A stretch of 45,740 bases of DNA. It comes from Trueperaceae bacterium. GTDB lineage: Bacteria > Deinococcota > Deinococci > Deinococcales > Trueperaceae. The notes beneath the pieces were generated by a model, which was given only the letters and a program-made list of their open reading frames with translations, was not told where the DNA came from and made no database searches. The stretch lies in assembly GCA_020354625.1 (NCBI GenBank), contig CP070651.1, positions 3,939,847 to 3,985,586 on the forward strand, written 5' to 3'. Shown one piece after another: positions 1-45,740 of this stretch; position 1 is the first letter of the stretch, and every line of letters begins with the position of its first letter. The translations under genes were made by a program, and so were the position numbers.

Positions 1-417
1 CACTTGGGCGCTGTTCTCATCGGCGATGTTCGCCCAACGCCAAGCCGGCGGGCCACTGATCTCCAAGATGCGGTTGAAGCTATACACCACCGCCTCGGCG
101 TTCACCGGGCTGCCGTCGTGGAAGACCGCGTTTTCCTTCAGCTTGAAGGTCCACACCGAAGCGTCGTCATTCACTTCCCAACTCTCGACGAGATTGGGTT
201 CCATCTCGGTACCACGAAAGATGAACAGGGCGTCGTAGAAACTTCTCAGCGCCGCATCGATCGAATAGTTTTCTCCGAATGCTGGATCGATGTTATCGAT
301 GTCCTGGTTGCCACCGTAGAGCAGGATGTCGTCTTGCGCCTGAACGGTGCCGAAGGGGACTGCCAGGCCGAACGCCATGACCAGCAGGAACAACCAACGA
401 ATCTTTGAACTCTTCAC
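1..417 (-). CDS. Peptide-type ABC transporter solute-binding protein (N-terminal part, cut by window edge)
   Basis: The reading frame runs off the left edge; 139 codons are visible from a GTG at 417. It starts with a signal peptide (MKSSKIRWLFLLVMAFGLAV, cleavage probably after VQA). The mature part has features of family 5 oligopeptide/dipeptide/nickel binding proteins (SBP_bac_5): YDALF, LVESWEV, WTFKLKENAVFHDGSPV, and a following segment that places substrate residues. It would capture peptides or a related solute outside the membrane and deliver them to an ABC permease, which must lie left of the window. A Shine-Dalgarno GGGAGGAAAG sits about 8 nt before the GTG. Substrate cannot be told from this part. 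Confidence 0.9.
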   Translation of the reverse strand, partial: MKSSKIRWLFLLVMAFGLAVPFGTVQAQDDILLYGGNQDIDNIDPAFGENYSIDAALRSFYDALFIFRGTEMEPNLVESWEVNDDASVWTFKLKENAVFHDGSPVNAEAVVYSFNRILEISGPPAWRWANIADENSAQV

Positions 418-552
418 GATCGTCTTTCCTCCCTATGCTCGAAGTCCTGTTGGGGTTTCTCTGGATCGAGCTTCTTGAAACCAGAACCTCATCTTATAAC
501 AGTTGACAACCAGGGGACCAGCGACACCGCCCCTTAGGGTATCTGCCTACAA

Positions 553-643
553 GTCATGAGAAATGAGTGATGGGTGTTGCGAAACTTTATGAGTCCAGCC
601 AAGTCGTTCGCTCGTCACCCACTCATAACTCATCACTCATGAC
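553..643. repeat. Heptad-repeat inverted element, copy 1
   Basis: The left arm is a run of ATGRGTR heptamers (ATGAGTG ATGGGTG) followed by TTGCGAA. The right arm is the inverse, CACTCATAACTCATCACTCATGAC read on the plus strand in part, so the two arms can pair across a loop of about 40 nt. It occupies the divergent intergenic space between the solute-binding protein and the CPBP protease. Related copies are at 2528-2732, 14264-14506 and 20684-20834. Confidence 0.75.
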
Positions 644-698
644 TGTTCACCCTCCTTGAACCATCTTCCGTGATGCGGTTCCGGGGTTATGGGCACCT

Positions 699-704
699 TA
701 CAAT
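699..704 (+). promoter_or_regulatory. -10 box (TACAAT) placed for a leaderless start
   Basis: TACAAT ends 7 nt before the ATG at 712. No Shine-Dalgarno is present and no good -35 box is seen 17 nt upstream. The spacing fits a transcript that begins at or next to the start codon. Confidence 0.45.
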
Positions 705-711
705 TGACAAG

Positions 712-1314
712 ATGCGCCGCTACCTGCTGTTCGCCCCCAGTTTGCTCTTCGGAGTCATCGGTGCAATATGGTTGGGCTTTCGGCCGCTCGAGCTCGAAGC
801 CGAAGCCGGTCCCTTTACAATCCTCGCGGTCGCCTTCCTACTTATCGCCGGGCTGCTCGGAGGGGCCTATCTTCTCGAGAAAACCCTCCCCTCGTTCAGA
901 TACGCCAGCCGCATGCTGGAGCGGGCCGTGGCCCGCTTCCGCCCGTCGCTCCCCCTGTCGGTCGGGCTCGCCGCCGCTACGGCGGTCTCCGAGGAGCTCT
1001 TCTTTCGCGGGGTGCTGCTCTCGCTGATCGGTGTCTGGGGACAGGCGCTCGCCTTTGGACTGCTCCATCCGGCCACCCGCCGCGGTTGGGGCTATACGGC
1101 CTTCACCTTTGTCGCCGGGCTGGCGTTCGGATACGCTACCGTGGCCACCGGTAGCTTGTGGGCAGCCATCCTCGCGCACTTCATCATCAACCTGCAAGGT
1201 TTCCTGGAAGTCCAAAGACGCCGGCAGAGACCGAGGGTTGTGCCGCTCTCGAGCCATAGGGAGCGGAGTCCAGGGGGTACTGACGCCCCAGAGACTCAGT
1301 CCAAAAAGGCGTGA
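712..1314 (+). CDS. CPBP-family intramembrane metalloprotease
   Basis: A 200-residue polytopic membrane protein of the CPBP (CAAX protease/bacteriocin-processing, ABI) family. Membrane segments are visible near residues 5-22, 35-60 and in the C-terminal half. The three family motifs are present: EE..FFRG (SEELFFRG), FGLLH and ILAHFIINL, whose Glu and His residues bind the catalytic metal. The tail after residue 170 is Arg-rich and cytoplasmic. I chose ATG 712 because of the TACAAT box 7 nt upstream; a GTG at 670 in the same frame would add 14 residues and lacks any signal. The 3' end overlaps the convergent aminotransferase gene by 19 nt. Its substrate is unknown. Confidence 0.85.
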   Translation: MRRYLLFAPSLLFGVIGAIWLGFRPLELEAEAGPFTILAVAFLLIAGLLGGAYLLEKTLPSFRYASRMLERAVARFRPSLPLSVGLAAATAVSEELFFRGVLLSLIGVWGQALAFGLLHPATRRGWGYTAFTFVAGLAFGYATVATGSLWAAILAHFIINLQGFLEVQRRRQRPRVVPLSSHRERSPGGTDAPETQSKKA

Positions 1315-2471
1315 ATCCTCTCCACAGCGCGCTTGAGCACCTCCGCATCACGGACCAGCGCAAAGCGAACAAAGCCCTCTCCCTGGACGCCGAAACCACG
1401 CCCTGGTGCCAGGGCTATGCCCGTCTCGCGCGCCAGATTCACCGTGAAGGCAAAGGAGTCGCTCAAGCCGCTGGGCAGACGGGTCCAGACATACAAGCTG
1501 GCCTTTGGCAAGGGGGTTTCCCAGCCGGCCTGGTTGAGGGTCTCCACCAGCACGTCACGCCTGGCTTGAAACTCGGCGGCATCTTGCCGCACCCGCCGGC
1601 GAGGTTCTGCCAGCGCAGCGATAGCGGCCCGCTGGATGCCCAGGTACTGGTTGAAATCGATGGACCCCTTGACGCGGGCCAGGGCAGCGATCACCTCTGC
1701 ATCGCCGATGGCCCAACCGAGCCGGAATCCCCCCATGTGAAAGCTCTTGCTGCAAGAATAGAGTTCGATTCTGCCGCGTAATCCCCCCGGTTGCACCAGT
1801 ACCGAGGGCGCCTCGTAATCGCCAAAGACCAGGTCCACATAAGGGAAGTCGTGAACCAACAAGATGTCGTTATCGGCACAGAACTCGGCAACCTCCCGCA
1901 TGAAGGCGTCGCTCGCCACCGCAGCGGTGGGGTTGTTGGGATAGCTGATGACCATGACCCGGGCCCGGCGGGCGTCCTCTGTGCCGATAGCCGACAGGTC
2001 AGGCAGGAAACCGTTCTCGGCCAGAAGTGGTGTGGGCACCACATCGAGACCTGCCACCGCCACCGCACCGAAGTAAGACGGAAAGCCGGGGTCGGGGAGC
2101 AAGATGGTGTCTCCCGGGTCCGTGGTGGCGAAGAGCAAATTGGCAAACCCCTCCTGGGAACCGATCAGCGGCAGCACTTGCGTTTCCGGGTCGACCTCAC
2201 ACCGGTAGCGCTCCCCATACCAACGGGCCGCCGCCTCGCGAAAAGGCTGGGTACAGGCGTGGAGACAGTAGCCGTAGGTTGCGGGATCGTCGGTAGCTTC
2301 GCGAAGGGCACGTAGCGCAGATGCGGGAGGGTGAAGGTCTGAAGCACCCAGGGACAGGTCGATGATCTCAAGGCCACGTGCGCGCGCTTGGCTTTTAGCG
2401 GCGTCCATGGTCGCAAACATGTCGACCGGCATGGCCTTGGCACGCCTCGAAGCCCAGCGGTTCTCATTCAT
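1296..2471 (-). CDS. PLP-dependent aminotransferase, class I/II (DapL/AspC-like)
   Basis: A 391-residue fold-type I aminotransferase. The Schiff-base lysine lies in YSCSKSFHMGGFRLGW; other hallmarks are the cofactor-binding GSQEGFANLLFA stretch, PDPGFPSY, YPNNPTAAV and the C-terminal FVRFALV with the substrate-carboxylate Arg. PDPGFPSY and SKSFHMGG resemble the LL-diaminopimelate/succinyl-DAP aminotransferase branch, but substrate assignment inside this superfamily from motifs alone is weak. ATG 2471 is preferred over an upstream in-frame codon at 2516 because TACACT sits 8 nt upstream of it. It is monocistronic here. Confidence 0.85.
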   Translation of the reverse strand: MNENRWASRRAKAMPVDMFATMDAAKSQARARGLEIIDLSLGASDLHPPASALRALREATDDPATYGYCLHACTQPFREAAARWYGERYRCEVDPETQVLPLIGSQEGFANLLFATTDPGDTILLPDPGFPSYFGAVAVAGLDVVPTPLLAENGFLPDLSAIGTEDARRARVMVISYPNNPTAAVASDAFMREVAEFCADNDILLVHDFPYVDLVFGDYEAPSVLVQPGGLRGRIELYSCSKSFHMGGFRLGWAIGDAEVIAALARVKGSIDFNQYLGIQRAAIAALAEPRRRVRQDAAEFQARRDVLVETLNQAGWETPLPKASLYVWTRLPSGLSDSFAFTVNLARETGIALAPGRGFGVQGEGFVRFALVRDAEVLKRAVERIHAFLD

Positions 2472-2479
2472 CAATGCAC

Positions 2480-2485
2480 AGTGTA
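2480..2485 (-). promoter_or_regulatory. -10 box (TACACT) of the aminotransferase gene
   Basis: On the minus strand TACACT is followed by 8 nt and then ATG. No Shine-Dalgarno lies between, so a leaderless transcript is likely. Confidence 0.4.
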
Positions 2486-2527
2486 CCGCAAGCGGTATCT
2501 GGCAGCCTGCCAGCAACCCCGCAGTGA

Positions 2528-2732
2528 GGTGATGAGTGATAGTAAGACGGGGATGAGTGATGAGTAATGAGTAATGGGTGCTCCGAAGGGTAAGGATTCA
2601 ACCTATCCGGTGCAAGTCACGTAACACATTACCCATTCCCCATAACACATTACTTTGTTTTCCAGACATGCTCGCAAGAGCAGGTTGGTTAAAAGGATCT
2701 TTCGCAGCTCTCATCACTCATCACTCATTACC
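2528..2732. repeat. Heptad-repeat inverted element, copy 2
   Basis: The left arm at about 2551-2580 reads ATGAGTG ATGAGTA ATGAGTA ATGGGTG and ends in CTCCGAA, a variant of the TTGCGAA seen in the other copies. Two inverted arms follow, at about 2618-2652 (ATGTGTT/ATGGGGA/ATGGGTA units on the minus strand) and 2709-2732 (ATGAGTG twice, then ATGA). A partial extra unit lies at 2528-2538. It fills the space between two co-directional minus-strand genes. Confidence 0.75.
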
Positions 2733-2755
2733 ATAGGAACTTCTGCACCTGAAAC

Positions 2756-3409
2756 TCACTCGAGTTGCTCTTGCAGCGCCTGCAACCCCTCCTCCACCTC
2801 GTCACGCGGCAGACCGCCCGCCTCGAGCACCTCGTCGGAGAGGCCCAGCAATTCTTGGTAGAAGGCGCGACCCCGTTGGATGAGTTCGGCAGTGGAACCG
2901 AAGCGCTCGAGCAGCTCGAACAGAACATCCTCAGCGGCCGCGAAGCTCTTGTTGGCCCTCTGGTGATCGAATTGCCGCCACAGGGTGTCAGCGGGCAGAT
3001 CGTGCCCGGACAGCACCCGCTGAAGCTCGTCGATGTGTGCTTTCGCCTGCTCGAGCCCAAGCCCCGCGAGCTCCGCCTCCAAGAAGAGATCCAGCGCTTT
3101 GCACTGCAGCTGCGTGGGGGCAGCGAGGCCCCGATCCTCGATCAGCGACGCCTCGGCTCGTAGCAACGATGCGATCAGGTAGGCCTTTTCGCGGTCGAGC
3201 ACTCCGGCGCTGCCGAGGATTGCGAGCAACTGGTCACTGGCCAGGTTCCGAACGAGTTGTCTCGTGCTTCCCAAGTGTCGCTTGTACATCGCATCGATCT
3301 CGCGGATGGCTGCATCATAGACCTGCTCATCACCGAGACGAAGGGCGTCACGGAGCGTGTCGTCTAACTGTTCGATGGTCCGCTGGATCAGATCGTCTTT
3401 GAGGGGCAC
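2756..3409 (-). CDS. Helical protein of unknown function (DUF6483-like)
   Basis: A 217-residue protein that is almost entirely alpha-helical by composition, rich in Leu, Glu and Ala, without signal peptide or membrane segment. The opening VPLKDDLIQRTIEQLDDTL and the later AAEDVLFELLERFG stretch resemble the DUF6483 family, whose role is not known; this link rests on memory of the pattern. GTG 3409 is favoured because TATCAT ends 6 nt upstream; an in-frame start at 3439 would add ten residues with no signal. It is isolated between heptad element 2 and the small Cys-rich gene. Confidence 0.6.
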   Translation of the reverse strand: MPLKDDLIQRTIEQLDDTLRDALRLGDEQVYDAAIREIDAMYKRHLGSTRQLVRNLASDQLLAILGSAGVLDREKAYLIASLLRAEASLIEDRGLAAPTQLQCKALDLFLEAELAGLGLEQAKAHIDELQRVLSGHDLPADTLWRQFDHQRANKSFAAAEDVLFELLERFGSTAELIQRGRAFYQELLGLSDEVLEAGGLPRDEVEEGLQALQEQLE

Positions 3410-3415
3410 ACGATC

Positions 3416-3421
3416 ATGATA
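3416..3421 (-). promoter_or_regulatory. -10 box (TATCAT), leaderless spacing
   Basis: TATCAT on the minus strand lies 6 nt before GTG 3409. Confidence 0.35.
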
Positions 3422-3524
3422 CCGGCTTAGCCCGCCCAAAGCTCGAGGCGACAGGTTTCAAACGCAGGCTACAACTACAGCGGGAGACCAGCCTTGAGAG
3501 AATCCACTCCCCTAGCGTCTCGAC

Positions 3525-3908
3525 TCAGCTGATACGGAGCAGGGCTTCGACAGCTTTGTCGTCGAAGCGCCGGGCCTCACAGGCTTCGGTATCACGACAG
3601 ATCGTCACGTAGCGAAACCGACGGCCTGCAGAGCCGGGGACTTCGACACGAAAGGCCTGGAGGTACTGACGGATACCACTCCAAAAACAAAAATCGCAGC
3701 AGAGCTGCGAAGTACTTGCACCAGCTACCTTGACCGGAATGAGTCGCAAGAGCTCACACCCCGATCGATCACAAATAACCACTTCGCTATGCTTGCCGCG
3801 CTCGAGACGGTAGGCATTCGTCCTCGGAATCAGATGCTTCGGCGTCGCAGGAAAAAACTCGAGGACGATCTCGCGCGCCGTATAGGTCTCCTTTGGTTCG
3901 TCGCTCAC
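3525..3908 (-). CDS. Small Cys-rich protein, possible treble-clef zinc finger
   Basis: A 127-residue cytosolic protein. Its C-terminal half contains two spaced cysteine pairs, CCDFC and CRDTEAC, separated by about 35 residues. This arrangement is like the treble-clef zinc finger of FBP/FusB-type EF-G-binding proteins, but the rest shows no clear match, so this is only a hint. A longer open frame reaches 4034 but would overlap ribH; GTG 3908 is supported by a strong TATACT 8 nt upstream. It is downstream of and co-directional with ribH, with its own promoter. Confidence 0.6.
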   Translation of the reverse strand: MSDEPKETYTAREIVLEFFPATPKHLIPRTNAYRLERGKHSEVVICDRSGCELLRLIPVKVAGASTSQLCCDFCFWSGIRQYLQAFRVEVPGSAGRRFRYVTICRDTEACEARRFDDKAVEALLRIS

Positions 3909-3916
3909 CAAAAGAC

Positions 3917-3922
3917 AGTATA
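3917..3922 (-). promoter_or_regulatory. -10 box (TATACT) for the Cys-rich gene
   Basis: TATACT on the minus strand, 8 nt before GTG 3908 with no Shine-Dalgarno. It lies in the short gap after ribH, arguing that the gene is not only read through from ribH. Confidence 0.5.
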
Positions 3923-3990
3923 ACCCGCATGTGTACCTAGTGGGATGGGAGTTATCCGATTCCCGACCTGGAACGGTACACAATCCACGT

Positions 3991-4458
3991 TCAGCTCCGC
4001 AAGTCTTTGATGAGGTTGGCCGTTTCGATCGCACTCATCGCCGCCTCGAAGCCTTTGTTGCCCGCTTTGGTCCCGGCGCGTTCGATCGCTTGTTCGATGG
4101 TATCCGCTGTGATCACGCCGAAGATGATGGGGAGCCCGGCATCGAGACTGACCCGGTTTACGCCGCTCGCTACCATCGCGCAAACGTGATCGAAGTGGCT
4201 TGTGGCCCCACGGATAACGGCGCCGAGAGCGATGATCACGTCGTATCCACCGCGCTCGGCCATGATCTTGGCGACGAGCGGTATCTCCACCGCCCCCGGC
4301 ACCCAGGCGACATCGATCTCTTCCGACGCCACACCGTTTCTCCTGAGCGCCTCTTCAGCCCCTTCGAGAAGGCGTCTGGTGATCAGGTCGTTGAAGCGGC
4401 TTACCACCACCCCGACACGCAACCCCGCGGCTTGATAGCTTCCCTCGAAATCGTTCAT
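3991..4458 (-). CDS. ribH: 6,7-dimethyl-8-ribityllumazine synthase
   Basis: Condenses 5-amino-6-ribitylamino-uracil with 3,4-dihydroxy-2-butanone 4-phosphate to lumazine, the step before riboflavin synthase. The 155-residue length is normal. Visible hallmarks are VVSRFND near the N-terminus, [12 protein letters not shown], the [16 protein letters not shown] active-site loop with the catalytic His, [11 protein letters not shown] and the C-terminal [16 protein letters not shown] 4458 gives the standard N-terminus; an upstream in-frame codon at 4479 lacks support. It stands about 10 kb from ribD-ribE-ribBA and shows no FMN riboswitch of its own. TATAAC ends 7 nt before the ATG. Confidence 0.97.
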
Positions 4459-4465
4459 AGAGCCT

Positions 4466-4471
4466 GTTATA
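4466..4471 (-). promoter_or_regulatory. -10 box (TATAAC) for ribH
   Basis: TATAAC lies 7 nt before ATG 4458 on the minus strand. There is no room for a riboswitch if transcription starts here. Confidence 0.45.
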
Positions 4472-4554
4472 TCAATCAACCTACCCGAAGCGGTACCAAA
4501 ATGCTCTCGATCGGGTTGCTTTCATGGGCAAAGGGCAGAACAAGACAGCGGCCT

Positions 4555-5148
4555 TCAGGGGAGGAAGACATCCATAACGGCATCGTCGACCAACGGACCG
4601 ATATCGTACACAGGACCACTCGCACCCTCAGGGAAGCGAACCGAGAAGATATTCCAGCCAGGGCGGAGGGTTAGCTCGACGCCGATGGCGGTCATAGTGG
4701 CATCTCGGTCGACATAAAGAAGCGAAAAGAATCCGACCGGATCCTCCAAACTCAACACCCCTATATAGAAATCGTCGATCTCCCGATCGAACAGCTCATT
4801 ATCGTTTTGATCGACATACATGTGAACGCGAGCCTGGGCAAAGTTGACATCATCCGGGGTCACGAGATACTCGTTTTGAAGCCCCGGTAGCACCGCTGCC
4901 CCACTACGGAAGGGTCTGAGTTCTTCTGAAGGCAAAGGCTCCACAGTAACGCTAAAGGTGCCGGCTACCGGCAAGACGCTGTCGACCTCATACCCCCATA
5001 CACCGTCGCTATCGACCAGGTGTATGGCTACACGCGTCCCGGCGACAATCCCATCTTCGACATTGACAAGACCACTCACCCGAGCGCTCTGCTGGGCCAA
5101 CGCCACGTTAGCAAGTAGTACGAGAAGAATCCAAAACAGTTGTTTCAT
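4555..5148 (-). CDS. Secreted protein of unknown function
   Basis: A 197-residue protein with a clear signal peptide ([20 protein letters not shown], cleavage after ALA). The mature part is beta-rich and acidic: VSGLVNVEDG.VAGTRVAIHLVDSDG looks like a carboxypeptidase-regulatory/transthyretin-type Ig strand set, and DQNDNELFDREIDD resembles a calcium-binding acidic loop. No enzyme motif is seen. ATG 5148 is preceded by GGAGACAAG. The gene lies downstream of galE on the same strand, about 170 nt away. Confidence 0.75.
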   Translation of the reverse strand: MKQLFWILLVLLANVALAQQSARVSGLVNVEDGIVAGTRVAIHLVDSDGVWGYEVDSVLPVAGTFSVTVEPLPSEELRPFRSGAAVLPGLQNEYLVTPDDVNFAQARVHMYVDQNDNELFDREIDDFYIGVLSLEDPVGFFSLLYVDRDATMTAIGVELTLRPGWNIFSVRFPEGASGPVYDIGPLVDDAVMDVFLP

Positions 5149-5329
5149 CTTGTCTCCAAACACTGGTCAGCTTAGCAAGCGTAACGTGAAGATCTACCCA
5201 CTTCCCCTTCATGGCAACTTCATCATCGACGAGCGGTTCTAAAAGTTCTACATCCCGAGCCCCAATCGCAACGGCCACTGGCGTGGCGATACGCTTTCGA
5301 CCGAGGCACCCTCGGTGCTCAGGCATCAT
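5108..5329 (-). CDS. Possible small ORF coupled to galE
   Basis: An ATGATG at 5329/5326 overlaps the galE stop codon and opens a frame of about 73 codons ([20 protein letters not shown] is its most protein-like stretch). Position suggests translational coupling, and it fills the gap before the secreted-protein gene, but it then overlaps that gene's signal peptide by 41 nt in another frame. No family is recognised; it may be noise. Confidence 0.2.
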
Positions 5330-6299
5330 ACCCACGCGGGTGGGCCCTATGCCATGCCCACGCCGAGGTGATGATATCGAGCAGATCAGGAAATTGCGGT
5401 TGCCAACCGAGCTCTTCTTTGATGAGGCGCGAATCGGCGACCAGAACTGCCGGATCGCCGGCACGACGAACTCCTATCCGAACAGGAATGGCATGGCCTG
5501 TGACCTCGAGACAGTGCTCGATTACCTGTTTGACCGAAAAGCCCAGGCCGTTACCGAGGTTGAAGGCTCGCGCCTGGCCTGGAACGAGTGCCTCGAGCGC
5601 AAGGACATGTGCCTGCGCCAGATCTAGAACGTGAATATAGTCGCGGATGCAGCTGCCATCGGGGGTCGGATAGTCGTCACCAAAAATGGTGATCGAATCT
5701 CGTTTTCCAGAAGCTACCTGCAACACGAGCGGGATGAGGTGTGTCTCGGGACGATGGTCTTCACCGAAGAGACGGCTGGCGCCGGCTGCATTGAAATAGC
5801 GCAGGCTTACATAGCCGAGCCCCTCGGTCTCAGAGAACCAGCGAAGCATCCGTTCGACCAAATACTTGGACTCACCGTAGACGCTTCCGGGCCTGACAGG
5901 CGCGTCTTCTGGGATCGGTACGATCTCCGGGGTTCCGAAAAGCGCCGCTGTAGAAGATAGGACGAACTTCTTTACGCCGTGCTCGAGCAAGATCTTGAGC
6001 AGCGTCAGGGTTTTGGCGGTGTTGTTTTCGAAGTACTCGATGGGTCGCTCCATCGATTCCCCCACCAGGGTCGAGGCGGCAAAGTGCATCACGGCCTCGA
6101 TATCATCTCCCTGCAATATCCTGGCTACCAGCTCCTCATCGGCTATATCGCCCCTGACAAAACGGGCCTCTGGGTGCACTGCTTGGCGATGCCCATTGAC
6201 CAGATGATCGAGTACGGTCACGCGGTGACCACGCTCGAGCAGTACCTCGACCGTAACGCTACCGATATACCCAGCCCCACCTGTTACCAGCACGTGCAT
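5319..6299 (-). CDS. galE: UDP-glucose 4-epimerase
   Basis: A 326-residue extended short-chain dehydrogenase/reductase. The NAD-binding GGAGYIG opens the protein, the catalytic YGESK (YxxxK) is at about residue 146, and [17 protein letters not shown] and NLGNG stretches are typical of GalE. It interconverts UDP-glucose and UDP-galactose for cell-surface sugar synthesis. The open frame extends to 6455, but ATG 6299 gives the standard [14 protein letters not shown] start and has TAGACT 7 nt upstream. It is divergent from ilvE. Confidence 0.95.
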
Positions 6300-6306
6300 G
6301 GCTCTC

Positions 6307-6312
6307 AGTCTA
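6307..6312 (-). promoter_or_regulatory. -10 box (TAGACT) for galE
   Basis: TAGACT on the minus strand, 7 nt before ATG 6299; leaderless spacing. Confidence 0.4.
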
Positions 6313-6426
6313 TCCGATATTTCGAGCGTCACCCCTCGCTTTCTAGGGAAGAACTCCAAACTATGAAACCTGTTCCCGCCACACAGGGCCCTCGAATGAT
6401 GCATACTGTCACCACAGGAGGTTCCA

Positions 6427-7386
6427 ATGGCTGTGAAGTCCAAAACCGCATCCACGAATACCGGAGCGTCAGCGTTGGACGCAGGCTACATCTGGTTCAA
6501 CGGCGAGCTCGTCCCACAATCCGAAGCGAAGGTTTCGGTTCTTACGCACGCTCTGCATTACGGCACCAGCGTCTTCGAGGGTATTCGAGCCTATGAGACT
6601 GCGAAAGGACCAGCGGTTTTCAGACTTCAAGAGCACACCAAAAGGCTCCTCGACTCGGCCAAGATTCTCGGGATGAAACCGCCTGTCGACACCACCGAGA
6701 TCGACCACGCCATCCTCGAAACCATCAAGAAAAACGGCCGCCAGTCGTGTTACATTCGGCCGCTCATGTGGTACGGAGCAGAGTCCCTCGGTGTCGACCC
6801 CACGCGAAACCGCGTTCACTTCATGGTTGCGACGCTCCCTTGGGGTGTGTACCTCGGCGAAGAAGCGATTCAAAAGGGTGCCCACCTCATCACCAGTAGT
6901 TGGCGCCGAAGCCCTGGCGACGTCATGCCGACAAAGTCCAAGGCCGGAGGGAACTACGTCAACTCGGTCCTCGCCAACCAGGAAGCCCGTGAAAACGGCT
7001 TCGATGAGGCCCTGCTCCTCGATAAGCAGGGGTTTGTGGCCGAAGGATCGGGCGAAAACATCTTCATGTACCGCGATGGCGTGCTCTATCCGATCGTGCA
7101 CTCGGTGAATCTACGCGGCATCACACGCGATTCGGTGATTCAACTGGCAAAGTGGATGGGGACCCCTGTGGAAGCCACCATGGCCACACGGGACGAGCTC
7201 TATATGGCGGATGAGGTGTTCATGGTAGGGACAGCTGCCGAGGTCACCCCCATCGCCTCCATCGATCGTCGTCCGATCGGTACAGGCGTGGCAGGTGAGT
7301 ACTCCTTGAAGATGCGTGAGACCTACATGAAAGCTGTCACCGGCCAGCTTCCAGAGTTTCAAAAGTGGCTCACCTATGTCACTTGA
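6427..7386 (+). CDS. ilvE: Branched-chain amino acid aminotransferase
   Basis: A 319-residue fold-type IV PLP enzyme that performs the last step of Leu, Ile and Val synthesis or the first step of their breakdown. Hallmarks: WFNGELVP near the N-terminus, [22 protein letters not shown], the PLP lysine in [22 protein letters not shown] and the LRGITRDSV loop. The first about 18 residues are a Ser/Thr/Ala-rich extension. A strong AGGAGG sits at proper distance from ATG 6427. It is divergent from galE and monocistronic. Confidence 0.96.
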
Positions 7387-7467
7387 ATACAAACCGTGAT
7401 GTCATGGAGATAGCGACCTTGCAACCTTGCCCTCCCCCGTCTTCGCAAGGGTGAACAACATGCCGGG

Positions 7468-7473
7468 TATAAT
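7468..7473 (+). promoter_or_regulatory. -10 box (TATAAT)
   Basis: A perfect TATAAT 10 nt before ATG 7484, so the 5' leader would be only a few nucleotides. Confidence 0.55.
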
Positions 7474-7483
7474 TGACGGGTCT

Positions 7484-7942
7484 ATGCGCAGCAGCTATCA
7501 GCCCCGCAGCATCCGCTTCGTAGAGCTTTACGAGGCCCTCGGTTGGCGACTCAAGATCTACAGTATTCTACATAGTGAACGGGTGTTGGATCAGGAGCTC
7601 TTTAGCACCGCCAAGGAGACGGCACTCGCTTTCCTACCCCAACCCGCCATCACGAAAAGTCACTACGGCGTCGGATTTTTGAGCGCACACCGAGGCAGCA
7701 GCTACGATTTCGTCACCATCGCCTATTGGAGTTATGAGACGGAACTCCGTTTCCAGACCTATATGCGCCCCTCGAGCGACAGCTATCAACTCGAGGCCTT
7801 GACGGCATCGGAGCTCTCAAACGACGTGTGGGACCTTAAGCTCCTTGCGTTCGAAAGAGAGGCCTGGGTGGATAGCATGCTCCAGAGAGAGAAGCCCGAC
7901 CTAGACGCCTATCTTTCAATGCGTCTCTCCGAGGTTCTGTAG
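7484..7942 (+). CDS. Conserved-looking soluble protein of unknown function
   Basis: A 152-residue protein without signal peptide or membrane segment. Motif-like stretches are ALGWRLKIYSI near the N-terminus, HYGVGFLSAHRG in the middle, and VWDLKLLAFEREAWVDSML near the end. I recall similar roughly 150-residue proteins in other bacteria but cannot name a function. An open frame starts at 7427, yet TATAAT at 7468 lies inside that extension, so ATG 7484 is the likely start. Confidence 0.7.
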   Translation: MRSSYQPRSIRFVELYEALGWRLKIYSILHSERVLDQELFSTAKETALAFLPQPAITKSHYGVGFLSAHRGSSYDFVTIAYWSYETELRFQTYMRPSSDSYQLEALTASELSNDVWDLKLLAFEREAWVDSMLQREKPDLDAYLSMRLSEVL

Positions 7943-8043
7943 CCAGGCTTTCTCCCCCCGCTTGTCGACGCGTTCGGTTACCTGTCCAGATGACCGTTGC
8001 CAACTTTACAGCGACATCCAAACCATCCTCTCTAAACTATTGT

Positions 8044-8388
8044 ATGGACGCTGCAGAACTCTTCGGCGAATTCCAAGATCGGCATATCGCACACCTGGTC
8101 TACGAGGGACCGTACCGGTTGCATAGGAGAGCAGAAGCACAACAAGACCTCTTCACCCTTCTTCGATTCTTCGAGGACTGGCGGCAACGGATCTATCGCT
8201 TCGAAAACCGGTTGGGTGCCTCAGCCGTGCTCTACCAACCACTCCATCAGGCACGGATGCGTTGGGATCTGATCATTACCGAAGTTCTGGGCGAGGAGCC
8301 TTTCGCCTTCCGTTATGCCGACAGCGTAAAGCGCAATCTGAAATGGGACGACGTTCAGAGCATCTTGGATGGCATAAAAGAGAGGTAG
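8044..8388 (+). CDS. Small hypothetical protein
   Basis: A 114-residue charged, probably helical protein (FFEDWRQRIYRFENR in the middle). No family recognised. ATG 8044 is preceded by TAAACT 5 nt upstream; ATG 7990 would give an 18-residue Ser/Thr-rich extension. It follows the 7484 gene after about 100 nt on the same strand. Confidence 0.55.
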   Translation: MDAAELFGEFQDRHIAHLVYEGPYRLHRRAEAQQDLFTLLRFFEDWRQRIYRFENRLGASAVLYQPLHQARMRWDLIITEVLGEEPFAFRYADSVKRNLKWDDVQSILDGIKER

Positions 8389-8560
8389 CGAGTCGGTGGT
8401 GTGCTCGAGCACACCACGCGGGTTTTTCACGCCAAAATTGGGCTTGTAGAAACGCTCTTGCCGAAGCGGCAAAACGACTCAGAATTCCGTAAGATCTCCC
8501 TCAGAAACTTGTTAGATATTTCTCAGAGGGCCGTAAGGCGTGCTTTTCTAGACTATGTTC

Positions 8561-8761
8561 ATGAACCGCCCCAACCGACGATACGAAGACCTTACTCCCT
8601 CCGCCCCATTCGAGAGAAACAAGCATCCCGGCGTCTTTTTTCCTCCAACTGCAAAGAGCAAGAAAGGGTATCGAATCGCCGATCCCTTCGCCCGTTTTCC
8701 CACACGCAACTACTGGTTTCACTTCATCCCGATCTCATTCTCGGAGAAGCCGCATTCCTGA
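8561..8761 (+). CDS. Possible small basic protein
   Basis: A 66-codon frame rich in Arg, Pro, Phe and Lys (NRPNRRYEDLTPSAPFER at the start). The only support is TAGACT at 8549-8554, 6 nt before ATG 8561. A longer competing frame (8401-8784, another phase) covers the same DNA. Neither is recognised; at most one is real. Confidence 0.25.
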   Translation: MNRPNRRYEDLTPSAPFERNKHPGVFFPPTAKSKKGYRIADPFARFPTRNYWFHFIPISFSEKPHS

Positions 8762-8780
8762 ACCCGCAGCACTCGAATCC

Positions 8781-8825
8781 ATAGCGAGACCGGTCCTGGG
8801 CTAAACCCAGGACCGGTCTCGCTAT
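8781..8825. terminator. Perfect 20-bp inverted repeat between convergent genes
   Basis: Arms 8781-8800 and 8806-8825 are perfectly complementary with a 5-nt loop (CTAAA). The stem is GC-rich but no T-run follows on either strand, so it is an atypical bidirectional terminator or mRNA 3'-end stabiliser. The stop codon of the minus-strand gene (8822-8824) lies inside the right arm. Confidence 0.6.
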
Positions 8826-9172
8826 AGGCGGTTCTCTACCTGAGCAATTGTAGCCTCGACAAAATGGCGCAGCTTCGCTCTCCGCTCCGGCTTTCGGAGC
8901 TCTTGATCCTCCAGACGACGTGTGAGCATGAGCATTAAACAGTACATTTTGGTCGTGATCTCGCTCTTGAGAATCTCAATATCGTACTCCGGCACCGAAT
9001 CTTCCACGAGCGCCGGCAACGAGAGCACCCTCCCCCGCTTCCCCTCGATCTTGACGAAGATCACGTCGCTTTCCCGGCGGCCCTCGGCGAATTTGGCGCG
9101 TACGCCCGTCGCTCGAGCCAGTTCGTTGATACCACGACGGAGCTGAAGTTCTGTCTCGTTATACTGTTCCAC
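8822..9172 (-). CDS. Small hypothetical protein
   Basis: A 116-residue soluble protein with a charged C-terminal helix (RRLEDQELRKPERRAKLRHF). No family recognised. GTG 9172 is chosen because GAGAGG lies 8 nt upstream; TTG 9178 is in frame but too close to that site. Confidence 0.5.
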   Translation of the reverse strand: MEQYNETELQLRRGINELARATGVRAKFAEGRRESDVIFVKIEGKRGRVLSLPALVEDSVPEYDIEILKSEITTKMYCLMLMLTRRLEDQELRKPERRAKLRHFVEATIAQVENRL

Positions 9173-9333
9173 AATCAATACCTCTCACTCACCACCTGCA
9201 TGATAAGACCGCAGCAGCCGTCGACGCGGTCGTTCGTCACAACGATTCAATTGCCACACCTCACGTAGTATTCGGTGAGACCGCCTCATTGCAATCGGCG
9301 AGGTGATGGGTGAACAGGAATTGAGGAGAGCGG

Positions 9334-10788
<1,455 letters not shown>

Positions 10789-10790
10789 TT

Positions 10791-10796
10791 AGCCTA
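10791..10796 (-). promoter_or_regulatory. -10 box (TAGGCT) for proS
   Basis: TAGGCT lies 8 nt before ATG 10782 on the minus strand, without a Shine-Dalgarno. Confidence 0.35.
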
Positions 10797-10888
10797 TCAG
10801 GTTTCCGTGCCGACTTGGCAACATCGTCAATTGGAGAATCGTGTGCCTGCCACCTGTCTGCTAGGCTATAGGGTGTGAGGCTAGAGGT

Positions 10889-11359
10889 GTGACGCGAAAC
10901 CGGACACGACCTCCCCAAGACGGTATCCCTACCATCCTTTACGATGGGGAGTGTCGCTTGTGCTGTGCCCAAGCCGAAACAGCCCGCAAACTCGGTAGGA
11001 ACCGGGTGGCGGTAAAACCGCTCCAAAACAATCTGAACGCCTTTCCGAATCTCGAACTCGAAGAGGCCCTGCGCGAAATGAAGCTGATCGATACCGACGG
11101 GCGGATCTATGGTGGGGCAGAGAGCATCGTTCGCCTCATCACCTACGGTCACCCGCTGATCGGCAAGCTCCTCAAGCTCTACTACCTACCTGGGCTGCGG
11201 TGGCTTGCCGACCAGAGCTACGCATGGGTGGCCAAAAACCGCTACCGGCTTTTCGGGCGCGCGGACCTGTGTGACGACGGCAGCTGCGCCGTTCATTTCC
11301 CAGACCAGGCCAAGGCACCCGAGCCCCCCAAAAGACGCTCCGAACTTCGGGAACGCTAA
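10889..11359 (+). CDS. DUF393 (DCC family) thiol-disulfide oxidoreductase-like protein
   Basis: A 156-residue protein with the family's N-terminal ILYDGECRLCCA, i.e. DxxCxxC in a thioredoxin-like fold. It also has the GGAESIVRL segment and a basic C-terminal tail. Family members are presumed redox proteins, but their partners are not established. The start is GTG 10889; no strong ribosome site is visible, only a weak GAGG upstream. It precedes metG by 217 nt, which include a separate promoter. Confidence 0.85.
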   Translation: MTRNRTRPPQDGIPTILYDGECRLCCAQAETARKLGRNRVAVKPLQNNLNAFPNLELEEALREMKLIDTDGRIYGGAESIVRLITYGHPLIGKLLKLYYLPGLRWLADQSYAWVAKNRYRLFGRADLCDDGSCAVHFPDQAKAPEPPKRRSELRER

Positions 11360-11436
11360 ACACGCCCAAGCCGAGGTAGCGACCGTCGTGACGTGATCTT
11401 GGAAACCTGCCCTGGAACCCTCCAATGCCGTTCTGC

Positions 11437-11442
11437 TATACT
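11437..11442 (+). promoter_or_regulatory. -10 box (TATACT) of the metG leader transcript
   Basis: TATACT with a weak -35 (TGGAAC, 11413-11418, 18-nt spacer). It is 9 nt before the ATG of a 13-codon leader ORF and 134 nt before metG. Confidence 0.5.
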
Positions 11443-11451
11443 CGCTACGGT

Positions 11452-11493
11452 ATGGCACGGCGAATGGCACGAAGAAGCCCTGTTTCGAGCTAG
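11452..11493 (+). CDS. Putative metG leader peptide (13 residues)
   Basis: An ATG 9 nt below TATACT opens MARRMARRSPVSS and stops at TAG 11491-11493. It carries two Met codons and five Arg codons within 8 codons... four of them in two RR pairs (residues 3-4 and 7-8). It overlaps the left arm (11477-11482) of a stem that competes with the downstream terminator, so ribosome position could decide whether metG is transcribed. It is a prediction from position and structure only. Confidence 0.35.
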   Translation: MARRMARRSPVSS

Positions 11494-11518
11494 GCAAACC
11501 GTCTGGCGGTGGCAGGGC
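11477..11518 (+). promoter_or_regulatory. Putative antiterminator stem in the metG leader
   Basis: GCCCTG (11477-11482) is complementary to CAGGGC (11513-11518). The stem encloses a smaller ACCG/CGGT hairpin (loop TCTGG). It shares bases 11515-11518 with the terminator's 5' arm, so the two structures exclude one another. Confidence 0.4.
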
Positions 11519-11544
11519 GTCGTGATCCGGCGCCCGCTTTTTTT
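11515..11544 (+). terminator. Intrinsic terminator inside the metG leader
   Basis: Stem GGGCGTCG (11515-11522) with CGGCGCCC (11528-11535), one G-T pair, 5-nt loop, followed by GC and seven T (11538-11544). It stands between the leader promoter and metG, as expected for an attenuator; it could also simply end the DUF393 transcript. Confidence 0.65.
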
Positions 11545-11576
11545 GTCCCTCATGTGAGGGCCGACGGAGGAGCTGC

Positions 11577-13631
11577 ATGGAGTCAGAAGCGACCGTATCC
11601 CCCCAACTAGAAGAATTGGGCAAGGAAAAGGAGCGTGCAACCTACTACGCCACCACGCCGATCTTCTACGTGAATGCCGAACCCCACATCGGCCACGCCT
11701 ACACCACCATCTTGGTAGATGTGGTGACACGCTTCCACCGGCTCAAGGGCGACGATACCTATTTCCTTACGGGAACAGACGAGCACGGCGAGAAGGTCCA
11801 GAAAGCGGCCGAAGCACACGGCATGAGCCCTGAGGAGTATACCGATAAGGTCGCCGCACAGTTCCGCGATACCTGGGACCGGCTCGACATCCGCTACGAC
11901 GAGTTTATCCGCACCACCGAAGATCGTCACAAACGAGTGGTGCAGGAGATTCTGCAGCGCGTCTACGACAACGGTGATATCTTCTACGGCGAGTACAGCG
12001 GGCTCTACTGCGTCGGAGCAGAGCGGTTCGTCACCGAAAAAGAGCTAGTCGACGGCAAGTGTCCCGATTCGGACAGCCCACCCGAGCACCGCAGCGAGGC
12101 GAACTACTTTTTCCGTATGGAGAAGTACCGGCCCTGGCTGCGCGAGTACATCGAGGACAATCCCGACTTCATCCGTCCTGGGCGCTATAAGAACGAGGTC
12201 TTGGCCATGCTGCGCGAGCCGATCGGCGACCTCTCGATCAGCCGCCCGCGCTCGCGTGTCCCTTGGGGAATCCCCCTCCCCTGGGACGAGGACCACGTCA
12301 CCTATGTCTGGTTCGACGCGTTGATCAACTACTACTCAGCCCTGGTCTCGAAGGGTCTCGAGGGGCGTTACTGGCCCCACGTCGAACACTTCATCGCCAA
12401 AGATATCGTCAAACCCCACGGCGTCTTCTGGCCCACCATGCTCAAAGCCGCAGGCCTCCCCCTCTACCAGCACCTCAACGTGCACGGCTACTGGCTCCAC
12501 GACGAACGCAAGATGAGCAAGTCGATCGGCAACGTGGTCCGTCCGCTCGAACTCCAACAGACGTACGGAAACGACGCCTTTCGTTACTTTTTGCTGAGGG
12601 ATATGACTTTTGGACTCGACGCCTCCTTCGGCGAATTGGGGTTGGCTGAGCGCATCAACAGCGACCTTGCCAACGACCTCGGAAACCTTCTCAACCGTAC
12701 ACTGGGCATGGTCAGCAAGTACTGTGACGGAGCGGTGCCACGGCCCGGCATGCTCGAGCCCATCGACGAGGATCTCAAGGAGAGCTTCACCAGGCTTCCG
12801 GAAGTGATTACGGCATACTTCGACAACCTGCAGTTCGAACGGGCCATAGAAGCGGTGCTTGAAGCGGTGCGAAAAGCCAACAAGTATATCTCGGACACGC
12901 AACCGTGGGCCCTGGCCAAAGATGAAGGCCAGCATGAGCGGCTCGCCACGGTCCTCAACACCTGTGTAGAGGCCTTGCGTTGTGCCAGCATCTTGCTCGA
13001 GCCCATCATCCCCCACAAGGCACAAGAGTTGCGCAAGCAGCTCGGCATCAGGCGTATCCCCTACGACTTGGCCAGCTCCGGTGAGTGGAACCTCGTTCCG
13101 GCCGGCACCCAGACACAACCGGGGCCACCGCTATTCCCCAAAATCGACCTCGATGCCTTGGGAGAAGAGGAGCAAGAGGCACCGGCTCAAGAGGACCTCG
13201 AGGAGCCTCCGCGGGCCCAGACCGCAGCCGTCCCGGAGACAGCACCGCCGCCCGCAACGTCTCCAGAAGAGCCTGGCAACACAGCGCCGACGCTCTCCCA
13301 CAAACAGGAGATCGGTATCGACGACTTTGCCAAGCTCGAACTCCGGGTAGCGACCATCCTCAAAGCAGAAGAACACCCCAAAGCAGATAAGCTGTTGGTT
13401 TTGACGGTCAGATTGGGCCCTGAGCAGCGCACGGTCGTGTCGGGCATCAAAGAACACTACCAGCCGCTCGAGCTGGTGGGCAAAAAGATCGTCCTGGTCA
13501 CCAACCTGAAGCCGGTCAAGTTGCGCGGCATCACCTCCCAGGGCATGATCCTAGCCGCTGAAGATGAGCAGGGGAGCCTTAGCATCGCGACACTCGACCG
13601 CGACGTGGCCGATGGCAGTGAGGTGAATTAG
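11577..13631 (+). CDS. metG: Methionyl-tRNA synthetase with C-terminal tRNA-binding domain
   Basis: Charges tRNA-Met. The 684 residues comprise the class I Rossmann core with HIGH (PHIGHAYTT) at about residue 38, KMSKS (ERKMSKSIGN) at about 310, the anticodon helix bundle, a Pro/Glu/Ala-rich linker (about 525-575), and a C-terminal EMAPII/Trbp111-like OB fold (DFAKLELRVATI to the end) used for dimerisation and tRNA binding. The zinc knuckle is degenerate: CVGAERF and GKCPDSDS keep two Cys where Thermus MetRS has three Cys and a His. GGAGG lies just before ATG 11577. Expression is probably controlled by the leader at 11437-11544. Confidence 0.97.
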   Translation: MESEATVSPQLEELGKEKERATYYATTPIFYVNAEPHIGHAYTTILVDVVTRFHRLKGDDTYFLTGTDEHGEKVQKAAEAHGMSPEEYTDKVAAQFRDTWDRLDIRYDEFIRTTEDRHKRVVQEILQRVYDNGDIFYGEYSGLYCVGAERFVTEKELVDGKCPDSDSPPEHRSEANYFFRMEKYRPWLREYIEDNPDFIRPGRYKNEVLAMLREPIGDLSISRPRSRVPWGIPLPWDEDHVTYVWFDALINYYSALVSKGLEGRYWPHVEHFIAKDIVKPHGVFWPTMLKAAGLPLYQHLNVHGYWLHDERKMSKSIGNVVRPLELQQTYGNDAFRYFLLRDMTFGLDASFGELGLAERINSDLANDLGNLLNRTLGMVSKYCDGAVPRPGMLEPIDEDLKESFTRLPEVITAYFDNLQFERAIEAVLEAVRKANKYISDTQPWALAKDEGQHERLATVLNTCVEALRCASILLEPIIPHKAQELRKQLGIRRIPYDLASSGEWNLVPAGTQTQPGPPLFPKIDLDALGEEEQEAPAQEDLEEPPRAQTAAVPETAPPPATSPEEPGNTAPTLSHKQEIGIDDFAKLELRVATILKAEEHPKADKLLVLTVRLGPEQRTVVSGIKEHYQPLELVGKKIVLVTNLKPVKLRGITSQGMILAAEDEQGSLSIATLDRDVADGSEVN

Positions 13632-13690
13632 GCCCACGCTGTGTAGCCGAACCACACCGAGGCGAAACATTCTCTCATCGGCGCCGGTTT

Positions 13691-14230
13691 CTACGAAAAG
13701 CCCGCCTCTTCCACCCGGTACCAGCTCACCGCGAGGGTGTCGTCGAAGATGAAGTGCCCTTCGAGCGATTTGCCGCTCAAGACCTGGGGCAACCAGAAGC
13801 GGGCATCAGACCACATCTCGTCGAAGGGGATACGGTCGAGATCGAACCAGATGGGCTCGACCTCATCGGACTCCACCGGTTGCCCCTTCCACTTGAGCGC
13901 CGTAAAGACCCACGCCCGCATGTTCCAACTCGTATCCCGGGTCGGGAAGAAAAAGGAGAGCGAACCGACCCGCTTCGGGTCCAGAGGCAAAACACCGGTC
14001 TCCTCTACCGTCTCACGGATCGCCGTTTGAACGATATCCTCACCATCTTCCGCGGTCCCGCCGATGCCGACGATCTTGCCGCGGCCAAAACCGGTCTTCT
14101 TGCGAGCCAAGAGGACCTGGCCATCACGCAACAAAAAGAGCAGGCTGCGGGACGGTGAAGTGATCTCACCAAGCTCAGAGGAGAGGCTCTTGGCCACACC
14201 GTACCCTATCATTCGCCGGTGGGCCCCCAA
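13691..14230 (-). CDS. Nudix hydrolase, MTH1/8-oxo-dGTPase-like
   Basis: Contains a full Nudix box (GGTAEDGEDIVQTAIRETVEETG), whose Glu residues bind the metal. The C-terminal part (WLPQVLSGKSLEGHFIFDD) resembles human MTH1, so oxidised purine nucleotides (8-oxo-dGTP, 2-OH-dATP) are the likely substrates and mutation avoidance the role; other nucleoside diphosphate substrates remain possible. The start is uncertain: the frame opens at 14230, ATG 14212 is in frame, and neither has a clear ribosome site. It converges on metG and is divergent from the rib operon, separated by heptad element 3. Confidence 0.85.
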   Translation of the reverse strand: MGAHRRMIGYGVAKSLSSELGEITSPSRSLLFLLRDGQVLLARKKTGFGRGKIVGIGGTAEDGEDIVQTAIRETVEETGVLPLDPKRVGSLSFFFPTRDTSWNMRAWVFTALKWKGQPVESDEVEPIWFDLDRIPFDEMWSDARFWLPQVLSGKSLEGHFIFDDTLAVSWYRVEEAGFS

Positions 14231-14263
14231 AACGCGTGTAAGGATCTATTTGATAAAACCCCG

Positions 14264-14506
14264 ATGGGTCATGGGTGATGAGTGATGGGTCATGGGTGTT
14301 GCGAAGGTCACGGTCGGCTCCGTCCATATCTACCCGTTGCGTTCTTGGAACGAGCGCTCTTACATCCTCACTCGCTTGAGGTTGACCCACGCATTACACA
14401 TTACCCATTCCTCATCACCTGCCTTCCAGACACAAGCACAAGAGTGGACTCATTCAAGCCCGACCACTCGCGACCCTCATCACTCATCACTGCTCACCCA
14501 TCACTG
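14264..14506. repeat. Heptad-repeat inverted element, copy 3
   Basis: The left arm has five ATGRGTR-type heptamers in a row (ATGGGTC ATGGGTG ATGAGTG ATGGGTC ATGGGTG) and then TTGCGAA. Inverted arms follow at about 14383-14418 and 14474-14506. Between the last two lies GTGGACTCATTC, which matches GGACTCATTC inside copy 4. It sits directly upstream of the rib-operon promoter region. Confidence 0.75.
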
Positions 14507-14546
14507 TTTGCTGGCGCAGCCTACCAAGATCGAACAGGCCTTCTCG

Positions 14547-14552
14547 TATACT
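14547..14552 (+). promoter_or_regulatory. Likely -10 box (TATACT) of the rib operon
   Basis: TATACT is about 40 nt before the FMN riboswitch. No good -35 is seen. A near-perfect dyad (GGTGGG, loop TAGTA, CCCACC, 14559-14575) begins right after the expected transcription start and could be an operator or a 5' stabilising hairpin. Confidence 0.45.
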
Positions 14553-14591
14553 TGAAGTGGTGGGTAGTACCCACCAAAAAACGTAGTTTGG

Positions 14592-14737
14592 CTCCTTCGG
14601 GGCAGGGTGTAATTCCCGACCGGCGGTCATTCGCCTCCACAATGGCAGAGGGTGATCAGTCCGCGAAGCCGCCCAAGAGCGGCCCGAGCCAGTGAGACTC
14701 TGGCACCGACGGTGATAGTCCGGATGGAAGAAGGAGG
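14592..14737 (+). promoter_or_regulatory. FMN riboswitch (RFN element)
   Basis: The conserved RFN blocks are all present: TTCGGGGCAGGGTG, AATTCCCGACCGGCGGT, GTCCGCGA, GAGCCAGTGAGA, CACCGACGGTGATAGTCCGGATGGAAGA. Arm CTCCTTC (14592-14598) pairs perfectly with GAAGGAG (14730-14736), forming the closing P1 stem. That 3' strand is itself the best Shine-Dalgarno (AAGGAGG, 14731-14737), so FMN binding should hide the ribosome site and repress translation; no terminator is seen after the aptamer. Expected to shut ribD-ribE-ribBA off when FMN is plentiful. Confidence 0.95.
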
Positions 14738-14774
14738 TGATGCGGCAGCGTGGCTTGGGCCGGCGCTGCGGAGC

Positions 14775-15941
14775 ATGGAGTTTCGTTTCACTGATGTCCG
14801 AGAACGCCACATGGCGCGTGCGCTCGAGTTGGCCGAGCGCGGGCGCGGGTCGACCTCGCCTAACCCGATGGTCGGGTGCGTGGTCGTGCGAGATCACGAG
14901 ATCGTCGGCGAGGGGTGGCACCAGCGCGCCGGCGAGCCTCACGCCGAAATCCACGCCTTACGTGCGGCCGGCCTGGCTGCACGCGGCTCGACCGTCTACG
15001 TAACACTCGAGCCGTGCAATCACCATGGCCGCACCCCCCCTTGCAGCCGGGCGCTCATCGAGGCTGGTGTCAAACGGGTCATCATCGCCGCCCAAGACCC
15101 CAACCCTCGCGTCGATGGCCGCGGCATCGAGGCGCTCGAAAAAGCCGGCATCGAGGTCGAGGTAGGCGTTTTGGCACGTGAGGCCACAAGCCAAAACGAA
15201 GTGTTTTTTACCGTTCAGCTTGAAAAACGTCCCTTCGTCCTCTTCAAAACAGCCATGACGCTGGATGGCAAAATCGCTACCAGCACGGGTGAGTCACGCT
15301 GGATCACCGGGCCGCTGGCGCGAGAAAAGGTGCATCGGTGGCGCCATGAACTCGATGCGATCGCCGTGGGCATCAACACGGTTCTTCACGACGATCCACG
15401 CCTGACGACGCGCTTTGAGGGCGGATATAGCCCAGTAAAAGTAATCTTCGATTCAGCCGCCCGGACTCCGCCCCAAGCGAAGCTGTTTGAGGACGATCCG
15501 AGAGGAGAACGGGCACGGGTAATCGTCTTCGCCACCGAGAAGGCGTCCAAGACGCGGGTCGACGCTTTGCGGGAGCGCGGTGCCGAGGTGATTACCACCT
15601 CGCAGGTGAGCGGCAGGGTCGAGATCCGAACCGCTCTGGCAGAGCTGCTCGACCGCGAGTTGACCAGCGTATTGCTCGAAGGGGGCGGTACGCTCTCCTG
15701 GTCTTTTTTTGAAGCCCAAGCGGTAGACAGGCTCGCCTGGTTCATCAGCCCGAAACTCCTAGGGGGCAATGGGGCCAGCCCACTGGCCGGCGTGGGTGTC
15801 TCCCGCCTAGCGAGTGCATTTCATCTCGAAAGCTGGCAAACAGAAGCGCTCGGAATGGACCTTCTGATCACCGGCCGCCCGCTCTACCCAAAAGACCAGA
15901 AGCTTGAAGCAGGGTATGCCACCGAGGAGGTAGGTCGCTAA
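14775..15941 (+). CDS. ribD: Bifunctional diaminohydroxyphosphoribosylaminopyrimidine deaminase / 5-amino-6-(5-phosphoribosylamino)uracil reductase
   Basis: Performs the second and third steps from GTP to riboflavin. The N-terminal deaminase (about residues 1-145) has the zinc motifs HAEIHAL and PCNHHGRTPPC. The C-terminal NADPH-dependent reductase begins near KTAMTLDGKIATSTGESRWITG and has LLEGGGTLSWSFF. At 388 residues it is full length. The open frame extends upstream through the riboswitch to 14652; ATG 14775 gives the standard N-terminus. The AAGGAGG that the riboswitch hides is 38 nt upstream, an unusually long distance. First gene of ribD-ribE-ribBA; its stop abuts the ribE start. Confidence 0.95.
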   Translation: MEFRFTDVRERHMARALELAERGRGSTSPNPMVGCVVVRDHEIVGEGWHQRAGEPHAEIHALRAAGLAARGSTVYVTLEPCNHHGRTPPCSRALIEAGVKRVIIAAQDPNPRVDGRGIEALEKAGIEVEVGVLAREATSQNEVFFTVQLEKRPFVLFKTAMTLDGKIATSTGESRWITGPLAREKVHRWRHELDAIAVGINTVLHDDPRLTTRFEGGYSPVKVIFDSAARTPPQAKLFEDDPRGERARVIVFATEKASKTRVDALRERGAEVITTSQVSGRVEIRTALAELLDRELTSVLLEGGGTLSWSFFEAQAVDRLAWFISPKLLGGNGASPLAGVGVSRLASAFHLESWQTEALGMDLLITGRPLYPKDQKLEAGYATEEVGR

Positions 15942-16577
15942 ATGTTCACGGGTATCGTTGAAGAGGTCGGAGTTATCGAGAACGTCTTGGACACAGGGGG
16001 CGATCTCAGGGTATCGATCAGAGCCGAAAGGGTACTTGGCGATTTGGCCATCGGCGACTCGATCGCCGTGAGTGGGTGCTGCTTGACGGTTGTCTCCCTA
16101 GAAGAAGGATCTTTCACCGTCGAGCTCTCCAAGGAGACGGTAGCCAAGACCGCACCTCGCTGGCAGGAAGGGATCGATGTCAATCTCGAGCGGGCTATGC
16201 GAGCCGATAGCCGTTTCGGGGGGCACTTGGTGAGCGGCCACGTCGAAGCGACCGGGCAGGTGCTTTCGGTCGAGAGAGAGCCCGGCGCGTACGTGATCAG
16301 GGTAAAAGCCACACCGACGCTGGCAAAATATCTGATTCCCAAAGGTAGCATTACCGTCGATGGAGTAAGTCTGACGGTGGTCGATGTGGGCGGTCCGGCA
16401 GGGTCCGAGGCCTTGGCAACAGACGAGTTCACACTCTGGCTCATCCCGCATACGCTCGAAATCACCACCCTGGGCCAGCTGAAAGCCGGGGACAAGGTCA
16501 ACCTGGAAGCAGACCTGGTTGCCAAGTACCTCGAGCGCCTTACGCTCATGGAAAGAGAGGCTACGCATGTCCCCTGA
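15942..16577 (+). CDS. ribE: Riboflavin synthase alpha chain
   Basis: Dismutates two lumazine molecules into riboflavin and a pyrimidine that is recycled by RibH. The 211 residues form two similar lumazine-binding domains: the first opens with MFTGIVEEVG and has SIAVSGCCLTV, the second opens at FGGHLVSGHVEATG and has GSITVDGVSLTV. ATG 15942 follows the ribD stop directly, with GGAGGTAGG just upstream. Its end overlaps ribBA by 11 nt, implying translational coupling. Confidence 0.96.
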   Translation: MFTGIVEEVGVIENVLDTGGDLRVSIRAERVLGDLAIGDSIAVSGCCLTVVSLEEGSFTVELSKETVAKTAPRWQEGIDVNLERAMRADSRFGGHLVSGHVEATGQVLSVEREPGAYVIRVKATPTLAKYLIPKGSITVDGVSLTVVDVGGPAGSEALATDEFTLWLIPHTLEITTLGQLKAGDKVNLEADLVAKYLERLTLMEREATHVP

Positions 16578-17781
16578 GCTTCGGGGTCGATTGGCCACTA
16601 TCGAAGAGATCATCACCGCACTCAAGGAGAAACAGCCCGTCATCATCGTCGATGACGAAGACCGTGAGAACGAGGGCGACATCATCATCCCGGCAGAGAA
16701 CGCGACGTCGAACAACATCGCGTTTACGATCCGCTATACCGGGGGCGTGATCTGCCTGGCCATGGGAAATCAGTTGGCAGATCACCTCGAGTTGCCACCG
16801 ATGGTAGAGCACAACACTGCCAAACGAAACACGGCCTATACGGTCTCTATTGAAGCCAGAAAAGGGGTCGAGACGGGGATCAGCGCCAAGGATCGAGCGA
16901 CGACGATTTTGGCGACCGTTCGTGAAGGTGTCGGTCCCGACGACCTGGCTCGCCCCGGACACGTGTTCCCGCTGCGCGCTCGCGATGGAGGCGTACTCCG
17001 CCGTGCAGGCCATACCGAGGCCGCTGTGGACCTCTGCCGCTTGGCCGGTTTCAAGCCCGTCGCTGCCATCAGCGAACTCATGCACGACGACGGCACCATG
17101 ATGCGATTGCCGGCGATTGTCGATTTCGCCAGACAGCACGAGCTCAAGGTGGGTACCATCGCCGACCTGATCGCCTACCGGCTCAAAAGAGACGGCTTTT
17201 TAAAACCGGTCATCTCTGCGGTCATCCCGACCCCCTGGGCAGAGTTCACCATCCACGGTTATCTGGATGAACTCAACCAGAACGAACATATCGCCCTCAG
17301 CCTGGGAGAGATAGGAAACGGCCATCCGGTACTGACCCGTATGCACTCTGAATGCCTCACCGGCGACGCGCTACACAGTCTGCGGTGTGACTGCGGTTTC
17401 CAACGGGATGCGGCCCTCAAAGCGATCGCAGATGAAGGGCGTGGCGTGCTGGTCTACCTCAGACAGGAGGGGCGTGGTATCGGACTCCTCAACAAGATCA
17501 GAGCATACCAATTACAAGATGGGGGGGCGGATACGGTTGAGGCCAACGAAAAACTCGGCTTCCCTCCCGACTTGCGCGACTACGGTATCGGCGCTCAAAT
17601 CCTCTACCACCTCGGCGTACGAAAGCTACGGCTCCTGACCAATAATCCCCGAAAGGTGGCAGCCCTCAAAGGATACGGCATGGAGATCATCGAACGCGTA
17701 CCCTTGCACGCCGGCGCCAACCCATACAACGAAAAATACTTGGCGACCAAGGTCGCCAAACTCGGTCACCTGTCAGAGTAA
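16567..17781 (+). CDS. ribBA: Bifunctional 3,4-dihydroxy-2-butanone-4-phosphate synthase / GTP cyclohydrolase II
   Basis: Supplies both starting compounds for lumazine. The N-terminal RibB half (about 1-205) has DDEDRENEGD, GHVFPL and GHTEAAVDL. The C-terminal RibA half has the zinc site HSECLTGDALHSLRCDCG, RQEGRGIGL, and the Asn-Pro-Lys region NNPRKV. Both halves look catalytically complete and the 404 residues are normal. An upstream in-frame codon at 16519 lies inside ribE; ATG 16567 has GAGAGG upstream. Confidence 0.96.
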   Translation: MSPELRGRLATIEEIITALKEKQPVIIVDDEDRENEGDIIIPAENATSNNIAFTIRYTGGVICLAMGNQLADHLELPPMVEHNTAKRNTAYTVSIEARKGVETGISAKDRATTILATVREGVGPDDLARPGHVFPLRARDGGVLRRAGHTEAAVDLCRLAGFKPVAAISELMHDDGTMMRLPAIVDFARQHELKVGTIADLIAYRLKRDGFLKPVISAVIPTPWAEFTIHGYLDELNQNEHIALSLGEIGNGHPVLTRMHSECLTGDALHSLRCDCGFQRDAALKAIADEGRGVLVYLRQEGRGIGLLNKIRAYQLQDGGADTVEANEKLGFPPDLRDYGIGAQILYHLGVRKLRLLTNNPRKVAALKGYGMEIIERVPLHAGANPYNEKYLATKVAKLGHLSE

Positions 17782-18030
17782 TGTGGAGGTGCTATTACTC
17801 AGAGGCACCGATAAAAGTGTAGGAGTTTCACCGACCTCTCTGGTCAGTAGATGTGATTGACTTAGAGTGAATGGGATCGGTACAAAATCCTGTGGTCGAT
17901 CCTGGACAAGACGTTCGTGGGACGGTTGGTGTACGTGTGCGTAGCGTTCCCGAAATACGATATTCCATACCGACCCTAGGTCGAATCCGTTAGGCACACT
18001 TGCCGACCGGTACGGTGAAGGAGGAGTCAG
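17782..18030. other. Intergenic region between ribBA and the phosphoribosyltransferase gene
   Basis: No gene seen. GAGTAAT (17776-17782) and ATTACTC (17794-17800) can pair, as can GGTGC (17788-17792) and GCACC (17805-17809), giving two alternative hairpins just past the ribBA stop, neither with a T-run. TTGACT followed 18 nt later by TACAAA (around 17857-17886) is a possible promoter for the downstream operon. Confidence 0.4.
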
Positions 18031-18690
18031 GTGTGGATGTTCGAAGACCGCCGAGAAGCGGGTAAGAAACTGGCCATGGCGCTTTCCGGGTATGCCGGTC
18101 GGAACGACGTGGTGGTTTTGGCTCTGCCACGTGGTGGTGTTCCGGTGGCCTTCGAAGTAGCCTGCTCGCTACGCGCCCCACTCGACCTATTGCTCGTAAG
18201 AAAGCTAGGCGTCCCCAGACACAGGGAATTGGCGATGGGAGCCATCGCTTCGGGCGGGGTGCGCGTTATGAACGACGAGATCGTAAATACCCTCTCCATA
18301 TCGAGAGAAGCGATCGACGAGGTCGCTCGAGCAGAAACGGTGGAGCTGGAGCGGCGCGAGCGGGCCTACCGCGGCGACCGAGATCGAGTCGACATCGCAG
18401 ATCAGACCGTGATCGTCATCGACGACGGCATCGCTACCGGAGCGACCATGCTGGCGGCTGTGTCGGCCCTCAAGAAGCTGAAACCTGCCCGTGTGGTGGT
18501 GGCCGTACCCACGGCAGCTGCGGACAGTTGTATTAAACTCCGGCGCACAGCCGATGAGGTCATCTCGTTGGCAAACCCAGAGCCCTATATCGCCGTGGGT
18601 CGCTGGTATCGCTTGTTCCCCCAAACCAGCGATGTGGAGGTCAAAGATCTGCTCGACAAAGCTGCCGAGCGGCACCAACCGACCCCGTGA
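18031..18690 (+). CDS. Phosphoribosyltransferase (PRTase fold)
   Basis: A 219-residue type I phosphoribosyltransferase. The PRPP-binding loop is VIVIDDGIATGATM at about residue 125-138, and the N-terminal FEDRREAGKKLA and ALPRGGVPVA are characteristic of a widespread subgroup of unassigned PRTases. It may act on a nucleobase or another acceptor; no substrate is evident. AAGGAGGAG lies 6 nt before GTG 18031. Its stop overlaps the archease start, so it is in the RNA-repair operon, which might hint at a nucleotide-salvage link. Confidence 0.85.
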   Translation: MWMFEDRREAGKKLAMALSGYAGRNDVVVLALPRGGVPVAFEVACSLRAPLDLLLVRKLGVPRHRELAMGAIASGGVRVMNDEIVNTLSISREAIDEVARAETVELERRERAYRGDRDRVDIADQTVIVIDDGIATGATMLAAVSALKKLKPARVVVAVPTAAADSCIKLRRTADEVISLANPEPYIAVGRWYRLFPQTSDVEVKDLLDKAAERHQPTP

Positions 18691-19148
18691 AGAGAGTGGT
18701 CGAGCTGATGAATGAGAAGAGGCATCTCGGCATTTATCCACTCGATCACACCGGAGATGTGGGGTTCGACCTGGAGGCAGAGAGCTTGAATGAGCTCTTC
18801 GAAGCGGCCATGATCGCCCTTCTCAGAGCGATCTTCACGCTGCCTCCAGAGCAGGTGGTATGGAATCTCGACATTCAACTCGAGGCTACCACTCTAGAAA
18901 CGCTCTTCGTCCAATGGCTCGACGAGCTGCTATTTCTCACCCAAACCAGAAACTCCGTCCCGGTTAGGTGTACACCAGAAGTGCACCCACAACCAGGCGG
19001 CTGGCGACTCAGCGCATCCCTAGGGACAGCACCACTAGAACCAGAAAAACAGGGTTGGCAAGGAGAGCTCAAAGCGACTACCTATCACGATCTCACCATC
19101 GGCAAACGAGAGGGAGCATGGCATGCCCGCATCATCTTCGATGTCTGA
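18687..19148 (+). CDS. Archease (RtcB activator)
   Basis: Archease promotes guanylylation and turnover of the RtcB ligase. The family pattern is visible: LDHTGDVGFDLEAESLNELFEAA near the N-terminus with metal-binding Asp residues, FVQWLDELLF in the middle, and KATTYHDLTI plus ARIIFDV at the end. About 150 residues is normal. GTG 18687 overlaps the preceding stop (GTGA); ATG 18708 is an alternative start. The rtcB gene follows after about 90 nt on the same strand, which strongly supports the assignment. Confidence 0.88.
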   Translation: MKRVVELMNEKRHLGIYPLDHTGDVGFDLEAESLNELFEAAMIALLRAIFTLPPEQVVWNLDIQLEATTLETLFVQWLDELLFLTQTRNSVPVRCTPEVHPQPGGWRLSASLGTAPLEPEKQGWQGELKATTYHDLTIGKREGAWHARIIFDV

Positions 19149-19241
19149 GCGATCCCGACCGGCACCTCGGAATATTCGTGCCGGCAATAAGAGACACGGT
19201 GAAGACGACCGTCGGTTTCCAGCTGGATGGGGGAGGTAGTC

Positions 19242-20684
19242 GTGACCGAGACCGTACCGTTTGAAAAGATCGGCTCAGGCCGATACCGTATTCCACGCCA
19301 CGGCAAGATGCGCGTAGACGCCCTGTTTTACGCCTCAAAAGAGATCCTGGCCGGGCTCGAAACCGAAGAGTTCGCATCGCTCAGACAGCTCATCAATGTC
19401 GCCTGTCTACCCGGAATCGTCGAACCTGCCCTAGCCATGCCCGATATCCACTGGGGCTACGGGTTTCCGATCGGCGGGGTAGCCGCTTTCGATGCTGCAA
19501 GCGAGGGGGTAGTCAGTCCTGGTGGGGTCGGCTACGACATCAACTGCGGCGTGCGCTTGCTCGCCTCTGGTCTCGACAGAAGCGATCTCGGGGCACATAA
19601 AAAGGCCCTGGCCGACGCTCTATACCGGCTCATCCCAGCCGGTGTCGGTTCCAAGCGGAGGGGCGAACATCTGGCGCCCAAGGAGCTCCGGCGCTTACTA
19701 GAGCAGGGTGCAGCCTGGATGGTGGGGAAAGGATTTGGTGACGAGGCCGATCTACGCTATCTCGAATCGGGCGGGGTGTTTGCGAATGCCAACCCGGACA
19801 CTGTATCTCCACGGGCTCTGGAACGGGGCGCTGCGCAACTCGGCACCTTGGGTAGCGGTAACCACTTCCTAGAAGTACAGCTCGTCGACCGGATCTTCGA
19901 TCGCAAAGCGGCTGAGGCCCTCGGTTTGCACCTAGACCAGATCACCGTGCTGATTCACACCGGTTCTCGCGGGCTCGGGCATCAAGTGTGCAGCGATTAT
20001 GTCGGCACCTTCTTGAAAGCAGCCCCTCGCTACGGCATCGATCTACCCGACCGGCAGCTGGCTGCCGCACCGATCGAAAGCAGCGAAGGGGAAGCGTACC
20101 TGGGGGCCATGGCGGCTTCGGCAAACTTCGCCTTCGCCAACCGCCAGCGTATTACCGCCAGCGTTCGTGCCGCCTTTGAAGAGATCGGCTTCTCACCGCG
20201 TGATCACGGGTTGCGCGTGGTATACGATCTAGCTCACAACAACGCCAAGTTCGAAACCCACAGGGGCAAGAAGTTGCTGGTCCACCGCAAAGGGGCAACC
20301 CGAGCGTTCGGTCCGGGGCACGCCGAACTGCCGCAGGACTACCTCAATGTAGGGCAACCCGTGTTTGTCCCCGGCGACATGGGACGTTACTCGTTCGTGC
20401 TGGTCGGTACCGACACCGCTATGCGAGAGACGTTCGGATCGAGCTGCCACGGAGCGGGACGCAAAATGAGTCGCCACCGTGCCAAAAGGGAAGCGCGCAA
20501 GCGGAATCTGATCGAAGAACTCGGTGAACAAGGGATCTTGATCCGCGCCGCCAGCCGCGCCACCGTGGATGAGGAGATGCCGGAAGCGTACAAGGATGTC
20601 GCCGATGTGGTCGACGTGGTCGACACCGCCGGGATCGGTAAGAAAGTCGCGCGGCTCCGGCCGCTGATTGTGGTGAAAGGGTAA
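19242..20684 (+). CDS. rtcB: RNA-splicing/repair ligase RtcB (archease-linked copy)
   Basis: Joins RNA 2',3'-cyclic phosphate or 3'-phosphate ends to 5'-OH ends using GTP and Mn2+. Key stretches are MPDIHWGYGFPIGG, GGVGYDINCGVR (metal Asp and Cys), LGSGNHFLEV, HTGSRGLGHQ, DLAHNNAK and SCHGAGR with the His that is guanylylated. The 480 residues are full length. GTG 19242 is preferred over ATG 19227, because GGGGGAGG (19229-19236) sits just before it. Operon partner of archease. Heptad element 4 begins at its stop codon. Confidence 0.96.
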   Translation: MTETVPFEKIGSGRYRIPRHGKMRVDALFYASKEILAGLETEEFASLRQLINVACLPGIVEPALAMPDIHWGYGFPIGGVAAFDAASEGVVSPGGVGYDINCGVRLLASGLDRSDLGAHKKALADALYRLIPAGVGSKRRGEHLAPKELRRLLEQGAAWMVGKGFGDEADLRYLESGGVFANANPDTVSPRALERGAAQLGTLGSGNHFLEVQLVDRIFDRKAAEALGLHLDQITVLIHTGSRGLGHQVCSDYVGTFLKAAPRYGIDLPDRQLAAAPIESSEGEAYLGAMAASANFAFANRQRITASVRAAFEEIGFSPRDHGLRVVYDLAHNNAKFETHRGKKLLVHRKGATRAFGPGHAELPQDYLNVGQPVFVPGDMGRYSFVLVGTDTAMRETFGSSCHGAGRKMSRHRAKREARKRNLIEELGEQGILIRAASRATVDEEMPEAYKDVADVVDVVDTAGIGKKVARLRPLIVVKG

Positions 20685-20834
20685 TGAGTGATGAGTAATG
20701 GGTAATGGGTGTTGCGAACGTTTATAGCTGGACTCATTCGCGTCAACGATTGCTTTTTTTGGCGAAAACGAGCTCTAGTTTCGCTTTCTTTTCGCAGTAG
20801 TCTCACGCATTCCCCATTACTCATTACCCATCAC
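20684..20834. repeat. Heptad-repeat inverted element, copy 4
   Basis: The left arm reads ATGAGTG ATGAGTA ATGGGTA ATGGGTG TTGCGAA; on the minus strand the right arm (20804-20834) reads ATGGGTA ATGAGTA ATGGGGA ATGCGTG. The inner part has GGACTCATTCGCG, shared in part with copies 1 and 3. The rtcB stop codon is at the left border, and the right arm supplies the last codons of a decayed oxidoreductase on the minus strand. Confidence 0.75.
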
Positions 20835-20903
20835 TTTCTCTTCGTTCTGCTCGAGCTCTCCACGGCTGCGCGCCGAGCGGTAGAACGCTTCGATGACGCG
20901 CAT
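20817..20903 (-). pseudogene. C-terminal remnant of a Gfo/Idh/MocA-type oxidoreductase
   Basis: From 20903 downward the minus strand encodes MRVIEAFYRSARSRGELEQN and runs into the heptad element, where a TAA ends it. The NMRVIEAFYRSARSRG stretch (with the Asn just upstream) matches the usual C-terminus of Gfo/Idh/MocA dehydrogenases. Nothing of the rest of such a gene is present; the PIN-like gene's stop lies only about 15 nt upstream. Confidence 0.55.
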
Positions 20904-20917
20904 GTTGGCAGTTGCTT

Positions 20918-21598
20918 TTAGGTGCCTTCGACGAGGCGAGCCAGAGCGACCACCTCGTGGTGTCTTCCCGAAAAGACCTGACCACGAAACCCGATGCGCT
21001 CGATCAGCTCGCGCATGTATCGATCGGTGGCCAGAAGATCCACGTAAGGGGCGACGGTCGCCGCCATGACCAGATCTGCCAAATCCGATTCCCTGGGATA
21101 GCGTTCCACATCTAGCGAACGGAAGGCGAGAAAACGCGACAAGAGCCAGAAAAACGGTAGGGTGTGGGTCTTTTCAGCAGTGAAGGAGAGCTGTTTGGCG
21201 ATCTGCTCGCGTGCCAGCCAGGCACGTTCCAAAAACGACCCCTCGAGCTCGAGCTCGAGGATCCCTTCGAGGGGCTCCAAATCGGCGGCGACCTCCCAGC
21301 TGCCTCGACGGGCAAGAAGGTCGTCGAGATCGATCCCGTCGCGCGCGACTTGCAACCTGACGACCTCCAACCAGGGTCGCAGCCAGTAGCCCCGGGAAAA
21401 CTCACGGTACAGGCTCATGAGCGTAGGTAGCAGATAGCCACCCCGCGTCTCGAGCACGTGAAAGGGGCTAGGAGGGATCAGAACATCGCTGGCACGCAAG
21501 GCGTGGTAGAGCATCCCGAAGTGGGCATGGCCCACCTGACCGATCAGGTACTTGGCGATACGCGAGGCGTAGTTCTGGTCGAGATAGAGAACGATCAC
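20918..21598 (-). CDS. PIN-like domain protein
   Basis: A 226-residue protein starting VLYLDQNYASRIAKYLIG, where an acidic residue follows the first strand, and ending with DLVMAATVAPYVDLLATDRYM, which resembles the last acidic motif and strand of PIN-domain nucleases. The middle is mostly helical. If active it would be a metal-dependent RNase, but catalytic residues cannot be fixed without an alignment and no antitoxin gene is adjacent. GTG 21598 has AAGGATG upstream; a frame opening at 21634 is unsupported. Confidence 0.6.
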   Translation of the reverse strand: MIVLYLDQNYASRIAKYLIGQVGHAHFGMLYHALRASDVLIPPSPFHVLETRGGYLLPTLMSLYREFSRGYWLRPWLEVVRLQVARDGIDLDDLLARRGSWEVAADLEPLEGILELELEGSFLERAWLAREQIAKQLSFTAEKTHTLPFFWLLSRFLAFRSLDVERYPRESDLADLVMAATVAPYVDLLATDRYMRELIERIGFRGQVFSGRHHEVVALARLVEGT

Positions 21599-21687
21599 GG
21601 TTAGGCATCCTTGTACGTCATGGTATCCGTTCAAGAAGCCCTCTTGCCTGGATCGTGTCTAGGTGGGCATGACCGCCGGTTCCATTC

Positions 21688-21742
21688 TCGGCAAAAACCC
21701 CCCTGGCCTGACACTGGTCTCGAGGCCAGTGCCCTGGGGGGT
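21688..21742 (-). terminator. Intrinsic terminator (minus strand)
   Basis: On the minus strand AACCCCCC and GGGGGGTTTTTG pair as the base of a stem, with a CACTGG/CCAGTG upper stem, and the 3' side ends in a T-run. It would stop transcription coming from the alpha/beta hydrolase before the PIN-like gene. Confidence 0.65.
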
Positions 21743-21975
21743 TGTTGCAGAGACAGCCTACACTGTCTCCTGAACCATTTAAAAGGTACCACTCGCTCTT
21801 GAATGAAGACAGGGACAAATGTCCTTGGTATGTGATAGAAAAACCCGCTGATCAATCGGGATTCCGATCATCGTTTCATTTGTATAGAGAGCCGTTTTTT
21901 GGCTTGGCGCAGCCGGGCCAGACAAAAGGAGGTCCCTCGACCCGAATCCTAATAAACCGGATCGGCTCCCCCGAA
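21743..21975. other. Intergenic DNA without a recognised gene
   Basis: Lies between the terminator and a decayed gene fragment. It has lower GC than its surroundings and a small GGGACA/TGTCCT hairpin near 21815. No convincing reading frame. Confidence 0.4.
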
Positions 21976-22103
21976 TCAATTTCTCAGGATAGAGGCCAGT
22001 AAGATAGGATCGTCAGCCATGATTCCATCAACCCCCAAGGCCAAGAGCAACCTGGTGACAGCGGGACGCTCGAGCAGTCCGAACCAGGCAAATACCTTCC
22101 AGC
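21976..22103 (-). pseudogene. C-terminal remnant of a glycerophosphodiester phosphodiesterase (GDPD)
   Basis: Just after the hydrolase stop, another frame on the minus strand encodes WKVFAWFGLLERPAVTRLLL followed by ALGVDGIMADDPILLASIL and a stop at 21976. This is the typical end of GDPD proteins (VxxWTVN...LLALGVDGIITDxP). The N-terminal and catalytic His parts are absent, so it is a fragment left after replacement or deletion. Confidence 0.6.
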
Positions 22104-23297
22104 TTACGGTTGCGCAACGTCCGACAGAAAAGATTTTACCTGAGCCTCGTATCGTTCCGGATCCTTGTTCCACGCTTCGGTATGGTCGGTCTCCTCTACG
22201 CGAAGGTACCCGAGCGGCCCCGCATAGACGTCGCTAAACTCATCGATCAGCGTCACCGGTGTGGTCTGATCCCAGGCACCGTGAATGAGCAGCAAGGGGA
22301 GGGAAAACGTCTCGGCATAACGGCGTTGATCGAGAAGCTTCCAATCCACCCCAGAGCGCCGGGCTGCGACCCAAAGCGCCGAGTCAGCCAGCTGGTTTGC
22401 GAGAGGAAGGTTTCGATTCTTCGCCCCCTGCCGGAAAATCGTACGGGGATCGATGAAGGGGGAATCCATGATGAGGGCGTGCACGTCGATGTCTACAAGA
22501 TCGGGATCGTCCCGCAGCGCCTTGATGGCCTCAAGCGTCACGGCAGAGCCGAACGAGTAACTATAGATGATCACGTCCTCAAACCCCTGGGTGGTCAGAT
22601 ACTGCAAACCCGTGACGAGATCCTGCCACTCGCTTGCACCGTAATGGTAGAACCCATCAGAACTCATGTCGCTCTGATCGTGATTCCGATAGGCCAACGC
22701 CAGCACCGGGTAGCCTAGCTCGACCAGGGTGGGCATGATGCGGAGCGTCTCCGAGAGATCGGCCCGTCGCCTCCCGTGGAGCATCAAGATCACCGTGTCG
22801 CCCTCACCCGGAAGCCACCAGGCGTGCAACCTACCCGCTTCCCCGGTCAAGAAGAGGTTCTCGAACGCAAGACCGTGCGCTTCGAGCGGATCGAATCCAC
22901 GGTAGATATAGTTCTCCAAGCGCGCCTCGTCACCCGCCTGGGGGAGCTCTCCGGCGACCAGCTCGAGCCGCCTTACGAGCTGATCAGAGTCTTCGCTGAT
23001 CACTTCACCCAGGCGCCCATAGCCGCCTTCCCACAGCAGAGACACTACCCCCGACTTACGGGTGTCGGCAAACTGCCGGCCGCTGACCGGCAACGGTAAC
23101 GTGACCGTCTCGTCCGTCGCAGAGACGATGGTGAACTCCGCCATCAACCCGTACGGTTGTGGGACCAGAATAGTAGTTGAAAATATCCACGACAGATATC
23201 CCCAAAGCGCCGCTAGCAGCAGCACCAGTGCCAACAGTATCCACGGCAAAAGGCGTACGATCCCTGCGCCTTTGCGTGCTCGGGGTGGTGTTTGCAT
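22104..23297 (-). CDS. Membrane-anchored alpha/beta hydrolase
   Basis: A 397-residue protein with one N-terminal membrane helix (about residues 15-40, LLPWILLALVLLLAALWGYL), then an extracytoplasmic alpha/beta hydrolase domain. The nucleophile elbow is YSYSFGSA, the acid is in LLIHGAWDQTTP, the oxyanion region is VILMLHGRRR, and the catalytic His is in ETDHTEAW. Substrate (lipid, ester or peptide) unknown. ATG 23297 has GAGGAG upstream. Confidence 0.85.
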   Translation of the reverse strand: MQTPPRARKGAGIVRLLPWILLALVLLLAALWGYLSWIFSTTILVPQPYGLMAEFTIVSATDETVTLPLPVSGRQFADTRKSGVVSLLWEGGYGRLGEVISEDSDQLVRRLELVAGELPQAGDEARLENYIYRGFDPLEAHGLAFENLFLTGEAGRLHAWWLPGEGDTVILMLHGRRRADLSETLRIMPTLVELGYPVLALAYRNHDQSDMSSDGFYHYGASEWQDLVTGLQYLTTQGFEDVIIYSYSFGSAVTLEAIKALRDDPDLVDIDVHALIMDSPFIDPRTIFRQGAKNRNLPLANQLADSALWVAARRSGVDWKLLDQRRYAETFSLPLLLIHGAWDQTTPVTLIDEFSDVYAGPLGYLRVEETDHTEAWNKDPERYEAQVKSFLSDVAQP

Positions 23298-23396
23298 AGA
23301 AGAACTCCTCTACATTGCTGCCGGCGACCCAAATCGATCTCTCGAAATCAAACCTTACAGGAGTGGGATCGACCTGGCAAGAGACAGATGTCCCGC

Positions 23397-24071
23397 TCAC
23401 CCAGACTCCGACGGTGTGGAGGCAAGGCGGTGAGCCCAGCGCGTCGTCTCGGGCAAACGGTAGCGGGACAGGCAGGCCATAACGTAGTGTATGGCCGTCG
23501 ACAAGCTAAGCTTATGTCCCACCGAAATATAGAGCGGTTTGATGCCGGCCCGGCTTCGCAACACTGCACCAATGACTTCCTCTCGATCCATCAGCGGCAC
23601 GCAAGCCCCTTTCTGTGGTGGAACCTCTGCGTGCGTACCGATAAGCCGGGTCTTGGCTACACCGATACTCGGAAGGCCTGTCAACACGCCGAGGTGACAG
23701 GCGAGACCGAACCGCCTCGGGTGGGCCAGCCCTTGACCATCACAGAGGCAGAGATCGGGTAGCTGCTCCAAGCTGCTGAGCGCTTCCAAAACTGCCGGCA
23801 TCTCCCGGAACGAAAGCAAGCCCGGTACGTACGGGAACGTCGTGGGCCTGCGAGCGACAGCGCACTCTTGCAACTCCAAGGTAGGGAACCGCAGCACCGC
23901 AACGGCAGCGCGAGTCACCGTTCCTCCCTGCTCGAAACCCACATCGATTCCTGCCACGTAGTGAACCGTCTGCAATTGATCCTGGGTAACGACTTCCTGG
24001 CAGAGTACGCGCTGGATCTCGCGCGCCCGTGACGGTGTGACGTCCCAGGGATGACGGTCGGCCACTACCAC
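23397..24071 (-). CDS. nfi: Endonuclease V
   Basis: Cleaves DNA one base 3' of deaminated bases such as hypoxanthine, starting alternative excision repair; it can also act on inosine in RNA. The family motifs are visible: VAGIDVGF with the metal Asp, [36 protein letters not shown] with the second catalytic Asp, and GVAKTRLIG. The 224 residues are normal. The GTG start at 24071 overlaps the stop of the upstream SAM-synthetase gene by 7 nt, so the two are translationally coupled. Confidence 0.93.
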
Positions 24072-25342
24072 ACAGGATATTGTCCTTGTGCAAGCTTGCG
24101 AGCGAAAGAAGGGAGCTCTGCCAGGGCTCTTTCCACCCGCTCCCGTATGGCACCTTGCACATCTTGCAAGCGAACGCCCGGCTTCACATAGACCCGCACC
24201 GCGGTCGCTTGCGGCCGATCTACCGGCTGACCGATACGGCTGACCATCCAGACGGTAACGTCGCGTAAGCCCGGCACTCGCTCATAGATCTCACCGGCCA
24301 GTTGATGGGCCAGCACATTATAGATCTTGCCTACATGACTGACAGGATTCTTACCCGCTGCCGCCTCGGAACTCTGGGGACGCTGAAAGGCGATCAGGCC
24401 GTTCACGTGATTTCCACGCCCCACCTGACCAGAATCGGCATCTTCCGCAGAGGTCCCGGTAACGCTGAGGTACATGCCAGCCATCCCCGCCCCCTCTCGA
24501 TCGAGCGCGTTCAGAGAAACGTTTATAGAAGCGAGCTCACCCCGACGCATCCCCAACCACGCGACAAGATCCTGCAAGACCTCTCGTCGAAGGCGAAAGT
24601 AGTCGGCTTCCCGCGCGATATAGCGGTCGATAAATGGCATCGCCACCGTCAACTCAAGCCGGTTCTTTTGGCGGACACCCATGACCTTTACATCCTTACC
24701 GGTTTCTGGATACCGATTTTTGAAACCGGCGCCGTTCAGATAGCGTTCGGTTGCCAGAACGATCCGTTCCGTATCGGTCAGAGGGGCATATCCTACCGCC
24801 GCCGAGGTGTCGTTGGCGCCAAACACCCTGCCCTCACCCTGTCTTGCTGGCTCAAAAAGTCCGACCAACTCCTCAGATCCGGGCTTCAACTCGACCTGGT
24901 AACGCATATGCGCTTCGGGGTCGACTCGTGGCAGATGTTCTCTCAACCAACCCTTGGCCGCCTCGATGGCGACGGAGGGGACGTCGAGGCGTTGGGGCCC
25001 GATCCCTACGGCGGCACGGTCCCCGATGACGAGCCGCATCGGCTCCAAGACAGTGCCCCCGCCCAACCTCCTCTCAACCCGGCCCGCCACCAGCAATCCC
25101 TTATCGGTGTTGTGGTGTAAGACAGCTCCAAAATGTTCCAGATATGCGCGGCTCAGAGCGACCGAGACGCGATCCATGATCCCATCACAGATGGTGTCGG
25201 GATGACCGACGCCCTTACGCTCCACCATCTCGATCGGTTGTTCTGCGACCGTAGGACCTTCACCCAGATAAATCAGTGTTTCGATGATCGCGCCACCTTT
25301 CCAACGAAATCCACCCTGACCGACACTATGGTCCCACTTCAA
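24065..25342 (-). CDS. S-adenosylmethionine synthetase, archaeal type
   Basis: Makes AdoMet from methionine and ATP, but belongs to the archaeal MAT family (AdoMet_Synthase), not to bacterial MetK. Hallmarks are [59 protein letters not shown] and RGNHVNGLI. Length (425, or about 400 from an internal start) fits. The frame opens at TTG 25342; the family N-terminus corresponds to about residue 20 (ETLIYLGEG), for which no standard start codon is seen in frame, so the true start is uncertain. Co-transcribed with endonuclease V. Confidence 0.92.
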
Positions 25343-25412
25343 GATGCGACACTCGCCCTGCAGACATCATGCCCTGTCAGGACAATACGGTAGTATTCAT
25401 AGTATAGAGGCG

Positions 25413-25440
25413 TTGTCGGCGTTGCAGCGATCTCTATAGG
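25413..25440 (+). promoter_or_regulatory. Possible promoter of the ATP-grasp gene
   Basis: TTGTCG (25413-25418), 16-nt spacer, TATAGG (25435-25440). It is in the divergent region between the SAM synthetase and the ATP-grasp-like gene. Confidence 0.35.
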
Positions 25441-25492
25441 AGGAACGGAAACCCCTGGAAAGACCGGTGTGAAACGGCCTGTAGGTGATGCG

Positions 25493-26965
25493 ATGGCCCT
25501 TCTCCCTATCATCCCGTACCCTTGCGATCAAGTGCAACCGGATCGTGTTCAGTTGGAACACCTCGAACACCTGGCCGGCAAACTCTTGACGGAAGAACCA
25601 CAGCTAAAGCCACGCCAGGCCTTCCTGCCTTTGGTACCCACCTATCTGGACGACGCTCCGACCCTGCACCTCGACGATCTGAGCGAGATCGTCATCCCCA
25701 AGACCTTTTGGGATCCGATCTATCTTCAGGACCGAGCCAGACTCCGAGCCCAAGAGCGAGACTTCGTCGTAAGCTGCGCCCCGCCCGATGCGGCCTTCGA
25801 GCGCTATTGCGAACGACATCTCGGACTCGGCGCAGTGACTTGGTTCCACCCCCAAACACGCAACCGTGCAACACATACCGCCGCCGCCTGCTGGATCGAT
25901 CGACAGGTACGGCACGATCTGGTGAGGGCGATGAGAACCACGGGGCTACGCTACCTCCATCCTCATATGGGCAATTTCGCGGTATGGGCCACGGCCTCTT
26001 TGTTGCACCAAGCCAGCCGCCGACCCCTCAAGATCATCGCTCCGCCACCGGTCCTCACCGAACGCGTCAACGACAAGATCTGGTTCAATAGGGTGGTGAC
26101 ACGGCTGTTTGGTGACGACTTCGTGCCCCAAACAGTCGCCGTCTACAACCTGGCGACCTTGACCCACGTCGTCAGGAGGCTGGCCCAGACCTCACGTACG
26201 CTGGTGATCAAACTCCCTAATTCGGCAGGTGGTGCCGGCAACCTGCTCCTCGACGCCGAACTCTATCGGGAATACTCGTTGAAAAAGACAAAAGAGATGT
26301 TGAGAGAACTGCTCGGAAACCTCGGCTGGCAACGCCTCTTGGTCAGTAGTTGGGAAGAGTCGGTACTGCGCACCCCCTCGATTCAGCTCTGGATCCCACC
26401 CATCGCACAGGCCCCCCCTGTGATCGAAGGCCTGTTCGAGCAGCTGATCGAAGGGCCTGAAGGGATCTTCGTCGGCTTCTCTCCGTGTGAACTCCCAGAT
26501 CAGTTGGCCGAAACGCTACTGCTGCACTGCTGGTTGCTGGCACGTCTCTTCCAATTTTTGGGGTATATAGGGCGCTGTTCTTTCGACATGATTTTGGTTG
26601 GGAGTTCGCTGGAAGATTGCCGACTCAAATTTATCGAGAGCAACGGCCGCTGGGGCGGTACTTCACTGCCCATGACGCTCATGAACCGCCTCTTCGGCCA
26701 CTGGTCCAAACGCCCGTTCACCACCCGCGAGTACACCTTGAGAGGGCTCGAGCGCTTCAGCTTCGACGAACTCCTTATGCACTTTTCCAGAGAGCTGTTC
26801 GATGCCCGCCGTGGCCACGGAGATCTGATCCTCTACAGTCCCGGCGCCCTCAAAACCCGTTCCGGCATCGATGCCATCATCTTGGGAGAAACGTGGCCGC
26901 ACGCCGAGCAACGCGCCCGCTCGATCGTCCAGCAGAAACTCGATCGTTTGGCGGCTTACGGATAA
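25493..26965 (+). CDS. ATP-grasp-like protein of unknown function
   Basis: A soluble protein of 490 residues (498 from GTG 25469). The central part has TLVIKLPNSAGGAGNLLLD, which looks like the lysine and glycine-rich loop of an ATP-grasp B domain, and the C-terminal part has GYIGRCSFDMILVG followed by KFIESNGRWGGTS, matching the E.N.R metal/phosphate motif. The Thr/Pro-rich N-terminal 150 residues are unfamiliar. It most resembles the PGM1-like/pre-ATP-grasp ligases that form peptide-like bonds, but the assignment is by pattern only. AGGTG 5 nt before ATG 25493. It converges with and overlaps the amidotransferase gene by 10 nt. Confidence 0.6.
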   Translation: MALLPIIPYPCDQVQPDRVQLEHLEHLAGKLLTEEPQLKPRQAFLPLVPTYLDDAPTLHLDDLSEIVIPKTFWDPIYLQDRARLRAQERDFVVSCAPPDAAFERYCERHLGLGAVTWFHPQTRNRATHTAAACWIDRQVRHDLVRAMRTTGLRYLHPHMGNFAVWATASLLHQASRRPLKIIAPPPVLTERVNDKIWFNRVVTRLFGDDFVPQTVAVYNLATLTHVVRRLAQTSRTLVIKLPNSAGGAGNLLLDAELYREYSLKKTKEMLRELLGNLGWQRLLVSSWEESVLRTPSIQLWIPPIAQAPPVIEGLFEQLIEGPEGIFVGFSPCELPDQLAETLLLHCWLLARLFQFLGYIGRCSFDMILVGSSLEDCRLKFIESNGRWGGTSLPMTLMNRLFGHWSKRPFTTREYTLRGLERFSFDELLMHFSRELFDARRGHGDLILYSPGALKTRSGIDAIILGETWPHAEQRARSIVQQKLDRLAAYG

Positions 26966-27789
26966 ACCTCTGCGTGTACCGTGTGATCTACCGCCAGAAC
27001 ACCCCCTTCAGGAACCTCGTGCCACGACTCGTGCGTGATCGGCTCAGATGCTAGCACCACAGCACGATAGTCGACACCTGGCTGGTGATGCACATGGGGG
27101 ATTCCACAGATCTCGCAATCGTGGATGCCTTCACGGACAAGCCAGTAAAGGCTATGCCTGAAACGCGTGGCCACCAGGATGCTTCCGTCTGTCAACAGGA
27201 AGTTGAGCTTTGCCGGATTCTCGGCTCCGGCCCGGTCGTTTAAGTCGTCCAAGTAAGCGACTGCCTCCCGCAGGACTTCGACCAACAGCTCAAGACGGGC
27301 ACCGGTCCCGTTCGGATCGAGGCCTGCCGCAGACATCCGGCTGAGCAACCAGTAAAAGACGAGCTCGCTGTCGGTCGTACCCCGCCTCTGATCGAGCAGG
27401 TCCTCCTCGGTCTGCTGCTCGAGCGTGGTCCGAATCCGTTCAAAAGCGGTGACGGTACCGTTGTGAGCAAACGTCCAATTTCGATAGCAAAACGGATGGG
27501 TATTCGCCTGCGAGTTACTACCTACCGTAGCCCTACGAACGTGCGCGACCACCGTCTCGGCGTAGACCCTTTCGGCCGTTACGCTAAAATGCAGATCTTC
27601 ATGCGCAGCAGTGTCCCGTCGTTCGATCGTGGCACGTGGTCCTTCGTAGAACCCGATGCCCCAACCGTCGGGGTGAGATACGCCTCGCAAATCCGCCTGA
27701 CTCTGAGCCATGAGAGCATTTTGGGCGTATACGAGGGTACATTCGACCTTGGTCGGCTCGTTGGCACGCAACCCGTAGAGACGGCACAT
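26956..27789 (-). CDS. Class II glutamine amidotransferase (YafJ/EgtC-type)
   Basis: A 277-residue N-terminal-nucleophile amidohydrolase. Cys2 of MCRLYGL is the nucleophile after Met removal; other signatures are HPDGWGIGFY, VAHVRRATVG, NTHPF, and the oxyanion-hole FAHNGT. It releases ammonia from glutamine or cleaves a gamma-glutamyl amide, as EgtC does in ergothioneine synthesis, but no egtB/D genes are seen here. The ATP-grasp-like gene next door is convergent, so any functional tie is by location only. Confidence 0.88.
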   Translation of the reverse strand: MCRLYGLRANEPTKVECTLVYAQNALMAQSQADLRGVSHPDGWGIGFYEGPRATIERRDTAAHEDLHFSVTAERVYAETVVAHVRRATVGSNSQANTHPFCYRNWTFAHNGTVTAFERIRTTLEQQTEEDLLDQRRGTTDSELVFYWLLSRMSAAGLDPNGTGARLELLVEVLREAVAYLDDLNDRAGAENPAKLNFLLTDGSILVATRFRHSLYWLVREGIHDCEICGIPHVHHQPGVDYRAVVLASEPITHESWHEVPEGGVLAVDHTVHAEVYP

Positions 27790-27807
27790 CGTTAGCTCAC
27801 CACCACG

Positions 27808-28323
27808 CTAGTTCCCACCCGTACCGTTCGCTCTATCGTGTCGACCAGAGGGAGGGCGACGCTCGGGCAGCGTACTCCAATGGATCTCACTGCCCTGCAG
27901 CTCCTGCAGTTTTCGGAGCAGTGTGGCCGTTTCATCGGCCGGGAGGGCATCGAGATGGCTGAGAAGCGTTCCACAACTAAAGGCGTGCTGTAAGGTCGTC
28001 TCGAGGTCGCGGATGAGCGTTTCGATCTCTCCGGCAAGCTCACCCCTCTGACCGTGCGCCAGAATCGATCTGATGGCACGCTGGCCCAGTGCATGTTCGG
28101 CGTAGAGCTGATCGACAAACTCTCGACCCAGGATCTTTTCGACTTCGGGATAGAAAACCTCCTCCTCGAACTGCATGTGCGGACCCACAGCCTCGTCTAG
28201 CTCCGAGGCCAAACGGAACGCCCGTTCGGTATCGCCTGCACGGAGCGCCCGAAGGATGGCCGATAAACCTCGGGTCAACTGCTTGTGATCGGTCAGAAAC
28301 GCGTCGTGTAGCGACGTCGTCAT
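27808..28323 (-). CDS. Hemerythrin-like HHE domain protein
   Basis: A 171-residue four-helix-bundle protein with the di-iron ligand pattern: His13 (TDHKQL), His49 and Glu53 (PHMQFEEEVFYP), His77 (EHALGQ), and a further His near residue 113 and 121. Such proteins bind O2 or NO or store iron. GGAGGAGG is well placed before ATG 28323; a longer frame to 28383 lacks support. It lies upstream of and in the same direction as the amidotransferase (18-nt gap), so they may form an operon. Confidence 0.85.
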   Translation of the reverse strand: MTTSLHDAFLTDHKQLTRGLSAILRALRAGDTERAFRLASELDEAVGPHMQFEEEVFYPEVEKILGREFVDQLYAEHALGQRAIRSILAHGQRGELAGEIETLIRDLETTLQHAFSCGTLLSHLDALPADETATLLRKLQELQGSEIHWSTLPERRPPSGRHDRANGTGGN

Positions 28324-28475
28324 CGAATATACCTCCTCCGCCAGCGCATGGGGAGCAGATGCCTCCTCCCCGATCAGGCACACAAACCGTTATACACTAC
28401 CTAGCATACTCCCGCCACGGGCTAAAAGCGGCCCGTGGAATTGCACGATGTTTCGGACCGGCCAGCTTCCAAGCC

Positions 28476-29291
28476 ATGAATGACAGCACCTGTATCGGTT
28501 TCCTGAAGTGGGCTCTCCCCCGACTGCAAATGCGGTGGCAGGGCTTCCGAAAGGTACGCCGGACCGTCTGTAAAAGGCTACGGCGCCGCATGATCGAGCT
28601 CGAGCTGCCGACCACGGAAAGCTACCGCGCCTTCCTCGAAGCGAACCCGGCCGAATGGTCGATTCTCGACAAACTCTGCCGGGTAACCATCTCCCGATTC
28701 TATCGAGACGTCTCGGTCTTCGACTTCCTCGACCAGGAGGTGCTCCCACAGCTAGCAAAACGCGTGATCGATACCGGAGAGACACTCCGCTGTTGGAGTG
28801 CCGGTTGCGCTTCGGGTGAGGAACCCTATACGCTCGAGTTGATCTTCAAACACCGTCTCGATCCGAAATTCCCCCAGCTGAGACGCGAGATCTTGGCAAC
28901 GGATACAGATCCTCATCTGCTCGAACGGGCTCAGAAGGCATGCTATCCCACCGGCTGCCTCAAAAATCTCCCTGGTGAGCTTATGACGTCCTTTGTCAAA
29001 CGAGGAGGACAATGCTGCCTCGAACAGGCGCTGCGGTATGAGGTGACGTTCTCACAGCAAGACATCCGCACAGAGCTGCCTCGGGGACCCTTCCACCTCA
29101 TCTTGTGCCGCAACCTGGTACTAACCTACTTCAGTACTGCGCTGCAACAGCGGGTCTTGGCCGGTATCATCGAACGGTTGGCCCCTCAGGGTGTGCTCGT
29201 TTTCGGCAAAGGGGAAGCCCTACCCGAGAATGTGGGCGGTGTCGTTCCGTTGGAGGAGAGCTTGAACGTCTTCTTGAAACCTGGCCGCTGA
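28476..29291 (+). CDS. CheR-type SAM-dependent methyltransferase
   Basis: A 271-residue protein of the chemotaxis-receptor glutamate methyltransferase family. The N-terminal domain has WQGFRKVRRTVCKRLRRRM and ISRFYRDVSVFDFL; the catalytic domain has the SAM-binding WSAGCASGEEPYTLE, ATDTDPHLL, and LCRNLVLTYF. No receptor, CheB or other chemotaxis gene is in the window, so it may be an orphan that modifies another target. The open frame runs upstream to 28089, but that part is antisense to the hemerythrin gene; ATG 28476 matches the family start. No Shine-Dalgarno seen. Confidence 0.85.
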   Translation: MNDSTCIGFLKWALPRLQMRWQGFRKVRRTVCKRLRRRMIELELPTTESYRAFLEANPAEWSILDKLCRVTISRFYRDVSVFDFLDQEVLPQLAKRVIDTGETLRCWSAGCASGEEPYTLELIFKHRLDPKFPQLRREILATDTDPHLLERAQKACYPTGCLKNLPGELMTSFVKRGGQCCLEQALRYEVTFSQQDIRTELPRGPFHLILCRNLVLTYFSTALQQRVLAGIIERLAPQGVLVFGKGEALPENVGGVVPLEESLNVFLKPGR

Positions 29292-29347
29292 CCCGCCGGC
29301 AATAGCGCGACGATCCACACTAGGTAGAAGCCGGGATGCCTAGAAAC

Positions 29348-29364
29348 ACCTTAAAGTTTAAGGT
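29348..29364. promoter_or_regulatory. Palindromic operator candidate upstream of the Crp/Fnr gene
   Basis: ACCTTAAA G TTTAAGGT is a perfect 8-bp dyad with one central base. Its right end touches TATAAT (29364-29369), so a bound protein would sit in the spacer or over the -35 position. Half-site resembles MerR-family operators more than the Crp or Fnr consensus; autoregulation is another option. Confidence 0.5.
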
Positions 29365-29369
29365 ATAAT
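29364..29369 (+). promoter_or_regulatory. -10 box (TATAAT) of the Crp/Fnr gene
   Basis: A perfect TATAAT 6 nt before GTG 29376, consistent with a leaderless transcript. No good -35, as in activator-dependent promoters. Confidence 0.6.
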
Positions 29370-29375
29370 AGGGAG

Positions 29376-30053
29376 GTGAAGCCTGGATATCCCCATCCTC
29401 TCAACCGTGATCCCGAGGCCGTGGCGATCGTTCCTGCTGCACTGGCCTTCCCAACCAGAACCCTGGTGATGGGGGAGGTACTCTATCAGGAGGCGCGAGA
29501 AGCCAGTTTCCTCTACCTGATCGAACGTGGCATCGTCAAAGCCGTCGTGCCGACCGCGGTCGGGCGGGAGCGGATCGCAGATCTGCTCGGTCCCGGTGAT
29601 GTGCTCGGGGTGGCAGCGCTCGATGGGGGCCGTCACCCGGAGACGATCACCGCTGTGCAGGAGACGACCGTCATCCCCATCGATCCGCACTACGCCATGA
29701 AAAACCAGAAACTAAGCAGCCATATTCTCCACAATCTCGCAAGCCAACTGAGGCGAGGTCGCGAAGCGATCGACAACGCCGAACTCCCTGTCGGCGCCCG
29801 CCTCGCCCGGGTGCTGTTCCAACTCGGAGAACGTTTTGGTCAAGAGCTCGGCATGGAACCTGGGGTCAGCCTACCCCTCCAGATGACCCACGAAGATCTC
29901 GCCTCGCTGGTGGGCAGCTCACGCGTAACCGTTACCCGAATCATGGGCGAGCTGCGCCAAGAGGGTGCTCTCGCCGGGAGCCGCGGCAACTATGTTGCAC
30001 ACCTGAGCCGCCTGCAAATGGCCTCAGACCAGTATGTGATGCAAGGTCTCTAG
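29376..30053 (+). CDS. Crp/Fnr-family transcriptional regulator
   Basis: A 225-residue regulator with an N-terminal cyclic-nucleotide-type beta roll (VLYQEAREASFLYLIERGIVK, LGPGDVLG) and a C-terminal winged helix whose recognition helix is in MTHEDLASLVGSSRVTVTR. There is no N-terminal Cys cluster, so it is not an iron-sulfur FNR. Its ligand is unknown; cAMP-contacting residues are not evident. The neighbouring hemerythrin and radical SAM genes suggest redox or respiratory control, by inference only. The GTG start follows TATAAT by 6 nt. Confidence 0.9.
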   Translation: MKPGYPHPLNRDPEAVAIVPAALAFPTRTLVMGEVLYQEAREASFLYLIERGIVKAVVPTAVGRERIADLLGPGDVLGVAALDGGRHPETITAVQETTVIPIDPHYAMKNQKLSSHILHNLASQLRRGREAIDNAELPVGARLARVLFQLGERFGQELGMEPGVSLPLQMTHEDLASLVGSSRVTVTRIMGELRQEGALAGSRGNYVAHLSRLQMASDQYVMQGL

Positions 30054-30074
30054 AGCAGAGGCCGGAGGAGTGCC

Positions 30075-31187
30075 ATGAACGCTGGCAGAGAACGCGAGCA
30101 GCTCGGACCGGGAGTTGTACGGGGAGACTGGTGGCAACCGTTGCCTGATGGCCGCATCCAGTGCAACCTGTGTCCGAGGCTGTGCAAGCTCCGCGAAGGC
30201 CAGCACGGGTTCTGCTTCATCCGCCGAGCGGAGAAGGGCGGGATGGCACTGAGCAGCTACGGGCGTGCTTCTGGTTTTTGTATCGATCCCATCGAGAAAA
30301 AACCCCTCAACCACTTCTACCCGGGAACCGGTGTTCTCTCCTTCGGTACGGCCGGTTGCAATCTCGGTTGTCGTTACTGCCAAAATTGGGACATCTCGAA
30401 AGCACGTCGATTCGACAGACTCGGTGACTGGGCATCACCGGAAACCGTGGCTCAAGCTGCCGCGCGGACGGGCTGCCGGAGCCTCGCATTTACCTATAAC
30501 GATCCGGTGATCTTCGCTGAATACGCCATCGACTGCGCCCTCGCCGCCAGAGAAAATGGGGTCAAGACGGTCGCTGTGACCGCCGGCTATATCAACCCAG
30601 AAGCACGGGCCGATTTCTTCGAGCACATCGACGCTGCCAACGTCGATCTAAAGGCGTTTACAGAATCGTTTTACAGCCGCGTTTGCCTGGCCCATCTACA
30701 ACCGGTCCTCGATACGCTGCAATGGCTTGTACAGGAGACCGAGGTCCACCTCGAGATCACCACCTTGCTGATACCTGGCTACAACGATTCCGAGGGTGAA
30801 GTAGCGCAACTCTGCGACTGGCTCGCAGAACATCTGGGCCCGGAGGTACCGCTCCATCTCACAGCGTTCCACCCCGACTACAAGATGCTCGACACCCCAC
30901 CCACGCCGGCTCAGACCCTCAGACGAGCGCGGCGGCAAGCGCTCGAAGCGGGTCTCTACTATGTCTACACAGGCAACGTACACGACAGCGTGGGGCAATC
31001 CACCTACTGCCCCAACTGTCGCGCCCGGATCATCGAGCGAAACTGGTACCAGCTCGGCCGATGGCAGTTAGATCCCGAAGGCTGCTGTGCCTTCTGTCAT
31101 ACTCCGATCCGTGGACATTTCGATACCATACCGGGTACGTGGGGCGCGGCCCCGCAACCGATCTCGCTGCAAGGGCCCTCCCCCTAA
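30075..31187 (+). CDS. amrS: AmmeMemoRadiSam system radical SAM enzyme
   Basis: A 370-residue radical SAM protein. The [4Fe-4S] motif is GCNLGCRYCQNWDISK, preceded by an N-terminal CNLCPRLCKLREGQHGFC cluster typical of AmrS and pyruvate formate-lyase activase relatives. The C-terminus has two further Cys pairs (YCPNCRARI, CCAFCHTPI), likely a zinc ribbon or another cluster. The other two partners of the system (AMMECR1 and Memo) are not in the window. GGAGG precedes ATG 30075; it follows the Crp/Fnr gene by 21 nt and is likely co-transcribed. Confidence 0.9.
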   Translation: MNAGREREQLGPGVVRGDWWQPLPDGRIQCNLCPRLCKLREGQHGFCFIRRAEKGGMALSSYGRASGFCIDPIEKKPLNHFYPGTGVLSFGTAGCNLGCRYCQNWDISKARRFDRLGDWASPETVAQAAARTGCRSLAFTYNDPVIFAEYAIDCALAARENGVKTVAVTAGYINPEARADFFEHIDAANVDLKAFTESFYSRVCLAHLQPVLDTLQWLVQETEVHLEITTLLIPGYNDSEGEVAQLCDWLAEHLGPEVPLHLTAFHPDYKMLDTPPTPAQTLRRARRQALEAGLYYVYTGNVHDSVGQSTYCPNCRARIIERNWYQLGRWQLDPEGCCAFCHTPIRGHFDTIPGTWGAAPQPISLQGPSP

Positions 31188-31323
31188 CGGTCGCTGCAGG
31201 CAACGCACCTGACCGATCGATCCAACCGATCACCGTCTCTTTCACCTGCCCATATCGCTGATCCCGATTCGACCAACCCCAGAATAGAAAAGAGCGTCGA
31301 GGAGATCGGCCGGTCACAGACGA

Positions 31324-31740
31324 CTACACTCCGGCCAATACCTCGGCTGCAGCCGGAAAGTCCTCATCTTTGACATAGATCAGGTAGCCGTAGCGACCCG
31401 ACCCATCTGTTACGCCTGTCGAGGCGTAGACGTTGATGTCGGCATCGAAAAGCTTGCGGTGTATACCAGTGAGTGCTCCTAGTTGGTCGTCCCCTTGAAT
31501 CAAAAGTGCATGCTGTGGGCCGATCAGGTTCAATTCAAACTTCGCTGCAGCACGTTCGAGATCTTCGGCCGTCTCCGGAAAGATGGTCAGCTGAGTGTGC
31601 CTAGGCCCCATAGGCACCGCACTGAAAGCGAGGAGGTTGATCTCGGCCGACGCAAGCTTGGCAAGCAAAGCGTAAGCCTCTCCCGGTTTATCCTCGACCG
31701 TGGTATAGAAGTATTCCACCGTACGAATCTTGGCGGTCAT
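31324..31740 (-). CDS. Tandem ACT-domain protein
   Basis: A 138-residue protein made of two ACT-like folds: VEDKPGEAYALLAKLASAEINLLAFSAVP in the first, and DDQLGALTGIHRKLFDADINVYASTGV in the second. ACT domains bind small ligands, usually amino acids, and regulate enzymes. It follows the Glu/Leu-type dehydrogenase on the same strand (130-nt gap), so it may sense an amino acid in that pathway. TAGGAGGTAT precedes ATG 31740; a frame to 31848 is unsupported. Confidence 0.85.
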   Translation of the reverse strand: MTAKIRTVEYFYTTVEDKPGEAYALLAKLASAEINLLAFSAVPMGPRHTQLTIFPETAEDLERAAAKFELNLIGPQHALLIQGDDQLGALTGIHRKLFDADINVYASTGVTDGSGRYGYLIYVKDEDFPAAAEVLAGV

Positions 31741-31870
31741 GATACCTCCTAAGGCATCGCCTTGTTTCCAAGACCAGCTGCGCGTACCCGAGCTGCTACA
31801 GAACCGTCGAGTCTGCGAGCCCTCGAAGCAACGAGGCCGAAAGCGCACCCACCTTCATATACGATCCAGT

Positions 31871-33022
31871 TCATAGGGGCAAGTACACCGAGTCGCTGTT
31901 CAAGGCACGGACCACCGGCCTCCCCCGCAGAGCCATAGCCTCTTCGACCCGTTCTTGAGCCATCTCGACGCCCACTTCCCGCGGCCGCCTAGCTCCCTTT
32001 TTGCTCCGTTCCAATACCTCGATCGTGTTGGCACGAATCTTCTCTCTAATAACCTCTTTGGCCTCCCTCCAAGTGCCGCCGCGTACCTCCAAAGAGGCAC
32101 AGATCACTCCTCCTGCGTTGGCGAGAAAGTCGGGCACGTTCAGTATGCTGTGCTCGTACATCCAAATTTCCGCAGCCGCTGTGGCTGGAATATTGGCGGC
32201 TTGAACGACGAGGCGAGCTTTGAGCTTCTCCACATTGTCAGCTCTCAGCACATCTGGGCGAGCAGCAGGGATCCAGATTTCGCAATCGACGCCGACGAGT
32301 TCGTCAGGGTCGAGGGCTCGCCCCCCCGAGAAGCGACCGACCGAGGCCCCCGATAACTTGTGATCGATCAGCGCCTCGACATCGAGCCCGGCCGGGGCAA
32401 AGAGCGCCCCGCGGCTATCCGCGACGGCGACGAGGCTTACACCCCGCTCGGCGAGCAGGCGTGCAACATGCCGACCCACCGCCCCAAATCCCTGTAGGAC
32501 GAACCGACTCCCTTCAAGCGTCAAGCCGGCAGCAGGGGCCGCCACCTCGGCTGCAACCGCGATGCCCAACCCCGTCGCTCCAACCTCATCGAGCGGAATC
32601 CCACCCATCACAGCCGGCAAACCGGCGGCGCGCCCCATTTCATCTTTGATCCAGGCCATACACGCTTCATCGGTCCCCATGTCTGGTCCAGGAATGTACT
32701 CTTCAAGATGACGAATCATCTTGGCGAAGGTACGCAACAACACCTCCTTGTCACCGATCTCCATCTTGGCATCGGCCAAGATGCCCGATTTGGCACCACC
32801 ATGGGGTAGGCCTGCCAACGCATTTTTCAGGGTCATAGCGCGGGCGAGCCGGAATACCTCGAGTACGGTTACATCGGGTGCGATCCGTACTCCACCGATA
32901 GCTGGACCCGCAGCCACATTATCTACCACCACGATCGCTTCAAGCCCTACCTGCGGCTGACGAAGGAGAAGAATCTTCTCTGGGCCCAGATGATCTCCAA
33001 TGCCTCTGATCTCGAGATCCAT
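31871..33022 (-). CDS. Glu/Leu/Phe/Val-type amino acid dehydrogenase
   Basis: A 383-residue NAD(P)-dependent dehydrogenase that deaminates an L-amino acid to its 2-oxo acid. The substrate domain carries LPHGGAKSGI with the catalytic Lys, and PGPDMGTDEACMAW; the Rossmann domain has LQGFGAVGRHVARLLAE and VVQAANIPAT, and NAGGVI follows. It is shorter than standard glutamate dehydrogenase (about 410-450), between it and leucine dehydrogenase, so substrate is undecided. GGAGGTGAG precedes ATG 33022. Confidence 0.9.
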   Translation of the reverse strand: MDLEIRGIGDHLGPEKILLLRQPQVGLEAIVVVDNVAAGPAIGGVRIAPDVTVLEVFRLARAMTLKNALAGLPHGGAKSGILADAKMEIGDKEVLLRTFAKMIRHLEEYIPGPDMGTDEACMAWIKDEMGRAAGLPAVMGGIPLDEVGATGLGIAVAAEVAAPAAGLTLEGSRFVLQGFGAVGRHVARLLAERGVSLVAVADSRGALFAPAGLDVEALIDHKLSGASVGRFSGGRALDPDELVGVDCEIWIPAARPDVLRADNVEKLKARLVVQAANIPATAAAEIWMYEHSILNVPDFLANAGGVICASLEVRGGTWREAKEVIREKIRANTIEVLERSKKGARRPREVGVEMAQERVEEAMALRGRPVVRALNSDSVYLPL

Positions 33023-33119
33023 CGCTCACCTCCACGAACGGTCACGTTCGAAAACCTACCGTCAGCAATCACGAATGGAAACCTCATCGGTCGAGTCCCC
33101 AATGAAAAGGATGTGACAC

Positions 33120-34445
33120 TCACTCTCCTTTGAGCACGAGCACCGGTCGCAAGCGACCGACGACCCGTGCGATACCCGGCTCGACAACAGCTTGAATGAC
33201 CTCATCGACATCTTTGTAGGCCGCGTATGACTCATCGAGTGGTACATGACGGAAGCTGCCCATCACCCCTTGTCGATCGAACTGTCGATCGACGATCTTC
33301 TGATCCAATTCTCTCTTTGCCTGACTGCGACTCAACAGCCGACCAGCACCGTGCGGAACCGACTCACCATAGAGGTGAGCATTTGGCCCGGGCTCGAGAA
33401 CATAGGACAGCGTCGACATACTGCCCGGGATGAGTAGGGGGATCCCCTGATTGTCATAGGCGGGGGTTGCACCCTTGCGCTGCCAGAACCTTCCACCTCT
33501 ACGCTCGATAAAATTATGGGGAATGTGTCCCAGAAATTCATAGGTTTCGACACCCAAGTGCTTACAGAGGACCCGAGAAGCTGCATCTTGAACCTTGAGG
33601 TGATTGAACGTGGTGTACTCCAGCATAGCCTGCTGGAACATGAAATAGAGTTTGCCTAGACGCGTGTCGGCAGGGACGAAGAGGAGTTCATCCCACCCCC
33701 ACGCACGACCGCTCCGCTCGCTCAAATCCTCGCGGACCAGCTCGAAAAACATCTCGGACCCGACTGCTCCCAGACCGCGAGAGCCAAAATGCGCCATCAC
33801 GTAAAGAGCGCCATCCTCACCCACTTGGACTTCCAAGAAGTGGTTGCCCCCACCGATGGAACCGATCTGTTCAAGCAGGCGTCTCGTAACGAGCGTACGC
33901 ATCAACTCCTCAAACTCACCAAAGATCCCTGTAGCGGTTGCGTATAGGGGAGGGTGAGCACTTACCCACGTCCTAGGCGCTCTACGCATCCCTGAAACGA
34001 TCTCCATGAGCTCATCGAAATCGAGGGGGACGTGTCGGTATGTCACCCGCCCCCGTCCACGACGTCGCGTCACGGAGATAGTCTCTTCAAGCTCGTCGAT
34101 GATAGCCCGACGAGAGGGTTTATCGAGGCGATCGAAACCACTCGTAGTGATCTTGGAAAGGGAGACGGAGCAAGCCGGGTCCGGGCCGACCGTATCTGGG
34201 TAGAGGTGAGTCGGTGACACCGCAGTAAAGCCGATCGGCACGGCGTAGCCGGTATGAACGTCAGGGGTGAGGATGACTCGCTCCAAACCCGGTAAATGCA
34301 GCGCTTGCTCGAGCTGCTCGAGCGCCCCCTCTTCGAGATCTCTAAAGAGCCGCTCCGTCAAGATCATGGTGAGGTTCACCCCGCAATAGCACCCTCGATA
34401 GATCCCATCCCGACACTGCGTGACCTCAAAAGCTCGTTGCGACAT
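33120..34445 (-). CDS. RtcB-family RNA ligase, divergent second copy
   Basis: A 441-residue RtcB paralogue with low similarity to the copy at 19242. Catalytic positions are kept: TPDVHTGYAVPIGF, VGPDPACSVS (metal Asp and Cys), IGGGNHFLEV, HFGSRGLG, HIPHNFIERR, and PHGAGRLLSRSQAKR with the guanylylated His. In the main RtcB the residue before that His is Cys and here it is Pro. No archease gene is beside it, so it may work without one or on different RNA ends. ATG 34445 has GAGAGG upstream; GTG 34451 is also in frame. Confidence 0.88.
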   Translation of the reverse strand: MSQRAFEVTQCRDGIYRGCYCGVNLTMILTERLFRDLEEGALEQLEQALHLPGLERVILTPDVHTGYAVPIGFTAVSPTHLYPDTVGPDPACSVSLSKITTSGFDRLDKPSRRAIIDELEETISVTRRRGRGRVTYRHVPLDFDELMEIVSGMRRAPRTWVSAHPPLYATATGIFGEFEELMRTLVTRRLLEQIGSIGGGNHFLEVQVGEDGALYVMAHFGSRGLGAVGSEMFFELVREDLSERSGRAWGWDELLFVPADTRLGKLYFMFQQAMLEYTTFNHLKVQDAASRVLCKHLGVETYEFLGHIPHNFIERRGGRFWQRKGATPAYDNQGIPLLIPGSMSTLSYVLEPGPNAHLYGESVPHGAGRLLSRSQAKRELDQKIVDRQFDRQGVMGSFRHVPLDESYAAYKDVDEVIQAVVEPGIARVVGRLRPVLVLKGE

Positions 34446-34586
34446 GGTCACCTCTCTACCTCGCCCCGACAGCCACTCTCTTGGGGATGCTCAACTGCTT
34501 AAGACCTTGTCCGCTCTACCCTCTTCCCCTTAGCGACGAACACACCTTGCTCGCTCACACTCGTTCCCGACCGGTGCGAGATGGCA

Positions 34587-35942
34587 CTATCCGTGCACCC
34601 GTTGAGGTAGAGGTTTTATGAGACCTTCCCTCACGAGCAACCGCGACGCCTCTCGAGCCGTGGAAATGATCTCGGAAGCCGTTCGGTAAACCTCCTCGCG
34701 ACTCCGGCACAAACCGGCAACCCCTTGGGCTTGGGCTTTCATGGCCGTCGCCACGGCCGTTCTCGGATGGAGCTCCCACTCATCCATCCGTGGGAGGATA
34801 TCGCCATCGTGAATCCCTCGCTCTTCGGCGAAACGAGCGATCTCTGCAGCGGCAGCAAATGCCATCTCATCGGTTACGATACGTGCCCGCACATCCAGCA
34901 CGCCTCGAAAGATCCCAGGGAAAGCCAGCGAATTGTTCAATTGGTTGGGGAAATCACCCCGACCGGTCGCCACGACCCTGGCGCCAGCCCCTGCAGCTTG
35001 CCAAGGCCAGATCTCAGGTACGGGATTGGCACAGGCAAAAACCACCGCATCCCTCGCCATATTAGCTACCCATCCCGCCTCGATCACACCAGGGCCAGAG
35101 CTCGCAAAGGAGATGCAGACGTCCGAACCCTCAAGCGCTTCAGGGATGCCACCTGCCAGCTGACGTTCATTGGTCTCGAGACAGATGCTCCACTTGTCGG
35201 GGTATTCTTCCTGGCTCTTTTCAAGGTCGGCCCGTCCCCGATGCAAGATGCCACCCCGATCACAAACGGTCGTTCTGCTCAAGTCGATCCCTTTGACTTT
35301 GAGAAATCGGTAGGTGGCCACACCTGCCGCGCCGGCACCGATTAGAGCCAACTTGATCTTATCGAGTTCCTTACCGACCACCTTGAGGGCATTTTCGAGC
35401 GCTGCAAGCACCACGGTGGCCGTCCCTTGCTGATCGTCGTGCCATAGCGGAATGCGTAGCTGTTTCCGCAATCCATCCAGAAGCGAAAAACATTTCGGCT
35501 GGGCGATATCTTCTAGGTTGATGCCACCAAATGAGGGCTGCAAACGCTTGATCGTATCGATCAATTCTGTCAGATCTTGGGTGTCTAGACAGATCGGAAC
35601 GGCATCTACCCCGCCTAAAATTTTGAAGAGAAGGGCCTTGCCCTCCATCACGGGCAGGCTCGCTTCCGGTCCGATGTCACCGAGCCCGAGAACTCGACTG
35701 CCATCGGTGACGATCGCGATGCTGTTCGCTCGATTGGTGTAGCTGTAGACGAGGTCGGTCTCTTCGGCAATGGCCTTGCACGGGGCAGCCACACCCGGCG
35801 TGTACCAGACCGAAAAGTCCTCGTGCGTTTCGATCGGGCACTTGGGCATCATCTGGATCTTGCCCCGGTACAGAGGATGAAACCGTAGGGCGTCTTCAGC
35901 TGGCCATTTTACCTCGCTGTGCTGCTTATCTCGAGCCGGCAT
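34587..35942 (-). CDS. Malic enzyme (NAD(P)-dependent)
   Basis: Oxidatively decarboxylates malate to pyruvate, linking the TCA cycle to pyruvate and NADPH or NADH supply. The 451 residues are the short prokaryotic form: VWYTPGVAAPCKAIAE with the catalytic Tyr, TDGSRVLGLGDIGPEA, ALLFKILGGVDAVPIC with the Lys, WHDDQQGTA, the Rossmann LIGAGAAGVATYRFL, and FPNQLNNSLAFPG. ATG 35942 has GGGAGGAGC upstream. Cofactor preference cannot be read off. Confidence 0.93.
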   Translation of the reverse strand: MPARDKQHSEVKWPAEDALRFHPLYRGKIQMMPKCPIETHEDFSVWYTPGVAAPCKAIAEETDLVYSYTNRANSIAIVTDGSRVLGLGDIGPEASLPVMEGKALLFKILGGVDAVPICLDTQDLTELIDTIKRLQPSFGGINLEDIAQPKCFSLLDGLRKQLRIPLWHDDQQGTATVVLAALENALKVVGKELDKIKLALIGAGAAGVATYRFLKVKGIDLSRTTVCDRGGILHRGRADLEKSQEEYPDKWSICLETNERQLAGGIPEALEGSDVCISFASSGPGVIEAGWVANMARDAVVFACANPVPEIWPWQAAGAGARVVATGRGDFPNQLNNSLAFPGIFRGVLDVRARIVTDEMAFAAAAEIARFAEERGIHDGDILPRMDEWELHPRTAVATAMKAQAQGVAGLCRSREEVYRTASEIISTAREASRLLVREGLIKPLPQRVHG

Positions 35943-36361
35943 CGGCTCCTCCCTCCCGATCCACCACAAACTCCCATCTCCAAGGCCACCACCCAATCAC
36001 CTTCTAGAAAGCGGGGGTCGGATTACGACCGCGACAACTATTCGATTTCAGCCTACCGCTCCTGCCTGGGGCATGCTAGAGCCAAACGTCCCAACCGACC
36101 GGCCAGAACCGGAAATCACCCGTCATCGTCAGGAAACCTCAAATGCCGAAAAGATCGTAAGGTCCGTTAAATTCCCACACCATCTGTCGGAACTTTCCCG
36201 ATTTGCGTTCGGGGCTTCACTCCTAAGCTAGACGGAAGATGTTGCGTCACCCAGGTGGACGCGAAGTTCCGCAGGCGCAGCTGTGATGCCCGTGGAGGGT
36301 AGTGGTTTGTACACACTACGTCATACCAGAGCTCGTACCGAAACACAGAGAAGGTGCTGCT
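35943..36361. other. Intergenic region upstream of the sigma factor gene
   Basis: About 420 nt between the divergent malic enzyme and sigma factor genes. No supported gene. A 15-codon frame at 36239-36286 follows TAAGCT but is not convincing. The sigma factor's own promoter could not be identified with confidence. Confidence 0.4.
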
Positions 36362-37426
36362 ATGCACAGGACCACCTCACTCAACGAAACACGTCTCGGG
36401 TCACATCGGAAGAGTGCTTTTTCTATGCTCGATCAAGAAAGTGAACCGGTTTCGACAAAAGGTTTGAAAACAGCTACAAACGGAGCCGAATCGGGCGTTA
36501 AAGACCCGATCACACAGTACCTGCACGAGATCGCCAAGATCAGACTGCTCAACCAGCAAGAAGAGATCGATCTCGCCCGTCGCATCGACGCTGGAATGAA
36601 GGCCGCTCGGCAACTCGATGGAGAGGGGCCGGCTCTGACAGCCCGTTCCGCTCGAGAGTTGAAGCGTCTTGTGCAAGACGGCCTATCAGCCAAAGAACAA
36701 CTGACCAACGCCAACCTACGCCTGGTCGTCTCGGTGGCTAAGAAGTACCGCCGCGTATCTCACGAGTTTAGCTTCCTCGATCTCATTCAGGAAGGCAACC
36801 AAGGGTTGATGCGGGCAGTTGAAAAGTTCGACTATCGAAGGGGATATAAGTTCAGTACCTACGCCACGTGGTGGATCCGACAGGCGATCGGGAGGGCCAT
36901 CGCCAGCAAAGCACGGACCATTCGGCTACCCATCCATCTGAGTGAAACACTCGGCAAGCTCAGCCACACCAGAGATCAACTTCAGCAAGTGTTGCGAAGG
37001 AAACCGACACCTGCTGAGATCGCCGATGAGATGGGAGTCGGTTGGAACGAAACACGGGTCGAAAGAACCCTTGGGGTTGCGCGCTCACCGATCTCCTTGG
37101 AAACGCCCAGCGGAGATGATGAGGGGTATGTACTCGGCGACTTCATCGCCGATGAAAGCGTAGAGCCGCCTGAAGAGAGAGCCGACCGGAATTTCCTCGG
37201 CAACTCGGTCGAACAAGCACTTGGGCTTCTCACCGAACGAGAAGCACAGGTGCTACGCATGCGCCACGGCTTTCTCGATGGCTATGAACACACCCTCGAA
37301 GAGATCGGCTCTCAGTTCGGCGTGACCAGAGAGCGCATCCGCCAGATCGAGAGCCGGGCATTACGCAAGTTGAAACTCTATGAAAATCGGACCCATAAAC
37401 TCCGTAGCTTTCTCGAAGAGAGTTGA
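36362..37426 (+). CDS. rpoD: RNA polymerase primary sigma factor (SigA/RpoD)
   Basis: A 354-residue group 1 sigma70. Region 1.2 ([28 protein letters not shown]), region 2 ([47 protein letters not shown]), region 3 ([14 protein letters not shown]) and region 4.2 ([21 protein letters not shown]) are all present, ending [19 protein letters not shown]. That ending and the short region 1 resemble Thermus and Deinococcus SigA. The spacer between regions 1.2 and 2 is short. ATG 36362 follows GAGAAGG; the open frame extends to 36302. A group 2 paralogue is not excluded. Confidence 0.93.
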
Positions 37427-37457
37427 TCCCCCTCACCTTCGAATTGAGATCGCTCGT

Positions 37458-37481
37458 TTCCTTCGACTTTCAGCGAAGGAA
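37458..37481. terminator. Hairpin between convergent rpoD and DUF4384 genes
   Basis: TTCCTTCG (37458-37465) and CGAAGGAA (37474-37481) form an 8-bp stem with an 8-nt loop. The minus-strand stop codon (37470-37472) lies in the loop. No T-run, so a weak or atypical bidirectional terminator. Confidence 0.45.
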
Positions 37482-38015
37482 GAAGTGGGTCTCCACCACA
37501 TCGCGACTATCCCTCGGGAAGGGTTCGATCTCGGTAATGATGGTTTGCGTCCAGAGATCATCACCCCGCTTCCCGAGATAGGTGATGCTGCCGGTGTTCG
37601 TCTCCGTCGACGTGAAGGAGGCGCGAACCCGGTGGAGTCCTCTCGGTGGCTCGAGCGAGAAGACGAATCTGTCTCCTCGTCTAGGAATGGTTGTGGTAGA
37701 CCCGGCCTCGATAAAGATATTGCGCATCAAAACGTAGACAGCTCCATCGGGATCGATAGCGGTCAAGGTAAGGAACCCGTCCTGACGGGCCCTGACGCGA
37801 AAGCTGATCCGCTCCCCCACAAAGTAGGTGGCGCCAGACCCACGATCTGGTTCAAAAACCGTGATGATATCGCCCAGTTCGATTCCGATACGCAACCGAC
37901 CCCGCACAAACACATCACCAGGCCGAACATAGATGGTACAGGCCGTCAAGAGGACCATGACAAGAGCGGTAAGAGCGATCAGACCGTAGCGTGGCTCTTT
38001 GCAAACTCGATTCAC
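37470..38015 (-). CDS. DUF4384-domain lipoprotein
   Basis: A 181-residue secreted lipoprotein. The N-terminus is a lipoprotein signal peptide with a lipobox LLTAC, so it is anchored to a membrane. The mature part has FRVRARQDGFLTLTAIDPDGAVYVLMRN, the core of the DUF4384 beta domain, found in outer-surface and peptidase-linked proteins. Its role is unknown. GTG 38015 is 7 nt after GGAGGG. It is divergent from the baeRF gene. Confidence 0.8.
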   Translation of the reverse strand: MNRVCKEPRYGLIALTALVMVLLTACTIYVRPGDVFVRGRLRIGIELGDIITVFEPDRGSGATYFVGERISFRVRARQDGFLTLTAIDPDGAVYVLMRNIFIEAGSTTTIPRRGDRFVFSLEPPRGLHRVRASFTSTETNTGSITYLGKRGDDLWTQTIITEIEPFPRDSRDVVETHFFLR

Positions 38016-38506
38016 CTTGGTTCCCTCCTACCTCTCATGTTAGCCGACATCGCCTACGATTGGACTCATCAAGCCTTCATTCCCGCTTCACACACCGGCT
38101 TTCAACCGACCTAGCCAATCGCGGGTCAGGCCCGATTTGGGTAGGCTCATCGGGTGAGATTGAGATATCCGATCGTCGTTTCGTCCCTAATCCGTGCTGC
38201 CACCAGAACGGCGCATAGAATGGATAGCTGTGAAATGCGGATCGCTGCAATACCTTCTGCTCTCCTCACAAACCTCGAAAACATCGCAACAGCTCCATTC
38301 GCCTGCCAACAAGCAGCAAACCACACCACACAGCGCAACTGGGTCCGTCGAACTCCTACACCCCTTGTCAGAGACTTGCCGATACGACCTGCCACTCGAC
38401 CTGCATAGGCTGGTAATGGGCGGCGTGGAGTTGGTATTCCTAGACACTCAAAGGGTGCCTAGACAGAAATGCTGATAACCAGAATTCCGAATAGGAGGTG
38501 AGGCAG
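38016..38506. other. Intergenic region without a recognised gene
   Basis: About 490 nt between divergent genes. Overlapping frames exist on both strands (80-90 codons) but show no protein-like composition or start signals. A bulged hairpin (around 38115-38136) is the only structure seen. Confidence 0.35.
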
Positions 38507-39664
38507 GTGCTGACAACAGAAGCGATCCGCACCGTGCAGGAGGTAATCGCACCACAGCGTGACCCCGTACTCTCTCTCTACCTCGACGTAAACCCCGCAC
38601 ACGCTGAAAATGCTCGCGGAGCGCCGCTGATTCGGGCCAAGGAAGCCATCAAAGCGCTGGGCGTCCCCAAACCGTTCACGGAGGCCTTTTTGAAAGGGCT
38701 CACTCACCATCACGGTATCCCTCAAGCACGTACCTTGGTCAGCTTCGCCAGCGAGGATCTCAACGCATTTTTCGTAAACTACCCACTACAGTTAGAGCTC
38801 CCGCTGCTTACCAGCGGAGGCGTCATTGCCCGCTGGGGTCCGCCCTATGTCTTGCCACTATTACAAGTCCTCGACGCCCAGGAGCGCCACGGTGTGGTCT
38901 ATGTAGATCGGGCACGCTGGCGTTATTTCGAGGTGTTTTTCGGCGACATCGAAGAGAAGCAAGATGCCTTTCGACCGCTCGATCCCAGCACCTGGCGCCG
39001 CCTGAGCGACAGCAAACCGGCGGCTCACGGAATACCTGCCCGAGGCGGTTCGGGTAAAGACCGCTTTGAGCAACGCAAAGAGGCTTGGACTCGGCGCTTT
39101 TACCGCGACGCCGCCAAACTCCTCGAGCAAGCCGTAAAAGCCCATGGGATCGACCACCTGTTCATGATGGGACTCAAACCACAGGTACAGACCTTCATCG
39201 GCAGCCTGAGTGAAGAGCTCAAAGGTGCAGTGGTGGCAACCCTCCCCCCACCTGCCAACCCCGCAGCTCCGGCCAGGGAGATCCTCGACTTACTCAAACC
39301 CCACCTGGAACGCCTCCAGTGTCAACAAGACCAGAAGCTACTACAAGACATCTCCGAGCGAGGTGTGAAGGGCCTAAGTGAGACCCTCGAAGCGCTTCAG
39401 GCAGATCGGCTTCAGATCGTTGCTGCCCCATGGAAACTCGATCTCACTGTCTACCGTTGTAGCGAATCGGGTTACTTGAGCGCCACCCCCTCATCCGCTT
39501 CACAGCTCTGTCCCGATCAACACCATAGACCCGTACCGTTACAGGAGATCCTACCCGAACTCGTCGCCTCTCACGGAGCAAAACTCACCTTCCTGAACTC
39601 TGAGAGTGCGGTTGAGTCGATCTCTTCATCAGGAGGATTGGCTGGGCTGGCGCGCTGGTATTGA
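38507..39664 (+). CDS. baeRF-family protein (bacterial eRF1-like release factor homologue)
   Basis: A 385-residue homologue of archaeo-eukaryotic release factor eRF1. The N-terminal domain begins PVLSLYLDVNPAHAENARGA; the middle domain has GVVYVDRARWRYFEVFFGD; then comes a loop GGSGKDRFEQRKEAW, in the place of the eRF1 GGQ loop; and the C-terminal domain has HGIDHLFMMGLKPQVQTFIGSL with ISERGVKGLSETLEAL. Related proteins are predicted to rescue stalled ribosomes by peptidyl-tRNA hydrolysis. GTG 38507 has AGGAGG (38492-38497) upstream; the frame opens at 38498. Confidence 0.8.
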   Translation: MLTTEAIRTVQEVIAPQRDPVLSLYLDVNPAHAENARGAPLIRAKEAIKALGVPKPFTEAFLKGLTHHHGIPQARTLVSFASEDLNAFFVNYPLQLELPLLTSGGVIARWGPPYVLPLLQVLDAQERHGVVYVDRARWRYFEVFFGDIEEKQDAFRPLDPSTWRRLSDSKPAAHGIPARGGSGKDRFEQRKEAWTRRFYRDAAKLLEQAVKAHGIDHLFMMGLKPQVQTFIGSLSEELKGAVVATLPPPANPAAPAREILDLLKPHLERLQCQQDQKLLQDISERGVKGLSETLEALQADRLQIVAAPWKLDLTVYRCSESGYLSATPSSASQLCPDQHHRPVPLQEILPELVASHGAKLTFLNSESAVESISSSGGLAGLARWY

Positions 39665-39944
39665 GCCGTCCACAATCGACCTAGGCCACGAAGAGCACAC
39701 CGTGACGGAGCCACGATCACGACATCGGCAAGGATCTTGCAACAAACAGGGCCCAAAGCAGGTTCTTACCCGATAAAGCAGGTATCATCTGGTCATAGAA
39801 AAAGCCAGTGGGTGAAAACCTGTCCTGTAGACCGTTTCTTGGATGATACCTGCTTACATAATTCTGGCAACCGCTTTAAGAAAAAGCATTCGGTTAGGGC
39901 AATAAGTGCACTGAAAGCCGGTTTAGAGGCGTGAACCACTTTGC
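39665..39944. other. AT-rich structured spacer between convergent baeRF and fadB genes
   Basis: No gene. AAGCAGGTATCATC (39776-39789) and GATGATACCTGCTT (39842-39855) form a perfect 14-bp inverted repeat 52 nt apart, and a second hairpin (GCTTT/AAAGC inside AACC/GGTT) lies at about 39869-39896. The base composition is more AT-rich than neighbouring genes. It could be a small RNA, a miniature element or a terminator complex. Confidence 0.5.
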
Positions 39945-42059
39945 TCAAGTAGGGTAGAAACTCTTCCCCTCCTCGGCCATTTCAGTGAGGAGCGCCGTGG
40001 GTTTGAAACGCTCGCCACGCTCCTGGGCGAGGCGTTCCATGGCACCGACAACCACCCGCGCACCGAGTTGATCGATATGCCAAAACGGGCCGCCGAGGAA
40101 GGGAGGGAACCCGAGTCCGAATACGGCTCCGACATCTCCATCTCGCGGAGATGTGATGACTCCTTCCTGGAAACAGCGCACTGCCTCGTTGATCATGATC
40201 ATACTTAGACGTTCCTGTATCTCTTCTGTAGCAACGCCCTTACGATCCTTGCCACCAAAAAAGCGGTAGATGCTGGTATCGATCTCTTTGAGCTTTCGAC
40301 CGTCTCTATACCTGTAAAATCCTCGTCCGCTCTTCCGCCCCTTATATCCCGCCTCAACGAGCCTCTTACTCGTATCGTCATCTACAACCCGCCCTGTGAA
40401 GGCTTCTTTGAAAAAGCTGGTGATCTCAGCTCCCACATCGAGACCTACTTCATCAGCGAGCGTAATCGGCCCGACGGGAAATCCGAAATCGACCATGGCC
40501 TGATCGATCACCTTGGCATCGGCTCCCTCTTTGAGCAGCTGGAACACTTCAAAAGACATAAAAGACAACACACGGGTCGTATAGAATCCGGGAGAATCGT
40601 TAACGATGATCACGGTCTTACCCTGCTTTAGACCCACTTCAACAGCGGTTGCCAAAGCCCTGTCTTCAGTCTTTTCGGCCTTCACGATCTCGAGCAGAGG
40701 CATCTTTGAAACGGGGGAAAAATAGTGCATACCGAGAACTCTGCCGGGATGCACGGCGTCCCTTGCGATCGCTTCGATCGGTAGGGCAGAGGTGTTGGAA
40801 GCGAACACCAGCTCGGATGAGGCCACCGCCTCGACATCTCGAAGGACCTGTCGTTTGAGCTCTAGGTTTTCGGGGACCACCTCGATAATGAGTCCGGCAC
40901 CCCTCAAAGAAGTATCGGTCTCGACGAGCGAGACGCGTTCTGCAATCTGGTCACGCTCGAAACGAGTCATCCCCTTCCCAACACGTCGTGTCAGCTCACG
41001 ATAGAGATTTCCCTTGCCCTGAGCCGCAAGATCGAGTGAACGATCTTTGAGAAGGACATCGAAACCCCTCTGAGCGCTGACGTGAGCAATACCGCTGCCC
41101 ATGAACCCTGCCCCGAGAACGCCCATCACGTCAATCCGGTGCGCCAAGCCCTTGTAGGGGCTCTTTTCAGCTGCGTTCTTGGCAAAAAACAGATGGATCA
41201 GAGCCTTCGATTCGAGCGTGAAGACCAACTCTGCGAAATGGGTCGCTTCGGCGATCAAGCCGGCCTCGACTCCCTTTTCCATCCCGGTCCGTACCGCTTC
41301 GATGATCTTTCCAGGAGCGGGGTAGTGTCCTCGCGTCTCCTGCTGAACGGTTTCCACCGCCTTGGAATAGACGAGGTTTGCAAGAGGTGTTCTCTCGAGC
41401 AGCAATTCCGAGAGCGTCAGCCTCGCTCTCTTTACCCTCTTTAGGCGGCCCTCGGCCAGCTCCAAAACAGCACGTTTGGCAGCTGTGAGCAGCCCTTGAT
41501 GATGAATGAGGGCATCGACCAACCCCATCTTTCGAGCAGGATAGGGGAAGACGTTCTTGCCACTCAAGATGAGCTCGAGACCTCTCTGCAAACCGATCAA
41601 GCGGGGTAAGCGCTGAGTACCACCAAAACCGGGCAAGAGTCCTAGCTTCACTTCTGGCAGGGCGAACTTGGTACTCCTGTCCAGGCTGGCAAGGCGATAA
41701 TGGCAAGCGAGCGCGAGCTCGAGACCACCCCCCATACAAGCGCCATGAATGGCTGCAACGACCGGTTTTTTCAAAGACTCCAGCCGGTTCAAAAGCGCTT
41801 GTCCCCTGCGGATGGTTGCGTGCACCTCTTGCTTGGAACGAAACTCTTCGAACAGCCTGATGTCGGCACCGGCCAGAAAGTTTTTCGCTTTGCGACTGAT
41901 CAGGACAGCACCTTTCAACTCCGACTCGCTCTCGATCCTGTTGAGAGTGGTAGCGAGGTCATCGATCATGGTCCTGGTAACCGTATTCACCCTGGAATCC
42001 GCCGTATCCAGCCAGACGACCGCCACGCCATCTTGTATCTCGAGTACGAGATCGCTCAC
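39945..42059 (-). CDS. fadB: Fatty-acid oxidation multifunctional enzyme (enoyl-CoA hydratase / 3-hydroxyacyl-CoA dehydrogenase)
   Basis: Carries steps 2 and 3 of beta-oxidation in one 704-residue chain. The N-terminal crotonase domain has HGACMGGGLELALACHYR and LPEVKLGLLPGFGGTQRLP, with both catalytic Glu. The dehydrogenase part has the NAD-binding GVLGAGFMGSGIAH, HYFSPVSKMPLLEIV with the catalytic His, and NDSPGFYTTRVL. GTG 42059 overlaps the fadI stop (GTGA) and has GAGAGG upstream. It forms an operon with the thiolase. It might be called fadJ instead; the two are not separable here. Confidence 0.93.
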   Translation of the reverse strand: MSDLVLEIQDGVAVVWLDTADSRVNTVTRTMIDDLATTLNRIESESELKGAVLISRKAKNFLAGADIRLFEEFRSKQEVHATIRRGQALLNRLESLKKPVVAAIHGACMGGGLELALACHYRLASLDRSTKFALPEVKLGLLPGFGGTQRLPRLIGLQRGLELILSGKNVFPYPARKMGLVDALIHHQGLLTAAKRAVLELAEGRLKRVKRARLTLSELLLERTPLANLVYSKAVETVQQETRGHYPAPGKIIEAVRTGMEKGVEAGLIAEATHFAELVFTLESKALIHLFFAKNAAEKSPYKGLAHRIDVMGVLGAGFMGSGIAHVSAQRGFDVLLKDRSLDLAAQGKGNLYRELTRRVGKGMTRFERDQIAERVSLVETDTSLRGAGLIIEVVPENLELKRQVLRDVEAVASSELVFASNTSALPIEAIARDAVHPGRVLGMHYFSPVSKMPLLEIVKAEKTEDRALATAVEVGLKQGKTVIIVNDSPGFYTTRVLSFMSFEVFQLLKEGADAKVIDQAMVDFGFPVGPITLADEVGLDVGAEITSFFKEAFTGRVVDDDTSKRLVEAGYKGRKSGRGFYRYRDGRKLKEIDTSIYRFFGGKDRKGVATEEIQERLSMIMINEAVRCFQEGVITSPRDGDVGAVFGLGFPPFLGGPFWHIDQLGARVVVGAMERLAQERGERFKPTALLTEMAEEGKSFYPT

Positions 42060-43351
42060 GCGCCGTACCTCTCTACAATCGTTGCGTAGCCTAAGCCGCC
42101 GGCCGCGCACGACGTTACCAAAGCGAAGTGGCCGTCTTCAGCCCACAAGCGGTTTGTAGCGGTAGTCATCAATCGGGCGCCCGTTGCCCCAAAGGGGTGG
42201 CCCAGTGAGATCGACCCCCCCCAACGATTGACCCTATCGAGTTCGATGTCGGCCACCTTGCTGGTCCTGGCCAGTTTCTCACGCGCGAAGGTCTCGGACT
42301 CGAGAGCGGCCAACACCGCCAACACCTGGCCCGCAAAAGCCTCGTGGACTTCGATCACCTCGAGATCAGTGAAGGAGAGGCCCAATCGGTCCAGAACCGT
42401 GGGGACTGCGTAGGCCGGACCCAACAACAATTCCTCATTGGGATCTTGCGCCACAAAAACCTGCTCGCGCAAAATCGCTTTAGGTTGGTAGCCGAGCTCG
42501 AGCGCTCTGTCCTCACTCATGAGCAAGGTGGCAGCAGCACCGTCGGTGAGGGGACTCGAGTTACCGGCCGTCACCGTCCCAAAGGGCTTCACAAATGCCG
42601 GTGCAAGCTTACTCAGTCTCTCCATGCTCGTGTCGGTACGAATCGTGTTGTCGTCTCTGAGTGCTTTGAAGGAGGGGGGAACCGCGATGGGGCAGATTTC
42701 GGGCACGAGTTTCCCGTCTTGTGTCGCCCGGGCCGCCAATTGATGGGAGCGTAGAGCGAAAGCGTCCTGCGCTTCTCGACTTACTCCGAAACCAGCTGCC
42801 AATTTATCGGCGCTCTCCCCCATCGCTTCACCGGTGGAGTACTCAGCGATCTCAGGAGCACGAGGGAGGAGATCACTCGAACGCAACCCCTTCAAGAACC
42901 TGGCGTACTGCAGCGGCGAAGAATACTTTCTCGCCTCGAAAAACTTCTTGCGGACCTCTTTTTTAAAGCCGATCGGCACATCTGAGAGCATCTCTACACC
43001 ACCGGCAATGACTATCTCGGCCTGACCACTCTTGATGAGGTTCATGCCGTCGGCGATCGCGCGGCTGGACGAAATACAGGCCATGGTGAGGGTATACGCC
43101 ACGACCGTGTTGGGAAAACCTGCGGCCAGAGCAGCGTCACGAGCAATATTGCTGGTCGAGGGGTTTTGAATCACACTACCCATAATGACGGCGTCTACTT
43201 GAGTGACATCGAGTGCATTACGAACCGAAATGCCCTTCAACACGCTACGCGCCAAATCGTAGGAGATCAGATCGGCATAGTCGGTACCCGCACGTCTGAA
43301 AGGGGTTCGACAACCGTCGACGAGAACAACTTGTGTATCCGCATCGGGCAT
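42056..43351 (-). CDS. fadI: Acetyl-CoA acyltransferase (3-ketoacyl-CoA thiolase)
   Basis: Last step of beta-oxidation: thiolytic cleavage of 3-ketoacyl-CoA. The 431 residues have the active-site Cys in LTMACISSSRAI, GGVEMLSDVP, NSSPLTDGAAA, the HEAFAGQ His, GGSISLGHPFGATGAR, and the second Cys in SCAAGGLG. Longer than FadA (about 390) and closer to FadI. TACACT 6 nt before ATG 43351 suggests a leaderless operon transcript, with fadB downstream. Confidence 0.92.
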   Translation of the reverse strand: MPDADTQVVLVDGCRTPFRRAGTDYADLISYDLARSVLKGISVRNALDVTQVDAVIMGSVIQNPSTSNIARDAALAAGFPNTVVAYTLTMACISSSRAIADGMNLIKSGQAEIVIAGGVEMLSDVPIGFKKEVRKKFFEARKYSSPLQYARFLKGLRSSDLLPRAPEIAEYSTGEAMGESADKLAAGFGVSREAQDAFALRSHQLAARATQDGKLVPEICPIAVPPSFKALRDDNTIRTDTSMERLSKLAPAFVKPFGTVTAGNSSPLTDGAAATLLMSEDRALELGYQPKAILREQVFVAQDPNEELLLGPAYAVPTVLDRLGLSFTDLEVIEVHEAFAGQVLAVLAALESETFAREKLARTSKVADIELDRVNRWGGSISLGHPFGATGARLMTTATNRLWAEDGHFALVTSCAAGGLGYATIVERYGA

Positions 43352-43357
43352 CTATCC

Positions 43358-43363
43358 AGTGTA
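43358..43363 (-). promoter_or_regulatory. -10 box (TACACT) for fadI-fadB
   Basis: TACACT lies 6 nt before ATG 43351 on the minus strand. No Shine-Dalgarno. Confidence 0.45.
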
Positions 43364-43497
43364 GTATGAAACCGGCAGAAAAACCTCGAGAAACTTCCCT
43401 GAACAGAGCTGTCATACAATCCACTTAGCGAGAAGCCCGGCTACGATTTTGCGAGTGAAGTACAGCTTGCAAGAGCGCTTAGTGAGATGGGTTCTCC

Positions 43498-44436
43498 TCA
43501 GAGATCTAGTCCGGCAAGCAACCTCTCGAGCCGTTTGCCGGAGGGTGGTCTGCCACCGAGGTGCTCGATGACCCAAGCGGAGATACGGGTCGCGAAGTGG
43601 GCTGCCTCTACTCCACCCTTCCCGCGCAGGAAGAGAGCGAGGAACGCTCCGGCAAATGAGTCACCCGCTCCAGTGGCATCGATCAAGTTATTGGTTGCCG
43701 GTGGAATCATCATCACCTCGCCGTTCTCGTACAAAAGGGCCCCCTGGGCATCGAGTTTGAGCATGATGAGCGCGCTCGGATAGATACCAGCCAGCGCCTC
43801 TGCGATGCGTTCGGGCTCGGTCTCACCGGTAAGAATCTTCCCCTCTTCATAGTTGGGCAAGAAGACGTCGATCCCCAGATCTTGGGTGAACCCGAGAAAG
43901 ACGTCCACACCCATCTCCTCGATCATCTGAAAAGAGCCGGGATCGAACGAGAGTGTTGCGCCCGAGCGTTTGGCAATGCGGGCCGCTTCGCGCGCTGCGG
44001 AGCGGGGTGGATCTGCGAAAAACGACCAAGCGGTGAGATGCAGGTGCTGACACGACGCGATCATCTCCCTCGGCAATTCCGATGGAAGGAGGTAGTGATC
44101 AGCACCCTTGCCCGAGACCATCGAGCGCTGACCGGTATGGTCGATCCACACCGCCACCGAACCGGTAAGGTGGGCATCGGTATGAACGAAGTACGCTCCG
44201 AGTTTCTCGGAGCGGAGGTTTTCCTCGGCCAATTCTCCGAATCGATCCCGCCCGATCTTACCGACAAACACCGTCTCAAGGCCACAACGCCTCGCCCACA
44301 CCGCGACGTTGGCAGCGCTTCCGCCGGGAGCGAGCATGACCTCTCCGAAGGTATCACCGCCCGCCAGAAGTTCGGTGTTGGTCCGGATCAACACGTCCCA
44401 AGCGAAATCGCCAAGCACCAGTAGAGGCGTGCCCAT
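43498..44436 (-). CDS. PfkB-family carbohydrate kinase
   Basis: A 312-residue ribokinase-like sugar kinase. The N-terminal PGGSAANVAVWARRCG is PfkB motif 1 and IDATGAGDSFAGAFLA is motif 2, with the catalytic Asp in GAGD. Substrate could be ribose, fructose, ketodeoxygluconate or a nucleoside; not decidable. ATG 44436 gives MGTPLLVLGDFAWDVL; TACGCT sits 6 nt upstream. Confidence 0.9.
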   Translation of the reverse strand: MGTPLLVLGDFAWDVLIRTNTELLAGGDTFGEVMLAPGGSAANVAVWARRCGLETVFVGKIGRDRFGELAEENLRSEKLGAYFVHTDAHLTGSVAVWIDHTGQRSMVSGKGADHYLLPSELPREMIASCQHLHLTAWSFFADPPRSAAREAARIAKRSGATLSFDPGSFQMIEEMGVDVFLGFTQDLGIDVFLPNYEEGKILTGETEPERIAEALAGIYPSALIMLKLDAQGALLYENGEVMMIPPATNNLIDATGAGDSFAGAFLALFLRGKGGVEAAHFATRISAWVIEHLGGRPPSGKRLERLLAGLDL

Positions 44437-44442
44437 GGGGCG

Positions 44443-44448
44443 AGCGTA
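44443..44448 (-). promoter_or_regulatory. -10 box (TACGCT) for the PfkB kinase
   Basis: TACGCT on the minus strand, 6 nt before ATG 44436; an overlapping TATGCT lies 5 nt further upstream. Confidence 0.35.
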
Positions 44449-44469
44449 GCATACCGGCCCATCATTCAA

Positions 44470-44786
44470 AAACAGCTCGAGATCATCTCAAACACCGAAA
44501 TTGGTAGCAAAACGAGTCGTGAGATCTCCTGTTGTTTCACCCAGTTGCTTCAGGCCAAAGAGACATCATGCGCTACCAAAGAACCGATAACCGGAAACAG
44601 GTTGGTCGACAGGATTGCATGTCAGGTCAGCTACAGTAGACCTGACTGGCAGCTTCGCGAGATAGGTTTTCGCCGTTGCCGTCAGCCTCGGCTTCCAGTA
44701 GACTTATTCAACGTCCGGTGGCATCGTTCGTTTCGCACGACATAGAGAGAGCGATCTCTGCCAACCGCAACGAAGGGCGAATCGAC
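44470..44786. other. Divergent intergenic region before the MATE gene
   Basis: No gene seen. GTCAGGTC (44621-44628) and GACCTGAC (44639-44646) form a perfect 8-bp inverted repeat with a 10-nt centre, which may be an operator for the transporter. Confidence 0.35.
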
Positions 44787-45740
44787 GTGAAAACTCAAGT
44801 CGGGTCCCGGTCGCGCACAGGACTCACCAAGCGGGTCGCGCTACTGGCTACCCCGCTTGTCTTTCAAAACATTTCCCATACGCTGCTAGGTATAGCAGAT
44901 ACCTATTTTGTCTCTCGTGTGAGCACCGACGCGCTCGCCGCTGTCGGCCTGGCTGCAGTGCTCTTCTTCGCCGTGTTGATGCTCTTTCGGGGAACTGCCA
45001 ACAGCAGCGTCGTCTTTGTCGGAAGAGCACACGGAGCCAAAGACGATGCCAAGATCGGCGTTGCGGTTTGGCACGTTCTCAATATGGTAGGTCTACTTAC
45101 ATTGGTGGGGCTGGCCTTGCCATTCCTCTTCGGTTGGCTCTTTTCCTATGCAGCTCCTTCCAACAACCCGTCTGTGCAAGATCTCGGCACCAGCTACCTG
45201 CAAATTCGAGCCTTCGAAATCCCTTTTGTCATGTTCAGCGCCGTCGTTTGGGGCTTTTTGGTCGGTCGTGGCGATTCACGAACACCTATGATCCTCGCAT
45301 GGATCACCGTCCTCCTCAACATCGTGCTCGATTGGATCTTGGTCCTCGGAAACCTCGGACTTCCCGCCTACGGCGTCGTTGGAGCAGCTTACGCTACTCT
45401 CGTTGCAAATATGATCAACGCTGGCCTCAGCGCAGCTATCTTGTGGCGCCCTATAAGCCGTAGACGCTACAAGACCGGACAGGTAAAGCTGGCCAACTGG
45501 TCCGATCTCAAACAGGTAATTCGCATCGGCTTGCCGATGGGGCTTGGGGACACCTTGGAAATCGCTGCGTTCAGCGTCTTCTTCGCCATCATGGGACGAA
45601 TCAGCACCGAGGCGCTAGCCGCCAACCAGATCGCCCTCCAATACCTGAGCCTCTCCTTTACCGTAGGTATCGCCTTCGGCATGGCCACTTCCAGCTTGGT
45701 CGCCCAACAGCTCGGCGCCAGCCGCCCCGACCTGGCTGAA
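44787..45740 (+). CDS. MATE-family efflux transporter (cut by window edge)
   Basis: The frame is open from GTG 44787 to the right edge, 318 codons. It starts with LTKRVALLATPLVFQNISHTLLGIADTYFVSRV, the usual first helix of multi-antimicrobial extrusion (MATE) proteins, followed by several membrane helices and, in the second half, IGLPMGLGDTLEIAAFSVFF, the start of the second inverted repeat bundle. It would export a cationic drug or metabolite with Na+ or H+ counterflow. AAGGGCG precedes the GTG. About 130 C-terminal residues lie beyond the window. Confidence 0.9.
   Translation, partial: MKTQVGSRSRTGLTKRVALLATPLVFQNISHTLLGIADTYFVSRVSTDALAAVGLAAVLFFAVLMLFRGTANSSVVFVGRAHGAKDDAKIGVAVWHVLNMVGLLTLVGLALPFLFGWLFSYAAPSNNPSVQDLGTSYLQIRAFEIPFVMFSAVVWGFLVGRGDSRTPMILAWITVLLNIVLDWILVLGNLGLPAYGVVGAAYATLVANMINAGLSAAILWRPISRRRYKTGQVKLANWSDLKQVIRIGLPMGLGDTLEIAAFSVFFAIMGRISTEALAANQIALQYLSLSFTVGIAFGMATSSLVAQQLGASRPDLAE

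Follow-up and report, generated by a model that had tools for sequence, protein, structure and literature searches.

The closest described systems are the baeRF families and the Balon-type ribosome hibernation factors. As for the former, section 7 of Burroughs and Aravind (PMC6514570) describes family 10 as having a well conserved, possibly catalytic Gln. In the literature examined, peptide release by any bacterial baeRF is a prediction only (that of Burroughs and Aravind for family 10), and no release assay on a baeRF protein was met in a search of open-licence papers, made in part with narrow searches. The solved relatives of Balon, in contrast with the release predicted for family 10, hibernate ribosomes. 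Thermus thermophilus is among the species named as having Balon homologues in the part of PMC10901736 used here, and a 2026 archaeal paper (PMC13324472) tells Balon from aeRF1, in the passages available, by the missing NIKS and GGQ.

The window, that is the whole 45.7-kb stretch of DNA analysed here, contains a further Balon/baeRF protein with an informative loop; its gene quite probably encodes a non-hydrolysing, Balon-type A-site ribosome hibernation factor of baeRF family 10.

The gene and its family assignment

The features of the gene are the following:

38507..39664, plus strand: coding sequence of 385 aa, baeRF family 10 / Balon-like, with a GTG start and the stop included
38493..38498, plus strand: AGGAGG ribosome-binding site, 8 nt 5' of the GTG start (sequence inspection)
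38507..38842, plus strand: N-terminal domain, aa 1-112, on the decoding-centre side in aeRF1-type proteins, here without NIKS (translation, fold)
38843..39289, plus strand: middle RNase H-fold domain, aa 113-261, Pfam baeRF_family10
39041..39076, plus strand: loop R179-R190, RGGSGKDRFEQR (profile alignment, family alignment)
39290..39661, plus strand: C-terminal Pelota/eRF1 domain 3, aa 262-385, ending GGLAGLARWY (translation, fold)

The frame 38507-39664 is open on the plus strand, and GGSGKDRFEQR corresponds to residues 180-190 of its translation. The earliest listed in-frame start is a GTG at 38498; because it overlaps the AGGAGG (38493-38498), the GTG at 38507 is the better start. The N-terminal domain was taken to end where Pfam begins to match the following domain, and inspection of the translation found no NIKS string.

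Regarding the family, the protein scored 94.7 bits (8.3e-27) with Pfam baeRF_family10 (PF18854), against a gathering cut-off of 27.1, so that its identification as a baeRF protein in the initial annotation was correct; baeRF_family5 (4e-17) and baeRF_family12 (6.5e-7) also exceeded their cut-offs, with weaker scores. The profile search had been proposed against both VLRF1 and baeRF families, and it was the baeRF side that answered, since acVLRF1 gave a weak match (0.066), below its cut-off. In NCBIfam, the nearest models were the Msmeg1130 and Rv2629 ribosome hibernation factors; the scores with the three hibernation equivalogs were 39.4 bits versus a cut-off of 480, 31.1 versus 320 and 13.1 versus 330, and the match of the Balon model was not significant (0.049). 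Because these scores fall far below all three cut-offs, the protein is Balon-like and lies outside NCBI's three named hibernation equivalog families.

All 39 sequences of one family alignment (A3) match PF18854 at E ≤0.001, with the note that some of them had been fetched with PF18854 itself. One family match was found in the genome of origin, and the closest relatives among named genomes are Trueperaceae bacteria, with 46-49% identity, which makes an origin of the window in the Trueperaceae (Deinococcota) probable. Among genomes of at least 90% completeness, matches above the cut-off occur in 66 of 86 in the phylum of the window (its own genome included); for the phylum to which a Chloroflexus genome belongs the count is 29 of 121, and for that of a cyanobacterial genome 3 of 116. 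The distribution is patchy, because the window protein used as query found matches in 33 of 61 genomes of its relatives, its own included. A plasmid search returned a single weak match, to a Deinococcus plasmid protein with a VLRF1-family annotation (24.8% identity).

Similarity to solved structures

The search of solved structures with the single sequence gave matches at chance level (best E 0.078), and for this reason a family profile was needed. With the narrow profile (the window protein and 18 relatives), Msmeg1130 was matched at 8.9e-19 across positions 18-382, eRF1 at 1.4e-8 across the last two domains and Rv2629, below eRF1, at 0.00047; with the wide profile (39 members), the values were 2.7e-41 for Msmeg1130, 1.5e-28 for archaeal aRF1, 4.7e-23 for Rv2629 and 1.6e-11 for Pelota. 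Balon itself (8rd8, 8rdv, 8rdw) was reached by none of the three sequence profiles.

The AlphaFold2 model had a mean pLDDT of 87.3 and a pTM of 0.77, with residues 161-190 at low confidence (block means 66, 50 and 71). In this model, the loop segment follows the third strand of the middle domain and opens the long helix H180-213, the place where section 7 of PMC6514570 describes the GGQ loop. Comparison with VIA-align ranked six Balon-type chains in the first six places (Z 20.2-27.1), followed by eRF1 (≤17.8); Msmeg1130 (8v9l) had a Z of 27.1 and an rmsd of 3.8 over 344 aligned residues, and Balon (8rdv), matched by fold only, a Z of 23.4 and an rmsd of 4.9 over 328. Foldseek placed Balon-type chains at ranks 1-4, 6 and 8, with eRF1/aRF1 chains mixed in from rank 5; among the chains listed, TMq was 0.58-0.71 for the Balon-type and at most 0.54 for eRF1/aRF1. 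The identity of the window protein to the solved Balon-type chains is 12-19%, and both the profile and the fold point to Msmeg1130, a hibernation factor of the Balon type, as its closest solved relative.

The three-domain, eRF1-like plan put forward in the initial annotation is thus confirmed by the profile match over positions 18-382 and by the predicted fold, and the structure prediction that it had called for sets the segment at the GGQ place, in a stretch of low confidence (residues 161-190), with eRF1 matches at Z ≤17.8. Its description as a release-factor-like family holds in that the protein is of the aeRF1 type, and leaves out the closest family with solved ribosome complexes, the Balon-type hibernation factors, which it did not name.

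The same fold family includes Pelota and Dom34, whose chains gave Z values of 9.8 to 12.4, and the protein might instead be a non-catalytic rescue factor of that kind, entering the A site of stalled ribosomes for subunit splitting and not for storage. According to section 7 of PMC6514570, the catalytic Gln is missing from the Dom34 family too, and Burroughs and Aravind suggest a role in inhibition or disassembly for those baeRF families that are inactive. This explanation is unlikely, as the Balon-type chains fit better (Z 20.2-27.1 versus ≤12.4) and the wide profile favours Msmeg1130 over Pelota (2.7e-41 versus 1.6e-11); in addition, a S30AE/HPF gene and tmRNA are present elsewhere in the same genome, so that ribosome rescue need not rely on the baeRF protein.

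The loop and its evolution in family 10

In the profile alignment, RGGSGKDRF lies over the RGGQSALRF of eRF1 without gaps, with GGS where GGQ would be; S182 is opposite the Gln of the eRF1 GGQ, and K184 is opposite the Gln of the family-10 GGxSQ. As for the latter register, GGWSQ is present in five of the six top-scoring family-10 matches obtained (L138-L143, Chloroflexota, 147-158 bits), with L142 as the exception; this motif fits the GGxSQ pattern, which section 7 of PMC6514570 describes for archaeal and actinobacterial/chloroflexi VLRF-1 families. The comparison of GGSGKDRF with GGWSQANY is gapless from GG to the aromatic residue, and because of this the Gln of GGWSQ falls on K184. The catalytic Gln is therefore absent from the window protein in either register (GGQ or GxuQ). 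That GGSGKDRFEQR occupies the GGQ position, as initially annotated, agrees with both this gapless alignment and the model; the accompanying statement that Ser replaces Gln is valid in the eRF1 register and fails in the GGxSQ register of family 10, where the replaced residue is K184. In Msmeg1130 (PDB 8v9j), both profile alignments put RAGQ in the columns of R179-S182, where eRF1 has RGGQ; hence, the presence of Gln in this loop is not in itself a sign of a hydrolase.

The evolution of the loop was followed on the matches from 121 loci (identical stretches taken once) together with 41 of the 48 loci L122-L169. Rows of at least 340 aa were kept; the distant group L102-L121, the partial proteins L136, L157, L158, L160, L161, L165 and L169, and one false frame of L101 were removed, and dropping the rows more than 95% identical to an earlier one reduced 105 rows to 92. 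Of these, 86 entered a tree built without the loop columns, and six more distant rows were left out (column 184 is Q in L135 and L166, K in L167, D in L168, I in L162 and a gap in L149). This quick tree, which has several long branches and carries a warning that long branches meet, separates a Chloroflexota clade (15 rows) from the clade of the window protein (71 rows) with an SH-aLRT of 100.

The two clades treat the Gln column differently. In the Chloroflexota clade, the Gln is found in 14 of 15 rows (GGWSQ in 10 of 15), and by its IQ-TREE rate it belongs to the slowest 1% of sites there (1st percentile). In the window clade, column 184 has Q in 24 rows, K in 14, T in 13, R in 12, V in 3 and other residues in 5, while column 185 has D in 68 and E in 3, and column 190 has R in 66, K in 4 and H in 1; the corresponding rate percentiles, as the previous one from a fast LG+G8 run, are the 69th for K184, the 3rd for D185 and the 8th for R190 (IQ-TREE). 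P30 of the YLDVNP motif is likewise kept in 69 of the 71 rows. The starred branches of the tree force the Q label to change at least five times. Judging from the sequences, the well-conserved Gln published for family 10 fits the Chloroflexota clade and not that of the window.

The nearest kin of the window protein (L002, L003, L004) have RGG[AS]GKD, the Thermus loops read RGGAGQD (one RGGADQD), those of Meiothermus RGGSGKD or RAAANTD, that of Chloroflexus QAMGNRD, and those of Desulfobacterales RAGAA[VM]D. Meiothermus hypogaeus has two family-10 paralogues, with the loops RGGSGKD (L061) and RAAANTD (L070). The Gln in the Thermus-type sequences may be functional, because 21 of the 24 Gln rows of the clade form one group of closely related sequences of this type.

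A second possibility is that the protein is an active peptidyl-tRNA hydrolase, in which the role of the GGxSQ Gln is taken by D185, K184 or Q189. The GG pair and R179 do persist in the window protein and in its nearest kin, GG is found in 44 of the 71 rows, the residue at 185 is acidic (D or E) in all 71, and the GGWSQ clade holds its Gln tightly. However, a single clade shows Q, K, T, R, V or yet another residue at position 184, GG is lost in 27 of 71 rows, and position 189 carries Q in 2 of 71, with no other conserved Gln in columns 178-194 to which the function could have been relocated; moreover, the profile alignment puts a Glu of Msmeg1130, a hibernation factor of solved structure, in the D185 column, and for this reason an acid at 185 does not alone mark a hydrolase. 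We regard this activity as very unlikely, and the earlier suggestion that another residue may be used finds no support; the other option offered with it, a non-hydrolysing ribosome binder, appears the better one, given the drift of the Gln column in the clade.

The preferred reading, that of a non-hydrolysing hibernation factor, follows from this drift: a residue that positions water should not drift, and because column 184 varies among Q, K, R, T and V next to fixed neighbours, hydrolysis is presumably no longer required in the window clade. The loop pattern fits a lost peptidyl-hydrolase constraint with ribosome binding kept. With Lys for Gln in a release-factor active site, the window protein probably no longer cleaves the peptide, a reading based on evolution.

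A tentative and on the whole rather doubtful scenario would place such a change within family 10: a GGxSQ peptide-releasing factor would have become a hibernation factor, the Deinococcota-centred clade would have lost the need for Gln and fixed the neighbouring acid and Arg as a ribosome grip, and Thermus GGAGQ would have kept or regained hydrolysis. If true, one orthologous family would hold both states, as a natural series of Q-to-K mutations. The branch with SH-aLRT 100 has the Chloroflexota clade, which keeps the Gln, on one side and the Q/K/R/T clade on the other, so that the two are directly comparable; peptide release by GGWSQ proteins, if absent from GGSGK proteins, would show the change from release to hibernation inside one family. 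The Thermus orthologues suit structural work.

Genomic context and comparison with known systems

The baeRF gene is solitary, since the flanking ORFs at 37470-38015 (5') and 39945-42110 (3') are both on the minus strand, and it has no stress-gene neighbour in an operon. The former ORF encodes a DUF4384 protein, lipoprotein-like by eye, with LLTAC close to the N-terminus, and lies antisense between the baeRF gene and that of an RpoD-like sigma factor (36302-37426, plus strand). Neither sigma-70 promoters (one promoter-like site versus 0.9 expected) nor terminators (0 versus 1.6) near the gene exceeded the shuffled sequences.

As for its closer relatives, 25 of 50 loci have a gene for ClpB, a ferritin-like protein, Hsp20, Usp or DnaJ at no more than 500 bp and in the same orientation (23 loci at 300 bp, 27 at 1000 bp); this raw count covers L052-L101, with L102-L121 outside it, and relies on mechanically called ORFs, with one member per cluster named by Pfam and a weak ferritin-like call (rubrerythrin, 6.6e-6). 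Pooling 129 of 147 neighbour ORFs from 22 of 70 loci (the 18 omitted include doubtful antisense or very long ones) gave raw counts of 6 Usp, 3 Hsp20, 3 rubrerythrin, 2 Lon_C and 2 DnaJ_C. The order ClpB, ferritin-like protein, baeRF family 10 recurs in L057, L069, L087 and other Thermus loci, and Hsp20 follows in L069 and L087; the Thermus arrangement is an apparent heat-shock operon. Similar stress neighbourhoods, with RtcB among the neighbours of some Balon genes, are reported in the part of PMC10901736 used here.

The window also contains an archease gene (18687-19145) directly 5' of a canonical RtcB gene (19227-20681), both on the plus strand and preceded by a phosphoribosyltransferase gene, and a second, divergent RtcB gene (33120-34451, minus strand). 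The product of the latter has 30% identity to the first and scores below the NCBIfam RtcB cut-offs; it has DPACS for DINCG, with the Cys retained, and the aligned motifs NHFLEV, GSRGLG and HGAGR are retained as well.

The initial annotation had pointed to these genes in the same window, as linked to damaged RNA and stalled translation in other systems. On such a view, the baeRF protein might belong to an RNA-damage module and work with RtcB as in the prfH-RtcB pair. Two RtcB genes and archease do share the 45.7-kb window, the genome search found no further RtcB, and the neighbours of some Balon genes include one, as noted above. Nonetheless, about 18 kb separate the archease-RtcB pair from the gene, the second RtcB, at 4.1 kb, is encoded on the opposite strand, with malic-enzyme, sigma-factor and DUF4384 genes in between, the window protein is of the aeRF1 and not of the prfH type, and among the 129 neighbour ORFs scanned in relatives the 25 most frequent of 171 families do not include RtcB. 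The functional link was rejected on account of the distance, the strand and the relatives' common neighbours, and such a module is highly improbable.

In conclusion, the homology, the fold, the loop position, the absence of Gln and the lost constraint at its site are seen in the sequence and the model, and A-site binding, contact with EF-Tu and hibernation are most likely, by analogy with the solved homologues. Upon stress, the protein would occupy the A site in 70S ribosomes that are vacant or stalled, with the N-terminal domain at the decoding centre, the loop of the middle domain beside the peptidyl-transferase centre and the C-terminal domain toward EF-Tu; entry of tRNA and factors would be blocked, and the nascent peptide would not be released. 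The loop, D185 and R190 would be retained for holding the ribosome, as in Balon. Counted against hibernation are the low identity, the lack of a sequence match to Balon, the rank of Rv2629 below eRF1 (narrow profile) and aRF1 (wide profile), the scores far under the NCBIfam equivalog cut-offs, the GGAGQD of Thermus in the same clade, the conserved Gln published for family 10, and the solitary setting of the gene, with no stress gene in an operon.

Compared with the known systems, the protein shares with the Balon-type factors (Msmeg1130, Rv2629 and Psychrobacter urativorans Balon) the three-domain aeRF1 fold and the lack of GGQ and NIKS; they are its best structure matches, Msmeg1130 is its best profile match, and their stress-gene neighbourhoods are likewise seen among its relatives. 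It differs from them in its 12-19% identity and in missing all three NCBIfam equivalog cut-offs, and from Msmeg1130, which has RAGQ in the aligned columns, in retaining the GG pair of the loop. With baeRF family 10 (PF18854; Burroughs and Aravind 2019), it shares a match above the Pfam cut-off; however, the Chloroflexota clade of this family has a near-fixed Gln (14/15), whereas the window protein has Lys and its clade Q in 24 of 71 rows, and that clade has four Cys in its majority consensus, as a zinc ribbon expects, whereas the window protein has two there. Finally, the aeRF1/eRF1 release factors have in common with it the fold, the RGG and RF around the loop and the C-terminal GGxxGxxR ending, but the window protein lacks Gln at GG+1 and NIKS, and its structural similarity to them is lower than to the Balon-type factors.
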